Below are positions 1-64,000 of a DNA stretch of 64,000 bases, piece after piece. The translations under genes and the position numbers were made by a program. The notes beneath the pieces are model-generated. The model was not told the DNA's origin, made no database searches, and was given only the letters and a program-made list of their open reading frames with translations. The stretch is from Verrucomicrobiota bacterium (GTDB lineage: Bacteria; Verrucomicrobiota; Verrucomicrobiia; Opitutales; UBA953). Within the stretch, counting starts at the first letter, position 1. Each line of letters starts with the position of its first letter. The stretch covers positions 1-64,000 of the forward strand of contig BGOK01000008.1 of assembly GCA_003569205.1 (NCBI GenBank). The letters are read 5' to 3'.

Positions 1-79
1 GCCTGCACCCACCGAAGAAGGCGCCAAGGACGGCAAGGTCTTCGGCGTGAAGGTCGAAGGGGCTCCGCAAAAGCAGTAA
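1..79 (+). CDS. C-terminal end of an unidentified protein (partial)
   Basis: Only the last 25 codons lie in the window, read from base 2 to a TAA at 77-79. The tail is polar and Lys/Gly-rich and ends in PQKQ. Nothing in it identifies a family. A strong hairpin terminator follows about 20 bases after the stop, which supports this as the real end of a transcription unit. Confidence 0.6.
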   Translation, partial: PAPTEEGAKDGKVFGVKVEGAPQKQ

Positions 80-97
80 GCCCTCGCGACGCTCCCT

Positions 98-126
98 AAA
101 AACCCCGGGTCACCGGGGTTTTTCTT
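98..126 (+). terminator. Rho-independent terminator
   Basis: An A-run leads into an ACCCCGG stem, a GTCA loop, the matching CCGGGGT arm and a T-tract. It sits just after the stop of the partial upstream gene. The A-run and T-run on opposite sides allow function in both directions. Confidence 0.85.
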
Positions 127-181
127 TGGGTAAGGCTGCTGCAACCATTGCGGCTTAACGGGGTTTTATAAGTACACTCCT

Positions 182-474
182 ATGCGTACCTCCCTCCTCG
201 CCCTCCTCCTCGTTGCCGGCCTCGCCTTCGCGGCCGATGCTCCCGCCACGGCTCCCGTCACGGCTCCCGTCGTCGATCCGACCGCGCCAGCTCCTTCGGT
301 CGACCCGACCAAGGCCACGCCTCCAGTAACCGCTCCGGCCACCGCCCCTGCGGAAACCGAAAAGAAGAAGAAAAGGGCGAGAAGACCGAAAAGCCTGAGA
401 AGAAGAAAAAGAAGAAGGGCGAAGAAGCTCCGGCCACTCCCGTGACCGCCCCCGCCGCGCCCGTCACGAAGTAA
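182..474 (+). CDS. Secreted Ala/Pro/Lys-rich protein, frame broken by one base
   Basis: A clear signal peptide (ending near AFAADAP) is followed by Ala/Pro/Thr/Val-rich sequence and then Lys-rich sequence. Read straight, the frame stops at 445 after an unlikely Arg-rich tail. Shifting by -1 inside the A-run near 371-375 gives KGEKTEKPEKKKKKK and then APVTAPAAPVTK, which matches the composition of the first half, and stops at 472-474 just before a terminator. One missing A in an AAAAGGG tract would explain it. This may be a consensus error, a recent mutation, or less likely a slippage site. The function is unknown; it looks like an exported low-complexity protein of about 97 residues. Confidence 0.55.
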
Positions 475-500
475 TTCGTTCGCCGTATTCACCCCACGAA

Positions 501-530
501 CCCGGCCTCCGCAAGGAGTCCGGGTTTTTT
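501..530 (+). terminator. Rho-independent terminator
   Basis: A CCCGG/CTCC stem, GCAA tetraloop, GGAG/CCGGG return arm and T6 tail lie 27 bases after the shifted-frame stop at 474. It lies between convergent genes and may also end the minus-strand lipoprotein transcript. Confidence 0.8.
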
Positions 531-534
531 GTGC

Positions 535-909
535 CTACTCAAAATAGCAACGTCGAATTTCCGTGATGTCAGGGCGAGCAGCTAATCGCTCCAAGATACC
601 GCGCCAATCTTTCTGGTGCGTATTGCCGATACACAAGGCCTGCCCGTCCCGTCGACCAATGCGTCCGCGCGCGACCAGGGAAACCTTCACACTGGGGTCG
701 AGGCGTTTGATCTCCGCCAAAACCAACGGGTCCGCAGGAACACAGAATTCGTAATCAATCGAGACTAACCCAGACGCAGGTCCGCTCAGGCCGTCCGCCC
801 GAATGCTGTCCAAGGGGAAGCGTATCTTCGCCGAGGGTGGCGCGAGCGCGGTCGCACAAGCTACCAACCCAGCCGTGAGTAGGCAGAGTAAGACGCGGGT
901 GAAACTCAT
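535..909 (-). CDS. Putative small lipoprotein
   Basis: 124 residues. The N-terminus is a lipoprotein signal: a hydrophobic stretch followed by LVAC, with Cys18 as the predicted lipidated residue. The mature part has four further cysteines, which could form disulfides in the periplasm. No family is recognised. It lies 10 bases downstream of ftsK on the same strand and may be co-transcribed with it. Judged real from its lipobox and position. Confidence 0.55.
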   Translation of the reverse strand: MSFTRVLLCLLTAGLVACATALAPPSAKIRFPLDSIRADGLSGPASGLVSIDYEFCVPADPLVLAEIKRLDPSVKVSLVARGRIGRRDGQALCIGNTHQKDWRGILERLAARPDITEIRRCYFE

Positions 910-919
910 TGCCGAATTA

Positions 920-3529
920 TTAGTCGACTAAGATCTCCCGCGGGCTCGAACCGTTCTCCGGGCCGACGTAGCCCTTGTCATGGAGGACATCCATGATGCG
1001 GGCCGCGCGGTTGTAGCCCAACTTAAGACGACGCTGCAGCATCGAGACTGAAGCCCGCCTCGACTCCTTGATAATAGCCCAGCTCTGCGCGACGAGTGGG
1101 TCTTCACCTTCTTCGCCGCCCGCACCGCCGCCTTCGCCGTCCTCGGCAGCTTCTTGGATGGCTTCGACGACTTCTTGGGCGAACTCGGGTGGGCCGTTCT
1201 TATCACGGAGATACTCGACGATCGCCGCGACTTCCTGCTCGCCAACAAAGGCACCCTGCACGCGGTTCAGCGTAGCACTGCCTGGCGGGACGAAGAGCAT
1301 ATCACCGCGACCAACCAGGGTCTCGGCGCCGCCGCGGTCCAAGATGGTGCGCGAGTCGATCTGCGAAGAGACTTTGAACCCAATACGCGTCGGGAGGTTG
1401 GCCTTAATCAGGCCCGTGATGACGTCCGTCGACGGACGTTGGGTGGCGAGGACGAGGTGGATACCCGCCGCCCGGGCGAGCTGAGCAATCCGCGCGACCG
1501 AGGTTTCAATATCCTGCGCCGCCACCATCATCAAGTCGGCCATTTCGTCGATAATACAGACGATGTACGGGAGTTTCTCGTTCGGAATACGGATACCGTC
1601 ATCAATCACGGCCTCGGCGGCCTCGCTTACGGCGGCCTGCTCTTCAGGGCTGAGGGGGAGTTCCTCCTGCTTCGGTAGGCCGGCTTCCTTGGCGAGTTTG
1701 GAGTTAAAGCCCGTGATGTTCTTCACGCCACACTTAGCGAAGATCTTGTAGCGACGCTGCATTTCAGCGATGAGCCACTTGAGCGCTGAGGGCACGCGCT
1801 TCGGGTCGGTCTCAACCGGGATGAGGAGGTGCGGGAGCTGATTAAAGATCTGTAGTTCGACGACCTTCGGGTCGACCATGATGAAACGGAGGTCCTGAGG
1901 GGTGCAGCGGTAGAGGAGCGAAACGATAATCGCGTTAATACAAACGGACTTACCCTGACCCGTCGCACCCGCGATGAGTGCGTGCGGCATCTTGGCGAGG
2001 TCCTGGATGACGGGCTTGTTCGTGACGCTATCCACGCCGAGCACAACCGGCAGCTCCATGACGGTCTCTGCCCAAGCCTTGGACTCGATGATTTCGCGGA
2101 GGAGAACGTCCTTCCGGTTGCGGTTCGGAATCTCGATACCGACCGTGCCCTTGCCCGGCACGGGCGCGAGGATACGCACGGCTTCGGCTTCCAGATTCAT
2201 CGCAATATTATTGGAGAGGTTAGCAATCTTCTCCACGCGCACACCGGGAGCAGGCTTGATCTCGTAACGAGTAATCGAAGGGCCCTGCTGGATGCCAACG
2301 TCGACGCCGTTAGTGGGGTCGACAGGGACACACTCCACCTTGAACTGCCTGAGGGTCTCGATGAGATCCTGGGCGCGCTTGCGGAAGTCTTCCGCGGGAC
2401 CGTTAGTGCTAGCCTTGGGCTCGTTCAGGAGGTTGAGCGGGGGGAAAAGGTATTCGCCACGCTTCTTGAGCTGCTGCGAGGCCTTGGCGCGCTCGATCTC
2501 CTCGGGCTTCACGATGAGGACCTTGCCAGAGCCGGCGGGCTCGAGCGGCTTAATGGGGGTGCGCGGCTTGGTCGTCGCGGCCTTAGTCTCATCCGCTTCT
2601 TCTTCGGAGTCTTCCCCGTCCGCTTCCCTGGCTGCTTCGTCCGTAGGCTTATCGTCCTTCAGCGGGGTAATGGTGACATTCTCCGGCTGGATAGTGGCCG
2701 GGCCCTTGGCAGCGACTTCCTCGCGCGGCGCGGGCTCAATGTCAGCGTCGTCATCCAGGGGAAGTTCTTCGATCTTCACCATGGGCTTGGCGGCAGCGGA
2801 AGGCATCGCGGTGACTTCGGCGCCAGCAATATCCTGCTGCTTACGGCGAAGTTCGGCCGCCTGCTGCTGCTTGCGTTGGCGTTCGATGGCCTCGCGGGCG
2901 GCCGCGACCTTACGCTCAGCATTCCAAGCGCCTACACCATCACGCATTTCCGTAATCCAAGCGTTGAGGGTGGCCTTCGGGTCATCTGCTAACGCACCGA
3001 GCAGGCAGAAGCCATAAGGGAAGGCGAGAATCCACGTGCCGTACTCGCCAAGGACTGGCTGACAGAGCTTGAGATAGATGAAGCCACCGAGAACGCCGCC
3101 GGGGCCTTTCGGATCGAAGGTACCCGAAGCATCAGCGCCCAACCATAGGGTCAACATCGGTGCACCGAAGAGCACGCAGGCCGACATCAACGCAACCTTC
3201 GTCGGCCAGAGAGTGTGTGCCCGATTGTTGAGCGCAAACCACGCCGCTGCGTACAGGAACGCCGGGACGAAGAAGGCGCCATAGCCAAAGAGGTGGAAAA
3301 GCGCGAAGGCAGCGGTCGCCCCGAAGGTGCCGCAGTAATTCTGCGTCTTACTGAGGTCGGTCGTATTCGTGAACAGGCTAGGGAAAAAGTTCTCGTCCGT
3401 GACCGAGTGCGAGATGAACGCGATGACAAAAAAGGTCGCGATGAGGCCGAGTACGACCGCGAGGATCGGGCGGCTTTCGCTGGCGGGCGTGGCCAGGGTG
3501 GTGGTGCGCTTACGGGCTGGGGCGGGCAT
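920..3529 (-). CDS. ftsK: DNA translocase FtsK
   Basis: 869 residues, normal for FtsK/SpoIIIE. It pumps chromosome ends through the closing septum and activates XerCD dimer resolution. The N-terminus (about 20-180) has four membrane segments. A charged, low-complexity linker (about 200-370) follows. The RecA-like motor has Walker A GATGQGKS at 521-528 and an acidic Walker B (CIIDEMAD, about 658-665). The C-terminal gamma winged helix (about 810-869) carries the usual LQRRLKLGYNRAARIMD sequence that reads polar chromosomal motifs. The HAD hydrolase ends just upstream on the same strand. Confidence 0.97.
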   Translation of the reverse strand: MPAPARKRTTTLATPASESRPILAVVLGLIATFFVIAFISHSVTDENFFPSLFTNTTDLSKTQNYCGTFGATAAFALFHLFGYGAFFVPAFLYAAAWFALNNRAHTLWPTKVALMSACVLFGAPMLTLWLGADASGTFDPKGPGGVLGGFIYLKLCQPVLGEYGTWILAFPYGFCLLGALADDPKATLNAWITEMRDGVGAWNAERKVAAAREAIERQRKQQQAAELRRKQQDIAGAEVTAMPSAAAKPMVKIEELPLDDDADIEPAPREEVAAKGPATIQPENVTITPLKDDKPTDEAAREADGEDSEEEADETKAATTKPRTPIKPLEPAGSGKVLIVKPEEIERAKASQQLKKRGEYLFPPLNLLNEPKASTNGPAEDFRKRAQDLIETLRQFKVECVPVDPTNGVDVGIQQGPSITRYEIKPAPGVRVEKIANLSNNIAMNLEAEAVRILAPVPGKGTVGIEIPNRNRKDVLLREIIESKAWAETVMELPVVLGVDSVTNKPVIQDLAKMPHALIAGATGQGKSVCINAIIVSLLYRCTPQDLRFIMVDPKVVELQIFNQLPHLLIPVETDPKRVPSALKWLIAEMQRRYKIFAKCGVKNITGFNSKLAKEAGLPKQEELPLSPEEQAAVSEAAEAVIDDGIRIPNEKLPYIVCIIDEMADLMMVAAQDIETSVARIAQLARAAGIHLVLATQRPSTDVITGLIKANLPTRIGFKVSSQIDSRTILDRGGAETLVGRGDMLFVPPGSATLNRVQGAFVGEQEVAAIVEYLRDKNGPPEFAQEVVEAIQEAAEDGEGGGAGGEEGEDPLVAQSWAIIKESRRASVSMLQRRLKLGYNRAARIMDVLHDKGYVGPENGSSPREILVD

Positions 3530-3535
3530 GAAAAA

Positions 3536-4561
3536 TTATTCGCTGAAGAGGTTGCCCTGCGACGTCACGTCGGTGTGGGGCGCCGTCGGGTCGGCGTGAA
3601 TATGGCGCGGTGGACGGGTCACGCGGGCGGCGAGGGCGCGGGTCCGCTCTTGGGCGAGGCGCTCGACCATACCCGTCAGGGCGTGGCGAATCCACTTCGG
3701 GGTGAAGGCCGCATGACCGTAGTCGCACGGGCCGTAGCCGTGCACGCGGCCCGCTTGGAGGAGGGCGTCGTTCTGCGCGAACTCCGCTTCGTTCGTCGGC
3801 ACGTAGACGGCAAAAGCCTTGCCGCCGTTCTTGCGTAAAAGCGAGAAGACCGGGACGTCGCTGGGGCCATCCGCGACGTAAATCATATTCTCAAAGGGCA
3901 CGCGGCGGTCTTCGGCCTGCACGACGGAATTAACATCGATCTCCGGATTCTTATTCGAGCCTTTATTAATCTCGAAGAGGAAGCGGGTCTTGATGGTGTT
4001 ATCGACCATCGCGGCGACTTGCGTGATCTCGGTCGGTAGTTCGAGGGCGAGCTCGTCCTGCTTACTGAAGTGGGGCGGCAGCGGGTGCTCGAGAAATTCG
4101 CAGCCGTAGATGCCATCGCAGTGCTGGGCGAGCGAAGTGCCGCGAATCATCTCGGCGAGACCCGTGCTGATAACATAATGCTCGAGGCTAACCTCGACGT
4201 TGTGCTTACGGCCGAGTTCGCGGACGAACTCCTTCAGCGCTGGGAAAAATTCGGGGAGGCCCGGGCAGAGCTCGATTTCGCCGCCCAGCTCGCGGAGCTG
4301 GCGGTTCGTGAGTCCCTTCATGGGGCCTGACTTCACATAGCTGAGCAGGTGGTTCAGGTAGACGGAGTCCTTGGAGGTGCGGATGCCTTTACGGGCATAC
4401 AAGGCCGGCAACTGATTGGTTTCCTTCCAGAATTGCTCTTCATCGACACCAAAGGCGCGGAAGAGCGGGGTCTGCATGTACCCAGGACAAAGGGTCTTAT
4501 CAAAGTCCCAAACACAGGAGAGGACGTGGCTGCCGCGGAGGGCGGGTTCCTTGGTCTGCAT
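3536..4561 (-). CDS. HAD-superfamily hydrolase
   Basis: 341 residues from the chosen start at 4561; a longer frame to 4618 adds 19 residues with no family similarity. The HAD nucleophile motif DFDKT is near the start (CVWDFDKTLCPGYM), and the acidic motif DGPSD (MIYVADGPSDVPVF) supplies the Mg-binding aspartates. The VISTG segment fits motif II. This points to a cytosolic phosphatase of the phosphoserine-phosphatase-like branch, substrate unknown. It ends 6 bases before ftsK on the same strand. Confidence 0.8.
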   Translation of the reverse strand: MQTKEPALRGSHVLSCVWDFDKTLCPGYMQTPLFRAFGVDEEQFWKETNQLPALYARKGIRTSKDSVYLNHLLSYVKSGPMKGLTNRQLRELGGEIELCPGLPEFFPALKEFVRELGRKHNVEVSLEHYVISTGLAEMIRGTSLAQHCDGIYGCEFLEHPLPPHFSKQDELALELPTEITQVAAMVDNTIKTRFLFEINKGSNKNPEIDVNSVVQAEDRRVPFENMIYVADGPSDVPVFSLLRKNGGKAFAVYVPTNEAEFAQNDALLQAGRVHGYGPCDYGHAAFTPKWIRHALTGMVERLAQERTRALAARVTRPPRHIHADPTAPHTDVTSQGNLFSE

Positions 4562-4670
4562 GCTAAATCGAAAGAGGGTGAAAGGTCGGGCTTGCGGGGA
4601 GAGTCCCCAAGCATCCATTAACTAACGGAGGCAGCCCCGCTGTCCAAGCCCGATTCCCGTTCCACCCACC

Positions 4671-5762
4671 ATGGCCGAAGCCCCCCTCAGACCCGACCTT
4701 TCAGGCCTCCGCCGTCGCCTAACCGAACTGGAAGGGTTCATGGCCGACCCGGCCACGTTCGGGGATAGCCGCCGGGCCGCCGCCCTCGGGGCCGAACTGC
4801 GCTTCACCGGCAAGGCTGTCAAAGCCGATGACCTAATGACGAGCCTGGAGAAAGAACTCGCCGAAGCCCGCGCCCTCGCCCACGAAGCCGACCCCGAGAT
4901 GCGCCGGATGGCCGATGATGAAATCCGCCGCCTGACGCCCCTGATTGAGGTCGCCCGCGACCTACTGATTAAGGCGATTGTCCCACCCAACCCCGACGAT
5001 TCCCGCAATGCGATGGTGGAAATCCGCGCCGGGACCGGGGGCGAAGAGGCCTCCTTATTCGCCTCCGAACTGCTCCGGGCCTACACGCGCTTCGCCGAAC
5101 GCAAGGGCTGGAAGTGCGAATTGATGTCCTTGTCCCACTCCGATCTCGGCGGGGTCCGCGAAGCAGTTCTACTCATCGAAGGCGAAGGCGCCACCGCCCT
5201 ACTCCGCCACGAAGCCGGCGTTCACCGCGTCCAACGCGTCCCCGCCACCGAGGCTTCCGGTCGCGTCCATACTTCCGCCGCCACGGTCGCGGTGCTCGCC
5301 GAAGCCGAAGAGGCCGAGGTGGTGCTCAAGCCCGAAGACCTCGACATGTCCGTGGCCCGCGCTTCCGGTGCCGGCGGCCAACACGTTAATAAGACGGAAT
5401 CTGCGGTGCAAATCATCCACAAGCCGACGGGGCTGATGGTCTACTGCGCCGACGAACGTTCCCAGCTCCGTAACCGCCAAAAGGCCCTCCGCGTGCTGCG
5501 TTCACGCCTCCTCGACTTGACCCGCGCCAAGGAACGCGAGGTCCGAGCCGATACTCGCAAGAATATGATCGGATCGGGCGATCGCTCGGAACGTATCCGG
5601 ACCTATAATTTTCCGCAGAACCGTATCACCGACCATCGTATCGATCTCACGGTCCACGGGATTGAACAGGTCCTCGAGGGCGACCTCGACGAATTGGTGA
5701 ACGCGCTCTACGAAGCCGACCTGCGCTCGCGCGCCGAGGCCATCACTCGGCCTTCAGTGTAA
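4671..5762 (+). CDS. prfA: Peptide chain release factor 1
   Basis: 363 residues, the usual length. It recognises UAA and UAG and triggers peptide release. The PAT anticodon-mimic motif is in HRVQRVPATEASGRVHTS and the catalytic GGQ loop is in SGAGGQHVNKTES. PAT rather than SPF distinguishes RF1 from RF2. The gene is divergent from the HAD gene. Its last 20 bases overlap the 3' end of the convergent membrane-protein gene. Confidence 0.97.
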   Translation: MAEAPLRPDLSGLRRRLTELEGFMADPATFGDSRRAAALGAELRFTGKAVKADDLMTSLEKELAEARALAHEADPEMRRMADDEIRRLTPLIEVARDLLIKAIVPPNPDDSRNAMVEIRAGTGGEEASLFASELLRAYTRFAERKGWKCELMSLSHSDLGGVREAVLLIEGEGATALLRHEAGVHRVQRVPATEASGRVHTSAATVAVLAEAEEAEVVLKPEDLDMSVARASGAGGQHVNKTESAVQIIHKPTGLMVYCADERSQLRNRQKALRVLRSRLLDLTRAKEREVRADTRKNMIGSGDRSERIRTYNFPQNRITDHRIDLTVHGIEQVLEGDLDELVNALYEADLRSRAEAITRPSV

Positions 5763-6252
5763 AGGCGGCTTCGGTCTCGGAGACCCGGAAGATACCTTTG
5801 GCGCCATCGCCATCGTCGAGGCGTCCATCCACAACGAGCAAAGTACGCAGCGAGCTGGTGTCCGGCGTCGAAGGAGTGAAGACCACGGCGGGGATACCTT
5901 TGCCGGCCGGGCTGTCTGGCGTGAAACTCCAGGTGCCATTAACGGAGGCCTTATCTAACGACGGTTGCACGACTTTGGTGAAACCGAAGGCGGCGAGGTC
6001 GGCCGGGGGAACGCGAAAGTCGAACTTCGCCGGCCACGCGCCTTTCTCGAGGCGGTACTGAATGAGCGGCGACCGGGCATCGCGGTAGACGAGGGCCATG
6101 CTGTCGGCCTGAAAGTGGTCGCGGAGGATAAATCCAAAGGCAATGAGGAGACCAAGGGTGAGTCCGCCCACGGCCCACATCGCAGCGTGGTACCAAAGCG
6201 GCGACGTAGGGGCCAAGAGGATGGTTGGGACTTTAGTTTCGGAGTCAGCCAT
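5743..6252 (-). CDS. Single-pass membrane protein of unknown function
   Basis: 169 residues with one membrane helix (about 24-46) and a periplasmic C-terminal part. The sequence SPLIQYRLEKGAWPAKFDF resembles the segment after the helix in secretion pseudopilins (residues, then length, then WP), but no prepilin peptidase site is visible. It is a hypothetical protein, possibly pseudopilin-like. Its end overlaps prfA tail to tail. Confidence 0.6.
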   Translation of the reverse strand: MADSETKVPTILLAPTSPLWYHAAMWAVGGLTLGLLIAFGFILRDHFQADSMALVYRDARSPLIQYRLEKGAWPAKFDFRVPPADLAAFGFTKVVQPSLDKASVNGTWSFTPDSPAGKGIPAVVFTPSTPDTSSLRTLLVVDGRLDDGDGAKGIFRVSETEAAFTLKAE

Positions 6253-6353
6253 GGAAAGGGGTGTAGACTATCTTTGCGGGGTTCGGGCTCCGTTCAAGCC
6301 CGGAGCGTTTTGTTTCTTGGATAGGCAAGGGTTTCCGCCTTCGATAGCCCTGC

Positions 6354-7136
6354 ATGGATCCCGCCTACCTCGAACGCTTCGCTGGCTTCGGCCGCCTCTA
6401 CGGGCTGGCCGGCTTAGAGCGACTGTCGCGTAGCGGCTTCCTCATCGTGGGCCTGGGCGGCGTGGGCTCCTGGACAGCGGAGGCGCTCGCCCGCTCCGGG
6501 GTCGGCCACCTGGCGCTCGTCGACGGGGATGCCGTCTGTATTTCTAATACGAACCGGCAACTCCACGCGGTCGCCGGGGCCGTGGGCCAAGCCAAGACCG
6601 AAGCCGTCGCGGCCCGGGCACGCTCCATTAATCCAGGCATCCAGACGACCCTGCACACGCGCTTCTTGTCCCGCTTTAACCCGCATGAGGTCCTCGCCGG
6701 CTTTGAGGGCGTCGTCATCGATGCGATGGACGCGCTGTCGCCGAAGTGCGGGCTGATCGCCGAGGCCGTGAACCGGAAACTTCGCGTGGTGACGGTCGGA
6801 GGCTGCGCCGGCCGCCTCGATGGGACGCGCCTGAAGGTGACCGACCTCCGTGATTCACGTGATGACCCGCTGATGATGCTGGTGCGCAAGCGGCTGCGCC
6901 AAAACTTCGACTTCCCGCGCGGCAAGACGCCGTTTGGGGTGTCGTGCGTGTGGTCCGATGAACCGTTCACGCAGCCGACCGATTGCGCGGGTCTGCCGGG
7001 CGGCGAAATCCCCGAGGGGGAAGACCTGCACCCCAACTGCGAATGGGGCTATGGGACAGCGTCCCACGTGGCCGGCGCGTTCGGCCTCGCTGCCGCCGGT
7101 GAAGCGCTGCGGCTCGCTTTATTGCCCAAGGAATAA
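6354..7136 (+). CDS. tcdA: tRNA threonylcarbamoyladenosine dehydratase
   Basis: 260 residues, a ThiF/E1-like enzyme. TcdA uses ATP to cyclise t6A37 of tRNA to ct6A. The nucleotide-binding loop GLGGVGSWTAEALARSG and the NTNRQLHA motif are present, as is the family segment KVTDLRDSRDDPLMM with a basic stretch after it. The usual partners CsdA and CsdE are not adjacent. The end overlaps the convergent TatD gene by 18 bases. Confidence 0.9.
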   Translation: MDPAYLERFAGFGRLYGLAGLERLSRSGFLIVGLGGVGSWTAEALARSGVGHLALVDGDAVCISNTNRQLHAVAGAVGQAKTEAVAARARSINPGIQTTLHTRFLSRFNPHEVLAGFEGVVIDAMDALSPKCGLIAEAVNRKLRVVTVGGCAGRLDGTRLKVTDLRDSRDDPLMMLVRKRLRQNFDFPRGKTPFGVSCVWSDEPFTQPTDCAGLPGGEIPEGEDLHPNCEWGYGTASHVAGAFGLAAAGEALRLALLPKE

Positions 7137-7916
7137 ACGGGCGAAGTTCACGCGCGTGAGCTCCGCGGCTTGCTCGGGCCGAAGCTGCCGAGTCCGGGCG
7201 AGTTCCTCCAAGTTAACTAAAAGGTTCACCGGGTGATTTTGCTCAACGCCCGCCGCGTCTGGCGGGAGCTCCTGCCGCCGATACTCCGGGGCTGGACATA
7301 ACGCCGGCGCATCGGTCTCGACCAGCACGCGGTCCGAGGGAATAGCGGCGGCAAACTGCGCGCGAAGGTCGGCTTTCGTCGGACGGAGGTGATGTGCACT
7401 AAAAGAGAAATAAGCCCCGAGACGGACGAGCTCTGGTACGAGGTCAACGGGGCCATTCCAGCTATGCAGGAGGAAACCGCGCCGCGGGACAGGCGTGTTC
7501 CGCAAGATATCCAAGAGCGGACCCATCGCGCGCACGCAATGGATGGTGAGGGGCCGCTCGAGTTCGACGGCTAAGGCGAGCTGGACCCGAAAAGCCGCTT
7601 CCTGCGCGACGGGATCATGGCCTTCCACCCAACGGTCTAAACCCATCTCACCGACCGAGGCCTGGGGATGAGCGAGTAAGATAGCCCGCAACTGCGCCTC
7701 CCAACCGAGGGGCGCGGTGGGAACGTCCCAAGGGTGCAGGCCAAAGGCGGGGAGGTTCCTCGCATCGCGTGCCGCGAGAGCGACGACGTCAGGCCAATCG
7801 ATGGGTGCACTGCCATTAACAACGGCATAACCGACGCCTTCGCGCCGAGCGAGTTCGACCGCCGCATCTGGGACTTCGGCGAACTGGTAATGGCAATGGG
7901 CGTCGTGAACGAGCAT
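7119..7916 (-). CDS. TatD-family metal-dependent hydrolase
   Basis: 265 residues from the ATG at 7916, the start that places the metal motif HDAHCHY at residues 4-10; the longer open frame to 8081 is rejected. Other family blocks are visible: GLHPWD, GEMGLDRW, TIHCVRAMG, LLHSWNG and ETDAPALCP. Predicted cytosolic TIM-barrel deoxyribonuclease or phosphoesterase. It is distinct from the eboB TatD-type protein later in the window. Confidence 0.88.
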   Translation of the reverse strand: MLVHDAHCHYQFAEVPDAAVELARREGVGYAVVNGSAPIDWPDVVALAARDARNLPAFGLHPWDVPTAPLGWEAQLRAILLAHPQASVGEMGLDRWVEGHDPVAQEAAFRVQLALAVELERPLTIHCVRAMGPLLDILRNTPVPRRGFLLHSWNGPVDLVPELVRLGAYFSFSAHHLRPTKADLRAQFAAAIPSDRVLVETDAPALCPAPEYRRQELPPDAAGVEQNHPVNLLVNLEELARTRQLRPEQAAELTRVNFARLFLGQ

Positions 7917-8053
7917 CCGGGCGAAGCGCCAACGTATCGAGCCATTCAGAGGCCTCAACGCCGAATCGGCGTGCGTTGTCCTTGCCCTCTTGGCCCGCCC
8001 TCGCCTATCTCCGTGGCAGGATGAAAACGCCGCCCTTGCCCAAGGAAGCCTTG

Positions 8054-8917
8054 ATGACCGTGACCGGCCTACCCTTCCCACTGAAGGCGAAGGGGAAGGT
8101 CCGCGAGGTCTTCGACCTGGGTGAACACTACCTCATCGTGGCGACGGATCGGCTGTCCGCTTTCGACGTGGTCATGCCCAACGGCGTCCCCGGCAAAGGC
8201 ATCCTGCTCACGCACATCAGCCTCTGGTGGTTTGAACAAGCGAAGGCAGTGTTTCCGACACACCTCGTGCCCGACCACGCCGCGGCACTGACCCGCGCGC
8301 TGAAAGGCCACGAGCACCTAATCCCCCGCTCGATGCTGGTGCGTAAACTCGTCCCCCTGCCCGTCGAGGCAGTGGTGCGTGGTTACCTCGCCGGCAGCGG
8401 CTTTAAGGAATACAAGAAGGGTGGTGCCATCCTCGACCACGCCCTGCCCGCCGGCCTGCTCGACGGGTCGAAGCTACCGACGCCCATTTTCACCCCGTCG
8501 ACCAAGGCCGCCGAGGGCCACGACGAGGCCATTACCAATGCGCAGTGCGAGCAGATCCTCGGCACGCAGGTCTTCCGCACAGTCCACGACACGTCGATTG
8601 CACTCTACCGCATGGGCGCCGAACGCGCCGCCAAGGCTGGCGTGATCCTCGCCGACACGAAGTTCGAATTCGGTACCGCCCCCGACGGCTCACTGGTCCT
8701 CATCGACGAGGTGCTGACGCCCGACTCTTCCCGCTACTGGCCGGCTTCGACCTGGCAGCCCGGTCGCACTCAGCCTTCCTACGATAAGCAGTTCGTCCGC
8801 GATTGGCTCGAAGCCCAGCCATGGGATAAGACCGCTCCCGGCCCACGCCTGCCCGACGATGTCGTGGCCAAGACGCAGGCGCTCTACGCGGAGTGCCTTG
8901 AGCGTTTGACGGCGTAA
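8054..8917 (+). CDS. purC: Phosphoribosylaminoimidazole-succinocarboxamide synthase
   Basis: About 287 residues. It joins CAIR and aspartate using ATP to make SAICAR in purine synthesis. Family blocks are KGKVREVFDLG, DRLSAFDVVMPNGVPGKG, VRGYLAGSGFKEY, TPIFTPSTKA and LIDEVLTPDSSRYWP. Start 8054 is chosen because AAGGAAG lies 6 bases upstream and the protein then begins MTVTGLP, as relatives do. An ATG at 8021 in the same frame is possible. Confidence 0.96.
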   Translation: MTVTGLPFPLKAKGKVREVFDLGEHYLIVATDRLSAFDVVMPNGVPGKGILLTHISLWWFEQAKAVFPTHLVPDHAAALTRALKGHEHLIPRSMLVRKLVPLPVEAVVRGYLAGSGFKEYKKGGAILDHALPAGLLDGSKLPTPIFTPSTKAAEGHDEAITNAQCEQILGTQVFRTVHDTSIALYRMGAERAAKAGVILADTKFEFGTAPDGSLVLIDEVLTPDSSRYWPASTWQPGRTQPSYDKQFVRDWLEAQPWDKTAPGPRLPDDVVAKTQALYAECLERLTA

Positions 8918-9031
8918 AGCGCGCTTAAGGAGCGAAAGCAATCGGGCGGACGGAGTAATTCGGCCGAATGATTGTTCATGGGCATTTCACATCATTGCAC
9001 CGGTGGGGGGCTTCGCCATCGTGAGGCTTCC

Positions 9032-9661
9032 ATGGATTACCTGAAGCCACTCCTCACGTTGCTCGCCGTCCTGAACCCGATCGGCGTGATCCCGTTCTTC
9101 ATTCACTTCACGTCGCACCTCACCCCAGCCCAGCGCCAACGCACCATCTGGGTGAGTACGCTCACGGTGTTCCTCGTCATTGCGACGAGCGCCCTCGCTG
9201 GGCTCCAGTTACTGCGCTTCTTCGGGATCTCCATCGCGTCCTTCCAGGTGGGCGGCGGCGTCCTGCTGCTCATCAACGCGGTGCAGATGCTCAATGCGAA
9301 GCCAGCGGATAGCTCCGACCACGACCTAAGCCAAGCAACGGAAAAACTGGATGCCGGCGATAGTGTGGCCGTCTCACCGCTGGCGGTGCCGCTCATCACC
9401 GGACCGGCGACGATTTCGACCATGGTCATCTACGCCGAGAAGTCGCAAAGCTTCGGTGATCAAGCGCTCCTCGTGGGCTACGCGGTCGTCGGCGCCCTCG
9501 CGACCTTCGCCTGCCTCTTCGCCAGCACACGCATCACGCGCATCCTCGGTCAGACTGGCATCAACGTCATGACCCGCCTCATGGGCCTCGTCCTCGCCGC
9601 CATCGGCGTCGAGATCATGGCCGACGGCCTCGGCAAACTCTTCCCCGCCCTCCTCCGCTAA
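9032..9661 (+). CDS. MarC/YhgN-family integral membrane protein
   Basis: 209 residues with six predicted membrane helices. The N-terminal LLAVLNPIGVIPFF and the central LAVPLITGPATISTMVIY are hallmark MarC blocks. The family has no settled function and was named after a multiple-antibiotic-resistance locus that it does not itself explain. The start at 9032 avoids 20 unsupported residues in the longer frame. Confidence 0.88.
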   Translation: MDYLKPLLTLLAVLNPIGVIPFFIHFTSHLTPAQRQRTIWVSTLTVFLVIATSALAGLQLLRFFGISIASFQVGGGVLLLINAVQMLNAKPADSSDHDLSQATEKLDAGDSVAVSPLAVPLITGPATISTMVIYAEKSQSFGDQALLVGYAVVGALATFACLFASTRITRILGQTGINVMTRLMGLVLAAIGVEIMADGLGKLFPALLR

Positions 9662-9668
9662 ACGCGGC

Positions 9669-9705
9669 AACGGGGTCAGGCACCAATATTTAGGCCTGGT
9701 ATCAA
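9669..9705. repeat. GGGGTCAGGC-type repeat fragment
   Basis: GGGGTCAGGCACCA followed by an AGGCCTGGTATC segment. A related AGGCCTGGCACC segment lies at 10,921-10,935, so related pieces flank the phosphoesterase gene on both sides. The GGGGTCAGGC core is the same as in the structured repeats at 63,386-63,592. Confidence 0.5.
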
Positions 9706-10800
9706 TCAACCGGTATAGTGCGGGAGGCGCCAGCTGAGGTTGGTCCAGGCGGAGGTCTTCCAAGCGTCCTTGGTCGCGAGTTCACGCACGAGGGTGTCCT
9801 CCGCATGAACCTCCACGTAAAGAAACGCCTGCGTAGGTCCGCCGAAGTGTGCGGAGTTGTCCGTGTTAAAGGTCGGGATACCCAGAGGTAGCGGCTTGCC
9901 AGCGACGACGGGGTCGGGCTTCGGTCCGCGCCATGCAAAAACAGCACGTCCATGGGTGTGGCCGTAAAAGATGCCAGCGATGCGGTAAGGCTTGAGGGCC
10001 TCGTGGAAGGCCTGCACGTCCGCGTAGTCCCACTCATTCTTAAGGACGAGCTCATCGGACACCGGCAAAGCGTAACGGGCAAAGTCGACGTGATGCGAAA
10101 TCACGACGGGGGCGCCGGACTTGCCGACGTGCTTGGCGAGGTAATCCACGAGAAACTCGAGGCTGTCCATCGGATCGTAGCGACGCTTCCGGGTGACGGA
10201 CTTCACCTGGCCGACGGTGATGCCGAGGTTGATAAAGTGCACGCCATTCACAACCCACGCATAGTGGAGGCCGTTCGTCGAGATGGCCTTAAGGCCCTTA
10301 CGCTGTTTATTACGGGCGATGATGCCGTCCGGGACGAGGCCCTTACCGTGCGGGCCGTCGTGGTTGCCGTGGATTTCATACGCGGGGAATTTGAGCCGGC
10401 CATCCTTACCGTCTAAACCATAGTCGGCCTGCCATTCCTTCCACTCAGTGGCCTGCATCTTGGCGATGACGGCTCCGTTCTTGTCGCCGCTGTCGATGAT
10501 ATCACCGACGTGGATGACCTGACTCAAGGGCAAGGCCTTGCCGCCACCAATCGCGGCGGGGAACTCGGAGCCAGGGAGACGGTTGAGCTGCTCGATGAGC
10601 GCTGCCGTCGTCGCTCGGGAAGCGGGGTTAAGCGACGCAGGGTCGTCCTTGTCGGCGAAGTAATGCGTATCCCCGACGACCGCGAAGGCGACTGGCGTGA
10701 AGGCCGGCTGGTCGGCGGCGGCCAGCCGCGCGGCGACGCCCGGTACAACCGCCAGCGATGCGACGGCGCCAAACTTCAGAAAGGACCTGCGGGGCAGCAT
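9706..10800 (-). CDS. Tat-exported metallophosphoesterase
   Basis: 364 residues. The N-terminus MLPRRSFLKFGAVASLA is a twin-arginine signal. Calcineurin-like metal motifs follow: VGDTHYF, VGDIIDSGDKN, GNHDGPHGKG, VISHHVD and GHTHGR. All main ligand positions are present. Predicted periplasmic hydrolase with a dinuclear metal centre; substrate unknown. It stands alone between two repeat elements. Confidence 0.85.
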   Translation of the reverse strand: MLPRRSFLKFGAVASLAVVPGVAARLAAADQPAFTPVAFAVVGDTHYFADKDDPASLNPASRATTAALIEQLNRLPGSEFPAAIGGGKALPLSQVIHVGDIIDSGDKNGAVIAKMQATEWKEWQADYGLDGKDGRLKFPAYEIHGNHDGPHGKGLVPDGIIARNKQRKGLKAISTNGLHYAWVVNGVHFINLGITVGQVKSVTRKRRYDPMDSLEFLVDYLAKHVGKSGAPVVISHHVDFARYALPVSDELVLKNEWDYADVQAFHEALKPYRIAGIFYGHTHGRAVFAWRGPKPDPVVAGKPLPLGIPTFNTDNSAHFGGPTQAFLYVEVHAEDTLVRELATKDAWKTSAWTNLSWRLPHYTG

Positions 10801-10860
10801 GCGTCTTGCTTAAGCGCGTCTCGAGCGACCTCAAACCCTTATCAACACCGCAGCATGACG

Positions 10861-10936
10861 ATAGGGTCAGACCCCACTAATAGGGTCTGACCCCATTAAT
10901 AGGGTCTGACCCCGTTATTCAGGCCTGGCACCAGGG
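10861..10936. repeat. Triple GGGTCTGACCCC palindromic repeat
   Basis: Three near-identical units of the form AATAGGGTCTGACCCC, separated by 3-5 bases, lie between the phosphoesterase and the FG-GAP gene. The unit is nearly self-complementary, so neighbouring copies can pair. A sibling copy is at 53,670-53,711. These resemble REP-type palindromes. Confidence 0.75.
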
Positions 10937-10983
10937 AGGTAACCGCGGTGGACAGGTGGGGTCGGACGGCTTAGACCTTAACC

Positions 10984-12105
10984 ATGAAGCTGACCCCGCT
11001 CCTGACGCTCTGCCCCCTACTCGTCCTCGCCGCCCCGGCGGAACCCAAGTTCCGACTGCAAGAGGTCGACAAGATTTCCATCGGCTACGGGCTCGCGATT
11101 GCCGACGTCGATGGCGACGGGAAGCCTGACATCATCTTGGCCGACCAGCACACGGTGCAGTGGTACCAAAACCCAACCTGGAAGAAGCATGTCATCGCCG
11201 AGAACCTAACGAAGCTCGACCACGTCTGTGTCGCCGCTCAAGTCGTCGACGGGAAATGTGAAATTGCCGTCGGCGCTGGCTGGAATCCTTCCGATACGGT
11301 CAATAGCGGTGCGGTGTTCTACCTAAAAGCCCCCGCTGACCCGACGCAGAAATGGGAAGCCATCGCCTTACCGCACGAACCGACGGTCCACCGGATGCAA
11401 TGGGTGCAAATCGACGCTAAACGCTGGGACCTCGTCGTCCAACCGCTTCACGGCCGCGCCAACAAGAATAACGCCGGAGTCGGGGCCAAGATGATTGCCT
11501 ACGAAAAGCCTGCCGACCCCAAGCAGCCCTGGAAACTCGCCACAGTCAACGAAGTCAGCCACGTGGCCCACAACCTGCAACCGACGCGCTGGAGCGCTAG
11601 CCCTGCCCAAGAGATTCTCTCAGGCTCCAAGGAAGGCATCTGGCTAAACTCCTTTAAGGCCGGCGCTTGGACCAACACGGCGCTCACGAACGTTCCGACG
11701 GGCGAACTGCGCGACGGTAAGCTCGCCAACGGCCAGCGCTTCCTCGCGACGGTCGAGCCCTTCCATGGTACGACGTCCGCCGTCTACACCCAAGACGCCG
11801 ACGGCAAGTGGATCCGCCAACAGTTACTCGATGGCTTCAAGGAAGGCCACGCGGTCGCCGTCGCTGACTTCCTCGGGACGGGCTCCGACCAATACGTCGT
11901 CGGCTGGCGCGGTACTGACCCGGGCATCCGCCTGCTCACCCCGCTCGATGCCGCCGGCAAAACCTGGCGCACGAGCACGCTGACGACCAAGGAGATCGCG
12001 GTCGAAGATTTCAAGGCCGCCGACCTAAACGGCGATGGCAAGCCCGACCTCATCGTCGCCGGTCGCCAGACCAAGAACTTGCTCATCCTCTGGAACGACC
12101 GCTGA
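10984..12105 (+). CDS. Secreted FG-GAP/VCBS repeat protein
   Basis: 373 residues with a signal peptide (ending near LVLAAPAEP). Calcium-binding FG-GAP type loops appear near both ends: IADVDGDGKPDIILAD and KAADLNGDGKPDLIVAG. This suggests a seven-bladed beta-propeller in the periplasm or outside the cell. No catalytic residues are apparent, so the role (binding or scaffold) is unknown. A strong terminator follows about 30 bases downstream. Confidence 0.8.
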   Translation: MKLTPLLTLCPLLVLAAPAEPKFRLQEVDKISIGYGLAIADVDGDGKPDIILADQHTVQWYQNPTWKKHVIAENLTKLDHVCVAAQVVDGKCEIAVGAGWNPSDTVNSGAVFYLKAPADPTQKWEAIALPHEPTVHRMQWVQIDAKRWDLVVQPLHGRANKNNAGVGAKMIAYEKPADPKQPWKLATVNEVSHVAHNLQPTRWSASPAQEILSGSKEGIWLNSFKAGAWTNTALTNVPTGELRDGKLANGQRFLATVEPFHGTTSAVYTQDADGKWIRQQLLDGFKEGHAVAVADFLGTGSDQYVVGWRGTDPGIRLLTPLDAAGKTWRTSTLTTKEIAVEDFKAADLNGDGKPDLIVAGRQTKNLLILWNDR

Positions 12106-12136
12106 GCCGCTCGGCGGCTCTCGGCCAAGAAATAGG

Positions 12137-12172
12137 CACGAAAAAGCCCTCCGCAAGGAGGGCTTCGTGTTT
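12137..12172 (+). terminator. Rho-independent terminator
   Basis: A 9-bp AAGCCCTCC/GGAGGGCTT stem with a GCAA tetraloop, extended by CACGA/TCGTG. The A5 and short T-runs lie inside the extended arms. It follows the FG-GAP gene and precedes the oppositely oriented tRNA-Gln. Confidence 0.8.
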
Positions 12173-12178
12173 CAGAAA

Positions 12179-12249
12179 TAGTCCGACTAGGATTTGAACC
12201 TAGACAAGGAGAATCAGAATCTCCTGTGCTACCATTACACCATCGGACT
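12179..12249 (-). tRNA. tRNA-Gln (anticodon CUG)
   Basis: On the minus strand a 7-bp acceptor AGTCCGA/TCGGACT, a D-arm, an anticodon stem GGAGA/TCTCC with loop TTCTGAT (anticodon CTG) and a T-arm CTAGG/CCTAG with loop TTCAAAT form a full cloverleaf. The discriminator is A. CCA is not encoded. It reads CAG codons. Confidence 0.95.
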
Positions 12250-12589
12250 GTCCTGAGTCGTCTGACGATGGGACTCCCCGCCCCTGCGTCAAAACGAAAG
12301 ATGAGGGCTGTTAGCCTGAAAACCCCGAGAATCAGGCTACTTACGCCGCTTCTTGGGCTTAACCCAAGCTCGTCAGCATACCACGAAGGGTTAGCAGGCT
12401 AAACTGGCTAAGGCCTTACTATATCTAAACATGAGCGAGCGGAATACCCTTAGCTCACTTTTGAGACCTGCATTTGATGGCCGCTTTAAGGCGCGAACTG
12501 AGCGCAACCGTGACTTACTCCTAGGTCTCTTCATAGACGCCCTACCTAACAGAAACGCGCCGCAAAGCCAATAAGGGGAACCCCTCGCT
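12250..12589. other. Intergenic region upstream of tRNA-Gln
   Basis: About 340 bases with no convincing gene. Two small inverted repeats are visible: TAGCCTGA/TCAGGCTA at 12,312-12,339 and CTTGGG/CCCAAG at 12,352-12,368. Neither has a T-tract. The GC content appears lower than in the neighbouring genes. Confidence 0.5.
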
Positions 12590-13510
12590 CTACTTCCGCT
12601 TCTTCTCTGGCGGGAGGGTGTCTTCGATTATCCAGTCAGGCCAAGTCTCCCGGGTATACTGTTGAAAGCCAGCGATGGTATCGCGAAGCAAAGGCGACGG
12701 GTCGCCGTTCCAGCGGAGGCCGATTTCCATCGGGGCAAAACCCGAAAGCGGTAGGACGCGGACTTCGGGGTGCGAAATCGCCTCCGGGATTGCGAGGTTC
12801 AACCCCAACCCTTCCCCGTTGGCGACGTAGCTCGTGACCATCTCCATTGAAGTGACTTCAACGGACTGCGCCCAGGTGACGCCGAGTTTACGGAGATCAC
12901 GTTGGAAACTGCGCGAGACGCTGCTGGCCACCGGCATGCTCACCAGCGGCTCCCGAATCTTCTTTTGCTTCCACAGGTCAGCGGCACTCCGGACCGACGA
13001 GGCTTTGGGCACTAGGAGGACAAGGGGGACCCGGGCAAGCCGGAGGAGACTCTGGCGTCCCGTCGTCCGAGCTTCAATGGGTATGATGGCGAGGTCGATG
13101 AGGCCATCGTGCAACCAGGTCTCAAACTGGGCTTGATAGCCAGGCGTCAGACTAAGCAACAGCTTGGGGTAACGTGCTCGTAGTCGTTGGGTGACGGTCG
13201 AGATATGGAGGCGCAGCACGAGTTCCGAGGCGGCCAATCTCAACTCAGGCCGGTCGGTGTCGCGGAGTTGCCCTTCGAGTCCATCCAGCCCCGCGAAGAA
13301 GGTTTCAATCTGCGCATAGAGTTTGCGGCCTGGCGCAGTCAGACGAAAGGGCGACCGCTCAAAAAGGCGGACACCTAGGTTCGACTCCAAGGCGGCCATC
13401 TGCCCACTGACGGCTGGTTGCTGAATGCCATACGGGATGTGGCGAACGGCCGCGCTAATCCCCTCATGCTTGGCCACGTAATAGAATAATTCAAGGTGAT
13501 GGACGTTCAT
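12590..13510 (-). CDS. LysR-family transcriptional regulator
   Basis: 306 residues. The N-terminal winged helix-turn-helix (about 1-60) has the family pattern: LELFYYVAKHEGISAAV, then QQPAVSGQMAALESNLG and RLFER. The C-terminal part (about 90-290) fits a LysR effector-binding domain. It is transcribed divergently from the CarF-like desaturase across 132 bases, the usual arrangement for a LysR regulator and its target, so it probably controls that gene. Confidence 0.88.
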   Translation of the reverse strand: MNVHHLELFYYVAKHEGISAAVRHIPYGIQQPAVSGQMAALESNLGVRLFERSPFRLTAPGRKLYAQIETFFAGLDGLEGQLRDTDRPELRLAASELVLRLHISTVTQRLRARYPKLLLSLTPGYQAQFETWLHDGLIDLAIIPIEARTTGRQSLLRLARVPLVLLVPKASSVRSAADLWKQKKIREPLVSMPVASSVSRSFQRDLRKLGVTWAQSVEVTSMEMVTSYVANGEGLGLNLAIPEAISHPEVRVLPLSGFAPMEIGLRWNGDPSPLLRDTIAGFQQYTRETWPDWIIEDTLPPEKKRK

Positions 13511-13569
13511 CGGGGTGGGGCATCATTCGGCTGGGGAGGGCACAGCGCAACGCCCATTATCCCCTTTGC

Positions 13570-13598
13570 TGATAGGCCCTATCGATTATATCAATTAA
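13570..13598. promoter_or_regulatory. Candidate LysR operator
   Basis: In the divergent spacer, the near-palindrome GATAGGCCCTATC is followed by an AT-rich palindrome-like stretch (ATTATATCAAT). Together they offer dyads of the T-N11-A type bound by LysR proteins. Assigned from position and symmetry only. Confidence 0.4.
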
Positions 13599-13624
13599 CG
13601 CAGCGGGCACGGGGTGGGTATAAT
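13595..13624 (+). promoter_or_regulatory. Candidate promoter of the CarF-like gene
   Basis: A perfect TATAAT at 13,619-13,624 is preceded at 18 bases by TTAACG. It lies 18 bases before the ATG at 13,643, so any leader would be very short. Confidence 0.45.
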
Positions 13625-13642
13625 GCATGCCGACCAAAACGC

Positions 13643-14296
13643 ATGACCCTCCTGCTCATCATTCTCCAAGCGCTCGGCGTAGTCATGCTGGCTGATTTTG
13701 TGGCCGGCCTCGTCCATTGGCTCGAAGACGCCTACGGTACCGAAAAAACCCCCCTCTTCGGACCGCTGATGATCAAGCCGAACATGGTTCATCACCACTA
13801 CCCGCGGCTCTTCACGAAGAATAACTGGTGGCAAAGCTCCTGGGACCTCTTGTTGCTTGGGGTGGTGATTCTCAGCGGGGCGGCTTGGCTCGGCTACCTT
13901 AGCTGGCAGCTGACGCTCTTCGTCGTGATTAACATCAACGCGAACCAGATTCACAAATGGTCGCACATGACCCGCGTAGAGGTCGGCCCAGTCGTTGCCT
14001 TCTTCCAAGACATCCACGTGCTGCAGACGCCTCGGCAACATGCGCTCCACCACACCGACCCGAAGAATACTAACTACTGTCCAGTCTCGAACCTAGTGAA
14101 CCCGATCCTGGAATCTGTCGATTTCTGGGGCCACCTCGAAACGGTCATTCAATTCTTCACCGGCGCCACCCACCGCCTCGACACCTCCAACCGTGGCCAA
14201 GGTCCCGGCCCAGAATGGCTCGCCGATTTCCGCCCCGCCCACGCCGTAGGCCGCCCCCACGCCGGCCTCGTCGCCAAGCAAACCGATGAGGGGTAA
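13643..14296 (+). CDS. carF: Plasmanylethanolamine desaturase (CarF/TMEM189 family)
   Basis: 217 residues from the ATG at 13,643. This family (Kua, TMEM189, CarF) forms the vinyl-ether bond of plasmalogens; CarF of Myxococcus was first found through its role in the singlet-oxygen and light response that turns on carotenoid genes. Membrane helices lie near 5-25 and 65-100. The histidine-rich metal sites are present: H25, HHHYP at 50-54, HKWSH at 104-108 and QHALHH at 132-137. The ending YCPVSNLVNP fits the family. The divergent LysR is the likely regulator. The function is known from the family; its use here is inferred. Confidence 0.82.
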   Translation: MTLLLIILQALGVVMLADFVAGLVHWLEDAYGTEKTPLFGPLMIKPNMVHHHYPRLFTKNNWWQSSWDLLLLGVVILSGAAWLGYLSWQLTLFVVININANQIHKWSHMTRVEVGPVVAFFQDIHVLQTPRQHALHHTDPKNTNYCPVSNLVNPILESVDFWGHLETVIQFFTGATHRLDTSNRGQGPGPEWLADFRPAHAVGRPHAGLVAKQTDEG

Positions 14297-14299
14297 GGC

Positions 14300-17200
14300 C
14301 TACTTCGCTGCCTTGGTGCCGGTTTCGGACATGAGATAGGCCAAAAGGTCGCGTTGCTGCTCGGAAGAAAAGGCCTGCAGGAGGGCTTCGGGCATCAACG
14401 AAATGGGCAGGGTTTCGCGCTTCACGATGTCGGTCTTGTCGAGCGTGGTTTCTTGGCCAATCGAACGCAGCGTGAGCGTGCGCTCCGTCTGCGCACCAAC
14501 GATGCCACTGAGGACACGTCCGTCTTTCATGGTGATGGTGTTGAGGTAATACGCAGCGTCCACGACGGCGTTCGGATCCACAATATTTTGCAGTAAGTAA
14601 TCAAGATTGCGGCGTCCGCTCCCAGTGAGGTCCGGTCCAATCGCGCCGCCTTCCCCAAAGAGTTTATGGCACTGCCCACACACGCCCGCATAGAGGGCCC
14701 TGCCCTGCGCGATATCCGCCTTCGCTAAAAAGTCTGTGGTGTGACGCGCCTTGAGCGACGCGATGAGTTGAAGTTTATCTGCCGGGGTCTCGCGCGCTTC
14801 GCCCCACACCGTCACGAGCTGCGCCGTGAGTTTAGCGTCGTTGAAGCCACGAATCTGTCGCGCCGCGGCCGACCCAAGGTCTGACTTCGCTACTTTACCT
14901 TCCGCCATCGCACCGAGGAGTTCGCTGGCAAACTTCGGCCGTGAGACAAGTGCCATGATGGCCTGCGGGCGCTCATGCGGGTAAAGCTGCGGATACCGGG
15001 CGAGAATCTTCTTCGCGACGGCGGGGTCATCGAATTTCGTTAAGCCTTGGATAGCTTCCATGGCTACGCCTCGCACGGAAAGGAGTTTCTCGCAATCGGC
15101 CCGGAGGTTCCCGTCGTTGGCCTCGATGAGCGCGAGTAAAGCCACCCGACGTTGCTCGGCGAGGGCCTTGTCATCTAAGGCTATCTTCCGCACGGCTTCC
15201 AAAGCCAAGCCATCACCAAACAACACGTTGAGCTGGCGGACAGCGTCGATGGCGGGGACGTCCGACGGCGGAATCGACGCGACGAACTTATCCCACGCGG
15301 CGGGCTTCTTCGCCTTACGCCAACCTTTGAGTCCATCCGCCAGGCCAGCCACGAGCGGCCCATGGCCGTCAGGCATGTCAGCAGCCCCCGCCAAGAGGTC
15401 GTTCAGCGGTTCTGGCTCCTTGTCCGAGGCTTCGGCGAGTCGGCGGGCGATGAGTTTACTAACCTGTGGTACGCGACAGACGTGCGCCACATCGACCAAG
15501 GCTGGGAGCGAGAGCTCGCGGATACCGGTCCAAACGAGGAGCGGGAGGTTATGATCCGTGCTGTCCTGCTCGTAGCGGAGTAGGTGCTGGGCCACGAGCG
15601 CACGGATCGGCGGAGTGAGGTGCGGGAGGGATGAAGCGAGAGCGAGTCGAACGCGCTGACCGCGCGGCTGGCTCGCCAGTTGGAGTAAGGCGGTCTCCTG
15701 TTCTTCACAGGTCGGGATGAACCCGAAGTGATTCGCATACTTAGTCAGGGAATTATTACGACGAACCAAGGGCTCAGTAAGCTCGCGTTCAATCAAGCGG
15801 GCCAAAACGTCGGGACGGGTCTCGGCGAGCACCGCGGCGGGCGAGTAATGGGCCTGATGCTGCGCCGCGAAGGGGCTATCGCCCTTCGGCGTGGCTTCCA
15901 TCGCCAGGAGTGTCGAATGCGCATTGAGCGCGACGACTGGGTCCACTTCGGCGGCGAGCTTCTCCCAGGCGGGCAAACCGGATGATAGGTCTTGACCCTT
16001 CCACGCGCGCTCACGGAGTTCCCATCGAGCCATACGGACGAGCCATTCATTGCGGCTACGCTGTAGTTCAACGAGCTGGGCCGGTGTGGCCTTCATTAAG
16101 TCGACTTCGGGCTGCCTAGGCGTACCATAGGCGACCTTATAGATACGTCCGCTGGTCCGGTGAATGCCATCTTCCTCGTGACACTCACCGATGTCGCTCC
16201 AGTCTAGAATCGTCACCGCGCCGTCTGGGCCTTGGCTGAGCTCGATGCCACGGAACCAAGGATCGTCCGACTTCAAAATATCGGGCTGGTGCTTCATCAC
16301 CAAGGCGCTACCTACCCGCTCGATGGCTTCGACGTTCACGCGCCGGCCATGCATATTAAGGGTCATGAGTTTATCGCGGTACGCGATCGGCCAGTTATCA
16401 CCCTGATAAATCATCATCCCGACGTGCGCGTGGCCGCCACCAAAGTCATCCGCGCCACCGCGGCCACCGTCGGCATCGTTCCACTTCTTGCCCGTGTTCC
16501 AGTGGTAGTGGTCGGCCTGCTGGTCGATGAGTTCGTATACAAAGGGATACGGGTCCTCGCCATGCATCCGCTTAAAATGCGCACCATGAATACCCTGCCA
16601 GCCATGCCCGATCACTGTGTTGATGAACAATAGCTCGTGATGCTTGGTCCAATCGGAGCCCCAAGGGTTCGTCGTGCCGTGGCAGTAGGGTTCGAAGATT
16701 TTTTTGATCGGGTGATAACGCCACAGGCCACCCGCGGTAGGCTGACGTTTCGCCTTCTCCACGCCGGGGACATCAATCCACGAGGTACTGGAAATACCGA
16801 CGCGCCCGTAGAGCCATCCATCGGGACCCCACTTCAGTCCGTTGGCAAAGGTGTGGCGGCTGGCGGCCGTCGTGCTGAACCCATCGAGGATGACTTGGGG
16901 CGGACCCGCGGGCTTATCGCCATCCATCGGAATAAAGAGCAGGTTCGGCGGGCACATCGCCCACACGCCACCCAAGCCGCGCTCGATGCTGGTCAGCATC
17001 TGCACGTCTTCCGTCACGACCGTACGTTTATCGAACTTCCCGTCGTGGTCGGTATCCTCGAGGATGATAATCCGATCGCGGAGCTTCAGGTCGAAGCGTT
17101 CCTTGCCGTCGGCATACGTGTAGTTCTCCGCAATCCATAAGCGGCCACGTTCGTCCCAACAAAGGGCGATGGGCTGACGGACGTCGGGCTCAGCGGCGAA

Positions 17201-17356
17201 GAGCGTGGCGCGAAAGCCCTCGGGCAGGTGCAGCTTGGTCAGGGCATCCGCTGACTTCAGCAATGGGATGGTCTCTGGCTGATTATTACGCGGCTCGGGA
17301 AACGCCGCCGCCCCCAGAGATAGGGCAAAGAGTAAAGCAAAGGGGCGGGCATCCAT
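14300..17356 (-). CDS. Secreted propeller/HEAT/cytochrome c protein (PVC type)
   Basis: 1,018 residues from the ATG at 17,356, which gives a clean signal peptide. Domain order: beta-propeller of the glucose/sorbosone dehydrogenase type (about 40-420, with RLWIAENYTYADGKERF), HEAT-like helical repeats (about 430-870), then a C-terminal haem domain with CGQCH near residue 893 and the GPDLTGSGRRNLDYLLQNI pattern. Such proteins are common in Planctomycetes and Verrucomicrobia and are thought to be periplasmic, perhaps sugar-oxidising. The substrate is unknown. It ends just after the CarF-like gene, convergently. A paralogue lies at 29,265-32,297. Confidence 0.85.
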   Translation of the reverse strand: MDARPFALLFALSLGAAAFPEPRNNQPETIPLLKSADALTKLHLPEGFRATLFAAEPDVRQPIALCWDERGRLWIAENYTYADGKERFDLKLRDRIIILEDTDHDGKFDKRTVVTEDVQMLTSIERGLGGVWAMCPPNLLFIPMDGDKPAGPPQVILDGFSTTAASRHTFANGLKWGPDGWLYGRVGISSTSWIDVPGVEKAKRQPTAGGLWRYHPIKKIFEPYCHGTTNPWGSDWTKHHELLFINTVIGHGWQGIHGAHFKRMHGEDPYPFVYELIDQQADHYHWNTGKKWNDADGGRGGADDFGGGHAHVGMMIYQGDNWPIAYRDKLMTLNMHGRRVNVEAIERVGSALVMKHQPDILKSDDPWFRGIELSQGPDGAVTILDWSDIGECHEEDGIHRTSGRIYKVAYGTPRQPEVDLMKATPAQLVELQRSRNEWLVRMARWELRERAWKGQDLSSGLPAWEKLAAEVDPVVALNAHSTLLAMEATPKGDSPFAAQHQAHYSPAAVLAETRPDVLARLIERELTEPLVRRNNSLTKYANHFGFIPTCEEQETALLQLASQPRGQRVRLALASSLPHLTPPIRALVAQHLLRYEQDSTDHNLPLLVWTGIRELSLPALVDVAHVCRVPQVSKLIARRLAEASDKEPEPLNDLLAGAADMPDGHGPLVAGLADGLKGWRKAKKPAAWDKFVASIPPSDVPAIDAVRQLNVLFGDGLALEAVRKIALDDKALAEQRRVALLALIEANDGNLRADCEKLLSVRGVAMEAIQGLTKFDDPAVAKKILARYPQLYPHERPQAIMALVSRPKFASELLGAMAEGKVAKSDLGSAAARQIRGFNDAKLTAQLVTVWGEARETPADKLQLIASLKARHTTDFLAKADIAQGRALYAGVCGQCHKLFGEGGAIGPDLTGSGRRNLDYLLQNIVDPNAVVDAAYYLNTITMKDGRVLSGIVGAQTERTLTLRSIGQETTLDKTDIVKRETLPISLMPEALLQAFSSEQQRDLLAYLMSETGTKAAK

Positions 17357-17425
17357 CGGGGTCTGGGTTACCGACCACACTGCGGGGCGAAGGTTCCGAG
17401 TCGACCCCGCAAGTACTGCTGACGC

Positions 17426-18790
17426 TTAGAACCCGCGGACAATCTGCGCGTAAACGTCGGTCGAGGCCATCTGTGCTGGGAGGCTGGCGTCGCGCGCGGC
17501 GATACAGACGGGCCAGTCGAGTGGGTCCTCCGGCAAACGGCCATGCGAACCTTTCACGAGCGAGGCGTCTTGGGAGACGACTTCCATGAGTGCCTTAAAG
17601 CCGAGGGTCTTCTTGAGGAGGAACCAGGCAATGGTGAGCATTGGGAAGCGAATCTTCGGGTCGATGAAGAGCTCAACGGGGTCGTAGCCAGGCTTACGAT
17701 GGATATCGATGGTGCGAGCGTAGTCGGGATCGCCCTCGCCCTCTTCCCACCAGTAATACGAAAACCAGCTATGGTTGTCGGAGACGACGACGAAATCGCC
17801 ACTACGGATGTGCTTAATGCCGACGGCGGCTTGCGCGTCGGCGTCGAGCACCTGCGCGACGCCCGGCGTGGCGAGGAGGACCTTGCGGACTTCTTCGCGG
17901 ATCGATGGGTCGAGGACGACGACGTGCGCGACCTGGTGGTCGACGACAGCGAAGGCTTTGGAATTAAAGACGTCAAGAGTCTCGGAACCAGACTCTTGCT
18001 TCAGCTCGAGCCAAGCGTGCTGACGCAGGACTTTATTCAGCGGGACGGCCCGATCGACGGCGGTGATGGCGTATTCGGAAACGATGACGACGTCCACGCC
18101 GCGTGTTTCGAGGAAATCGGCTAAGTCCCCGACGAGTTTATCGACGTCGCGACGAGCGGTATCACTGCGTGGGTCGGTCGGACCAAAGCGTTGCAGGTCG
18201 TAATCGAGGTGCGGGAGGTAGACGAGGTTGAGGTCCGGCTGCTCATGCTCCTCGATCCAGCGGGCCGAGGCGGCAATCCACTGAGTGGACGGTAAGCCAG
18301 CGCGCGGTCCCCAAAAACTATGGAACGGGAAATCGCCAAGGTCGCGCTTGAGCAGCTCGCGATAGCGCTGCGGGTAGCTGGCGATGTCGAAGATTTTTCC
18401 GCCGTTGGACTTATAGACCGGACGCGGGGTCACGGAGATGTCCGCATTCGTCCCCATGTTATACCACCAGAAGAGGTTCGCGACCTTGAGCTTCGGGTTC
18501 TTGGCGTGGAGTTCGTCCCAAACTTTCGGAGCGCCAACCACGCGGTTAGATTGCTTCCAGAACTGCACTTCGCTGAGCGTGCGGTCATACCAACCATTAC
18601 CGACGATCCCGTGCACGGAAGGCGTCTGGCCGGTGAGGTAATCCGACTGCGCCGTACAGGTGACAGCGGGGAACGCGGGGTGGACTTTCGCGACGGAGCC
18701 CTTCGCGGCGCGGGCGGCCAAGCGTGGCATCACACCTGACGAGAGGTCGCGGGCGGACAGGCCGACGACGTTCAGGACCGCGCGGCGCAT
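17426..18790 (-). CDS. eboF: EboF-type nucleotide pyrophosphatase/phosphodiesterase
   Basis: 454 residues, alkaline-phosphatase superfamily (type I phosphodiesterase/nucleotide pyrophosphatase). The catalytic threonine is predicted at T44 in AFPAVTCTAQSDYLTG. Metal-site segments include LPHLDYDLQRFGP, SEYAI and SDNHSWFSYYWW. No signal peptide is apparent. It is the last gene of the ebo cluster and overlaps eboD by 19 bases. In ebo clusters this position is filled by such a hydrolase. Its substrate is not established. Confidence 0.82.
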   Translation of the reverse strand: MRRAVLNVVGLSARDLSSGVMPRLAARAAKGSVAKVHPAFPAVTCTAQSDYLTGQTPSVHGIVGNGWYDRTLSEVQFWKQSNRVVGAPKVWDELHAKNPKLKVANLFWWYNMGTNADISVTPRPVYKSNGGKIFDIASYPQRYRELLKRDLGDFPFHSFWGPRAGLPSTQWIAASARWIEEHEQPDLNLVYLPHLDYDLQRFGPTDPRSDTARRDVDKLVGDLADFLETRGVDVVIVSEYAITAVDRAVPLNKVLRQHAWLELKQESGSETLDVFNSKAFAVVDHQVAHVVVLDPSIREEVRKVLLATPGVAQVLDADAQAAVGIKHIRSGDFVVVSDNHSWFSYYWWEEGEGDPDYARTIDIHRKPGYDPVELFIDPKIRFPMLTIAWFLLKKTLGFKALMEVVSQDASLVKGSHGRLPEDPLDWPVCIAARDASLPAQMASTDVYAQIVRGF

Positions 18791-19923
18791 GTCTGCTGGT
18801 CGCGCGCACGCAACTCATCGGTCGCGCGGCGCACGATGGCGGTAGCCATTTCGTGGACCTGAATCGATTTACCGATTGCCGTCGGTAAGACGAGCGTGAG
18901 CTGACCGCCGAGGTGCTCGCGGAACTCCTCGAGGCCGGCGAGCATCGGGGCGCCACCGTCGAGGTGCATCTCCGGCGCATAGGTCCGGAAGCCGAGGGCG
19001 GTGAGTAAATTCAGCGTGCGCTCGGCTTCTTCTTGGCCGAAATGCCCGAGATCGCGGGCGCACAGGATGTCCAAGGCCAAGCCGACGGCGACGGCCTCGC
19101 CGTGCGTGAGGCGATGGTTCGTCATCGACTCAAGCTTGTGCGCTGCCCAATGGCCGAGGTCGAGCGGACGGGCGCTGCCGAGTTCGAAGGGGTCGCCATT
19201 GCCAGCGATGTGGCGGGCGTGCAGTTCAGCCGAGCGGCGGACGGCGCGGCCGATGGCCGGAATGTCGCCAGCGGCAAGCATCGTAGATTCCTTCTCAAGG
19301 TTACCGAAGAAGACCGGGTCCTTGAGGAGTGAAACCTTCACAGCTTCAACGAGGCCATCACGTAGGCCACGCGCATCGAGTGAGGCGAGCAGGCCAAGGT
19401 CGTTCACCACCGCGGCGGGGACGACGAAGGCACCGGTGAAGTTCTTCTTCCCAAAAGTGTTGATGCCGTTCTTCACGCCGACACCAGCGTCGCCTTGGCC
19501 GAGGGTCGTGGTGGGCATGCGCACGAGACGGACGCCACGGTGGGCGGTGGCCGCGGCGAACCCGACCGCATCGAGGAACGCACCCCCGCCGATGGCGAGG
19601 ACGTAGGAGTGACGGCAGATCTTGTCGGCCTCAATGGCGGCGAGGGCGGCTTTGACGACGGCCGAATCCTTCTTGGCCGCTTCGCCCCCGGTCAGCACCA
19701 GCGGCGTCCGGGTGAAGTGCACACCCATGGCCTTACCATAAGCGGTGATCTCTGCGACGAAGCCCGGACGGGCGGACGCCAAACCCGAATCAACAATCGG
19801 AATGACCTTAGCGCCGGCAAAGAGGTCGGCCAAGACGCGGTTGCCAGACGCGAACGCATGCTCCGTAAAGAAGATGCGGTGGCGGTAGGTTACCGAGAAT
19901 TCGAGGTCAAGGGAGTCGTCCAT
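18772..19923 (-). CDS. eboD: EboD-type 3-dehydroquinate synthase homologue
   Basis: 383 residues from the ATG at 19,923; an in-frame start at 20,007 adds a basic tail not typical of relatives. The dehydroquinate-synthase fold is clear: GGGAFLDAVGFAAATAHRG, PTTTLGQGDAGVGVKNGIN, the metal-site blocks GHWAAHKLES and THGEAVAVGLALDI. Ebo members form a separate branch, and the gene sits in the ebo cluster rather than with shikimate genes, so a cyclase acting on another sugar phosphate is more likely than a role in aromatic synthesis. Confidence 0.85.
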   Translation of the reverse strand: MDDSLDLEFSVTYRHRIFFTEHAFASGNRVLADLFAGAKVIPIVDSGLASARPGFVAEITAYGKAMGVHFTRTPLVLTGGEAAKKDSAVVKAALAAIEADKICRHSYVLAIGGGAFLDAVGFAAATAHRGVRLVRMPTTTLGQGDAGVGVKNGINTFGKKNFTGAFVVPAAVVNDLGLLASLDARGLRDGLVEAVKVSLLKDPVFFGNLEKESTMLAAGDIPAIGRAVRRSAELHARHIAGNGDPFELGSARPLDLGHWAAHKLESMTNHRLTHGEAVAVGLALDILCARDLGHFGQEEAERTLNLLTALGFRTYAPEMHLDGGAPMLAGLEEFREHLGGQLTLVLPTAIGKSIQVHEMATAIVRRATDELRARDQQTCAARS

Positions 19924-20013
19924 AGCCCTGGGGGAGGGGTTATCAGAGCCCTTACGACCCCTGCGGGCAAGCCCTGTTCCCTGCCGCCTACTGTCAATTT
20001 CCGCCAAAAAGCC

Positions 20014-21096
20014 TTAAGTCTGCGGAATCCAGCGACGGAACAGCAACGTCAGGCCAAAGCAGGCCAAGGGTCCAAGCAGCGCCAGCGCGCCGAAGGGGAC
20101 GAGGTTCGCCACGTGGGTCGGGTGAAACACAACCGAAGCTGGCGCGCCGAGCGGCACCGTGATCCAAAGCAGCGGACGCCCCACGATGAGGTAGTCGAGG
20201 AACGGAGAGGCGGCGAGACGGTCGGACACCCGACCGGACACGCCCGCGGGCAAGGGATGGCGGCGATTGGAATTCCAGATCCAAGCGACGAACAAAGCCA
20301 AGGCATACCAAGCCATGAATCCGTTGCCGAGGCCCCGGAAGGCGGCGTACAGCGCCAGCGGGAGCGGGACCACGTAAAGCGCCCAAGCGGTCCATTCCGG
20401 CGGATTGCCGTCGGTGGCCTCATGGCGTGCGACCCAGGTGAGCCCGGATGTGTGGGTCCACAAGGTGGCGGCGGCGAGGAGGTAGAGCTGCCAGGGACTG
20501 GTCAGGGTGCCGAGGATGGACTCGCCCCCCAGGGCCGCGCCCAAGATGGGCAACATCGCCCGGCAGAAACCCATCACCGCCGGAGCCCAGGCGACGCCTT
20601 TGTGCCAACGGTCGTAGACCAGCACGCCGGCGACGAGCGCGAGGACGAGTACGGCGAAGAGGCCGACATCGGAGCCCTGCTTGCCGGCCGCGACCTCGGG
20701 CACCGCCGCCATGCGCAGCGACCGTACGAGGATCGCACCGGCCGCACCCGCGAAGAGGAGCCCGTACCCTACAATCCCGGCGGCTTTCCGCGAGACTGCG
20801 CCGGAGGGGATGGGTCGGGCCGGGCGGTGCTGCGCATCCCACGCCGCGTCGAAGAAGTCGTTCAGGATCATGCCGCCGACGTAGATCGCCGAAATAGCGA
20901 GCAGGAGCGCGGCGAGCGGCCAGAAGAGGATCAGGGCGGAGGCAGGTCGGCTGAAATCCATCCGGGCCAAGCCAAAGTACAGCGAGTCGGACATCCCGTC
21001 CAGGTAGGTGGCGGCGAGCCAGCCGACCAGGATCGACGACCATACCGTGGGCAGGTTGGAAGCGCGGGAGAGGATGAGCCAAGGGCGCAGGTTCAT
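20014..21096 (-). CDS. eboC: EboC-type UbiA prenyltransferase
   Basis: 360 residues, multi-helix membrane protein. The first prenyl-diphosphate motif is NDFFDAAWDAQHRPARPIPS (polyprenyl-binding aspartates plus the PIPSG loop), and a second Asp-rich segment is near YDRWHKG. It should transfer a prenyl chain to an acceptor in the membrane. It lies between eboE (7-base gap) and eboD (90-base gap). Acceptor unknown; in ebo clusters a prenylated carrier has been proposed. Confidence 0.87.
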   Translation of the reverse strand: MNLRPWLILSRASNLPTVWSSILVGWLAATYLDGMSDSLYFGLARMDFSRPASALILFWPLAALLLAISAIYVGGMILNDFFDAAWDAQHRPARPIPSGAVSRKAAGIVGYGLLFAGAAGAILVRSLRMAAVPEVAAGKQGSDVGLFAVLVLALVAGVLVYDRWHKGVAWAPAVMGFCRAMLPILGAALGGESILGTLTSPWQLYLLAAATLWTHTSGLTWVARHEATDGNPPEWTAWALYVVPLPLALYAAFRGLGNGFMAWYALALFVAWIWNSNRRHPLPAGVSGRVSDRLAASPFLDYLIVGRPLLWITVPLGAPASVVFHPTHVANLVPFGALALLGPLACFGLTLLFRRWIPQT

Positions 21097-21103
21097 CGCG
21101 TGC

Positions 21104-22276
21104 TCAAAGGGGCTTCACGCCGGCCTTGGCGAGTTCGGCGAGGGTCCAGCGATACTCCGCGGCAATCATGTCTGCAACGTCGGCGGTACGCACTTCCGCC
21201 GGCAGGACTTCCCAAGTATACGTTTCGATTTCCAGCTCACGGCAGCGTCCGGGATTCTTGCCGATGACGGCGATAGCGTCGCGCAAGTGGTCGTTCGTCG
21301 TAGAGAGTTCGTCCGAAAGGTGATCCGCGTTCACGGGCACATGGAAATGCACGCGAAGTTCCTCAAGCGTGCGGAGCTGGTCGATGGCGGCCATGGCCAA
21401 CGGGATGTCCTTGAAGCGCACAATCGAACCGTCCTTGGCCCGTCCCATGGTCTGGTGGAGGTACACGGGCTCGTGCATCTTCGCCAAGCGCGCGAGGGCG
21501 ACTTCCGTCGGCTTGAGCCGCAGCGCGGAGCTGAGGTGAAACTTCAGCACGGGTGCACCACCCGCATCGAGGCGCGCAATGGCTTCATGGGCCTGCTCGT
21601 ACTGGAGCGCGAAGTGACAGGTGTCGTACGCGATGCCAAGCGTGCGGTCGACGAGTCCTTTCGAGGGTTCTTCGGCGCGCAACTGTTCAAAGAGACGAAT
21701 GGCTTCCGGCGTATTCTCGGCGTGGCCAATCGGCTCGGGCTCGAGCGCGAGACGCAGCGTGACGCCGGTGCGATCACGCAAGCGGTCGAGGTGTTCGCCG
21801 CACGCGAGCAGGTTGCGGCGCATGACCTTAAGTTCTTCGGCGTTGCGGCCGAAGCCCTTGAACGACCCTGGCAGTGTACTCACGGTGCCAACTTGGTCGG
21901 GTGGGCCAAACGCAGCGAGGAGGTCGAAGAGTCGATTGGTATACTCGAGACGCGCGGGCTCACACCAGTCGGGCGCGAAGACGTTGTCCTTCACGGCCTG
22001 GCCGTGGAATGGGCCAAACGGGAAACCATTGATACCTGCGACAACGCATTTTTCTTTATCCAACCAATGGCGGAAGGCCGTCAACGTCGCCGGCTCGGAG
22101 AGCTCCGCCGCAGCACGGTCGCCGAGGCGCAGTCCGAGGACGTATGTCTGACCTGGCGAGACGCGGTCACGCACACGCATAGCGTGGTCACGAAGGCCCG
22201 CAAACGTTTCCACCCACCCTTCGCCGCGATGGACGTTGGTACAATAGGCGAGGCTGAGGCCGGACGAGAGCTTCAC
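21104..22276 (-). CDS. eboE: EboE-type TIM-barrel protein
   Basis: 390 residues, xylose-isomerase-like TIM barrel. Opening SGLSLAYCTNVHRGEGW is characteristic of EboE. Candidate metal ligands include LALEPEP, YDTCHFALQ, KFHLSSAL and HFHVPV. It starts 2 bases after eboB ends. Predicted to be an isomerase or epimerase-like enzyme; reaction unknown. Confidence 0.87.
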   Translation of the reverse strand: MKLSSGLSLAYCTNVHRGEGWVETFAGLRDHAMRVRDRVSPGQTYVLGLRLGDRAAAELSEPATLTAFRHWLDKEKCVVAGINGFPFGPFHGQAVKDNVFAPDWCEPARLEYTNRLFDLLAAFGPPDQVGTVSTLPGSFKGFGRNAEELKVMRRNLLACGEHLDRLRDRTGVTLRLALEPEPIGHAENTPEAIRLFEQLRAEEPSKGLVDRTLGIAYDTCHFALQYEQAHEAIARLDAGGAPVLKFHLSSALRLKPTEVALARLAKMHEPVYLHQTMGRAKDGSIVRFKDIPLAMAAIDQLRTLEELRVHFHVPVNADHLSDELSTTNDHLRDAIAVIGKNPGRCRELEIETYTWEVLPAEVRTADVADMIAAEYRWTLAELAKAGVKPL

Positions 22277-22278
22277 GT

Positions 22279-23094
22279 TCAGCGCAGAGCCTGCGGATCC
22301 TTAAAGTTCGGCGACTGCGACAGGAAGCGCACGGGGTTGCCGTACACGAGGCTGTCGATGGCGGCGGCGGAGTGCCCGCGGCGGCGCATCTCCTGCATGG
22401 CCTTCGGCACGGCGAGCGGGTCGCTGTGGCCCCAATCACAAGCGCTGTTCAACCACACGCGCTGCGAAGCAAAGTTCTCCAGCATGTCGACGGCGCGCAC
22501 GGGCGTGGCCTTCGATTCCGGGTAAAGCGTGATACCAGCCCAGAAGCCTTGATCGAGGACTTCGCCGATGGTGTGCTCTTCGACGTGGTCGATGATGACG
22601 CGCTCGGGCTTCACTTTACCGGCGGCTTTAAGGACGTCCATGATGAGGCGCGTGCCCTTGCGCTTATCCTCAAGGTGCGGGGTGTGGACGAGGATCAGTT
22701 GGTCATGCTTCACCGCGAGTTCGACGTGCTTCTCGAGGATAAGCATCTCGTTGCGCGTATTCTTATTCAGGCCGATTTCGCCGATGCCGAGGACCGTCTT
22801 GGCCTTCATGAATTCGGGGATGAGCGCGAGCACGTCGTCGGCGAGCTTCATATCTTCGGACTCCTTCGGGTTAATGCAGAGCCAGCAGTAATGCGGGAGG
22901 CCATACTTCGCGGCGCGCTTGGGCTCGTGCTGCGTCAGCTGACAGAAGTAATCGTAGAAACCGTCCGCGGTCTTGCGGTCGAAGCCCGCCCAGAAGGCCG
23001 GCTCGCAGATGGCCGCGCAACCGGCCAAGGCCATCGCTTGGTAGTCGTCGGTGGTACGGCTCACCATGTGGCCGTGAGGTTCGATATAACGCAT
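22279..23094 (-). CDS. eboB: EboB-type TatD-family hydrolase
   Basis: 271 residues, amidohydrolase/TatD barrel. Metal motif EPHGHM at residues 5-10, then GIGEIGLNKNTRNE, LVHTPHLEDK, IIDHVEEHT and LNSACDWG. This pattern fits EboB rather than standard TatD nucleases, which usually have HCH. It is packed between eboA (9-base gap) and eboE (2-base gap). Confidence 0.87.
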   Translation of the reverse strand: MRYIEPHGHMVSRTTDDYQAMALAGCAAICEPAFWAGFDRKTADGFYDYFCQLTQHEPKRAAKYGLPHYCWLCINPKESEDMKLADDVLALIPEFMKAKTVLGIGEIGLNKNTRNEMLILEKHVELAVKHDQLILVHTPHLEDKRKGTRLIMDVLKAAGKVKPERVIIDHVEEHTIGEVLDQGFWAGITLYPESKATPVRAVDMLENFASQRVWLNSACDWGHSDPLAVPKAMQEMRRRGHSAAAIDSLVYGNPVRFLSQSPNFKDPQALR

Positions 23095-23103
23095 GGTCGG
23101 GGC

Positions 23104-23406
23104 TTACTTGAGGCCAGGCCAAACGCCAGAGGCGGCTTTGGTGTCGGCTTTTTCGATCGGGGTGACAGACGGGTCGCTCCACAGGTGGAGGATTTGGGCG
23201 ACGCGGTCATCGCCAGACTGCAGTAATAGCGGGAGCGCGGCGCGAAGTCCGCGGACGCGATGGTCTTCGGGGCCACTAGCCTTTTCGAGGCGGTCGAGGA
23301 AGGCCGCGAGGTCGAGGAGCTTATAACGCGCGTCCATGAAGTGGAGGTCAGCCACTTGGTCGCGGGTCCGGCGAGGGGTGCCGGCGAGAGGGTTGGGGTC
23401 GGACAT
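23104..23406 (-). CDS. eboA: EboA-type protein
   Basis: About 100 residues from the ATG at 23,406; the longer frame to 23,475 adds an unlikely Arg-rich leader. It is an all-helical-looking cytosolic protein with segments YKLLDLAAFLDRLEK and RVRGLRAALPLLLQSGDD. EboA has no known biochemical role. Identified mainly from position at the head of the ebo cluster together with size; it appears shorter than many EboA proteins. Confidence 0.65.
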   Translation of the reverse strand: MSDPNPLAGTPRRTRDQVADLHFMDARYKLLDLAAFLDRLEKASGPEDHRVRGLRAALPLLLQSGDDRVAQILHLWSDPSVTPIEKADTKAASGVWPGLK

Positions 23407-23515
23407 GGGGGGACGGACGCCGAAGCGTCCTGGTGGATTAGACACCAAAGTGCGACAGAGGTCCCCACGGGTCAAGCCACCCTGCCCTTGGGCGGGGTGG
23501 ACCTGAAGCCAGGCC

Positions 23516-23995
23516 TTACTTGGCGGCAGCGCCGTCCTTCTTCAGTTCTTCAGCCGTCCAAGGGGTCTTGCGGTCGGCATACTTGGCCTTGATCGCCTTG
23601 ACCTCGGCTTCGGTGACTTCGGCGCCCGAGTTACCAAACGAATTGCGGACGTAAGTGATGACGTCGGCGATGTCCTTATCGGTCACGCCGCCGACCGGGG
23701 GCATCATGCCGTTATAGGTCGCGCCCTTAACCGTGACGGGACCCACCATACCTTGGACGATATTACGGACGGCGACCGAGGCGTCCATGGCGACCCACTC
23801 GGAACCAGCCAGCGGAGGGAAGACCGGAGGGAGGCCCGCGCCCGTGGGCTGGTGGCAAGCGATGCAGGTGCGGCTGTAGACGGCCTGACCACGCTTCATG
23901 GTGTCGGCGTTAGGGGCGGCCGGCTTGGCTGTTTCGGCGGCGACGGCGACGGTCGTAACGAGGGAGGCAAGGGCGAGGAACTTCAGGGAGGACAT
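23516..23995 (-). CDS. Secreted class I cytochrome c
   Basis: 159 residues with a signal peptide. One haem site CIACH in RGQAVYSRTCIACHQPTG; the axial methionine is probably in NGMMPP. C-terminal part is Lys/Glu-rich. Periplasmic electron carrier. It lies 109 bases upstream of eboA on the same strand and could be co-transcribed, though the gap may contain the ebo promoter. Such small cytochromes are common partners of exported dehydrogenases. Confidence 0.88.
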   Translation of the reverse strand: MSSLKFLALASLVTTVAVAAETAKPAAPNADTMKRGQAVYSRTCIACHQPTGAGLPPVFPPLAGSEWVAMDASVAVRNIVQGMVGPVTVKGATYNGMMPPVGGVTDKDIADVITYVRNSFGNSGAEVTEAEVKAIKAKYADRKTPWTAEELKKDGAAAK

Positions 23996-24228
23996 AGTCG
24001 TGATGAGAACCCCAAGGAGGCGACTTGGTTGGGAATCTCAAAACGAAAATGCAGTTTCGCGCCGCCTACCCGACAGCCATTAGACGCACCCACTGGCGGG
24101 ATTAGGGCCGGGCACATCGTGAAATGTGATTTAAACGACAAAGAGTTATGCCAGGACCGAAATACCCTTTGGTCGTAAGCCCTTTAAATCATGTCGACCT
24201 AGCATCGTTCGAAGCTTAATTAAATGGG

Positions 24229-24981
24229 GTGAAAACGACACCGACCCTCGATGTCTGGTTAAACCAAGTTCAGGTCCGCAGCCTGCGCTCGGTCTTTGAC
24301 CACCTCCCCGGGGTGATGTTTTTCGCCAAGGATTTGGAGGGGCGTTTCACGATGGCCAACCTCGCCTTCGCCCAGCGCTGCGGCCAAGCCGATGAGGCCG
24401 CCCTCCTCGGCAAGACCGACGCCGATGTCTTCCCGCCCGAGCTGGTGGCCAACTTTCGGAAGAAGGACCTGCAAATCTGCCAGAGCGGTGAGCCAGCCAT
24501 GCGGCTGGTGGAACTCTTCCCGAACGAGAACGGCGAACACGTCTGGTATGAGACCACCAAACTCCCGATCTTCGACGTGTACGGCAAGCCCTGCGGCGTG
24601 TTCGGCACCGTTCGGAGTTACGCGGGCACCAAGGCCCTGCTTGAACCTTTCCTGAAGGTTGAAGCCGCCGCTGAGTTCATCCAGCAGAACCTCGCGGACG
24701 CCCTGAACATAGACAAATTAGCCAAACTCACCGGCCTCTCCATCCGGCAGTTCGAGCGCAAATTCCATAAGGCCTACCTGGTCAGCCCCCGCGCCTACCA
24801 CGTCCGTATGCGGGTGGCCGCGGCCTCCGACCTTCTTAAAGACACCGACCTCCGGCCCTCGGAAATCGCCGACCGGACTGGTTTCTATGACGCCAGTGAC
24901 TTCTCGCGGCAGTTCCGCCGGGCCATGAAAATGAGCCCGACCCACTTCCGCCGGATGCATAAGAGCGGTCAAGAAGGCTGA
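24229..24981 (+). CDS. AraC-family regulator with N-terminal PAS domain
   Basis: 250 residues, starting with GTG at 24,229. The PAS domain (about 18-125) has LPGVMFFAKDLEGRF at its start and GVFGTVRSYAG at its end. The C-terminal double helix-turn-helix (about 145-245) has LAKLTGLSIRQFERKF and PSEIADRTGFYDASDFSRQF. An out-of-frame ATG at 24,224 opens a three-codon frame ending in TGA across the GTG, which could affect translation. It is upstream of the MFS and Gfo/Idh genes on the same strand and is their likely regulator. Confidence 0.87.
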   Translation: MKTTPTLDVWLNQVQVRSLRSVFDHLPGVMFFAKDLEGRFTMANLAFAQRCGQADEAALLGKTDADVFPPELVANFRKKDLQICQSGEPAMRLVELFPNENGEHVWYETTKLPIFDVYGKPCGVFGTVRSYAGTKALLEPFLKVEAAAEFIQQNLADALNIDKLAKLTGLSIRQFERKFHKAYLVSPRAYHVRMRVAAASDLLKDTDLRPSEIADRTGFYDASDFSRQFRRAMKMSPTHFRRMHKSGQEG

Positions 24982-25072
24982 GCGTCCTAGGCCGGGGGCT
25001 GTTTTGCCGTCTCGACAGTGACGAAAAACTGTCTTTTATCAGGAGCGTACCCCCCTCCCCAACCATACCTAT

Positions 25073-26665
25073 ATGAGTACTATGACTGACGAACAACCCT
25101 CCGCTGTACCCAACGCACACCGCCTCCTCTGGGCGGGCTTCATGGCCATCCTTGCGGCGGGCGTAGGCTTCGCCCTCCGTGGCGGCATCTTCGGCGCATG
25201 GGCGTCCGAATACGGCTTCAACGCCTCCCAACTCGGTGCCATCGGCGGCGCCGGCTTCTCGGGCTTCTGCTTCGGTATCATCATCGGCGGTGTCATCGTC
25301 GACAAGATCGGCTACGGCAAGCTCGTCGCCCTCGCCCTCATCGGCCACATCGTCTCGGCCTTCGTCACCTTCGGCGCCTCCACCCCGCAGAATGCGTATG
25401 ACTTCCTCTACTGGGGCATGTTCATCTTCGCCTTCGCGAACGGCACCCTCGAAGCCGTGGCCAACCCGCTCGTTGCCACGATCTTCCCCAAGCAGCGCAC
25501 GCACTACCTCAACATTCTGCACGCCTCCTGGCCGCTCGGCATGGTCGTCGGTGCCGTTGCTTCCTACATCCTCGGTTCCCTCATGGGCCTCGGCTGGAAG
25601 GCTCAGCTCTCGTTCTACCTCGTCCCGACCATCGCCTACGCTGTGATGTTCATGGGCCAGTCCTTCCCGAAGTCGGAAGCCGCCGAGAAGGGCGCCTCCT
25701 TCTCCGAGATGTTCAAGGACGTCGGCATCCTGGGCTCGCTCGTCGCCTGCTACCTGCTCTCGATCTTCCTCGGTAATGTCCTCACCCCGCTGGTCTTCAA
25801 GTGGTTCGCAGTCTCTATCCCAGACCTCGGCCTCTACCTTGCTGGCGTCCTGCTGATTGCCGTCGGCGTCATCACCCGCTTCTCCATCGGCTCGCTGCTA
25901 CTCTTCGTGCTCTTCATCACCCACGCCCTCGTCGGCGCGGTCGAGCTCGGTACCGACGGCTGGATCGAAGCCATCACGGGCAACCTCTTCACCCCGGAAC
26001 AGGGCAAGATCCTCTTTATCGTGACCTCGGCCATCATGTTCGGTCTGCGCTTCTGCGCGCACTTTATCGAGACCAAGCTCGGGCTCTCCCCGATCGGTAT
26101 CTTACTGGTCTCGGCGCTCCTCGCCTTCGGTGGCCTCCAACTCGCCTCGGGTATGCAGAGCTTCGGTGTCGCGCTCCTCGCCCTCGGTATCTACGCCCTC
26201 GGCAAGACGTTCTTCTGGCCCACGATGCTGGCCGTCGTCGGCGACCGCTTCCCGCGCTCTGGCGCCGTCGCGATGTCCATCATGGGTGGTATCGGCATGC
26301 TCTCCGCTGGCCTGATCGGTGGCCCTGGCCTCGGCTACGCCAAGGACCGCTTCACCAGCGAATCCCTCAACGCCACCGCCCCGGCGGTGTACGCAGCCAA
26401 CAAGTCGGCCACCGAGTCCAAGTTCCTCTTCCTCGCCCCAGTGACCGCAGTCGACGGCAAGAAGCTCGAAGAAGCCAAGAAGGCCGGCGACAAGGGCACG
26501 GCTGACCAGAAGGCCATCGTCTCCGCCAACCAAGCGGGTGACCGCGCCACGCTGAAGGCGGATTCGTTTATCCCGCTGGCCATGGCCGCAATCTTCCTGG
26601 CGCTGTTCTTCTACTTCAAGAGCATCGGTGGCTACCGCGCCCTGAAAATCGAAGAGCAGGTCTAA
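25073..26665 (+). CDS. MFS transporter (sugar permease-like)
   Basis: 530 residues, 12 predicted membrane helices. The loop [16 protein letters not shown] matches the major-facilitator motif between helices 2 and 3. An unusual ~90-residue Ala/Lys-rich soluble segment (about 425-510) lies before the last helix. Together with the downstream Gfo/Idh dehydrogenase this suggests uptake of a sugar or polyol. A terminator follows 25 bases after the stop, so the dehydrogenase has its own promoter or depends on read-through. Confidence 0.85.
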
Positions 26666-26690
26666 GTACCCGCTTAACTCTCCCCGCGAA

Positions 26691-26718
26691 GGCCGCACGG
26701 AAACGTGCGGCCTTTTTG
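26691..26718 (+). terminator. Rho-independent terminator
   Basis: Perfect 9-bp stem GGCCGCACG/CGTGCGGCC, GAAA tetraloop, T5 tail. It lies between the MFS and Gfo/Idh genes. Confidence 0.92.
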
Positions 26719-26812
26719 TTGTCCGAGTGTCCGGCACGGTGTCGTTATCTTCCCAGATAATCGGCTTCCGTCCGCGGAGGTTTCGGACTGAATAAAGTCA
26801 CCCCACCTTCCT

Positions 26813-27940
26813 ATGAGCACCAAGAAAATCCGTATCGCGCTGGCCGGCCTCGGCTTCGGCGCGGAGTTCATCCCGATCTACCTCGCCCACCCCAACGCGG
26901 AGATCGCCGCCATCTGCCAGCGCAACCCCGCCAAGCTGAAGGAAATCGGCGACCGCTACGGCATCGCCAAGCGCTACACGTCCTACGAGGAAATGCTCGC
27001 GGACCCTGAAATTGACGCGGTCCATATCAACACGCCGATTCCCGACCACGGTCGCCAGTCCATCGCCGCCCTCAAGGCCGGCAAGCACGTGGCCTGCACC
27101 GTCCCGATGGCTACCTCTATCGCGGAGTGCGAGGAGATTGTGAAATTAGTCAAGGCCACGGGCCTGCGCTACATGATGATGGAGACGGTAGTTTACGCGC
27201 GCGAATTCCTCTTCGTGAAGGAGCTGTACGACAACGGTGAACTCGGTCGTCTGCAGTTCCTCCAAGCCTCCCACCAACAGGACATGGAAGGCTGGCCCGG
27301 CTACTGGCCTGGCCTCCCGCCCATGTACTACGCCACGCATTGTGTCGGCCCGATGCTCGCACTCACCCAAGCTGACGCCGAGTATGTCTCGTGCTTCGGT
27401 TCTGGTCGCATCGCCGAGGAGATGATTCCGATCTACAACTCGCCCTTCGCGGTCGAGACGGCTCATATCAAGTTCCATAAGTCCGATGTCTCCGCGCGTA
27501 TCATCCGCTCGCTCTTCGATACGGCCCGCCAATACCGCGAGTCGATCGACGTCTACGGTTCCAAGAAGTCCTTTGAATGGCCGCTCGTCGAAGGCGAAGA
27601 GCCCGTCATTCACACGGCGAAGAAGGCTGAGCCGGAAATCCCGCAGAAGGTGAAGGTGCCTGACTACGCGCACCGCCTGCCGAAGGAAATCCAGCGCTTC
27701 ACGACCAAGGGCGTCTACGGTGAAGGCGAAGACCACTTGTCGTTCACGCAGGGCGGCGGCCACGGTGGCTCTCACCCGCACTTGGCAAACGAGTTCATCC
27801 AAGCCCTTCTCACCGGCCGCGAGCCATTCCCGAACGCGCGCCAATCCGCCAACTGGACCTGCACGGGCATCCTCGCCCACGAGTCCGCGATGGCCGGCGG
27901 CGAAATCCGTAAACTCCCCGCCTTCACGCTGCCAGGCTAA
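26813..27940 (+). CDS. Gfo/Idh/MocA-family oxidoreductase
   Basis: 375 residues. N-terminal Rossmann domain (about 5-125) with ALAGLGFGAEF and HINTPIPDHGRQSIAALKAGKHVACTV in two parts (VHINTPIPDHGRQS; AGKHVACTVPMA). The C-terminal domain is substrate-binding, with METVVYAREF and YATHCVGPM. Predicted cytosolic NAD(P)-dependent sugar dehydrogenase. Downstream of the MFS gene, so it may oxidise the imported sugar. Confidence 0.85.
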   Translation: MSTKKIRIALAGLGFGAEFIPIYLAHPNAEIAAICQRNPAKLKEIGDRYGIAKRYTSYEEMLADPEIDAVHINTPIPDHGRQSIAALKAGKHVACTVPMATSIAECEEIVKLVKATGLRYMMMETVVYAREFLFVKELYDNGELGRLQFLQASHQQDMEGWPGYWPGLPPMYYATHCVGPMLALTQADAEYVSCFGSGRIAEEMIPIYNSPFAVETAHIKFHKSDVSARIIRSLFDTARQYRESIDVYGSKKSFEWPLVEGEEPVIHTAKKAEPEIPQKVKVPDYAHRLPKEIQRFTTKGVYGEGEDHLSFTQGGGHGGSHPHLANEFIQALLTGREPFPNARQSANWTCTGILAHESAMAGGEIRKLPAFTLPG

Positions 27941-28242
27941 GCGGTTGGCGGTTGGCGGATAGGGAATGGCTCTGCCTTAAGATATCCATGGGTATCGGGT
28001 TGTGGGTTACGGGTATTGGGAAGTGCTGCGGCCTTTGGCCGCTTGTGCATACCTCGCATCCTTCCTGGTCCCCCTTTCAGTTTATGCCTAACCCTTGGTC
28101 TTTCAAATCTGTAATCCGTACTCGCCCCAGCCTTCTTCCCCTACCTTTGCACTTTTGCACAGGCCGAAGGCCGATTTGCACTTTTGCACCTGCCTTCCCC
28201 TCACGCACTCTGTACTCCGCTAGGGCAGCACACAGTGCTGTC
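27941..28242. repeat. Mosaic intergenic repeat block 1
   Basis: Between convergent genes. It begins with GCGGTTGGCGGATAGGGAAT, then a ~150-base unit (about 27,973-28,125) that recurs at 44,640-44,790 with a few differences, then GCACTTTTGCAC with a GGCCGAAGGCC hairpin, then a TAGGGCAGCAC/GTGCTGTCCTA hairpin. The open frame at 27,952-28,347 is repeat-derived. Confidence 0.8.
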
Positions 28243-28560
28243 CTAGCGCTGATTCATCCAAGAGAAGTCTGCGAACCAGAGCACGTAAGCGACGAAAGCG
28301 ACCCACAGAAAGGCTGTAACGAACACCACCCACGCCCAGGCGCGTAGGCCGCGCGAACCAGCCTCACCACGACTCGCCCAAAGAAACAAGGCGCTCGCCA
28401 CACCGGCGATCGGCACAGCGAGAAAGGTCTGCACCAAATGAATCGGGCGCTGACTCCAGCCGAAACGCTCGGCTAACCACAGCCAAGGCATGCAGGCGAT
28501 GACTAGGCTCGACGCAGCCAGGAAGACCCAGCGGTAATAATCTACGGCACGCCGCATCAT
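28243..28560 (-). CDS. Small multi-pass membrane protein
   Basis: 105 residues with three predicted membrane helices (about 10-27, 42-60, 74-96) and charged caps. No family recognised. It is flanked on both sides by repeat blocks and the open frame is covered end to end by plausible membrane-protein sequence, so it is probably real. Confidence 0.5.
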   Translation of the reverse strand: MMRRAVDYYRWVFLAASSLVIACMPWLWLAERFGWSQRPIHLVQTFLAVPIAGVASALFLWASRGEAGSRGLRAWAWVVFVTAFLWVAFVAYVLWFADFSWMNQR

Positions 28561-29264
28561 CGTCCGACCTTAGCCGCTGGCACCACTCCCGCAATCTCCG
28601 AGGCGTCCTACTTGCCTCTCGTGAGCAACGCTCGCGGGTAGGGGCAAGGCTCTGCCTTGCACTCCGTCACAGGAGGGCGCGGCGAAGCCACGCCCCTACC
28701 TGATGAAGGAAATAGTGGTTAGCGGTTGGCGGATAGGGATTGGCTCTACCTCGGGTAGGGTTGGCACTGCGTGCAACTTAGCTGCCTTGGGTAGGGACCG
28801 CACCACGTGCGGTCCTAATTGCCTCTCGCGAGCACGCTCGCGGGTAGGGGCAAGGCTTTGCCTTGCACTCCGCCTCAGGAGGGCGCGGCGAAGCCACGCC
28901 CCTACCTTTCTCCTTCCGCAATCTGTACTCTGTACTCCGTACTCGACTAGGGCAGCACGCAGTGCTGCCCCTACCCCTCGCGAGCTCCGCCCGCGCTCCA
29001 TAACCTTTCATTAACATTAATATCGAAATGACCTAGAATTCGGCTGAAACTTCCTCACCCCAGCCCTGTCTCCCCACCTAGGAGCCACCCCGCCCACGAC
29101 CCTGCCTTCCCTTCCGTTCCCCGGTCCCCCCTTTACCTCCCTTTGCTCTCTTAACTTTTCCACCTTTGCACAGGCCTCCGGCCGATTTGCACTTTTGCAC
29201 TGCTGCTAACTTCTTCCCCATCCCCGTTCCCCCACCCCCTATCCCCCATCCCCTTCTCCTTCCC
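28561..29264. repeat. Mosaic intergenic repeat block 2
   Basis: About 700 bases between divergent genes. Two copies of an ~85-base module (from about 28,612 and 28,817) each consist of three adjacent hairpins: CTCGCGAGC-AAC-GCTCGCGGG, GGGGCAAGG-CTCTG-CCTTGCACTCC, and GGGCGCGGC-GAA-GCCACGCCC. Around them are TAGGGACCGCAC/GTGCGGTCCTA, TGTACTC tandem runs, TAGGGCAGCAC/GTGCTGCCCCTA and GCACTTTTGCAC units. The promoter of the next gene must lie inside or beside these. Confidence 0.85.
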
Positions 29265-32200
29265 ATGCCCCGCCTCACGCTCCTCGCCGCCGCCTGCCTC
29301 GCCGTACTCTCGGCACCCGTCTCCACGTTCGCTGAAGCCCAGTGGATTTGGACCGCTAAGAATAACGTGACCAACCAGCAAACGTGGGCCCGCACGGTCA
29401 TCGACCTTAAGGAGGTCCCGACGAAGGCCGTGTTGCTCGCCTCCGCCGACAACCACATCGAGGTGTGGGTCAATGGTCAGCCCGCCGGTAAATCCGATGA
29501 GTGGGCCGAAGCCGCCCAGACCGATGTCACCAAGTTCCTGAAGCCCGGCCGTAACACCATCTCCGTCCTCGCCCGCAATGATGGCGGCATCGCCGCCCTC
29601 GTCGTTCGCTTGGCGTCCGGCAAACTCATCCTCAGCGAATCCAACGCCGCTTGGCGCGTGACCAATGCGAAGCCCGACGCGAAATGGCAGACGGCCGAGT
29701 TCGACGACGCGAAGTGGGAAAAGGCTACCGTGGTCAAGCCGCTCGGCGAAGAGCCGTGGGGTAATGTCTTTGGCGGCGCTGCTGGTAAAACGGCTGGCGC
29801 CGGTAAGCGCGGCTCTGCTGGCTCTGTCGCCGCACCCGAGTCGCTCATTCTCCAGCCGGGCTTCAAGGCCGAGCTCCTCTACACCGTCCCGAAGTCCGAA
29901 CAGGGCTCCTGGGTCAGCCTCGCGGTCACGCCCACCGGCGATCTCGTTGCCGGCGACCAAGGCGGCGTGCTCTGGCATGTGTCCCTCAAGGACCCCACCA
30001 AGCAGACCATCACTAAAATCGACACGAAGGCCATCGGTTGCCACGGGCTGCTCTTCGCCCACGGCGCGCTCTACGCGTGCACCAGCGAAAAGGGCAAGGG
30101 CGACATCTGGCGCCTCCGCGACGTCAAGGGCGACGGCTCCTACGCTGAACAGACTTTGATTCGGTCCCTCAAGGGCTCCGGCGAACACGGCCCCCACCAA
30201 CTAGTGCTCGACCGCGATGGCTCGATCCTCGTGGTCGGCGGTAACCACACCAAGTTGCCCGACGATGAAAAGGCCGGCGCTCCCGTTAAGCGTTACGACG
30301 AAGATGACTTGCTGAAGAAGTTCGAAGACGCCAACGGCCACGCTTCTGGTATTAAAGCCGTCGGCGGCTGGATCGCCCGCATGGATAAGGACGGTAAGGA
30401 TTGGGTCCGCGTGACGGCGTCCTTCCGCAATCCCTACGACTGTTCCGTAGCCCCCGACGGCGATATCTTCTCCTACGATTCTGACATGGAATGGGACATG
30501 GGTGCCCCGTGGTACCGTCCGACGCGTATCTACCTGTGCACGCCCGGTGGCGAGCTGGGCTGGCGCTCCGGTGCCAGCAATAACACGCTCGCGACGCTCG
30601 ACATGCAGCCCGCACTGGTCGACGTGGGCCCCGGTTCCCCCACTGGCACGGCCATGGGCACGGGTGCTAAATTCCCCGCCGCTTACCAACGCGCGTTCTT
30701 CGCCTGCGATTGGACCTTCGCCACGCTCTATGCGATTCACCTGACACCCGAAGGCGGCGGCTGGAAGGCCCGCAAGGAGGTCTTCGCCGCTGGTCGTCCG
30801 TTCTCCGTGACCGATGTCGTCATCCGCCCGCAAGACGGCCACATGTACGTCACCATCGGTGGCCGCGGTGGCCAGTCCGCCCTCTACCGCATCACCTACC
30901 AAGGCACGGAATCCACGGCGCCCGCCGGATGGTTCCCAGCGACACCTGAACAGAAGCTGCGCCGTGAACTCGAAGCCCTTCGCGACGTCGCACCTTCCGC
31001 TGCCGCCCTTGCTAAGGCTTGGCCGCTCATGGGTCACCCTGATCTCTGGGTCCGCTACGCCGCCCGCATCGCGGTCGAACACCAACCCGTCGCCTCTTGG
31101 CGCGCCCAAGTGAAGGCCGACGCCAACATCGACCTCGCGCTCAATGCCGCAGTGGCCCTCGCCCGTTGTGGCACCAAGGATGACCTGTCCGCCATCGTTG
31201 CCGCCGCCGATGCGGCCGCCAAGTCCAAGGAACTGCGCCAGCAGCAGGACCGTCAGCGCGTCTTCCAGATCGCATTCTCGCGGCATGGACGCCCTGACGA
31301 CGCCACCGCGGGCCGTCTCGGCAAGGACGCCGCCGTCCGCCTACCGTCGGGCAACGATGCCTACGATCGACAGCTTGCCCAGCTCGCCATCTTCCTCGGT
31401 GAACCATCCGCCCCCGCCCGCGTGCTCCAAGCCATGAAGGTCGCCCAGGCAGGTCCGGCCGTCATCGCCGACCCCGAGATCCTCGCCCGCCACCCAGGCT
31501 ACGCCAAGGACGCCACCGCCGCCATGGCCGTGACGCCATCGTCGACGCGCATCGGCCTCGCCATCTACTTGTGTCGCGCAACCGTCGGTTGGACGCCTAA
31601 CCTCCGTAAAGAGTTCTTCGGCTTCCTCGATGAGCTGAGCCTCGCCCAAGGCGGCAATTCGCTCAAGGGCTTCGTCCGCAATATCCGCAAGGAGGCCGTG
31701 GCGATGGTACCCGCCGCGGAACGCGCCGCCTTCGAGGCCAGCACGCCCGTGGTTAAAGCCACGCCGATTCCCGCCGCCCAAGGTCCGGGTCGCCTGTGGA
31801 CTCACGCCGAGGCCCTCAAGGCTTGGGAAAACGGCAAGGCCCAAGGCACCCTGGATTTCGCCAATGGCCAGAAGATGTTCGCCGCGGCGCTCTGCTCGCA
31901 GTGCCACCGCATGGGTGGGGCCGGCGGCGCGCAAGGCCCCGACCTCACGGGCCTCGGCGTCCGCACCGCCGCCGCCGACATGCTGACGAGCATCACGCAG
32001 CCCAGCGCGGTGGTGTCCGATCAATACGCCAATTCCGAAATCTCCCGCGTCGATGGTGGTAAGACGATTGGCCGTATCCTCAACGAGGAAGGCGATAAGC
32101 TGCAACTCGCCGTCAGCGCTTTCGACCCCTCCATCCAAATCAGCGTCAACCGCTCCGACATCCTGGCCATCGACCGCTCCACGGTCAGCCCGATGCCCGC

Positions 32201-32297
32201 CGGCTTGCTCAACTCGCTCAACGAACAGGAAGTGGCCAACCTCATGGCCTACCTACTCTCTGGCGGTAGCGCACAGGATAAGGTTTACACGAAGTAA
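29265..32297 (+). CDS. Secreted propeller/HEAT/cytochrome c protein (PVC type), second copy
   Basis: 1,010 residues from the ATG at 29,265, which gives a good signal peptide; the longer frame starts in repeat DNA. Domain order: a galactose-binding-like beta-sandwich (about 25-165, QWIWTAKNN, IEVWVNGQPAGKSDEW), a propeller (about 195-590, including QLVLDRDGSILVVGGNH), HEAT-like repeats (about 600-860) and a C-terminal haem domain with CSQCH and GAQGPDLTGLGVR. It differs from the 14,300 paralogue by the extra N-terminal sugar-binding-like domain. Probably a periplasmic oxidoreductase for saccharides. Confidence 0.85.
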   Translation: MPRLTLLAAACLAVLSAPVSTFAEAQWIWTAKNNVTNQQTWARTVIDLKEVPTKAVLLASADNHIEVWVNGQPAGKSDEWAEAAQTDVTKFLKPGRNTISVLARNDGGIAALVVRLASGKLILSESNAAWRVTNAKPDAKWQTAEFDDAKWEKATVVKPLGEEPWGNVFGGAAGKTAGAGKRGSAGSVAAPESLILQPGFKAELLYTVPKSEQGSWVSLAVTPTGDLVAGDQGGVLWHVSLKDPTKQTITKIDTKAIGCHGLLFAHGALYACTSEKGKGDIWRLRDVKGDGSYAEQTLIRSLKGSGEHGPHQLVLDRDGSILVVGGNHTKLPDDEKAGAPVKRYDEDDLLKKFEDANGHASGIKAVGGWIARMDKDGKDWVRVTASFRNPYDCSVAPDGDIFSYDSDMEWDMGAPWYRPTRIYLCTPGGELGWRSGASNNTLATLDMQPALVDVGPGSPTGTAMGTGAKFPAAYQRAFFACDWTFATLYAIHLTPEGGGWKARKEVFAAGRPFSVTDVVIRPQDGHMYVTIGGRGGQSALYRITYQGTESTAPAGWFPATPEQKLRRELEALRDVAPSAAALAKAWPLMGHPDLWVRYAARIAVEHQPVASWRAQVKADANIDLALNAAVALARCGTKDDLSAIVAAADAAAKSKELRQQQDRQRVFQIAFSRHGRPDDATAGRLGKDAAVRLPSGNDAYDRQLAQLAIFLGEPSAPARVLQAMKVAQAGPAVIADPEILARHPGYAKDATAAMAVTPSSTRIGLAIYLCRATVGWTPNLRKEFFGFLDELSLAQGGNSLKGFVRNIRKEAVAMVPAAERAAFEASTPVVKATPIPAAQGPGRLWTHAEALKAWENGKAQGTLDFANGQKMFAAALCSQCHRMGGAGGAQGPDLTGLGVRTAAADMLTSITQPSAVVSDQYANSEISRVDGGKTIGRILNEEGDKLQLAVSAFDPSIQISVNRSDILAIDRSTVSPMPAGLLNSLNEQEVANLMAYLLSGGSAQDKVYTK

Positions 32298-32339
32298 CGT
32301 CGGGATTTCTGGGCAGCGGTCACGTTACCCAGCCGAGCC

Positions 32340-33527
32340 TTACCAAAGGACCGGCTGGGTCACGCCGATGTTGCGCTGCACTTCGGGGTCAGTGGGATCA
32401 GCGGGTAACTTCTTCCATAGCTCCAGATAGGTCGCCTCGCCGAACTGGCGGCCCGCCAAGAGGAGGCTGGGCTGACGCGCGGGCCAACCTTCCCACGCCT
32501 GGATGTCCGGCTTGAGGGTCCACTTGGATTTATCGGCTAAAAAAGGGTAAAGGAAGGCGACGGCTTTCCGAATGCCACGGCCATCGGGCAAGGTGTAGAG
32601 CCAAAGGTTATCCTCCTTGGTTGAGAGGACCTGACAAAGGAGGACCATGTTATCCAACTGGAAGATCGAGTAGCCGTAGGGTTTAGTGCGCGCGAGCTCG
32701 AGCGGGAAGCCACCATCCAAGCCCATCTGCTTGGCCACAAAGACTTCTTTGTACTGCCGCTCTTCCGACAAGCTGCGAGCTTCGCTTGGTCGCCAATGAA
32801 ATCCGCGTAGACGGCGAGTTGGAGATAGAAGGCAAACGCGTGGTTGTTCTTCGCGGCGGCCTCTTCTTGCCGTCTTGCTGGTGACCATCCACTCCGCCAA
32901 CTCACGGAACCACCCCGCGTAAGTCCTGGGCAAGGCCTGTGGAAAAGGCCGGCGAGCGCTCCAAGGCCTTCACGGACGCAGGAATCTCAATCAGATGAAG
33001 GGCGTCGATGATGCCGATACCACGACCCGGGGAGACGCCCGGAACAGCCTGCGCAAAATTAAGATGCGGGTTCATACGCAGCTTCGTATCCAAGAAGAAA
33101 CACGGATGAGCTCGGCGGCCTTGGTCGCGTATTTTTCGTCCCCAGTGATTTTATAGGCGGCGGCCAGAGCCGCGACCGAATCACGCAAGGTCTTCACGAC
33201 GAGGCGGTGCTGACTGAAGTTCTCCGGGTTAGTCTCCCCGTCGCGCCGGATGTACGGTAGGCCATTCGGCTTACTGGCGTCGGGCCACCAATAGTCGCCG
33301 TTAGAATAGAAGTCGTTCACGCCGCCTTCACTCAGTTTCGCCGGGAAGGCGGTGATGCTCAGCGGCGCTTGCGCCAAGGCCTTCGCGGCAGCCTTTAGGA
33401 TGCGCTCGCGATCAATCATCGCGACATCCACGGCAACCGACGGCGCTACGACCGGCGAGACGGACTCCGCAGCGGAGGCCGTGACGGCGAGTAAGACGAA
33501 AAGGGCGAGACGTGCATACAGGCTCAT
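32340..33527 (-). pseudogene. Alginate-lyase-like gene with several frame breaks
   Basis: The pieces together read as one secreted alginate-lyase-family protein of about 395 residues: signal peptide, NGDYWWPDASKPNGLPYIRR, NPHLNFAQAVPGVSPGRG, AAAKNNHAFAFYLQL, LARTKPYGYSIFQLDNM, LPDGRGIRKAVAFLYPF and QAWEGWPARQPSLL. They lie in changing frames. Breaks map to AAA at 33,098-33,100 (one base short), CCCC at 32,913-32,916 (one extra), about 32,862-32,882 (two short) and about 32,765-32,775. All fall within 340 bases at short runs; the flanks are intact. This is a decaying gene or a stretch of poor consensus. Confidence 0.8.
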
Positions 33528-33635
33528 AGGGTTAGCCCATTAGCCTGTATCCGCCTTTGGCTTTCAACCCCAGACCCCTTAATCTACCTTAAGAAAAGCC
33601 CGTCGATACTCACTTTTCTTCCCTACCCTCGGGCG

Positions 33636-34583
33636 TCACTTGCCGCGTCCGGCCATTTGCACCGCCGCCTTCCCGAGGGCATCGCCCACGAGGAAATAGG
33701 TCTCGGCGTTACCAAACTCATGATGGCCATGGCTCGGGTTCGGGGAGTCTGCGGGCTTCCGAACAAAATCACGCGTGGGTACAAACACAACGGTGTCCTT
33801 GAACTCCGGCATTAGCGCGACATTAGCCTGCGCCTGACGCAGCGCAGTCCATTCCTTCGGGGCATCGACCCAGGGGCCGGTGAGTTCGCCAATGATGACC
33901 GGTAATTTCGGGGCGTTTAACTCTTTCCGGACATCGCGGATTAAGTGCGCGAGGTTCTGTTCATATTCTGGCACCGCTGTTTTCGGGTTCACACCATCGT
34001 TCCAGCCCTGATACCAGATGAACCCTGCGAGCTCGACCGGCGAGCCATCGTAGGACGGAAAATCTTTCTTCAGGTCGGCCAAGGCGGCACGTACCTCGGT
34101 AAGCATCTTAACGTAATACGGGCCGACGACTCCGCCGGCGCTGGGCGGACGAAAATCACGGAAGAGGCTCTTGCCACCCCAAGCCGTCTTGATGAGCAAG
34201 ACCTGATCGCGCGAGGCTTCCCCCACGACATGACCAAACTGAAGCTCCGGCCCGAAGTGATGCTTGTCGCCGTACACCGCATACCCCACGGACAGCTCGC
34301 CGATTAGGAGCGGCTGCTTCTCGCGCTGATAACGGATCCACACATCTTTCCGAACGATCCAGCTACCATCCTTCGCGCGGAGATGCGCGTAGCGTTCGGC
34401 GTTCGCCGGACGGGCCATCACCTCGACCAAGGTGCCGCGCCCTTCGTTGTAATTCTTACCGGTCAGGTCGACGACCGATTGCCCTTCCATATTGGACTGA
34501 CCGGCCAAGATATAGACCTGCAACGCTTTCGCCGAAGCGACGGAGGCGGCTAGACCAAACAGTGCGAGCAGGGGTAATCTCAT
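33636..34583 (-). CDS. Sialate O-acetylesterase-type (SASA) esterase
   Basis: 315 residues with a signal peptide. The serine of AGQSNMEG is the SASA-family nucleophile; IWYQGWNDG and PNPSHGHHEFGN hold the other family blocks with the likely catalytic Asp/His. Secreted deacetylase acting on acetylated polysaccharides. It lies upstream of the broken alginate-lyase gene on the same strand; together they suggest a polysaccharide-degradation locus. Confidence 0.88.
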   Translation of the reverse strand: MRLPLLALFGLAASVASAKALQVYILAGQSNMEGQSVVDLTGKNYNEGRGTLVEVMARPANAERYAHLRAKDGSWIVRKDVWIRYQREKQPLLIGELSVGYAVYGDKHHFGPELQFGHVVGEASRDQVLLIKTAWGGKSLFRDFRPPSAGGVVGPYYVKMLTEVRAALADLKKDFPSYDGSPVELAGFIWYQGWNDGVNPKTAVPEYEQNLAHLIRDVRKELNAPKLPVIIGELTGPWVDAPKEWTALRQAQANVALMPEFKDTVVFVPTRDFVRKPADSPNPSHGHHEFGNAETYFLVGDALGKAAVQMAGRGK

Positions 34584-34735
34584 CCCGCTTTTTTAGCCCA
34601 CTACGCTCAGCCTGCAATCCCGCGCTCGCGGGCGGCCCACCGCCAGAAACGCCGTAAAAGCCTTGGTTTAAGCCAGGCCGGGCAGTTTCCGCTTGCCCGC
34701 CTCCGCCGTAATCGCTTCCTCAACAGTCCTGGTTA

Positions 34736-34823
34736 GGAGGGGTGGCAGAGTGGTCGATTGCGTCTGATTCGAAATCAGATGAACCGCAAGGTTCCGGGGG
34801 TTCGAATCCCTTCCCCTCCGCCA
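34736..34823 (+). tRNA. tRNA-Ser (anticodon CGA)
   Basis: Acceptor GGAGGGG/CCCCTCC, anticodon stem TCTGA/TCAGA with loop TTCGAAA (anticodon CGA), a long variable arm and T-arm GGGGG TTCGAAT CCCTT typical of class II serine tRNAs. Discriminator G and encoded CCA at 34,821-34,823. Reads UCG codons. Its 3' end is duplicated twice downstream. Confidence 0.96.
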
Positions 34824-35066
34824 GGAAAATTTGAAGGGATGAGAACCCTTGGGTTCGGTGAGCCCGCATGGGCGAACAGGCGATCCGCAGGATCGGGACG
34901 AAGTCCCGGAGCGAAGCGCAGTCAATCCCTTCCCCTCCGCCAGGAAACTTTGAAGGGATGAGAACCCTTGGGTTCGGTGAGCCCGTATGGGCGAACAGGC
35001 AATCCGCAGGATTGGGGCGTCAGCCCCAAGCGTAGCGCAGTCAATCCCTTCCCCTCCGCCAGGAAA
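34805..35066 (+). repeat. Tandem 119-base repeats carrying the tRNA-Ser 3' end
   Basis: The tRNA 3' segment AATCCCTTCCCCTCCGCCAG starts at 34,805 in the tRNA and again at 34,924 and 35,043, exactly 119 bases apart each time. The two intervening units are near-identical and contain GATGAGAACCCTTGGGTTCG and GTGAGCCCGCATGGGCGAAC hairpins. Differences are mostly paired changes within stems, for example GATCCGCAGGATC versus AATCCGCAGGATT. The pattern recalls repeated insertion at a tRNA end. Confidence 0.9.
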
Positions 35067-35466
35067 ATTTAACGTACGAGAGTATAGAGTTTCGAGTATA
35101 GAGTATAGGCGTAGAAACCAGCCGAAGGGTTGAGAGGACTCGTTGAGTCGAGGTAGGGTTGGCACTGCGTGCCAACCTAGCTGCCTCTCGCAAATAACGC
35201 TCGCGGGTAGGGGCAAGGCTCTGCCTTGCACTCCGCAACAGGAGGACGCGGCGAAGCCACGCCCCTACCGAATGAAGGAAATAGCGGCTGGCGGTTGGCG
35301 GATAGGGAATGCAGTGCCTCCCCAGGTCGGTACGCAGTCCCGACCCTACCCGATACAACCGCAGCCTTCCACTCTCGCCTTTGCACTTTTGCACCGGCCG
35401 CAGGCCAGTTTGCACTTTTGCACTTTTCTGTCGCCCCTGTACTCCTCGCGGGCTTCGCCCGCGCCC
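35067..35466. repeat. Mosaic intergenic repeat block 3
   Basis: Contains the TAGGGTTGGCAC/GTGCCAACCTA hairpin (about 35,153), the three-hairpin ~85-base module (about 35,181-35,269), ATGAAGGAAATAGCGG with GCGGTTGGCGGATAGGGAAT, and two GCACTTTTGCAC units around a GGCCGCAGGCC hairpin. It ends with a CGCGGGC/GCCCGCG hairpin beside the vWA gene stop. Confidence 0.8.
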
Positions 35467-36759
35467 CTACCTTAAAGCGCGGACGGCGGCCGGCTGGCCA
35501 CTGGGGCTATCGCCTTTGACGACCGGGGGCTTCCCGATGATAACCTGCTCGTCGTCCGCCGGCGGATTACCGCCCGTCCGCAACCACTCGACCATCTTGA
35601 TCTGCCCACCGGAGGCCAGTACGCAGCGATTGAAAATCGGTTGCGGCTCCACCTGCGTCGAGAAGAGGTAGAGGCGGGGCCCGCGGCCGGACTTCGCCCC
35701 CGCGAAGGCATTGACGAGTTCATCCTCCCAATGCTTCTCCGCTGGCTTGCGGTCATCGGTCGGCAGGTTCGATCGCATGCCATCACTGTAAACGATGGTG
35801 GAGTTGCGGGTCGAAGATGTATCCGGCTTCTCCCCCTTCGGGCTACGATACTGCGTCACGCCGTCCTGGAAGTCGGAGAAGATAACAATGCCGTCGTAAT
35901 GCTTTTCGCTGCGGAGGATGTCAATCCACGCCCCCACGCAACCCGTGCGGAAGTTATCGTCGTATTGTTTAAAGATACGCTTCCCGGTGGCGGTGAGTTT
36001 ATCGGGGTCGGTCGCACGCACGGGGGCCGAGCCCGCCCGCCCCGTCGCGCCTTTATACTTAAGTCCACCGATGATGGTATCGTCCTTCACGTTCGTCCAG
36101 ATGCCGGCATAAAGGAAAACGTCGGCGTCGGGAAACTGCTTGCGGATCTCCCCTTCCACGCGGTCCAAGTAGCGCGCCATCGAGCGGGAGGCATCGAGGA
36201 AGACGGCTACTTTCGTCGCGTTAATCTTCGCGCCCATGACGGGCTTACCGACAAAATTACGTGCGTTGCCGACGCCGATACCCTTCCCCGAGCCGATACC
36301 ACCCCCGGAACCGCCACCAAAACCTTTGGAGGTGGAACCCGACAATTTGGTATTCAAGGTGTCCGCCATCTTGCTCATCGGGAGCTCTGGCAGCGCAATC
36401 GTCGATGTAGGGTTTTTAGAGGTAATGCGCGCAACGGTCTTCGCCGTCGCCTGAGCTTTTTTCTGCTGCAGGTTGTGCTCCAAAATCCTCGCTCGGTCCC
36501 CGTTGGCGCCACCGCCCGCACCCGTCGCCATGAATTCGGGTTGCTTGACCCGCTGCTCCTTCATCACGGAGATGACCCAGACGAACGCAATGAGCAGTAA
36601 AATCAGGTGGACGCCTAAAGAGACCATCAGTCCGCGGCTGGTCAAGAGGTGCGCCCAGAGTATCCGCAGCGCTCCCAAGAACCCGTCCCGGCGCCAGGAC
36701 ACGTCCAACGGGGCTTCGGTTGGCCGCGAGCGCAGCAAGGGTTTCCGTTCGGCGGTCAT
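35467..36759 (-). CDS. Membrane-anchored Gly-rich protein with vWA domain
   Basis: 430 residues. Order: cytosolic Arg-rich start, one membrane helix (about 45-65), a conserved linker (FMATGAGGGANGDRA, then TAKTVARITSKNPTSTIALP), a Gly-rich tract (about 144-165, SKGFGGGSGGGIGSG), then a von Willebrand A domain with MIDAS motif DASRS at 189-193 and IVIFSDFQDG. The first ~170 residues match the paralogue at 44,902-46,197, whose C-terminal domain is different. Probably periplasmic; the membrane-plus-Gly architecture resembles energy-coupling or scaffold proteins. Function unknown. Confidence 0.75.
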   Translation of the reverse strand: MTAERKPLLRSRPTEAPLDVSWRRDGFLGALRILWAHLLTSRGLMVSLGVHLILLLIAFVWVISVMKEQRVKQPEFMATGAGGGANGDRARILEHNLQQKKAQATAKTVARITSKNPTSTIALPELPMSKMADTLNTKLSGSTSKGFGGGSGGGIGSGKGIGVGNARNFVGKPVMGAKINATKVAVFLDASRSMARYLDRVEGEIRKQFPDADVFLYAGIWTNVKDDTIIGGLKYKGATGRAGSAPVRATDPDKLTATGKRIFKQYDDNFRTGCVGAWIDILRSEKHYDGIVIFSDFQDGVTQYRSPKGEKPDTSSTRNSTIVYSDGMRSNLPTDDRKPAEKHWEDELVNAFAGAKSGRGPRLYLFSTQVEPQPIFNRCVLASGGQIKMVEWLRTGGNPPADDEQVIIGKPPVVKGDSPSGQPAAVRALR

Positions 36760-36854
36760 CGTTGGGGACTTTCTAAGCGGGCCCCTCCCTCACTCAATCC
36801 CCACGTCACTCCGACACCAAAGCGTCACCCATACGTAAGATTCGCTACGGATAC

Positions 36855-37265
36855 TCAAACCTTTCGGCTCAGCTTCGGCCGACGCCTAACAACGGGCTTC
36901 AAAGGGGCCTCGAGTTCCGCTAACCGCGCCGCCACTAGGTCGCCCAGTAAGTGCGCATCGGGACGCCAGTCTACGGGCACGAGGAAACAGTGCTTCCGCA
37001 CCACGTAAGCGCTGAGGCGCGAACGGAAGGCGACGATACTACGCTCACTCCACGGGGCGAGCGTGAGGTGCTGCTTGTAGGCACAGAGCCCAAAGATGTA
37101 CTCATGGCCGCGCTTGATCTGCGGTACGTTCCAGGCGATGACCACCTGCAAATCGGTAAACTGCCCGAGGATAGTCGCAATCGTCGCGCGCAGGGTAGCC
37201 GCCTTGGTTTCGTCCAAGTTCGCAAGATAACCTTCCACGGTCTGCGGGCGGCCGTGAGCATTCAT
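36855..37265 (-). CDS. DUF1801 family protein
   Basis: 136 residues. The pattern TVEGYLANLDETKAATLRAT, then AWNVPQIKRGHEYIFGLCAY and KQHLTLAPWS, fits the YdhG/DUF1801 alpha-beta fold, whose members include proteins described as iron-chaperone-like. Cytosolic. Starts 4 bases inside the end of the phytase-like gene, so the two are translationally coupled. Confidence 0.75.
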   Translation of the reverse strand: MNAHGRPQTVEGYLANLDETKAATLRATIATILGQFTDLQVVIAWNVPQIKRGHEYIFGLCAYKQHLTLAPWSERSIVAFRSRLSAYVVRKHCFLVPVDWRPDAHLLGDLVAARLAELEAPLKPVVRRRPKLSRKV

Positions 37266-38890
37266 CGCACAGGCGGGGCGTATCCGGGCAGGGTCACTCG
37301 GTAGACGAGGATGCGGTTAGGCGTCTCGACGATTTCCATCCCGGGCTGCGGGGAGGTCGCGTCGTACGATTTACCCAACATCGTACCCGCCGCCGTCAGG
37401 AAGTCGTTATCGTTACCGACCAAAAGAAAGTAGTCGTCGGGATAGGCCCGATCTAAACAGGAGACGATGGCGAGCGCCTCCCACTTGGCCGATAGCGAGG
37501 CGGGGGAAATCACCCCCACGCGATGCCCCTCGGCGGCGGCTTTCGCCACGCCGGCCGGACCGACGGCGTTAAGGTCCAAGCCGAACCGCGCTAACTGCAC
37601 CGGGTTGAGAAGGTTTACGAACTCCGTGCCCGTGGCGGCGGTCAAGCCATAGGCCGGCGCCAAGGTCGGGCCGCTACCTCGAACCGCGGGGACGTAACCG
37701 GATTCATAGGTCGTCCCAACGAGGTTAGTCGCTGCACGCGTACTCACCAACAAGACGCTTTTATAAATGTGCGGGGCCGCAGCGTACCCTACGGCAGCCG
37801 CGTCGGGAGCGTAGTCTGACTTACCCGAACCACTCCCGCTACTGTCGCGCGCCAAAATAAGAAAGTCCGTACGACTTAAGGCTATCAACTCCGACTGGGC
37901 CGCCGACTTGTTCGCAGGCTTACCCAGACCAGCTGTGTTAAAAGTAGGAAGTTCGACCAAGTAATGGCCGACCGGCTGGTGGGGCGTGGACTCCGCTTGA
38001 AGGTCATAAACGACCAACCGCGCGTAGGCCCGATTGTTCTCTTCCTCGGTCGGACAATCCTGCCGCAGCGCCCCTTGGAGCATCGCCACGAGGTAGCGAC
38101 CGTCGGGAGTAACGTCCACGCCTTCGTAGCCTTGATTATCGCGCCGTCCGCCGGTCTGGACCTCCACGGCCTTCATATCAGTAGTGAAGCCGGAGAACTT
38201 CTTTGCCTCGAAGCGCGGCAAGAAGGCGTTCGGCGGCGTCAGGAGTCCGAGCATCCGACCCTGCGGAGAGAGATGGTAAATCGTCGCGCCATATTCATCC
38301 GAGAGATAGAAAGTGCCATCGGGATGTCGGCCCAAGCCCTCCGCATCGATGGCAAACTTACCGTGGCGGACTGGCACCGGCGAGAATCCCTGCAGGGTGT
38401 CTTCGCGGGGGTCGAGGCCAGTCGTCACGTTGCCTTTGAAATCCAAAAGGGTTCGCGTCGCCTTGAAGGCGAGCGTCAGGTTAGGCGTGAGGACTGGGTC
38501 GCGCCCGTAGTCGGGGCGGAACGTAAGCTCGAAGCGCTGCAGACGCGCTGGGTAATCGACCGTGCCGTGCACGTTATAGCCACGGTCGGGTAAGGTGAAC
38601 AGCGTCCCCCCGAAACTGCCGTCGGCGTTCCGACGCCAAGTCTGGGGGTCGATCTTGAAAGACGAAAACGACCCAAGGCTATCGCCGCGCTCATCCAACG
38701 CGCCCACCGCGAGCTGGCCGACCCCGACCAGGCCTTTATTCACGAACTTTACCCCACCCAGCCAGACCGGCTTAGCCTGACCCACGGGGGTCGGATCTAG
38801 ATTAGGCGTCGGATAGGTGGTCGCCCCGCCCACCGCCATCGCCGAGGTCAGGAGTAAGGCAAGCGCGCGGAGGGCGTGGCTTCTTAACAT
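37262..38890 (-). CDS. Secreted esterase-like phytase-family protein
   Basis: 542 residues with a signal peptide. The family of esterase-like phytase proteins forms a beta-propeller; recognisable parts are LPDRGYNVHGTVDYPARLQR, EGLGRHPDGTFYLSDEYG and YEGVDVTPDGRYLVA. Likely exported and possibly able to hydrolyse phosphate or carboxylic esters; substrate unknown. It could help phosphate supply together with the adjacent phosphonate operon, but no regulatory link is visible. Confidence 0.8.
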   Translation of the reverse strand: MLRSHALRALALLLTSAMAVGGATTYPTPNLDPTPVGQAKPVWLGGVKFVNKGLVGVGQLAVGALDERGDSLGSFSSFKIDPQTWRRNADGSFGGTLFTLPDRGYNVHGTVDYPARLQRFELTFRPDYGRDPVLTPNLTLAFKATRTLLDFKGNVTTGLDPREDTLQGFSPVPVRHGKFAIDAEGLGRHPDGTFYLSDEYGATIYHLSPQGRMLGLLTPPNAFLPRFEAKKFSGFTTDMKAVEVQTGGRRDNQGYEGVDVTPDGRYLVAMLQGALRQDCPTEEENNRAYARLVVYDLQAESTPHQPVGHYLVELPTFNTAGLGKPANKSAAQSELIALSRTDFLILARDSSGSGSGKSDYAPDAAAVGYAAAPHIYKSVLLVSTRAATNLVGTTYESGYVPAVRGSGPTLAPAYGLTAATGTEFVNLLNPVQLARFGLDLNAVGPAGVAKAAAEGHRVGVISPASLSAKWEALAIVSCLDRAYPDDYFLLVGNDNDFLTAAGTMLGKSYDATSPQPGMEIVETPNRILVYRVTLPGYAPPVR

Positions 38891-38979
38891 CCCCTAACGA
38901 TGGGTCGCGCACTCTCCGCTGAACAGGCTACACTCTGTCAACTTCCCGTGACGATTGTGTCAGGAGTGTGACAGCATGG

Positions 38980-40113
38980 TCAGCTCAACGGGGCACCGAC
39001 GGCCGCAATCTCCTCCGCCAAGCCGAATGACATCGTCATGCCCGCTCCACCCAGGGCATTCACGAGCGTGACGCCAGGCATGGGGTTCAAGACGAGTTCG
39101 GACTTACCAGCCAGCTTCGGATAGTAGCCTGTCCAATGCTCGGCGATGCTCCGCTCCGGAATGCATGCGAACTCATCGAGATAAGCCAACACGAGGCGAT
39201 CGAGGGCCTCGCGCTGGAAGGGGTCATGGGTCGCCCCATACTCATGCGTGTCGCCCAAAGTCAGGCCGCCATCGCCGTTTTGGGAAACCAAGACGTGCAC
39301 ACCCCAGCGCATCTCTTCGGCCCGCGCCTGCGCGAAATGCTGCTTCAGTTCGGCCAACGAGGGGCAGAGCGCAAACGCGTCGTAATGCGCCAAGGTCAGG
39401 CCAGCACACAAGGCCGGACCCAACTTCCACCCCGCCGGCTGCGGAGCCGTGCGGAGCATTTGTAATTTACAAACGGTGACACCGGCCGCCGCCAGCTCGC
39501 GGGGGAAAAGGGTCCGGAGGTCGGGACCACTGCAGACGAAGATCTGGTCCGCGGCCGCACGCGTCCCATCCGCAAAGGTCACCGCGCCTGGCTCGACGCG
39601 CGTGGCAACGAGGCCGAAGCGGAACTGGACCGCCGCACGTTCACTCAGCCAGCGGACAATCGCCGCCGGAGCGGTCCGCGGGTTGACGGTGTGCTCATGC
39701 GGGCTGAAGAGTGCACCGGCTAATTTCTCCGTCCGTACGGCCGGACTGCGCCGACCCGCTTCTTCTGGCCCGAGGACTTCGATACCCTTACCGAAGGCCG
39801 CCGCAAACTCTCGCAAGACGCGGAGCTCCAAGTCGGAATGCGCTAAGGTCAACGACCCGGTGGTGTGAATCTCCACCCCCGCTTCGGTGGCGAGTTCGTT
39901 CCAAATCTGGGCGCTCTGCCGAGCCCGCTCAAAGCGAGTCCCGGGGGGCTGGCCGACTGGCCAGACGAGTCCAAAATTACGAATGGTGGCACCGACGGTA
40001 CGGTCTTCGCGGTCCACGACGAGGACACTCCGGCCACGGATGGCGTGGCTCCGGGCTAACGCTAGGCCGACAATACCGGCTCCGATGACAATGACGTCGT
40101 AGGGTTGGCTCAT
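38980..40113 (-). CDS. FAD-dependent oxidoreductase of phosphonate loci
   Basis: 377 residues, DAO-type flavoprotein. FAD-binding GAGIVGLALARSHAIRG at the N-terminus, NFGLVWPVGQPPG soon after, and NALGGAGMTMSFGLAEEIA at the C-terminus. It fits the TIGR03364-type family, which accompanies phosphonatase-like hydrolases and is thought to deaminate an aminophosphonate oxidatively to the aldehyde. It is the last gene of the operon and overlaps the dehydrogenase gene by 4 bases. Confidence 0.82.
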   Translation of the reverse strand: MSQPYDVIVIGAGIVGLALARSHAIRGRSVLVVDREDRTVGATIRNFGLVWPVGQPPGTRFERARQSAQIWNELATEAGVEIHTTGSLTLAHSDLELRVLREFAAAFGKGIEVLGPEEAGRRSPAVRTEKLAGALFSPHEHTVNPRTAPAAIVRWLSERAAVQFRFGLVATRVEPGAVTFADGTRAAADQIFVCSGPDLRTLFPRELAAAGVTVCKLQMLRTAPQPAGWKLGPALCAGLTLAHYDAFALCPSLAELKQHFAQARAEEMRWGVHVLVSQNGDGGLTLGDTHEYGATHDPFQREALDRLVLAYLDEFACIPERSIAEHWTGYYPKLAGKSELVLNPMPGVTLVNALGGAGMTMSFGLAEEIAAVGAPLS

Positions 40114-41210
40114 AACTGCGTATTGATGAAATTTTGCCCACGGGCACCGCTGGCGGCGGTCCGGAGGATTTCAGCGGTCTCCGCTGCGGAAACGCCGTAG
40201 GCGGTGAAACTACAATCCACGCCCACCACCTCCAGAAAGCTCCGCAACGCCCCGGACGGATTACTTTCTTGCGGGCCAAAGATTTCCGCTAAGACGGCAT
40301 CGCGACTCGGCGAGACGCCTTGGGCCATCGACCAGACGAGGGGCAAGGAAAAGGAACAGGCAATCCCATGCGGGACGCCGTGCCGCAGGGTCAATGGGTA
40401 CGAGATGGCATGGGCCAACGCGGTCTTAGTATTCGAGAAGGCCAAGCCCGCCAAGAGACTGGCCCGCGACACTTCCGTGCGGAGTGCCAAGTTGCGCGGG
40501 TCCGCCAGAAGCCGCGGGAGCGACGCAATCATGGTGCAAGCAGCTTCGACAGCCAAGGCGTCGGAAACGGGGTTAGCGTTCCGATTCCAAATCGCCTCCA
40601 AGGCGTGCGATAAGGCGTCCAGCGCGCTTACCCGTGTCACGCTGTCTGGCAGCGTCAAGGTCAGGGCGGGATCCACCAAGGCAACCTCCGACCATAAGGC
40701 TTCCGTGTGAAGCGAAAGTTTAGTCGGAGCGGTCGCCGCGCGGTCCCATAGGGTCGCCCAAGGGGTGACTTCGCTACCCGTGCCCGCCGTGGTCGGAATA
40801 GCGATTAAGGGCAGGGCGTGTGCCGTCGGAGGGGTCTGCCCCGCCCGCAAGGCGGCCAAGGTTTCCGCAAACGCACCCGACGGCGGACGGCTCAAGAGAA
40901 CCTTAGCGGAATCGATGGTCGAGCCACCGCCGATGGCCACGACGACGGCCTCGGAATAGCGGGACCAGAAATCGGCGTAATGGGCTTCCATCCACGCCAC
41001 CCCGGGGTTGGGTTCAGTATCCGTGATGACGCCGCGGAGTTGCGCGCCTAAGAGGGACCGTACCGTCGGCAGCAGGCCCGTTGCCTCCGCCTCTGGGAAC
41101 GTAATCACCACGGCGGGGCGACCGCGCAGCACTTCCGGTAACAGCGCGAGCGCACCGACGCCAAAACGGACGTCGACCGGGTTGCGGTAGCGGAGGGTAG
41201 CGGAGGCCAT
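40110..41210 (-). CDS. Iron-containing alcohol dehydrogenase of phosphonate loci
   Basis: 366 residues. Family blocks: AIGGGSTIDSAKVLL (NAD-binding), AIPTTAGTGSEVTPWATLW, DALSHALEAIWN with metal ligands and the GVPHGIACSFSLP His. Fits the iron-type dehydrogenase group found near phosphonate transport genes. Could interconvert a phosphono-alcohol and its aldehyde. Coupled by overlap to phnE (1 base) and the FAD enzyme (4 bases). Confidence 0.85.
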   Translation of the reverse strand: MASATLRYRNPVDVRFGVGALALLPEVLRGRPAVVITFPEAEATGLLPTVRSLLGAQLRGVITDTEPNPGVAWMEAHYADFWSRYSEAVVVAIGGGSTIDSAKVLLSRPPSGAFAETLAALRAGQTPPTAHALPLIAIPTTAGTGSEVTPWATLWDRAATAPTKLSLHTEALWSEVALVDPALTLTLPDSVTRVSALDALSHALEAIWNRNANPVSDALAVEAACTMIASLPRLLADPRNLALRTEVSRASLLAGLAFSNTKTALAHAISYPLTLRHGVPHGIACSFSLPLVWSMAQGVSPSRDAVLAEIFGPQESNPSGALRSFLEVVGVDCSFTAYGVSAAETAEILRTAASGARGQNFINTQL

Positions 41211-41992
41211 TAGATTTGTCGGCGACGCAGGATGGAAGAGGCCCAGTCAGTCAGGGAGACCAAGATGATAATTAAAATGAGCACCGCGCAAGTCTGCGCA
41301 TACTGGAAGCTACGAAGGAGTTCATATAACACTACCCCGATACCACCCGCCCCGACCATGCCGACGACCGAAGCGGACCGAATATTCGATTCGAGGCGAT
41401 AAAGCGCATAGGAAATCCATAGCGGCATGACTTGAGGGAGAACGCCGTAGATAATCTCTTCTAAAGCGTTGGCCCCGACGGCGCGGACGCCTTCCACCGG
41501 CCGCGGGTCAATGGCTTCAACCGCTTCCGCGAAGAGCTTGCCCAACACACCAGTGGTGTGAATCCACAGCGCTAAGACACCAGCAAAGGGGCCCAGGCCA
41601 ACCACCACGATGAAGAGCATGGCGAAGACCATCTCGTTGATTGCCCGACAGGCGTCCAACCAGCGCCGCATCGGCAAACGCACCCACGCCGGGGCGATGT
41701 TTTCCGCACTCAGTAAACCACAGGGAATGGCGCAGAGGACCGCCAGGATTGTCCCCCAGACGGCGATATGCACGGTGATGATCGTCTCTTCGAGGTAGAC
41801 GCGCCAGTCCCGGAAATCCGGCGGGAAAAATTCCTGCGCATACTTCCAGGCATTACCGAGGCCACTGACCAAGGCCACCGGCCGGATATCCGCCCCACGC
41901 CAGGCCCAAACCAAAAAGAGCAGCAAGCCCGCCCAGAGGAATAACTCCAGGAGGCTGCGGCGCACCGGCGGCTGGATTGGCGCGGGCTGCAC
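41210..41992 (-). CDS. phnE: Phosphonate ABC transporter permease PhnE
   Basis: 260 residues with about six membrane helices. The permease coupling loop is [20 protein letters not shown] and the PhnE-type ending [15 protein letters not shown] is clear. Inner-membrane channel of the PhnCDE importer. Three bases separate it from phnD. Confidence 0.93.
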
Positions 41993-41995
41993 AGT

Positions 41996-42949
41996 TTAGC
42001 GGGCGGCCGCTTCAAGCTCCGCCTGGCGGCGATCCAAGGCCTCCAAGCGCGCCGCGCGATCAGTCGGCGAGAGATCAGGGTCGGCCTTAACCTTAAATTT
42101 TTCTAGAGTAACGGAAGTCAGGCGCACGGGAATGAGCTGCCGGTTATCCGAAGGGCGGAAGCCGGAAATCTGCTGTAGGCGAGAGAGGATAGCCTTCTCG
42201 CGTTCATCCTTACCGTAGCTAAAGACGAAATCGCGGATTTTCTTCTTCGTGGCATCGGGCAGGTCGCGGCGCCAAACGATGGGGTCGGAGGGAATGGGCT
42301 TCGAGGTCCAGAGCACGCGGACCTGTGCATGGGACTCCGGATTGGAGATCTGGAATTTTTCCAAGCCGACGCTGTAGTTCGTGGCGACATCCACTTGCTT
42401 GTTCACCACGGCCAAAAGGTTGCCGCCGTGGGAGGAGCTGCGCGTGATGCGGAAGGCTTGGCGGACATCGAGGCCGCGGGGGGCAAATAATTCGCAGAGG
42501 GGGACGAGCGTGCCGGAGGTGGATTGGGGATCGCCCATGCCAAAGCTCAGCTCCTTCGCCTGCGCGAACATGTCCTCAATCGTCTTCAAGCGGCTATCAC
42601 GATGGGTGATGATGACGGAGGTGTAGCCCGTCCGGCCGGCTTGGTCGATGAACTGCGCGAAGACTTCGCCATCCGCGCGGTCGACCGACTCGATGGCCGC
42701 CTTGGCCCCTAACCAAGCGAGTTGAATCTTACTGAAGCGCATGGCTTCGACGAGGCCGGCGTAATCAGTGGCAAAGAAGCCTTTGATTTCGAGGCCCGTG
42801 CCCTTGGACATGTCTTCTAGGAAGGGATTCCAGTTTTGCTTCAGCGCCGACGAGGCGTCGGTGCCGAGGATACCGAAGCCGATTTCTTCAGCCGCGACGG
42901 TGGAGACGCCGGCCAGGGCTAACAGGAGGGAGCGGAGGAGGGTTTTCAT
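41996..42949 (-). CDS. phnD: Phosphonate-binding periplasmic protein PhnD
   Basis: 317 residues with a signal peptide. The PhnD pattern is clear: FGILGTDASSALKQNWNPFL, GLVEAMRFSKIQLAWLG, SFGMGDPQSTSGTLVPLCEL and SKPIPSDPIVWR. Binds phosphonates (or related anions) in the periplasm and delivers them to PhnE. Overlaps phnC by 4 bases. Confidence 0.93.
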   Translation of the reverse strand: MKTLLRSLLLALAGVSTVAAEEIGFGILGTDASSALKQNWNPFLEDMSKGTGLEIKGFFATDYAGLVEAMRFSKIQLAWLGAKAAIESVDRADGEVFAQFIDQAGRTGYTSVIITHRDSRLKTIEDMFAQAKELSFGMGDPQSTSGTLVPLCELFAPRGLDVRQAFRITRSSSHGGNLLAVVNKQVDVATNYSVGLEKFQISNPESHAQVRVLWTSKPIPSDPIVWRRDLPDATKKKIRDFVFSYGKDEREKAILSRLQQISGFRPSDNRQLIPVRLTSVTLEKFKVKADPDLSPTDRAARLEALDRRQAELEAAAR

Positions 42950-43770
42950 TGGGTGGAGGCTAAATCTTCAGGGGCATCGAGGAGTTCCTCGACGGCGGTG
43001 CCGTAGAGGCCGCGGAGCGTCTCGGCGGTCAAGGCATCCGCCTGGCCGTCATGGACGACTTCCCCGTCGCGGAGTGCGACGACGCGCTGGCAGAAGCGGC
43101 GGGCATAGGCGACTTGATGCAGCGACACGACCACGGTAACGCCATGCTCGCGATTAATCCGGGCCAGGATTTCCATGACATTACGCGCGCTTTCTGGGTC
43201 GAGCGAAGCGATGGGTTCATCGGCCAAGATGACGCGCGCCTGCTGAACGAGGCAGCGGGCGATGGCCACGCGTTGTTGCTGACCGCCAGACAGGGTACTG
43301 GCCCGCCGGTCGGCGAAATCAGCCAAGCCCACGGCTTCGAGTGCCGTGCGGGCCGCTTGGATTTCCTCGGCCGAGAAATTACGGAAAACACTCCGCCAAA
43401 AAGGCACGCGGGCCAACAGGCCGATGAGGACGTTGGTGAGCACGTCGAGCCGCCCGACCAAGTTGAACTGCTGGAAGATACAGCCGATTTCAGAGCGGCG
43501 CACCCGCACGTCCGAGACAATCCGGCCGTCGGCCTGGATGAGGCCAGCGCCAATGGTGATCGGGCCCGAACCAGCATCTGCAGCCATGAAGCCCGGCAGG
43601 AGCCGCATCAAGGTGGACTTACCGGAGCCAGAGGCACCGAGGAGCGCGACGCATTCACCAGGAGCGACTTCCAAACTTAAAGCCCGCAAGACTGGACGGC
43701 CGGGGACGTAGGATTTGGAGACTTCACGCAGGGAAATCCCCGCGCCCCTCGACTGGTGACTATCGGGCAT
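42946..43770 (-). CDS. phnC: Phosphonate ABC transporter ATPase PhnC
   Basis: 274 residues from the ATG at 43,770; the long frame to 43,977 runs over phnX and is rejected. Walker A GASGSGKST (about 45-53), Q-loop FQQFNLV, signature LSGGQQQR, Walker B VILADEP and switch His in SLHQV. Drives phosphonate import. Its ATG overlaps the phnX stop by one base (TAATG), so the two are coupled. Confidence 0.93.
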   Translation of the reverse strand: MPDSHQSRGAGISLREVSKSYVPGRPVLRALSLEVAPGECVALLGASGSGKSTLMRLLPGFMAADAGSGPITIGAGLIQADGRIVSDVRVRRSEIGCIFQQFNLVGRLDVLTNVLIGLLARVPFWRSVFRNFSAEEIQAARTALEAVGLADFADRRASTLSGGQQQRVAIARCLVQQARVILADEPIASLDPESARNVMEILARINREHGVTVVVSLHQVAYARRFCQRVVALRDGEVVHDGQADALTAETLRGLYGTAVEELLDAPEDLASTQ

Positions 43771-44486
43771 TACGTGTGGAGGCTGAGCCCGAGCACGGCG
43801 GGGACGGCGGTCAACGCGCTGACCAGATGCGTCGGACGGAGGGGGTCGAGTTGCTCGCGGGTATGGCTGGGGCCAGCGATGGCAATGTTCCAGCCCACCG
43901 CGGCGGCGCGGCCTTCCCCGATATCGCTTGGGGTATCGCCGACGTGCGCACACTGCCGGGAGTCGGTCACGCCACAACGGCGCATGGCTTCCAAGAAGAG
44001 GTCGGCGGCGGGGCGGCCGTGAGGAACTTCATCGCTGGTCACAACCGCATCCAAGGTGGCGGGGACGCTCCAGCCCAAGCGGGCCAGGATGATATCGACG
44101 GTGGGTCGCGAGAAGCCCGTGTCTAAGGCGACCTTAATCCCGCGGTGTCGCAGGGCAGCGAAGATCTCCGCAGCCCCTTCCGCCGCACGGACGGAGGGGT
44201 GGGTGCGGTAATGCTCGTTGATGGCGTGCAGGAAATCGCGGTGGATTTCACTGACCAAACTAGGGGTGACCGCGCGGCCGACGCCCCGTTCCAACGAAAG
44301 GGCGGCGAGCTCGGCAATCGCCACGGGCTTGGCCATCCCCATCCGCGTATTGGCCAACGCGTCGTCGCAATAATAGCCAGCCGTCCGCAGGGCATCGGCC
44401 AGGCAACGCGCGACGTCGCTATTGTCGTGCACCGTGGTACCCGCCATATCGAAAACCACCAGTAGCGGGTGCGCGAGTTTTGCCAT
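43770..44486 (-). CDS. Phosphonatase-like hydrolase (PhnX-like)
   Basis: 238 residues from the ATG at 44,486; the longer frame begins in repeat DNA. HAD fold with the phosphonatase version of motif I, FDMAGTTV (nucleophile Asp13), and the cap lysine Lys53 in MGMAKP that forms the Schiff base in phosphonoacetaldehyde hydrolase. GHRPAAD-like and HVGDTPSD blocks complete the site. No phnW aminotransferase is present; the operon instead has an FAD oxidoreductase, as is usual for the TIGR03351 branch. Predicted to break the C-P bond of phosphonoacetaldehyde or a close relative. First gene of the operon. Confidence 0.85.
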   Translation of the reverse strand: MAKLAHPLLVVFDMAGTTVHDNSDVARCLADALRTAGYYCDDALANTRMGMAKPVAIAELAALSLERGVGRAVTPSLVSEIHRDFLHAINEHYRTHPSVRAAEGAAEIFAALRHRGIKVALDTGFSRPTVDIILARLGWSVPATLDAVVTSDEVPHGRPAADLFLEAMRRCGVTDSRQCAHVGDTPSDIGEGRAAAVGWNIAIAGPSHTREQLDPLRPTHLVSALTAVPAVLGLSLHT

Positions 44487-44901
44487 GCCCCCATCGTACA
44501 CTCTATTCGTCACAGACCTGTGCCAACCCCGTGACTCTTCCGCACCCGGGGTCTCTATGCCTCCTACCTCGGGTAGGGTTGGCACTGCTTGCGGTCCTAA
44601 TTGCCTCTCGCGAGCAACGCTCGCGGGTAGGGGCAAGGCTCTGCCTTAAGATATCCATGGGCATCGGGTTGTGGGTACCGGGTATAGGGAAGTGCTGCGG
44701 CCTTTGGCCGCTTGTGCATGCCTCGCATCCTTCCTGGTCCCCCTTTTCAGTTTATGCCTAACCCTTGGTCTTTCGGGTCTGTAATCCGTACTCTGTACTC
44801 GACACAGCACTCCGTGCTTACTTTTGCACCGGCCGCCGGCCGATTTGCACCTTTGCACTTTTCTCGTCTCTCCCCAGTCCCCTAGCGAGCTTCGCTCGCG
44901 C
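44487..44901. repeat. Mosaic intergenic repeat block 4
   Basis: Between the start of phnX and the end of the PA14-like gene. Holds a partial three-hairpin module (about 44,600-44,645), the second copy of the ~150-base unit shared with block 1 (about 44,640-44,790), TGTACTC runs, GCACTTTTGCAC-type units and an AGCGAGC/GCTCGCG hairpin. The phosphonate-operon promoter must be in about 44,487-44,560, where no clear boxes are seen. Confidence 0.75.
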
Positions 44902-46197
44902 CTACCTCCTTACGCCACGCAAACCTGGCGTGAAGATCGGTCCATCGAGGAAGGGCTTCACGTTCGCGGGCGCACCGGCTTTCTCCATGAGTTCGCGCAA
45001 TTCAGCGTCGGGCTTACCGACAAGGAAGAGCGGCAGGTAACCGCCCGCAGGCAGGGACCCGCCTTTCTTATGCCAAGGGGCGGTCTTATAATCGATGGTG
45101 ACGAAAGCCCCGTAGGCACCGCCAGATTCACCGAGCACAATGGTCACGTCGGTATCCGTGCTCGGATTCATGTGCACCCAATCACCGTAGACGAAGTTGA
45201 AATTATTAGTCGGGGAGCGGGCCGGCAGTCCCTGCACTGGTTCAGTACTCTGCTTCCAATCTGCGGCGTAATAGTTCTTCACCGAATCTCCCGGCATGTG
45301 CTTGAGGCTTCCGTCGAGCACGACCTTTCCGTTGACGATGACGAGCAGGACGTTGTCACAGCCGCCAACAAAGCGGAACTGATCGGCGAAGGGCGCGCGA
45401 ATCCTACCGCGATAGACACCGAGCCACAGCACCGGGGCCACTTCTTTCTCCACCCCGAAGGCCTTAGGGGCTTCGGACGCACTCATCGTTGGCTGGAAGA
45501 TACCATTGGCCGAAAGTACGGCGTCCGCATGGTAATACTTGTCGAGCGCCAGGGTCGCATCGCCCTTGGCTGAGATGATTTTACGGATCGCCCGGAAGTA
45601 ATCAGAGATTTCGTCGTCGGTGTAGCCGTAAGTACTGACACCAGGCTTAAGCGTAATGAGCGGCTTTTTATCCCGGGAGCGTTTGATGTCCCAGAATTCA
45701 CCAATCAAGCCGTTGCCCGCCCCGCGGCCACCAAAGAGCGAAACAAAGTTTTTCCCGTTACCCACCCCGACGCCCATTCCACTGCCGATCCCGCCACCAG
45801 AGCCGCCACCAAAGCCCTTGGAGGAACCGCCGCCCATCAGGCCCGAGTTGAGTGAGGACATCGCCACCGTGGGCACATCAGGTAAGGCAATCGTCGCCGA
45901 GGCACTCTTGGTCGTAATCCGGGCCGGGGTTTTTGCGGTCGTCTTCGGGCTCTTCGGCTGCAGACGCGTCTGGAACTGCTTGGCCTTTTCGCCCGCCGCC
46001 CCACCGCCCGAACCCGTCGCGAAGCTCCCGGGATCTTTTTTCACGGACTCCTTCGTCACTGAAATAATCAGGAACGCCGCAATCAGCACCAAAATGACGT
46101 GGATGGTCACCGACACCACAAAACCTTCTCCGCCCACCCGTTGCCACAGCGGGCGCCGGCGGTTAGGGACGACTTCGTCAGAGGGGGGTTCGCTCAC
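44902..46197 (-). CDS. Membrane-anchored Gly-rich protein with PA14-like domain
   Basis: 431 residues. Membrane helix (about 28-48), the same linker as the 35,467 paralogue (FATGSGGGAAGEKA, TAKTPARITTKSASATIALP), the Gly-rich tract SKGFGGGSGGGIGSG, then a different C-terminal domain. GLIGEFWDIKRSRDKKP, RIRAPFADQFRFVGGCDN and VIVNGKVVLDGS look like a PA14 beta-sandwich, usually carbohydrate-binding. Likely periplasmic. Function unknown; the shared module with swapped ends is the main clue. Confidence 0.72.
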   Translation of the reverse strand: MSEPPSDEVVPNRRRPLWQRVGGEGFVVSVTIHVILVLIAAFLIISVTKESVKKDPGSFATGSGGGAAGEKAKQFQTRLQPKSPKTTAKTPARITTKSASATIALPDVPTVAMSSLNSGLMGGGSSKGFGGGSGGGIGSGMGVGVGNGKNFVSLFGGRGAGNGLIGEFWDIKRSRDKKPLITLKPGVSTYGYTDDEISDYFRAIRKIISAKGDATLALDKYYHADAVLSANGIFQPTMSASEAPKAFGVEKEVAPVLWLGVYRGRIRAPFADQFRFVGGCDNVLLVIVNGKVVLDGSLKHMPGDSVKNYYAADWKQSTEPVQGLPARSPTNNFNFVYGDWVHMNPSTDTDVTIVLGESGGAYGAFVTIDYKTAPWHKKGGSLPAGGYLPLFLVGKPDAELRELMEKAGAPANVKPFLDGPIFTPGLRGVRR

Positions 46198-46500
46198 AGG
46201 GGGTAATATTAGGACTCAACGATAAACCGCAAGCCCACGAAAGCGCTAGCGGCGATATGAGCGGAAGTGAATGGCATTGGACGCCACGCGACCACCCAAT
46301 GAAGGAAATAGCCCTCAGCGGTTGGCGGATAGAGAATGGCTTTGCCTCGGGTAGGGGCGCGACTGCGTCGCGTCCACTTGTCTTGAGGTAGGGTTGGCAC
46401 TGCGTGCCAACCTAGCTGCAGCTGGTAGGGACCGCACTGCGTGCCAACCTAGCTGCCTCTCGCGAGCAACGCTCGCGGGTAGGGACGATAGGACCCATCA
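46198..46500. repeat. Mosaic intergenic repeat block 5
   Basis: Includes ATGAAGGAAATAGCC with GCGGTTGGCGGATAGAGAAT (about 46,300), TAGGGGCGCGAC/GTCGCGTCC (about 46,354), TAGGGTTGGCAC/GTGCCAACCTA (about 46,386), a hybrid TAGGGACCGCAC/GTGCCAACCTA whose two arms come from different hairpin types (about 46,427), and CTCGCGAGC/GCTCGCGGG (about 46,458). Confidence 0.8.
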
Positions 46501-46510
46501 GTTTTATCGA

Positions 46511-46540
46511 TTAACCCCAGCGACCGTAAAAAGGTATAAT
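46511..46540 (+). promoter_or_regulatory. Candidate promoter of the C39-like gene
   Basis: A perfect TATAAT at 46,535-46,540, with TTAACC 18 bases upstream, 14 bases before the ATG at 46,555. The same box pair (TTAAC, 18-base spacer, TATAAT) precedes the CarF-like gene. Confidence 0.45.
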
Positions 46541-46554
46541 TCTTATACTATCCC

Positions 46555-47868
46555 ATGCGTTTCCTCTTCGCCCTACTCTTCGCGAGCACCCTAGCCTTGG
46601 CCCAGAAAACCGAGCGCGTCGCAGTGGAGCTCCCGACCTTCACTGGCCCCAGCGAGTTTGATAGCTTCCTCGACAACGAAAAGGTCATCCAGTCTTCCGC
46701 CGAAGACTTTGTCGCCAAGAATAACCGCTTTGTCTTTACGTCGGAGAAGAAGGATTCGGCGCGGGTCGACGGTAAACGCTACCCGAAGAGCCTTGCCCCG
46801 ACATTTCAGTCCATCCCCCTCGTCGAGTCCGTGATACGCTTCGACAAGACTGGCAATGAACTCACCCTGATAATTCACTCCATCGGCGACCTCGGTCTAA
46901 TCAACGAGGCGAAATTCAATGAAATAGTCGAAACCCTCACCAAGGCCCTGACGAAGTCGTACGGCACCCCCACCATCCCAGTCAGCGCGGCCTCGGTGAT
47001 TGTCCGTGCCAAGGGGCTTGTTTGGAAATGTCCCGCGGGGAGCGTCCGTCTGGAATGGAGCAGTGTGCGCGCGGACCGGGCCAAAGGTACTCCTTACCGG
47101 GCGGAGTTCATCCGCGTGGTCTGCGGACCCGCCCAGACGCTCGCCACTCGCAGCGCGGCCGCCCTACGCTGGAATCCCGCCGACCAGCTACGCACCAACC
47201 CCCAGGGCGATAAGTGGATTACCTCTGTCCCAATGGTCGACCAAGGTCCCAAGGGGTACTGCGCCGTCGCCACTGGGGAGCGCGTGCTTCGCTACTACGG
47301 TAAAGATGCCGACCAGCATGAGTTAGCGCAGGCCTGTCAGACTGACGGCGGCACTAGCGGACAAAAATTTGAAGAGCAGATGAAACGGGTCGCGACGCGC
47401 TTCGGCCTTCGCTTCCAGACCTATCTCTCCGGCACAGATGATCGCCTGATCTCAAAAATCATCAAGGACTACACTATTGCCGGTAAAAAGAAGGACGGGA
47501 CACCCATTCCCGCACTACTGACTCAGAATCCGTATTTATTCTACCGGGCACTCAACGTCCTGAACCCCGAGCAACTTGCCGCCGTTCGACAGGCCGATAA
47601 GGTTGGCATCGCCAACTTAGATCGAGCTGTCCGTGAGTGCATCGATCGGGCCAACCCTGTCATCTGGGGTGTCCATCTCGGCATAGTCCCGGAGCCTGAT
47701 ATCCCCCAAGCGCAGGGCGGGCACATTCGCCTCATCATTGGCTATAACGACAAGACCGCTGAGATCCTCTACACCGATTCGTGGGGCCCCAAGCACGAGC
47801 TCAAGCGCATGAAGCTTGCTGACGCTTGGGCAGCGACTTTCGGCCTCTACGTGATGCGCCCGAACTGA
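46555..47868 (+). CDS. Secreted C39-like cysteine protease
   Basis: 437 residues with a signal peptide (1-16). N-terminal half (about 20-200) is an unassigned alpha-beta region. The C-terminal half (about 220-435) is papain-like: Q230 and C236 in VDQGPKGYCAVATGERVLRY, His390 in GGHIRLIIGYND and Asp408 in LYTDSWG. That is the C39_2 arrangement. Predicted periplasmic or secreted protease; target unknown. It does not neighbour a bacteriocin exporter. Confidence 0.75.
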   Translation: MRFLFALLFASTLALAQKTERVAVELPTFTGPSEFDSFLDNEKVIQSSAEDFVAKNNRFVFTSEKKDSARVDGKRYPKSLAPTFQSIPLVESVIRFDKTGNELTLIIHSIGDLGLINEAKFNEIVETLTKALTKSYGTPTIPVSAASVIVRAKGLVWKCPAGSVRLEWSSVRADRAKGTPYRAEFIRVVCGPAQTLATRSAAALRWNPADQLRTNPQGDKWITSVPMVDQGPKGYCAVATGERVLRYYGKDADQHELAQACQTDGGTSGQKFEEQMKRVATRFGLRFQTYLSGTDDRLISKIIKDYTIAGKKKDGTPIPALLTQNPYLFYRALNVLNPEQLAAVRQADKVGIANLDRAVRECIDRANPVIWGVHLGIVPEPDIPQAQGGHIRLIIGYNDKTAEILYTDSWGPKHELKRMKLADAWAATFGLYVMRPN

Positions 47869-48247
47869 GGTCGGCCAGGGGCTACACAGGTATCGGGTTG
47901 GCACCACGTGCGGTCCTAATTGCCTCTCGCGAGCAACGCTCGCGGGTAGGGGCAAGGCTCTGCCTTGCACTCCGTAACAGGAGGGCGCGGCGAAGCCACG
48001 CCCCTACCTTCCCGTCTTTTGCACCGGCCGCAGGCCGATTTGTACCTTTGCACTTTTGCACCTGTCTCTCCCCTTTCCCCTAGCCAACTATACTCCAGCC
48101 CACCAGTCCCCTCACGTACTCTGTAATCCGTACTCTGTACTCTGTACTCGATTCCGCACCCAGTACTCCGTTACCCCCACGCTAGTACTTTCCCCTATTT
48201 TCGTTTATTTCGTTTACGCTCGGTCACCTATTCTAAAGGCTTTAGGA
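47869..48247. repeat. Mosaic intergenic repeat block 6
   Basis: Starts with a partial ACCACGTGCGGTCCTAATTGCC arm, then a full three-hairpin module (about 47,921-48,007), GCACCGGCCGCAGGCCG with GCACTTTTGCAC, and TGTACTC tandem runs (about 48,116-48,152). The last ~90 bases are AT-richer and probably hold the promoter of the toxin-antitoxin pair. Confidence 0.8.
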
Positions 48248-48697
48248 ATGTCCACCGCACCTTACCGCTATCGTCAGTCCGCCGGACTCGACCTCTCCGT
48301 CGAAGAGCGGGTCTCCTTGGCTGAGCTCGTGGCCGAAGCCAAGCCGACGGCACGCCTACACCTGCAAGTCGGCAAGCGCCGCCCCGTCCTGATTCCGCAG
48401 GCCCTGCAAGCACGCATCATCGAGGTCCTGCAGTTGGCTTCTTCTGGCCAGCCCGTGTCAGTTCAGGCGCTCACCAAGACACTGTCTACCCAGCAAGCGG
48501 CTGACCGCCTAGGGGTCTCACGACCTCACGTTGTCTCCTTAATCGAATCAGGACTACTACCGGCGACCAAGACGGGGACGCACCGTCGCATCCGCCCGTG
48601 CGACCTCGCCGCCTATGAGGCCAAACAAGTCAAACAGCGCTCCCAGGCATTGAGTGGCTTGATGAAGGCGACCCGGCAACTTGGCCTAGGCTACTAA
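48248..48697 (+). CDS. Helix-turn-helix antitoxin of a PIN-type TA pair
   Basis: 149 residues from the ATG at 48,248, which has TTTAGGA just upstream; the longer frame is repeat-derived. The excisionase/MerR-like helix-turn-helix is in LSTQQAADRLGVSRPHVVSLIESG followed by TKTGTHRRIR (about 85-125), read in pieces no longer than a motif. The gene lies 23 bases before a PIN-domain gene. In such pairs the HTH protein neutralises the toxin and represses the operon. Confidence 0.8.
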   Translation: MSTAPYRYRQSAGLDLSVEERVSLAELVAEAKPTARLHLQVGKRRPVLIPQALQARIIEVLQLASSGQPVSVQALTKTLSTQQAADRLGVSRPHVVSLIESGLLPATKTGTHRRIRPCDLAAYEAKQVKQRSQALSGLMKATRQLGLGY

Positions 48698-48720
48698 AGA
48701 TCATCTAGTTGCCGAGGGAC

Positions 48721-49278
48721 ATGCCCCAGGCCATCCTTTTTCTGGACGCTAACGTCCTCTACTCGGCTTGTTGCCGCGACCTCCTCCTGGAGTTAGCCCT
48801 CGCTGGACTCTGTCGATGCCGTTGGTCGGAACAGGTCTTGGCTGAGACGCGACGAGCTCTCCTTCGGCAACGGCCTGACATTTCAGGGCACAACGTTGAT
48901 CGGCTCTTTGCGCTCATGGCCCAAGCCTGCCCAGATGCTCTGACGCAAACACGCCGCCCGCCTTTACCCACCCCTATTCCCTACGCAGACCCAGCCGATA
49001 TCCACGTCGTACATGCTGCCTACGCCGCCCACGCCACGACCATCCTTACCTTTAACCTCAAACACTTTCGAGCCTCGGCCTTAGCCACCCTCGACCTCCA
49101 AGTCCTAAGCCCAGACACCTGGCTACCTGAACTGCTCGAGGCCCAACCAGCCCGCTGCCTTCAGGCCATCGAAACCTGCCGACTGCGACTCTGTCGCCCT
49201 AGCCTCAGTCAACCCGCCCACCGCCAAGCCATGCGTCGCGCCGGCCTCGTCCGCTTAGCTACAAACCTTTCGAAATGA
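48721..49278 (+). CDS. PIN-domain ribonuclease toxin (VapC-like)
   Basis: 185 residues from the ATG at 48,721; a TTG at 48,709 in the same frame is possible. PIN-domain acidic residues: FLDANVLYS near the start, an Arg/Glu helix in EQVLAETRRALL, and the YADPADIHVV block, followed by ILTFNLKHF. Predicted Mg-dependent RNase that blocks translation. Paired with the preceding HTH gene. Confidence 0.82.
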   Translation: MPQAILFLDANVLYSACCRDLLLELALAGLCRCRWSEQVLAETRRALLRQRPDISGHNVDRLFALMAQACPDALTQTRRPPLPTPIPYADPADIHVVHAAYAAHATTILTFNLKHFRASALATLDLQVLSPDTWLPELLEAQPARCLQAIETCRLRLCRPSLSQPAHRQAMRRAGLVRLATNLSK

Positions 49279-49674
49279 TACCGAGGACACGTTGACCCTT
49301 GAATCTTTAATTGGAGGAATGGCTCCTGCCTTGGGTAGGGACCGCACCACGTGCGGTCCTAATTGCCTCGGGTAGGGTTGGCACTGCGTGCCAACCTAGC
49401 TGCCTCTCGCGAGCAACGCTCGCGGGTAGGGGCAAGGCTCTGCCTTGCACACCGTAATAGGAGGGCGCGACGAAGCCACGCCCCTACCTGATGCCTTTCA
49501 AGTCCGTAATCTGTACTCTGAACTCTGTACTCTTCTCTGCGTCTGCCACGCCCCTACCTCATGCCTTCAAAATCTGTAATCCGAACTCCGTACTCTGTAC
49601 TCCTCTAGGGCAGCACGCGGTGCTGCCCCTACCTTTCCCCAACCAGTCCCCATGCGAAGGCTCCGCCTTCGCGC
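49279..49674. repeat. Mosaic intergenic repeat block 7
   Basis: Between convergent genes. Contains in order TAGGGACCGCAC/GTGCGGTCCTA, TAGGGTTGGCAC/GTGCCAACCTA, a full three-hairpin module (about 49,404-49,490), TGTACTC tandem runs twice, TAGGGCAGCAC/GTGCTGCCCCTA and a final GCGAAGGCTCC/GCCTTCGC hairpin. Confidence 0.85.
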
Positions 49675-50394
49675 TCACTTCCCTTGATGCTTCAGGGCGC
49701 TCTTCCGGGCCTTGGCGATTTCTTCCTCAGTCAACGCATAGCCCTGCTTGGCTCCGCCCATCAAGCGACCAACGGAGGAGGCTTCGGACTTATCGGGGTG
49801 CGTTAAAGTGAGGTTATGCCCGAGCTCATGGGCGATGGTGCGGGCCAAGGATCCGACCTTCATCGGCTCCCGCTCGACCAGTAATACTTTCACCGGCGGC
49901 TTCTCGCCGCGCGAGGCTTTATCCGTCCAAACGCCAACGACCGCCTGATTGCCGCCGAGATTCGCATAACCCTGATAGGTCGCGCCGATATAGGGCAAGA
50001 GGTAGACGTTCAGCGCGGCACGAAGCTGTTGGGCTGGATCGAGGAGCTTACCGATGGCCGCGGTGCGACCTGATCCCGTAACCTCTTCCTCGCCGCGCTT
50101 GGAATTCTCCACCACCGCCAAGAGCTCTCTAAAATCCTTCGGCTTCAGCAGTGCTTCGGGTTGGGCGCGCTCCACCACGAACTGAATCCCCGCCGGCTTC
50201 CAGATTCGATTCACCTCTGCGAGCACTGGCCCTGTGAGGTCTTCAGGCTTCACCCAATTCTCCATCACCTGACCCTTGACGGTCATCGTAGCCCCTTGCG
50301 TCAGGTGAAAACGAATCGGCAAGGTAATGATCGGCTCCGCCGCGGAAACACCGAGGCCGAGCAACAGCATGCATACAGAGGGGAGCCACTTCAT
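49675..50394 (-). CDS. Secreted metzincin-like zinc metalloprotease
   Basis: 239 residues with a signal peptide. Extended zinc motif HELGHNLTLTH (H189, E190, H193, H199), with a later Met (RLM, M212) as Met-turn candidate. This suggests a metzincin related to reprolysins or matrixins. The N-terminal part (about 20-150) builds the five-stranded half of the domain. Probably extracellular; no inhibitor or exporter adjacent. Confidence 0.8.
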   Translation of the reverse strand: MKWLPSVCMLLLGLGVSAAEPIITLPIRFHLTQGATMTVKGQVMENWVKPEDLTGPVLAEVNRIWKPAGIQFVVERAQPEALLKPKDFRELLAVVENSKRGEEEVTGSGRTAAIGKLLDPAQQLRAALNVYLLPYIGATYQGYANLGGNQAVVGVWTDKASRGEKPPVKVLLVEREPMKVGSLARTIAHELGHNLTLTHPDKSEASSVGRLMGGAKQGYALTEEEIAKARKSALKHQGK

Positions 50395-50435
50395 CCCCCC
50401 AACCTTACCCTCCCCCGCCCCGCCTGCAATCCTCG

Positions 50436-50462
50436 GGTAGGGACAGCACGTGCTGTCCTAGC
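50436..50462. repeat. TAGGGACAGCAC hairpin
   Basis: TAGGGACAGCAC joined directly to GTGCTGTCCTA. A single member of the window-wide hairpin family, lying upstream of the metalloprotease gene. Confidence 0.7.
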
Positions 50463-50542
50463 TGCATACTAGGTCCGTAGGCAGTGTGACCCTACCATTG
50501 CACATTCCTACGTCGCGCGACGACTCAGCCCTGCCATATTCA

Positions 50543-50638
50543 TCAATGCAGTCCTCGACGTATCCATCGACTCTACCCTCGATGCAGTCTTCGACCCTGT
50601 CATCGATTCCATCATCGACTCCACCCTCCATCAGCCCG
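50543..50638. repeat. Degenerate 12-base minisatellite
   Basis: Eight imperfect 12-base units, most starting TCGA (50,555, 50,567, 50,579, 50,591, 50,603, 50,615), with consensus TCGAYYCHNYCM. It overlaps the last bases of the Dabb gene. The open + frame across it would repeat Ser/Thr/Pro and is not regarded as a gene. Confidence 0.7.
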
Positions 50639-50939
50639 CGACGTAATCTACCACTAAGACCTTATCGAGGACGCCGCCGAGGAGGGCGACGAATTCCTGG
50701 TGGGCGGGCTCATGGAGGTACTGCGTTTCGAGGACCTCCTTCGACGCGAAGGTCACCGTGAAGATGTGGGTGAAGCCCTGGTCGAGGCCTTCCGGGCTCA
50801 CGTTGATCCCGCATTCAAACGCCTGGATTGCCGGCAGCTTGCCCGGCAGCGCCTTGAACGCATCGACGATGCCCTGCACCTTCGCGGCCGGAGCGTCGTC
50901 CTTGAACTTGAACATCACGATGTGACGGTAGGAACTCAT
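50631..50939 (-). CDS. Dabb-family (stress-responsive A/B barrel) protein
   Basis: 102 residues from the ATG at 50,939; the longer frame is rejected. The family pattern is complete: RHIVMFKFKDDAPAAKVQ, then PAIQAFECGINVSPE, FTHIFTVTFASKEVLE and YLHEPAHQEFV. Members form a dimeric alpha-beta barrel; bacterial functions are mostly unknown. Confidence 0.88.
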   Translation of the reverse strand: MSSYRHIVMFKFKDDAPAAKVQGIVDAFKALPGKLPAIQAFECGINVSPEGLDQGFTHIFTVTFASKEVLETQYLHEPAHQEFVALLGGVLDKVLVVDYVAG

Positions 50940-51230
50940 GACCCTAGCGAGGCCCAGAGCCGCGTGGCCGTCAAGAGCAGTGAGTAAGGCATCTCGCTTC
51001 CACATGAGTGGAACTCCTAAATGGCATCGTTTGACTGTAGCGACTGGTAAACGAGATGCTGACTGGGGTATCGCAGCATGCAGACAACTAAACGACAACC
51101 ACCCAGCCGCTTTGGGCTTGCGGGAAATTGGCTTAAGTTAATCAACAATTACATAACGGCCCGCTTCTCTACGTCGAAAGACGCACGAGCGGGTCTTTCT
51201 ATTTCCGGACAAGCTTCGAGCAGCTTCGGC

Positions 51231-52454
51231 CTATCGCTTGGTGGGCCGAGGCGGGATGTAGATACCTTCACCCCAATGCTCCTTAAGGAGCTGGTCCCAT
51301 CGCGTTTGCTGCTCGGGGCTCAAACCAAGGTACCCCTTAGGCAAGACCGGCCCTTCCTCGTTACCGGTATCCGGCGCCGCCCGCGGCTGAAGGCGGAAGA
51401 GGTGGCCCTGCGCACCAGTCAAATGGAAGCCAAAGATTACCCACCAGACTTGGTTCCAGGTTAGCCGGCGCTTGGACCACTCCACGGCTTCGCTCCAAAT
51501 GAGAGGGCCCCCATTATACAGACCACGCCGAACGCGCGAGTCGATGGTCAGCCACTGGACGCCGGGCTCGCGCGCGTCGATGGCGGCGACCACTGCCGGC
51601 GCTCCGTTTGCCAGGCCGATCTGGAAAATCTTTTCGACGGCGAAGGCGCGGCCATCGGCCAGTTTGAGCAATGGCCCCCGAATCAAAATCCCGAACTCGG
51701 CCTCGACCGCCCACGTCCAAGCCGCGTAGCGATCCGACTGCAGCCGCCCTTGGTCTACCCAGTGCAGGATGAGACCATTAACACCGGCTAGGTTAGCGGT
51801 CGCTTCTTCGGCCTGCGCCTTCCACCGGGCTACCTCCGCCTCCCGATCCTGGACGACCTCGAGCAAGTTATCGCTCGAGCGTTCAAGATCCTCAAGCTGG
51901 GCGATCTTTGCGCGGTACTCGGGGTCTTGGAGTTGGGCCTGACTGACCAACCGTTCCAGCTCCTCGTGGATGTCAGCGGCCTTCAACGGGCCCGGCTTGA
52001 GCGTTCGCCGACCGTCCTTGACGACCGCCTTACGCGCACGCTGGAGCTCGCGCTCAGCCCGCTTCTCGAGCGCCGGAATCTTTGACTTACGTACATAAAC
52101 CACTCCATCGATAGAGGATCCAGGGCCACGCTCAATATAGCTAGAGTCGGTCGTGAAGCCCAGCTCCCCAAGGAAGTCACCCAGCTCGGAATTACTGCCT
52201 CGATCTGGAACCGTCACGTAGCTGGACGGCTCCAAGCCGATTTTCTCCGCCTGCGCGGCGAGCGTCTCGTGCTGCGTGAGCAGATCCTCGACCCAAGATG
52301 GCAGGTTATCGACTAAGTCGTCATCCGAGCCGACCACTAAGTAAGCTGGGTTATCGCACAGCTTGCTCAGCGCATCGCCGTCGTCGTCGTTGGAGCTGTT
52401 GTATTCAGGGGCTTCGCCGTCGTGGAAACCATTTGGGCCAATGGAGGAACTCAT
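51231..52454 (-). CDS. Hypothetical coiled-coil protein
   Basis: 407 residues, no recognised family. N-terminus is acidic and Asn/Asp-rich; a long charged coiled coil (about 130-225, with RAERELQRARKAV and LEDLERSSDNLLEVVQDREA) follows; the C-terminal half is Trp-rich and globular (LILHWVDQGRLQSDRYAAW, RRLTWNQVWWVIFGFHL). No signal peptide. Composition and codon use match the neighbours, so it is probably a real gene. May belong to a mobile or phage-like accessory set. Confidence 0.5.
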   Translation of the reverse strand: MSSSIGPNGFHDGEAPEYNSSNDDDGDALSKLCDNPAYLVVGSDDDLVDNLPSWVEDLLTQHETLAAQAEKIGLEPSSYVTVPDRGSNSELGDFLGELGFTTDSSYIERGPGSSIDGVVYVRKSKIPALEKRAERELQRARKAVVKDGRRTLKPGPLKAADIHEELERLVSQAQLQDPEYRAKIAQLEDLERSSDNLLEVVQDREAEVARWKAQAEEATANLAGVNGLILHWVDQGRLQSDRYAAWTWAVEAEFGILIRGPLLKLADGRAFAVEKIFQIGLANGAPAVVAAIDAREPGVQWLTIDSRVRRGLYNGGPLIWSEAVEWSKRRLTWNQVWWVIFGFHLTGAQGHLFRLQPRAAPDTGNEEGPVLPKGYLGLSPEQQTRWDQLLKEHWGEGIYIPPRPTKR

Positions 52455-52525
52455 AGTATCGATAGCATGCCTCGCTCATCCCATCTGTCCACCCACCCGC
52501 TTGTCATAGAGTGACATAGCCTCGT

Positions 52526-52558
52526 GGTAGGGTTGGCACTGCGTGCCAACCTAGCCTG
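52526..52558. repeat. TAGGGTTGGCAC hairpin
   Basis: TAGGGTTGGCAC-TGC-GTGCCAACCTA between two minus-strand hypothetical genes. One member of the window-wide hairpin family, 7 bases before the RNase-H-like gene's stop. Confidence 0.75.
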
Positions 52559-53225
52559 CCCTGCTATCGGCGCCCGCCGCCACGACGTACTCTACGAGGT
52601 GCTTCATACCCAAGACGTCTTGGCGGTTGTATTCGATGAGGTTGGTCCAATCCCGGCGGGCTTCGTTGGTGAGTTCGCGGTGGATACCGCCGCGCTTGGC
52701 GAGGAGCGTGCGAAGGCGGCCCAAGATCGAACCGGGCTGCACGCCGAGGAGATACTTTTTGTAGGTATAGCCAACCGCCGGCTGAATGAGGAAATCCTTG
52801 AGGCCGGGCTTGCGGCGCTCGCCAGCGGTTCGACACGCTTGGGCGTAAAGCTTCGGGCGGTGATTCTTGAACCATTTGGCGGCGTTCGCGTTCAGGTAGT
52901 TTGACTTGATCCACTCAGCCTGCTCCGGACACGCCTTCATCAAGAGGTCGCGCTCCGGGATGCTATAGCCAGCGATGAGGCTATTGGTGGTTTGGGCGAC
53001 GCGGACGACCTCCACGGCCAGCTCAGCCCACGGCAAGAACTCCAGGCTCCGAGCTTTGGCCGACGCAACGAGGATGGCATCATGGGCATAGGTCTTCAGT
53101 CCATCCACCCATAGCACCGACGTCAGTGCCGGCTCCGGGTCGGCGGTCCGCTTCTCCACATCGAGCCAGATCACGGGACGGACGTTATTGAGGAAGGCAG
53201 CGGTTTGCAGGGTGTAGCGGGACAT
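52551..53225 (-). CDS. RNase H-like fold nuclease-type protein
   Basis: 224 residues from the ATG at 53,225; a GTG at 53,246 is also in frame. Opening VIWLDVEKRT resembles the first acidic motif of DnaQ-like exonucleases. The ending LIEYNRQDVLGMKHLVEYV is close to the last motif of YprB-type RNase H proteins (Y-N-x-x-D-V). A middle Asp motif is not obvious, so activity is uncertain. Predicted cytosolic. Confidence 0.55.
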   Translation of the reverse strand: MSRYTLQTAAFLNNVRPVIWLDVEKRTADPEPALTSVLWVDGLKTYAHDAILVASAKARSLEFLPWAELAVEVVRVAQTTNSLIAGYSIPERDLLMKACPEQAEWIKSNYLNANAAKWFKNHRPKLYAQACRTAGERRKPGLKDFLIQPAVGYTYKKYLLGVQPGSILGRLRTLLAKRGGIHRELTNEARRDWTNLIEYNRQDVLGMKHLVEYVVAAGADSRAG

Positions 53226-53430
53226 GTGGTCATTAGTATACCCCACCTTTCCGAAAACACCGCCGCCTCACGGACATCTTTTCCGCTTTCCCCTACGGGG
53301 AAGGTTTTTGATATTCTTCCTCGACAGGGTTTCGGCTGACGATGGTCAGACCGTCTAACGACTGAAGCGGTCCGACCCCTTTCCCACCCACCCATTTGCG
53401 CTTTGAACCTTCCGCTTTAGGGTTCCTCGT

Positions 53431-53664
53431 ATGCCCAAGCCCGACAAGAACGACATCGAGCGACTCAGCCGCGGGGAGTCGACCCGGGGCAAGATCGGCC
53501 ATCGCGGGGTCGGGCATCGGCTAACCCAGAAAGAGCGGATCCTCTTCGAGGCGGCCAAACGCCAAGGTTTTTTGAAGATACCGGTCGCGGGCATCCGTAA
53601 GAACGTCGTCAATATCTATCGCCTCTGGTGCCAGGCCTCCGACCGCGAGTTCACCACCCGCTAA
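53431..53664 (+). CDS. Small basic hypothetical protein
   Basis: 77 residues, rich in Arg and Lys, beginning MPKPDKNDIERLSRGES. The segment RLTQKERILFEAAKRQGFL looks helical and could bind nucleic acid. No family recognised. Supported by an ordered composition and by an adjacent palindrome that could act as a terminator. Confidence 0.55.
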   Translation: MPKPDKNDIERLSRGESTRGKIGHRGVGHRLTQKERILFEAAKRQGFLKIPVAGIRKNVVNIYRLWCQASDREFTTR

Positions 53665-53669
53665 GCGGT

Positions 53670-53711
53670 ATAATAGGGTCAGACCCCATTAATAGGGTCT
53701 GACCCTATTAT
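53670..53711. repeat. GGGTCAGACCC inverted repeat (possible terminator)
   Basis: A perfect 17-bp inverted repeat, ATAATAGGGTCAGACCC and its complement, with an 8-base spacer. It starts 5 bases after the stop at 53,664. Same family as the triple repeat at 10,861. The flanking A/T bases would let it terminate transcription from either side. Confidence 0.8.
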
Positions 53712-53918
53712 GAGTCCTGAGCTTTTGGACGCGCCCTAACCGACGGCACCGCCTAGCCCACATGAGGACGGCCTCCCTATTAGCACCCCCTCAGGGCCAA
53801 TTTAGCCCTCAGCCGGAGTCTTGATACACAACGGACACATAGGTGGATTCAGGAGACACCTTCTGCCATTTGACTCCGACGGAACTAGGGTTATATTAAG
53901 GTCTACAACACCCTAGAT

Positions 53919-54104
53919 ATGTTTAAAAAGTTCACCCTAACCGACCGACTGCTGTTTATCTCAGTCTTTTTGGTCATCATCTTTTCGAAGCTCCTTTATT
54001 TATTGGACTACAAGTTAGAGGCGATCTTCGTCGGCCTTTGGGCTCCTTCTATCCTTGCCTTCGGCATTTATCTGAAAGCCATCGAGAATTCTAAAGATGA
54101 ATGA
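53919..54104 (+). CDS. Small two-helix membrane protein
   Basis: 61 residues with two hydrophobic helices (about 10-28 and 36-54) and charged ends. No family recognised. Its last codons overlap the start of a second, 47-residue membrane protein, so the two form a coupled pair. The stretch 53,712-53,918 before it holds nothing recognisable. Confidence 0.5.
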   Translation: MFKKFTLTDRLLFISVFLVIIFSKLLYLLDYKLEAIFVGLWAPSILAFGIYLKAIENSKDE

Positions 54105-54240
54105 ATACGTCCCCCATTTCGCAGTCTTCATCTTCGTACTGTTCGGCATCGCAATATTTGCTGCGATGCAGCGGCTCAAGAAAATGAACGACGACGAGCG
54201 CGCTAACTCCAAAAAACAGCCCAAGGCCTTAGCTCGCTGA
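54097..54240 (+). CDS. Very small single-helix membrane protein
   Basis: 47 residues, ATG at 54,097 and TGA at 54,238-54,240. It starts MNEYVPHF, has one hydrophobic helix (about 8-25) and a basic cytosolic tail with MQRLKKMNDDERA. It overlaps the preceding gene by 8 bases (ATGAATGA), suggesting coupled translation. No family recognised. Size and shape recall small subunits of membrane complexes, but no partner is visible. Confidence 0.5.
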   Translation: MNEYVPHFAVFIFVLFGIAIFAAMQRLKKMNDDERANSKKQPKALAR

Positions 54241-54326
54241 CTTCTCGTCTGTATTGGCTAACGCGCCACAGCGGAGAATCAATCGAGTGGCTTGTTTAGT
54301 CAGTAAACACAGGCAAATATCTGCAT

Positions 54327-54725
54327 TTAACGGCCCGATATTTCCGCCCTTCGCATCGGCATAGTATCGATTAGAGCGAAGAGGGCCGCCGACTCCACAG
54401 GTACGTTCTGGTCAAGCTTAACGCCGCCATCCTTGCCCACTAAGCGCACTCGGAAGGACGGAGCGAATGGGCGGATGACAATCTGCAAATTGCGTTCCAG
54501 CAAGCCCGCCTGAGCGGCTTCTAAAACCCTGATTTGCCGCAGATACTCGGCGTCCTGTTCGCTCGGCGTATCGATGACCAAGACCCGCGACTGCCACTGG
54601 TACGCCGCAAGGTTAGGCAAGGCGAAGCCCGCCGCCGGCGCGCCCGTGCAGCCCTGCGCCCAATAGGCGGCCAGCCCGGCGCAACTTAACGTCATCATGG
54701 CTTTCATCTTTCCCATCATACGCAT
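54327..54725 (-). CDS. DUF4174 family protein
   Basis: 132 residues with an N-terminal hydrophobic export signal. The core has the DUF4174 pattern: WQSRVLVIDTPSEQDAEYLR, then FRVRLVGKDGGVKLDQN and LFALIDTMPMRRAEI. The fold is related to thioredoxin-like proteins but has no CxxC. It follows blh at 41 bases on the same strand and closes the rhodopsin-carotenoid run; a light-related role is possible but unproven. Confidence 0.75.
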   Translation of the reverse strand: MRMMGKMKAMMTLSCAGLAAYWAQGCTGAPAAGFALPNLAAYQWQSRVLVIDTPSEQDAEYLRQIRVLEAAQAGLLERNLQIVIRPFAPSFRVRLVGKDGGVKLDQNVPVESAALFALIDTMPMRRAEISGR

Positions 54726-54765
54726 CCGTGCGTCGTTGCAAACCGTCCGCTGATTACGCCTTGGT

Positions 54766-55650
54766 TCAGGCTGCCGGCGGCCGAATCCAACCCATCAGAC
54801 GCACTCTTTCGACCAAGACCATGTGCGGGACGGTCAACGCCGCCAAACCGACAAAGACGATCTGCAGCACGCGCGCATCAAGCGGGGTATCCTTCAAGAA
54901 AACCCAGGTCGCCGCCGAAGCTAGTCCCACCCCGACCATGGGCAGCAAGGCGACCCAGCCGAGGAAGCGCCAGGAGTCTCGGCCAGAATAGCGGAACGCG
55001 CGGAGGATGTGGCGCGCGCCGTGCATGCCACAGAAGAACAAGGTGAAGGCGACTAAGGGTGGTGACACGAACGCAAGAATGCCGACCGTTGCGAATTCGA
55101 AAGCCGTCAGGCGATCACGTCCGATGCGCTCGCCGATCGCCACGAGGAGCCCCAGCGCCCACGGCCAGACGAGCCAGCCCAGAACGGGCATAATCGCTCC
55201 GGCCGCCTCCGGCCCGACGAGCTGGCCGAATAAGCCGCTCATCTCGACCTGATGGCGTGCGGCCGGCAAGACCAGCACGGCGCCCCCGTAAAGGATCCGC
55301 GAGACCCAAGGCGTCCCTTCCGCGGGGTCGCCGGAAAAATGCGCGGCGGAGATAAGCAGGAAGCCAACCAAAAAGCCCGTGGGTGCCCACACCCACGCGG
55401 CGACCACCAGGCCCGCGAGCGTCAAATAGCCGACCGTGAAGCGTGTCCAATCCCATGCCGTCTTTAGGCCATAGAGCCGCTGCGCGAAAAGCGTGTCCAT
55501 CGCGCCATGCGGGACGCCGAGGACGAGGATGAGCGCGGCGAGCACGATGAGTTCGAGCTGCGGCGGAAACCGCCCCAGCGCGCCGGAGGCCGCCGCTGCC
55601 AAGCACGCGACGCACCCAAAGATCAGGCCTTGGCGTCGTTCGGCGTTCAT
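54766..55650 (-). CDS. blh: Beta-carotene 15,15'-dioxygenase (Brp/Blh)
   Basis: 294 residues, multi-helix membrane enzyme that splits beta-carotene into two retinals. Conserved His blocks: GVPHGAMDT, ISAAHFSGDP, CGMHGARHIL and TVPHMVLVE. Overlaps crtY by 4 bases. It supplies the chromophore of the rhodopsin encoded upstream in the same run. Confidence 0.93.
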   Translation of the reverse strand: MNAERRQGLIFGCVACLAAAASGALGRFPPQLELIVLAALILVLGVPHGAMDTLFAQRLYGLKTAWDWTRFTVGYLTLAGLVVAAWVWAPTGFLVGFLLISAAHFSGDPAEGTPWVSRILYGGAVLVLPAARHQVEMSGLFGQLVGPEAAGAIMPVLGWLVWPWALGLLVAIGERIGRDRLTAFEFATVGILAFVSPPLVAFTLFFCGMHGARHILRAFRYSGRDSWRFLGWVALLPMVGVGLASAATWVFLKDTPLDARVLQIVFVGLAALTVPHMVLVERVRLMGWIRPPAA

Positions 55651-56798
55651 GGGCGCACCACGCCGGGGGCGGGTCGAAAAAGTTCACGGAGAAAAGGCCC
55701 GGGCGGCAAGGCGGCGATGATGGCGAGGTCGTCGAGCAAGGTGCCTTGGTCGCTCATGAAACGAGCGAGCCTCGCCGGCGCGACCTCGCGGAACATGGCG
55801 AGGAAAAGGGTCGGCGCCAACTCTGGCTGCCGCCGGAGCACCTGCAGGAAGAGCGCGTCCATCCACCGTAGAACCCGACCGTCCTCCGCGTGCGCTTGGG
55901 GGCCTCGCCCTTCAGCTAAGCTGCGGGCGCACATCTCCGCCCATCGTTGGATGCGCTGAAAGGCATAACCGCTGCTCGCCCGCGCTCCGCCCGCCATCAG
56001 GCCAGCCCGCACGTAGGTCGTATCCGCCGACGGCTTCGGTTTTGGCAGCCCCATCGGCAAGATCCCGTGCTCCTCGCGCCGAACCCGGTATGGTCGCCCC
56101 TCGAGTCGCTGCTCGATGAAGCGAGTGAGCTCTCCTCGGAATGCCTCCGGTCCAGCCGGCGCCGGTGCGAAGGCGGTGACTTCCAGTAAGGCCCGCGTGG
56201 GCGATAACGGGAGTAGGTAATGGAAAAGAATCTGCCCCGCCTCGCCCTGCGTAAAGTGCATGATCTCCGCGACGGTCGGATCAAAGACCGGTCCCGTGCA
56301 TTCGACTTCCACGCCGAGGAAAGACTGCCAGAGCGCCGCCGCGCCCGCGACGGGCGCCGCCGGCGGGCGTGTGTCGACGACCCAACGGGCGCGCTGGACT
56401 CCGGCCGAGGTCTCTACTTCCCAAAGCCCGTCGACCCTGCGCGGCACGCCCTGGACGCTCACGCCCAAGGCTAGGCGTACGCGTTCCGACTGGGCGATGA
56501 GCTCGCTGCTCTCCTGATAGAATCCGCCCGAAGGGAGAAGCGCGTAAGGAAATTCCGCGCAGTCCACCAGCACACGTGCGGACGAGGAAGCGAGCGACAC
56601 CTTCGACCAACGACGACGCACCAGATGGGTCAGCTGCGCCGAGGGATGCATCCAGAAACACCAAGTGCGGTCATCGACGTAAGCCCCCCGACTCTCGAGC
56701 ACCAAGGTGCGCGGCGCCGCCGGACCCTGCTCCGCTAGCCGCCGGGCCAAGCTGAGTCCCGCGGCGCCACCGCCCAAGATGAGCAGGTCAATCTCCAT
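55647..56798 (-). CDS. crtY: Lycopene beta-cyclase
   Basis: 383 residues. Flavin-binding LLILGGGAAGLSLARRL and the CrtY segment DDRTWCFW near residues 42-49. FHYLLPLSPTRALLEVTAF and YAFQRIQRWAEMCARS are further family blocks. Converts lycopene to beta-carotene. Overlaps crtB by 11 bases and blh by 4. Confidence 0.92.
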   Translation of the reverse strand: MEIDLLILGGGAAGLSLARRLAEQGPAAPRTLVLESRGAYVDDRTWCFWMHPSAQLTHLVRRRWSKVSLASSSARVLVDCAEFPYALLPSGGFYQESSELIAQSERVRLALGVSVQGVPRRVDGLWEVETSAGVQRARWVVDTRPPAAPVAGAAALWQSFLGVEVECTGPVFDPTVAEIMHFTQGEAGQILFHYLLPLSPTRALLEVTAFAPAPAGPEAFRGELTRFIEQRLEGRPYRVRREEHGILPMGLPKPKPSADTTYVRAGLMAGGARASSGYAFQRIQRWAEMCARSLAEGRGPQAHAEDGRVLRWMDALFLQVLRRQPELAPTLFLAMFREVAPARLARFMSDQGTLLDDLAIIAALPPGPFLRELFRPAPGVVRP

Positions 56799-57729
56799 GG
56801 CGGGCGGTGATGCCAGGCAGCCCGATCAGGGCTTGATGCAGCGAGACAGAATGAGCCTGCGGGTGCGACCAGAACGCGCCTCGCAACGGCTGCGTCGTGA
56901 TGGCCGAGAGGGTGATTGTCGCCTTACGCCAGTCCGGCACGAACGCCCGGCCCTCCCAATACGCGTACTCCGCCGCGGCCAGGCGATGGCCGATCGCGCG
57001 ATACACGCGGCCCGCGACCAGGATGCCGGCGCGGGCCCGCACCGGCAGGAAAGGCAATCCGGCTTCGCCGCTGGCATAATAAGTTTCCGCCAGGGTAAGG
57101 AGCCGCGCCACGGCGGCGCGGAGCGCAGGCTGTAAAGTAGGCGACGGGTCGATGAGTTCGGTCGGCGCGATATCGCCAACGAGGCTGGCCGGCAGATAGC
57201 GTCGCCCCATCCGTGCGTCGGCAGAGACGTCACGGCAGAGATTAGTCAGCTGCATGGCGATACCGAGATCGACGGCGTGGGCGGCCGCGGCCGGTTCAGG
57301 CGCATCGAGGACCCGGCACATCATCAGGCCCACGGTACCTGCGGCGCGGTAGCAATAACGCAGGAGCTCAGCTTCATCCGCCATGCGCACGGTCTCGGCA
57401 TCGGACGCCATCCCCGCAATGAGCTCGCGCACAATTCCCGGCTCGATGCCGCATTCGCGCATGAGCGCGAGCCCGTCTTGTAAGACCGGGTCGTCCGACC
57501 GTCCGTCAGCGATGGCACGGTCCGCGGCGGCCAACGCTCGCCGTGCCTCCTCGGGCGAAGTCGCCTCATCGACGAGGTCATCAAGCCGACGACAAAAAGC
57601 ATAGAGTCGCGTCGCCCGGTCAGCGTGCGTCGCCCCGAGTAGCCGACGCGCCCAATAGAAACTCCGCCCCTGACGGGCCAAGGTCGCTTCGGCCGCGGCC
57701 GACGGGACATGCGCGGCATTCTGGCTCAT
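56788..57729 (-). CDS. crtB: Phytoene synthase
   Basis: 313 residues. Joins two GGPP to phytoene. The two Asp-rich Mg sites are RRLDDLVDEA and QLTNLCRDVSADARMGR, with RYLP following. The N-terminus RSFYWARRLL fits the family. Overlaps crtI by 4 bases (ATGA). Confidence 0.95.
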   Translation of the reverse strand: MSQNAAHVPSAAAEATLARQGRSFYWARRLLGATHADRATRLYAFCRRLDDLVDEATSPEEARRALAAADRAIADGRSDDPVLQDGLALMRECGIEPGIVRELIAGMASDAETVRMADEAELLRYCYRAAGTVGLMMCRVLDAPEPAAAAHAVDLGIAMQLTNLCRDVSADARMGRRYLPASLVGDIAPTELIDPSPTLQPALRAAVARLLTLAETYYASGEAGLPFLPVRARAGILVAGRVYRAIGHRLAAAEYAYWEGRAFVPDWRKATITLSAITTQPLRGAFWSHPQAHSVSLHQALIGLPGITARHGD

Positions 57730-59195
57730 GAGGCAGCCGGGATGAGGGCGTCGATGACCTTAGCGGAACAGAGGACGCCTGGGACACCCGCGCCAGGATG
57801 CGTGCCCGCGCCGACCAAGTAGAGGTTCCGTACGGATTCGGATTGGTTGTGGAAGCGGAACCAGGCGGACTGACGGAAAATCGGTGCCACGGAAAAGCCC
57901 GCCCCGTGGACACTGCGGTATTCATCCCGGAAATCCTCGGGGGTCTTATAAAATTCAGCGGTGATCGTCGCTTTGAGCCCGGGTAACATCGTGCGCTCCA
58001 ACGCGTCGACGATCCGATCCCGTAGGCGCGGGCCTTCGATGGCCCAATCGATATCGGCCTGCAGGTTCGGCACGGGGCAGAGGACGTAGAAACTATCCTG
58101 GCCTGCTGGAGCGAAGCTGGGGTCCGTGGCGGTCGGTCGGTGCACGTAGAGCGAGAAGTCCTCGGAAAGCTTCTGACGGTGGAAGATATCATTGAGCAGC
58201 TCCCGGTAGCGTTCGCCCATCCAGATGGTGTGGTGTGCGACGTCGGGATAAGTCCGCGTGGTGCCGAAATACATCACGAACAGACCCATCGAATAATGGG
58301 CCTGCGATAACTTCACGCGCGTGGCGAGCGCCTGCTCGGCACGCGGTACGAGATCCCGATAGAGATGGGCCGCATCGGCGTCCGAGACCACGACATCGGC
58401 CTCCACGACGGTGCCTTCGGCAAGCACAACCCCGCGGGCAACGCCCTGCTCGATCCGGACACGCTCGACGGTTGTACTCAGGCGCAGGGTAATACCCTGC
58501 CGTTCCATCAGGCCGCCAAGCGCCTGGGTGACGGCCCCGGTACCGCCCATCGCGAAGTGGACCCCATGCGCGCGCTCGAGAAAATGAATGAGCCCGTAGA
58601 TACTGGTAGTATCGAACGGATTACCGCCCACGAGCAGGGGCTGGATGGAGAACGCACGCCGGAGCTTATCGCTCACCAGATGGCGCGAGACCATCTGCCA
58701 GACGGTCTCGTAGTTACGCAGGCCGAGCAGGTGCGGTACCTGCCGCAACATCGTCCCGAAGCGATCGAAGGGCTGGGCCGATAGCTGGGTGAAACCGATA
58801 TCGTAGATCCGGCGACTGTGCTCGAGTAGCGCGAGGTAACCCGCCCGGTCGCGCGGCTCGATACGCTCAATCTCCGCCAACGTGGCTTCCAGGGTGCCGC
58901 CGTAGTCGAAGGTATCGCCGTCGGCGAATTGGAACCGATACCACGGCGTCAGCGGGACGAGCTTAACATGATCGGCGAAACGTTCACCAAAGAGGGCGAA
59001 CAACTCTTCGAATAAGAAGGGCGCGGTAATTACCGTCGGGCCAGCGTCGTGTCGGAAGCCCGCGCGCTCATAGACCTGGGCCCGTCCACCTAGGGCCGCG
59101 CAGCGGTCGATGAGGGTCACGGCATAGCCCTTGGCGCGCAGCCGCAAGGCGGCGGCGATACCGCCAAATCCCGCCCCGATGACGATGGCTTTCAC
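57726..59195 (-). CDS. crtI: Phytoene desaturase
   Basis: 489 residues. FAD-binding motif GAGFGGIAAALRLRAKG at the N-terminus, GGRAQVYERAGFRHDAGPTV next, and the C-terminal signature LYLVGAGTHPGAGVPGVL. Bacterial CrtI that takes phytoene to lycopene. Nine bases after crtE. Confidence 0.96.
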   Translation of the reverse strand: MKAIVIGAGFGGIAAALRLRAKGYAVTLIDRCAALGGRAQVYERAGFRHDAGPTVITAPFLFEELFALFGERFADHVKLVPLTPWYRFQFADGDTFDYGGTLEATLAEIERIEPRDRAGYLALLEHSRRIYDIGFTQLSAQPFDRFGTMLRQVPHLLGLRNYETVWQMVSRHLVSDKLRRAFSIQPLLVGGNPFDTTSIYGLIHFLERAHGVHFAMGGTGAVTQALGGLMERQGITLRLSTTVERVRIEQGVARGVVLAEGTVVEADVVVSDADAAHLYRDLVPRAEQALATRVKLSQAHYSMGLFVMYFGTTRTYPDVAHHTIWMGERYRELLNDIFHRQKLSEDFSLYVHRPTATDPSFAPAGQDSFYVLCPVPNLQADIDWAIEGPRLRDRIVDALERTMLPGLKATITAEFYKTPEDFRDEYRSVHGAGFSVAPIFRQSAWFRFHNQSESVRNLYLVGAGTHPGAGVPGVLCSAKVIDALIPAAS

Positions 59196-59204
59196 GCCTC
59201 CGAC

Positions 59205-60077
59205 TTAAGCGGACTTCACCCGTTTCACGAGTGCGAAGGCGAATTCGGTCAGCAAAGCCCCCGCTTTATTCGGTAAGGCTTCTGCGTGCTCGATGGCCGC
59301 TTCGAGATGTCCCCGCGCCAGCTGCCGGGCTTGGTCGGCGGCGAGTTCGGGCGAGCGACCTGCCGCGAGCAGGAGAACAATGTTCAAACTATGCTGGGCG
59401 GCGTCGCCCTGCACGTCCTCGAGGTCGTCGACCATCTGATAACCGATGCCAAAAGCATGGGCGGCAGCGCGGATACGCGGTAGCCACTGTTCCTGACGAG
59501 CCGCCAGGAAGGCGAGTTCGAGCGGCAGGCTCAGCAGGACGCCGGACTTACCGACGACGATTTCTTCATACCGTGCGACTTCAGCGAGGGCGTAATCCTT
59601 GGTGGCCAGCTCCGAGCATTGGCCTTGGATGACCTGAGCCGTCCGGGCGTGCACGCAGCGGAGCAGCGCGGGTAGAGGAGTGGGGTCAGGGAGGTCCGCG
59701 AGGGCGCCGTAGGCAGCCGAAAGCAGGAGGTCGCCGGTGCAGAGGGCGACGTCCGAACCGAAAGCAGCGCACACGGTCGGGAGACCGCGGCGTAATTTCT
59801 CCTTATCCTGCAGGTCATCATGGACGAGCGAGGCGTTGTGGAGGAGCTCGACGCAGGCGGCGAGGCGGACTGCTTGGTCGCCAACGACACCGAGAGCCTC
59901 GCAGGCATGCAAGGCCAGCCGGGCGCGCACTCTTTGGCCCCCGGCTTCGAGATGATATTGGGCGGCGCGCAGCGTGGCGGGCTCGCCGGCGGACACGCCA
60001 GTCCCCGCCGCCACCCGGACAAGCACGAGCATCAGCCGTTCGACCTGAAGGAGGGCGGAGTCGGTGGTGGTGTGCAT
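59205..60077 (-). CDS. crtE: Geranylgeranyl diphosphate synthase
   Basis: 290 residues from the ATG at 60,077; the frame to 60,179 enters a hairpin and is rejected. First Asp motif DDLQD in HNASLVHDDLQDKEK, second DDLED in MVDDLEDVQGD. The compact first motif marks a bacterial all-trans prenyl synthase. Makes GGPP for CrtB. First crt gene after the rhodopsin, separated from it by a hairpin. Confidence 0.93.
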   Translation of the reverse strand: MHTTTDSALLQVERLMLVLVRVAAGTGVSAGEPATLRAAQYHLEAGGQRVRARLALHACEALGVVGDQAVRLAACVELLHNASLVHDDLQDKEKLRRGLPTVCAAFGSDVALCTGDLLLSAAYGALADLPDPTPLPALLRCVHARTAQVIQGQCSELATKDYALAEVARYEEIVVGKSGVLLSLPLELAFLAARQEQWLPRIRAAAHAFGIGYQMVDDLEDVQGDAAQHSLNIVLLLAAGRSPELAADQARQLARGHLEAAIEHAEALPNKAGALLTEFAFALVKRVKSA

Positions 60078-60151
60078 CGGGTGGGGAGGGATACCGGGTG
60101 TGACCGTCAGGAAAATCCTAGGCGCAGGGTCCCGGGATGCGTGGATACGAA

Positions 60152-60188
60152 AATCGGACAATGGAGCGTGCAGCCCCATTGTCCGATT
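60152..60188 (-). terminator. Hairpin between rhodopsin and crtE
   Basis: A perfect 13-bp inverted repeat AATCGGACAATGG/CCATTGTCCGATT with an 11-base loop. On the minus strand it follows the rhodopsin stop by 12 bases and runs into TTTT. It probably acts as a partial terminator or a 3' stabiliser giving more rhodopsin than crt mRNA. Confidence 0.75.
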
Positions 60189-60200
60189 CGTGAGGGGGGC

Positions 60201-60998
60201 TTAGTTCTTGTCGGACTCGCTGACAGCGGCGGCCCAGATGATGACGCCGAAGCCGATCTTATTGACCACGTCCGCGAGGTTATAAACCACGTTGAGCATG
60301 ACCGCAGAGTCAGCGGGCTTGCCACCGGTGAGGTAACCGAGGAAGTAGCCGATCGGGTAGATGGCCCAACCGAAGACGACGATGGTGCGCATCAGCTTGA
60401 AGGCAGACTGGACGGCAGGCGGAGCGGACTCAGCGCTGACCTTGCTGGCTTCACCGGCGTAGATTTCGTAGATGATGTAGAACCAACCGGCCATGCTGAC
60501 GATGAAGGCGGGCCAGGCGCCGACGGTGCCAGCTTCGCCGAGGTAACCGGCGATGAGCATCACCAGGGTGCCGATCATGAGGCGCCAGAAAACGCCGCCC
60601 GAGACCTTGGTGACCGCGGAGAGGATGAGGTAGAACTCCACCATCAGGAGAGGCACGGTGATGAGCCAGTCGATGTAGCGGAAGACGGTCGGGGTGGAGC
60701 CGGTGGTCACCCAGACATCGCGCATGTAGAAGTAGTGGGTCGCGGCCACGAGAGTCACGAGGCCGGAGACGGTCAGCGAGGTCTTCCACTTCGCCTTGAC
60801 GCGCTGCGTCTCGAGGAAGAAGAAGGCCGTCGCGGCGACCAGCGCCATCGAGATAACCCAGAAGGTCACACCGACGAGATCGTTGGCCTCAAGGTTCTTC
60901 TTCGCGGCGTCGGCGGCCATCGCGGAGGTAGGGGTTAAAAGGCTAAGGGCCAACAAGGCGCCAATCTTAGCCACGGAGGATTTTAGGGATGTAATCAT
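60201..60998 (-). CDS. Proteorhodopsin (light-driven proton pump, green type)
   Basis: 265 residues from the ATG at 60,998, with a signal peptide (to about residue 28) and seven helices. Retinal lysine K247 in NLADVVNKIGFG. Helix C has RYIDWLITVPLLMVEFY: D110, T114 and E121 correspond to proteorhodopsin D97, T101 and E108, so it should pump protons outward. L118 is at the colour-tuning position (L105), predicting green absorption. H88 matches His75 of the counter-ion complex. The region WPAFIVSMAGWFYIIYEIY follows the standard pattern. Confidence 0.97.
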   Translation of the reverse strand: MITSLKSSVAKIGALLALSLLTPTSAMAADAAKKNLEANDLVGVTFWVISMALVAATAFFFLETQRVKAKWKTSLTVSGLVTLVAATHYFYMRDVWVTTGSTPTVFRYIDWLITVPLLMVEFYLILSAVTKVSGGVFWRLMIGTLVMLIAGYLGEAGTVGAWPAFIVSMAGWFYIIYEIYAGEASKVSAESAPPAVQSAFKLMRTIVVFGWAIYPIGYFLGYLTGGKPADSAVMLNVVYNLADVVNKIGFGVIIWAAAVSESDKN

Positions 60999-61019
60999 GG
61001 GTGGGGGTAACAACTATTT

Positions 61020-61110
61020 TTTTACTCGAAAAAAGGGGGGGGGCAAGCGAGGAGACGTTTTTTATACCAATAAGGAAATGATGGATGCGGCCTTTTTCGG
61101 TCAAAAAAGA
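61020..61110. promoter_or_regulatory. Low-complexity leader upstream of rhodopsin
   Basis: The upstream side of the rhodopsin gene has a T7 run, an A6 run, a run of nine Gs (61,045-61,053) and a further T6. On the minus strand a TATAAA (61,071-61,076) is a possible -10 box, but no good -35 at normal spacing is seen. A GGTC/GACC dyad lies near 61,099-61,112. Confidence 0.35.
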
Positions 61111-61239
61111 CCTCGTCTGGGCTGGCCCGAGAGGAGCCCCCCCCTGCCCCCATCGCAAAAAACCCATCCCGCGAAACTGGCCCATGGGTATTGATCGGGG
61201 ACGGTTTGTGGGGCCAACCGTAATGTTACAGTTGGGTCG

Positions 61240-61526
61240 CTTCGGGTAAGGTTTTTTGGAGGTTTCTTGTGTCAACCCAACAGGCCATAGGGCGGGTTCG
61301 GCTCCCATGGTCTCGTCGGGCGAGAGGTAGCCGATGGCGCCATGCGGCCGGTAGGCGTTGTAGTCGTCGATCCAGCCGGCGAACACGACCCGGGCCTCGG
61401 AGAGCGTGTAGAACTGCTCGCGGCGGGCGCAGGCGTTGAACGATTCGATGAAGCCGTTCTGCCAGGGCGAGCCGGGGTCGATGTAGAGGGTCTTGATACC
61501 GCGCAGGCGCCAGTGGATTGGTGCCG
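61240..61526 (-). mobile_element. IS3-type transposase remnant (3' part)
   Basis: The minus strand reads LYIDPGSPWQNGFIESFNAC, REQFYTLSEARVVFAGWIDD and YNAYRPHGAIGYLSPDE, the C-terminal end of an IS3-group integrase core. The 5' part with the first catalytic Asp residues is absent. It is joined near 61,526 to a truncated DUF3800 gene and ends about 240 bases upstream of the rhodopsin start. Exact ends not determined. Confidence 0.8.
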
Positions 61527-61852
61527 CCCTTCTCGATGATCACGCAGATTGGAGTCAAGTCACCCTGCCGCTGGATACATCCCAGTACATGCAGCAGGTA
61601 TTGGAGCCTGGCTCTTTGCGACAGGCCCATGTGATTGCTGGAGTCGCTCAAGAACTCGGAGGCGTGCAATTCGGCCATCATCGGCAGGCCATGTGTTGCG
61701 AACAAACGTGCGCGCATCTCTGCCATCCTTCGGTTGACCGCATGCCAGTCCGCATGATGGACGAGTAATCCGCAGAGAATGAAGTGCCTACTGGCGCCGT
61801 GCTTCGCTCCCGGATCGCCGCTCTCATCGACATAAAGAAAGTGCATCCCCAA
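61520..61852 (-). pseudogene. Truncated DUF3800 gene
   Basis: The first ~108 residues of a DUF3800 protein (HFLYVDESGDPGAKHG, HFILCGLLVHHADWH, ELHASEFL, ICVIIEKGG). DUF3800 proteins are a nuclease-like family often seen in defence or mobile contexts. The remainder is missing: after about 61,526 the sequence is the IS remnant in another frame, so the open frame to 61,226 is a chimera. Confidence 0.8.
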
Positions 61853-61920
61853 TCCGAGCCGCTGACCGAGCTCGCAGCAATCACCAGCCCCTAGGCATCA
61901 TTTCCCCAAACCCCTTGGAC

Positions 61921-61957
61921 TCGGGTAGGGTTGGCACTGCGTGCCAACCTAGCTGCC
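61921..61957. repeat. TAGGGTTGGCAC hairpin
   Basis: TAGGGTTGGCAC-TGC-GTGCCAACCTA followed by GCTGCCTC, as in the other copies of this hairpin. Lies between the DUF3800 remnant and the photolyase-like gene, upstream of the latter. Confidence 0.75.
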
Positions 61958-62045
61958 TCGCTTGGTAGGGCGCTTCATCCCGGTAAAAGAACAAGTTTCT
62001 CCTTCCGTCATTTGCCGACCTTTGCGGTCTGACTTAATTCCGGAC

Positions 62046-63257
62046 ATGCCCGCGCCCTTGGCCTTCCTTCCCTCCCGCCCCGCCGCGCTCGCCCGCCTGG
62101 AGGAGTTCCTTCCTGCGGCGGGACACTATGCAGCGGAACGTAATTTCGTCCGGGCTGGCCATCAGGATGTTTCCCAGCTTTCGCCGTGGGTACAGAAGCG
62201 TCTCCTGCTGGAATCGGAGATCGTGGCCGCGGCCACGCGCCGCTGGTCTTTTCCCTCCGTCGAGAAATTCGTGCAGGAAGTTTATTGGCGAACTTACTGG
62301 AAGGGCTGGCTCGAACAACGGCCCACGGCGTGGAGTCGTTGGTGCGAGGCCGTCCCCCGCTTGCGGTCTTCCTTGAACCCCGAGCAGCGGACGGCCTGGG
62401 AGGCCGCCATCGGGGGAAAGACGGGCATCGCGGGTTTCGATGCTTGGGCCCAGGAACTCGTCGCCACGGGTTACCTGCATAACCACGCCCGCATGTGGTT
62501 CGCCTCGATCTGGATCTTCACGTTGCGCCTGCCCTGGGAGCTTGGCGCCGCCTTCTTCTTTGAGCACCTGCTCGACGGGGATGTCGCCAGCAACACGCTT
62601 TCATGGCGCTGGGTCGCTGGATTGCAGACCCCGGGTAAGACCTACCTCGCACGGGCGGACAACATCACCCACTACACCGATGGCGTGCATGCGCCCGAAG
62701 CGGGTCAGCTCGCCTCCGCCCCTTTAAACCTGAAGGAGGAACCCTTGCCCAAGGTGGCGGCGTGGACCGAGGACGCGGCGGCAGTCGCATCGCTCCCGAT
62801 GTACGAACGCGTCGGACTATGGCTGCATCCGGAAGACCTCGCGGTCGAGCTAGGTGAACTCGCCCGCCTGAAACTCGCGGCCATCAACGCCTCGTGGCCG
62901 ACCAGCATCGCCGTCCGGGCAGGTTGGTCCGATAAAGTCTCCACCTGGACGCAGGCCGCGTTGCGTGAGGGGGCGACGAGGGCCGGAAGGCATTTTGCGG
63001 CGGAAGTCGCCGCTGAAGAAACCTCCGACCTCGCAACGACGCTCGTCGCTTGGGCGCGGGCGCACCACCTGCAGGCCGTCGTGGCCTATCGCCCCTTCGT
63101 CGGACCTTGGTTGGCCGAGGCCCTCGCCCTTGAAACCGACCTTGCCACCGCCGGCATCCGCATCATCTGGCGCCGGCGTGCGTGGGACACCGAACATTTC
63201 CCGCACGCCACCCGCGGGTATTTCCCCTTCTGGGAAAAGATCAAATCAGCCCATTGA
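62046..63257 (+). CDS. Photolyase/cryptochrome-family protein with permuted domain order
   Basis: 403 residues from the ATG at 62,046. Residues ~25-215 match the photolyase FAD-binding domain: HARMWFASIWIFTLRLPWE, LLDGDVASNTLSWRWVAG and KTYLARADNITHY. Standard photolyases have an alpha-beta antenna domain before this; here it is missing. Residues ~250-400 look like that domain placed at the end: RVGLWLHPEDLAVE resembles its opening strand, and LVAWARAHHLQAVVAYRP, GIRIIWRRRAWD and HATRGYFPFWEKI resemble its later part. Predicted flavoprotein, repair or light sensing; lies upstream of and divergent from the rhodopsin run. Confidence 0.75.
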   Translation: MPAPLAFLPSRPAALARLEEFLPAAGHYAAERNFVRAGHQDVSQLSPWVQKRLLLESEIVAAATRRWSFPSVEKFVQEVYWRTYWKGWLEQRPTAWSRWCEAVPRLRSSLNPEQRTAWEAAIGGKTGIAGFDAWAQELVATGYLHNHARMWFASIWIFTLRLPWELGAAFFFEHLLDGDVASNTLSWRWVAGLQTPGKTYLARADNITHYTDGVHAPEAGQLASAPLNLKEEPLPKVAAWTEDAAAVASLPMYERVGLWLHPEDLAVELGELARLKLAAINASWPTSIAVRAGWSDKVSTWTQAALREGATRAGRHFAAEVAAEETSDLATTLVAWARAHHLQAVVAYRPFVGPWLAEALALETDLATAGIRIIWRRRAWDTEHFPHATRGYFPFWEKIKSAH

Positions 63258-63385
63258 ACCCTTCGGGCGCAACGGGGCGCTGAATCGTTTCCTCTGGCAG
63301 GGGCGCGACTGCGTCGCGTCCGTTCGCCGATCAACAGACAAGACCAACTTGGTTGGCTATCCTCTCCTTGCCGGGAAAGGCCCAT
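63258..63385. repeat. Intergenic spacer with GGGGCGCGAC hairpin
   Basis: A GGGGCGCGAC-TGC-GTCGCGTCC hairpin at about 63,299-63,320, matching the one at 46,354. The rest has no gene or clear signal. Confidence 0.6.
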
Positions 63386-63476
63386 GGGGTCAGGCCGTAC
63401 CCTTACGCAGCCTGAACCAAAACCGTATCATTTAGGCGAATTTCGGTTCAGCACTCCAAAGGTACGGCCTGACCCC
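63386..63476. repeat. Nested-hairpin repeat, copy A
   Basis: Outer 16-bp perfect inverted repeat GGGGTCAGGCCGTACC/GGTACGGCCTGACCCC. Inside it an inner stem CTGAACC (63,412-63,418) pairs with GGTTCAG (63,445-63,451). Total 91 bases. Copy B, 23 bases downstream, has the same plan with different but still complementary bases. Confidence 0.85.
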
Positions 63477-63499
63477 GTTGGCTGACCCGCTTGAACTAA

Positions 63500-63592
63500 G
63501 GGGTCAGGCCGCTCCACCATTCACGCGCTCCTAAAAACCGCGCGTTAAATGGGTTTAAAGGAGCGCACTCTACCAGGGAGCGGCCTGACCCC
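63500..63592. repeat. Nested-hairpin repeat, copy B
   Basis: Outer 16-bp perfect inverted repeat GGGGTCAGGCCGCTCC/GGAGCGGCCTGACCCC and inner stem GCGCTCC (63,525-63,531)/GGAGCGC (63,560-63,566). Total 93 bases. The start of the GH28-like open frame lies inside this element. Confidence 0.85.
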
Positions 63593-64000
63593 GTGTTCGG
63601 CCCCCCTGAATACCACCTCGATCCAGACAGCCATCGATGCCTGTCATGATGCGGGCGGCGGCATGGTGACCGTACCCAAGGGAGTCTTCCTCACGGGTTC
63701 GCTACGGTTAAAGAGCCGGGTGGTGTTGCGACTCGAGAAGGACGCTGTCCTGCGAAGCAGCCCGAATATTGCCGACTACACGGTGGAGACCACGGAGCAG
63801 CCTTATGGCGCCCATAATCCACCAGCTTGGCGGCGCTGCCTCATCTACGCGGGAGATGCGCAGGAGGTCGGCATCGAGGGGTTGGGGACAATCGACGGAC
63901 AGGGAGGCGTCGTACGCAAGGTGTTTCCCAACAAGCAGGATCCTCAGCGTCAAACGCCGATGTTAATCCGTTTTGAACGATGTAAGAACATCAAAATCAG
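63549..64000 (+). CDS. GH28-like pectinase fragment fused to repeat (partial)
   Basis: The frame runs to the window edge without a stop. From about 63,606 it reads as the N-terminal coils of a glycoside hydrolase family 28 beta-helix: TTSIQTAIDACHDAGGGMVT, VPKGVFLTGSLRLKSRVVLR, LIYAGDAQEVGIEGLGTIDG. The usual secretion signal and leading FGAKGDG segment are missing. The only ATG upstream (63,549) lies in the structured repeat, so the gene has probably lost its 5' end through repeat insertion or a rearrangement. May be a pseudogene. Confidence 0.7.
   Translation, partial: MGLKERTLPGSGLTPCSAPLNTTSIQTAIDACHDAGGGMVTVPKGVFLTGSLRLKSRVVLRLEKDAVLRSSPNIADYTVETTEQPYGAHNPPAWRRCLIYAGDAQEVGIEGLGTIDGQGGVVRKVFPNKQDPQRQTPMLIRFERCKNIKI

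Follow-up and report, generated by a model that had tools for sequence, protein, structure and literature searches.

A G-type ebo operon with eboG as its first gene in an uncultured verrucomicrobial bacterium

In the 64,000-nucleotide stretch of DNA analyzed here (the window), which comes from an uncultured verrucomicrobial bacterium (Opitutia) with a genome 85% complete, we found six packed ebo genes on the minus strand at positions 17426 to 23406, in the order G-B-E-C-D-F. Judged by its gene content, this cluster represents the G type, an alternative version of the ebo operon, and it is complete (eboG-B-E-C-D-F). The G-type assignment follows from the first gene, whose product lacks similarity to EboA and is homologous to a short protein of Deinococcus and Gemmatirosa. 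The locus is a further example of an already described eboG-type operon, and the correction made here concerns its first gene, since an earlier note on this DNA had called the set eboABCDEF. The 2016 description places the eboG variant in Deinococcus, Truepera, Herpetosiphon, Thermithiobacillus, and an acidobacterium and proposes a prenylated cyclitol for ebo (PMC5133447). On balance, we favor the view that the operon makes a lipid-linked cyclitol, with EboG as a partner of EboB.

The first gene, eboG (23104 to 23406), encodes 100 amino acids from an ATG at 23406, with a longer version from a TTG at 23475 also possible. It is followed on the minus strand by eboB (22279 to 23094), encoding a TatD-like metallohydrolase of 271 amino acids (PF01026; E value, 1e-09); eboE (21104 to 22276), a xylose-isomerase-like TIM barrel of 390 amino acids that matches the ebo equivalog model NF035939 with 399 bits against a cutoff of 250; eboC (20014 to 21096), a UbiA-type membrane prenyltransferase of 360 amino acids (PF01040); eboD (18772 to 19923), a member of the sugar-phosphate-cyclase family with 383 amino acids from its ATG (PF01761; NF004852, 477 bits against a cutoff of 333), whose listed open reading frame is longer and opens with a TTG at 20007; and eboF (17426 to 18790), a protein of the type I phosphodiesterase fold with 454 amino acids (PF01663; E value, 7e-57). 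The intergenic gaps from eboG to eboF are 9, 2, 7, 90, and −19 bp, the last being an overlap of eboF with eboD, and the homologues of EboB to EboF are clustered with EboE on one strand within less than 6 kb, as members of the ebo core. The nearly gapless run of six same-strand genes and the product types of genes two to six, both read from the sequence in the earlier note, are borne out by these data. A chance arrangement is excluded, since relatives carry homologous genes in this order.

The reading of the first gene as eboA did not hold. Its product has no match in Pfam or NCBIfam, the EboA profile NF035938 included, the 85% complete genome has no EboA-domain match at an E value of ≤10, and a profile-profile comparison of EboG with EboA (hhalign) gave a probability of 0.1%, that is, no similarity. 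A profile of EboG relatives matches the short protein encoded 5′ of eboB in two Deinococcus loci (L054, 82 bits; L053, 62 bits) and in Gemmatirosa (L055, 81 bits) and matches none of three EboA proteins. From taxon and position, we infer that this short protein is the published EboG of Yurchenko 2016 (PMC5133447). The earlier note had made its ebo reading depend on an EboA profile match in this gene; the lack of one removes the name eboA and leaves the ebo cluster standing. EboG is a little-studied small family for which we found no Pfam or NCBIfam model, as 70 EboG rows gave only scattered weak matches in these collections (best E value, 0.0025, in 3 of the 70) and the EboG profile matched nothing significantly among solved structures (best E value, 0.066).

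The EboB sequence also groups with the G type. In a quick tree of 66 chosen EboB rows, built with no bootstrap, there are three clades, found beside eboA, beside eboG, and beside neither; the EboB of this operon falls in the G clade, which is separate from the A clade (SH-aLRT values of 100 and 98, respectively). Among the best 40 of 51 plasmid matches, EboB proteins of Deinococcus and Gemmatirosa plasmids are 58 to 60% identical to this one, and the other 37 rows are 41 to 46% identical. Residues H7, H9, E106, H137, H170, and D220 are present in all 19 alignment rows. The G-type operons of the Deinococcus plasmids (AB2017081 and QL22; EboB identity, 58 to 59%) have the same six genes, with eboG directly 5′ of eboB and the G-B-E-C order, but eboD precedes eboG in them (D-G-B-E-C-F) and lies between eboC and eboF here. 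The A-type operon eboABCDEF, known from Bacteroidetes, cyanobacteria, eustigmatophyte plastids, and the Nostoc satellite cluster, has homologues of EboB, C, D, E, and F in common with ours, and the core chemistry is probably common to both types. In contrast to the A type, the operon here has eboG rather than eboA, another gene order, and an EboB in a separate clade, and the genome has no match to the ScyE/ScyD family.

We found that the six-gene set is inherited together in the class. All 46 EboE genomes of the class carry EboG, EboB, EboD, and EboF, and 45 carry EboC, in searches at an E value of ≤1e-20 for EboB and ≤0.001 for the other proteins; some search-alignment rows derive from searched genomes and so match by construction, and the EboD (A3) and EboF (A5) alignments hold no row from family f10, where the ebo genes are most scattered. 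Among 20 EboE-negative relatives, which are named members of the bacterium's own family and order rather than a random draw from 233 negatives, none has any of the other five proteins at the Ebo level, EboD and EboF included, and no EboC match exceeds 52 bits. Genes other than the EboG-EboB pair are often scattered in class genomes; that 46 genomes, many of them with the genes dispersed, inherit the set jointly speaks for a single pathway with a single product. Across the phylum, EboG matches occur in 76 of 387 genomes; all 55 that score at least 81 bits have EboB and EboE, while 21 score just 43 to 60 bits, with 12 of these 21 matches crossing at least one stop codon. EboA occurs in 5 genomes of the phylum and never together with EboG. 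Six intact genes, this co-inheritance, and the ligand- or motif-type residues retained in EboB, EboC, and EboE agree with the earlier claim of a full set and suggest that it is probably functional.

EboG mostly remains beside EboB where the other ebo genes have become separated, lying directly upstream of it in 44 of the 46 EboE genomes of the class and at 69 of the 80 EboB loci taken from genome records. A mirror-tree distance test of 51 loci (43 once near-copies were dropped) gave partial correlations of 0.39 for EboG-EboB versus 0.31 for EboG-EboE, with a bootstrap difference of −0.13 to 0.26. Counted against a partnership are two class genomes (G237 and G240) with EboG and EboB on separate contigs, nonadjacency of the two in 9 of the 20 genomes that combine EboB with a weakly scoring EboG, and the lack of both EboA and EboG in 76 of the 154 genomes of the phylum with EboE. 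It follows from the last count that such an EboB partner is not needed everywhere. At 21 loci of the neither-A-nor-G clade, a search for a small partner gene within 2.5 kb upstream of EboB found no family common beyond close relatives.

Residue changes in EboD suggest that it is not a dehydroquinate synthase. The residues listed for the S. aureus enzyme include Lys221, Arg235, and Asn239 (PMC6262012), and in all 25 EboD rows these positions hold His, Ala/Ser/Thr, and Asp, respectively, a departure from the DAHP pocket. EboD does retain Asp130, Lys136, Asn146, Glu178, Lys181, His242, and His246 (S. aureus numbering). We reject EboD as the housekeeping AroB, since a lower-scoring match of the EboD search, taken as AroB, is separately present in 66 of 66 genomes searched, with EboD additional in the 46 EboE genomes; in the bacterium's own genome, an aroB-like gene is found away from the ebo cluster, split between two overlapping frames. 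EboD is of the same family as 4p53, which we take to be ValA, and the two have Asp at the Asn239 position, the metal ligands, and several pocket residues in common, whereas His246 of EboD aligns with Pro in 4p53.

In the pathway that we propose, EboD would cyclize a sugar phosphate without the DAHP carboxylate, such as sedoheptulose 7-phosphate, to a cyclitol. This would be remodeled by EboE and by EboB paired with EboG, and the membrane enzyme EboC would add a prenyl chain. At the inner membrane, the predicted lipid-linked cyclitol would be a carrier or cofactor, and EboG would probably be the partner of EboB, in the place held by EboA in the other ebo type. This reading draws on the Ebo profiles, EboG homology, the EboB clade, co-inheritance, the EboD residues, the EboC motif described below, and published work on Nostoc, where the scytonemin monomer stayed in the cytoplasm after deletion of any one of the genes tested, eboA, B, C, E, and F, and the authors proposed a lipid carrier (PMC6282210). 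According to the discussion of that study, movement of a metabolite to the periplasm by ebo has been shown only in Nostoc (PMC6282210). Our literature search found no ebo operon with a reported cyclitol product, and the acceptors and model score of EboC and the zinc ligands of EboF, considered next, also count against a prenylated cyclitol.

The two-zinc site of NPP has six metal ligands, among them Asp54, His214, Asp257, His258, and His363, and a Thr nucleophile. In a weak alignment (24 and 17 bits), the positions of Asp54, His214, and His258 are Val/Ala, Gln, and Tyr in all 14 diverse EboF rows, that of Asp257 is Glu in 11 rows and Asp in 3, and His363 is left unmapped, so EboF does not present the full set of residues. 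These changes suggest that the zinc ligands have been lost, in which case a phosphate-releasing step may not exist. It is possible but doubtful that EboF works as an ordinary phosphodiesterase or phosphatase with two zinc ions and frees phosphate from a pathway intermediate; an almost full-length match to the PF01663 model, a nucleophile-type Thr, and one retained Asp ligand position favor this role, and the altered ligand positions speak against it.

A second alternative concerns the acceptor of EboC. The best NCBIfam match of this protein is the EboC model NF035940, at 109 bits and under the cutoff of 250; all 28 members of the EboC alignment (A4) match that model at an E value of ≤0.001, and the first Asp-rich motif, NDxxDxxxD, expected of UbiA enzymes, is invariant in all 28. 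Acceptors of EboC in vitro are quinoline acids, not cyclitols, as homologues from Maribacter, Zobellia, and Algoriphagus farnesylated 8-hydroxyquinoline-2-carboxylate (PMC9235831), and the ebo-containing EDB cluster of Pseudomonas (PMC6282210) is tied to indole compounds (PMC9655573). On this evidence, the cluster could belong to ordinary secondary metabolism and not to a carrier-lipid pathway, with EboD supplying a shikimate-like ring and EboC prenylating an aromatic acid to give a quinoline- or indole-type product. We consider this unlikely, as the Nostoc ebo mutants all built up the same monomer, without gene-specific intermediates (PMC6282210), a Pfam scan of four flanking genes revealed no aromatic tailoring enzyme, and the tested flanking genes are common to close relatives only, with one exception, a remote cytochrome c match in Gemmatirosa. 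The cytochrome c gene here (23516 to 23995, minus strand; PF00034) lies 109 bp upstream of eboG and is not counted as an ebo gene; it occurs just upstream of eboG on the same strand in all six close-relative loci compared (L033, L034, L035, L141, L142, and L147; L139 and L140, also close relatives, were left out) and in none of eight more distant loci (L036 and L128 to L134).

The statement in the earlier note that scytonemin genes are absent agrees, to a limited degree, with the lack of ScyE/ScyD-family matches in the 85% complete genome, this being the sole family tested and, because 5 of 14 control genomes match it as well, not a specific scytonemin marker. It is reasonable to infer that the real substrate is other than the scytonemin precursor. 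That the first gene encodes an EboA that has diverged, within a classical eboABCDEF cluster, as its position 5′ of eboB and the small size and poor conservation of both proteins might allow, is rejected at the sequence level as highly improbable, given the profile results, the G-clade EboB, and the mutual exclusion of EboA and EboG in the phylum.

We tentatively suggest a joint reading in which EboB has two exchangeable partners, EboA and EboG, that are unrelated to each other, and three partner states (A, G, and neither) track the three EboB clades. The pathway of Verrucomicrobiota would then be old and cohesive, kept whole even where its genes lie dispersed along the chromosome, and EboF may be a binder of the lipid product or of a pathway protein that is no longer a hydrolase. 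As part of this suggestion, retention of the whole set despite scattering would be easier to reconcile with a lipid cofactor of the cell envelope than with a niche secondary metabolite. Should the EboB clade without a partner prove real, the A/G division in the literature is incomplete. The ebo operon is widespread and poorly understood, and the residue changes in EboD and EboF make the question of its substrate directly testable.

The six-gene ebo cluster lies on the minus strand at positions 17426-23406, in the order eboG-B-E-C-D-F, with intergenic gaps of 9, 2, 7, 90, and -19 bp. Pfam and NCBIfam profiles bore out the earlier reading of genes 2 to 6 as EboB, EboE, EboC, EboD, and EboF types. 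EboE is the firm anchor of this identification, with an NCBIfam score of 399 bits against a cut-off of 250; EboC was the top NCBIfam match of its gene, yet at 109 bits it remained below its curated cut-off of 250. The EboB sequence is identical at 271 of 271 residues to EboB on a contig labelled Opitutia bacterium UBA957. The flanks (14300-17380 and 23516-27940) encode a PVC-type haem-binding protein, a cytochrome c, a PAS/AraC regulator, and an MFS transporter, as recognized by profiles, and a Gfo/Idh-like protein named by eye. This flanking set is conserved in the genome G102 (locus L033) and at locus L141, partly conserved in G298 and G384, and absent from the eight more distant loci compared.

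The earlier note had taken the first gene for eboA, and this assignment did not hold. The gene had no match in Pfam or NCBIfam, the EboA profile found no match at E ≤ 10 in the genome (2.23 Mb, 85% complete), and profile-profile comparison with eight EboA sequences gave a probability of 0.1%. A profile of verrucomicrobial relatives of the first gene matched the short protein directly 5' of eboB in Deinococcus (two plasmids, at 82 and 62 bits) and in Gemmatirosa (81 bits) and had no match to three EboA proteins, with the E-values of this comparison referring to a very small sequence set. Yurchenko et al. 2016 (PMC5133447) report that eboG replaces eboA in Deinococcus and others and that homology between EboA and EboG is not detectable. 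Going by taxon and position, we infer that the Deinococcus short protein is the EboG of that paper, the only one to name EboG in this sense among those listed by the ebo literature searches.

Among 387 sampled genomes of the phylum, many of them metagenome-assembled drafts, EboE was found in 154, EboB in 155, EboG in 76, and EboA in 5, all from one family. No genome of this sample had both EboA and EboG, and 76 of the 154 EboE genomes had neither. EboB was present in 75 of the 76 EboG genomes and EboE in 73; the EboG match was weak (43-60 bits) in 21 of the 76, crossing stop codons in 12 of these, and the remaining 55 all had both EboB and EboE.

Of the 46 EboG genomes of the window's class, 44 carry EboG directly upstream of EboB and on its strand (43 of 45 with listed coordinates, plus G375 from a separate locus comparison). 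Within this class, G237 and G240 are the sole strong exceptions and have the two genes on separate contigs. Outside the class, adjacency was seen in eight of nine strong EboG genomes, and in the remaining one, G320, a contig ends 396 bp from the start of EboB. The 20 weak EboG genomes with EboB were divided, with 11 adjacent and 9 not. Among genome records found via EboB (the best 80 of 591 relatives), EboG was 0 to 651 bp upstream at 69 of 80 loci, and 5 of the other 11 had less than 400 bp of sequence 5' of eboB. EboA was directly upstream of EboB in all five phylum genomes that have it.

A tree of 66 chosen EboB rows, built by a quick method, contained a clade found beside eboG (SH-aLRT support 100; 36 rows, 3 without a detected eboG), one beside eboA (support 98; 9 rows, 1 without a detected eboA), and one beside neither (support 98; 21 rows). 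The EboB of the window groups in the eboG-side clade with Deinococcus, Gemmatirosa, and Planctomycetota. The third clade of the phylum (loci L099-L117, L049, and L051) has neither eboA nor eboG, and a search for a common small gene upstream of its EboB found none. A gene annotated as "ferritin-like protein" was seen near ebo genes at loci L056 (13144-14262) and L059 (5865-7133), on a cyanobacterial and a Bacteroidota plasmid.

Within the class, the genome sets of EboE, EboG, and EboB are identical (n = 46). Comparison of these 46 genomes with 20 EboE-negative relatives gave EboD in 46 versus 0 (442-524 bits; other matches of this search, at 51-196 bits, were taken to be AroB), EboF in 46 versus 0 (E ≤ 1e-20; in two pieces in G295), and EboC in 45 versus 0 (at least 120 bits, missing in G096, against at most 52 bits in the relatives). 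The genes are widely separated in many of the 46; on one contig of G024, E lies at ~23 kb, C at ~386 kb, F at ~505 kb, D at ~809 kb, and G and B at ~1.168 Mb. In G375, a genome of the same order (locus L036), eboB is split over two frames (8599-9392) and the EboC match crosses one TGA, the cluster G-B-E-C-D-F being otherwise complete.

The DAHP pocket of Staphylococcus aureus dehydroquinate synthase comprises Asp130, Lys136, Asn146, Glu178, Lys181, Lys221, Arg235, Asn239, His242, His246, and Lys314 (PMC6262012). We located these positions in EboD by motif via alignments, with the placement of Lys314 uncertain, and found seven of the residues retained. In all 25 EboD rows, Lys221 is replaced by His, Arg235 by Ala, Ser, or Thr, and Asn239 by Asp. 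The loss of two basic residues, at positions that we presume to bind the substrate carboxylate, would be consistent with a substrate without this group. Like EboD, 4p53, which we take to be ValA, has Asp at the third changed position. A separate aroB-like gene of the genome (loci L219 and L221; G000:C2:54047-55071) lies in two overlapping frames, resembling a frameshift, and is a single open frame in the same-genus genomes G102 and G298; its two-frame state may reflect assembly error or decay.

Alignments of the other products showed that six ligand-type residues of EboB (19 of 19 rows), the Asp-rich motif of EboC (28 of 28), and nine EboE residues (all Glu, Asp, His, or Lys; 25 of 25) are kept, in roles that we assume for them. 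In a weak alignment of 14 diverse EboF rows, numbered by what we take to be the residue numbering of the two-zinc type I phosphodiesterase (NPP) family, a nucleophile-type threonine and one aspartate are kept, three metal-ligand positions are Val or Ala, Gln, and Tyr in all 14, and a fourth is Glu in 11 rows and Asp in the other 3. Judged from these residues, EboF may not be an ordinary two-zinc hydrolase. The term "active site" is absent from the main text of PMC5133447.

Nostoc mutants lacking eboA, B, C, E, or F each retain the scytonemin monomer in the cytoplasm, for which the authors of that study suggest a lipid-linked carrier (PMC6282210). Homologues of EboC have been shown in vitro to prenylate quinoline acids (PMC9235831), and the Pseudomonas EDB cluster has been connected with indole compounds (PMC9655573). 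For the product of the cluster we favor a putative prenylated cyclitol, which EboD, EboE, EboB-EboG, and EboC would make together.
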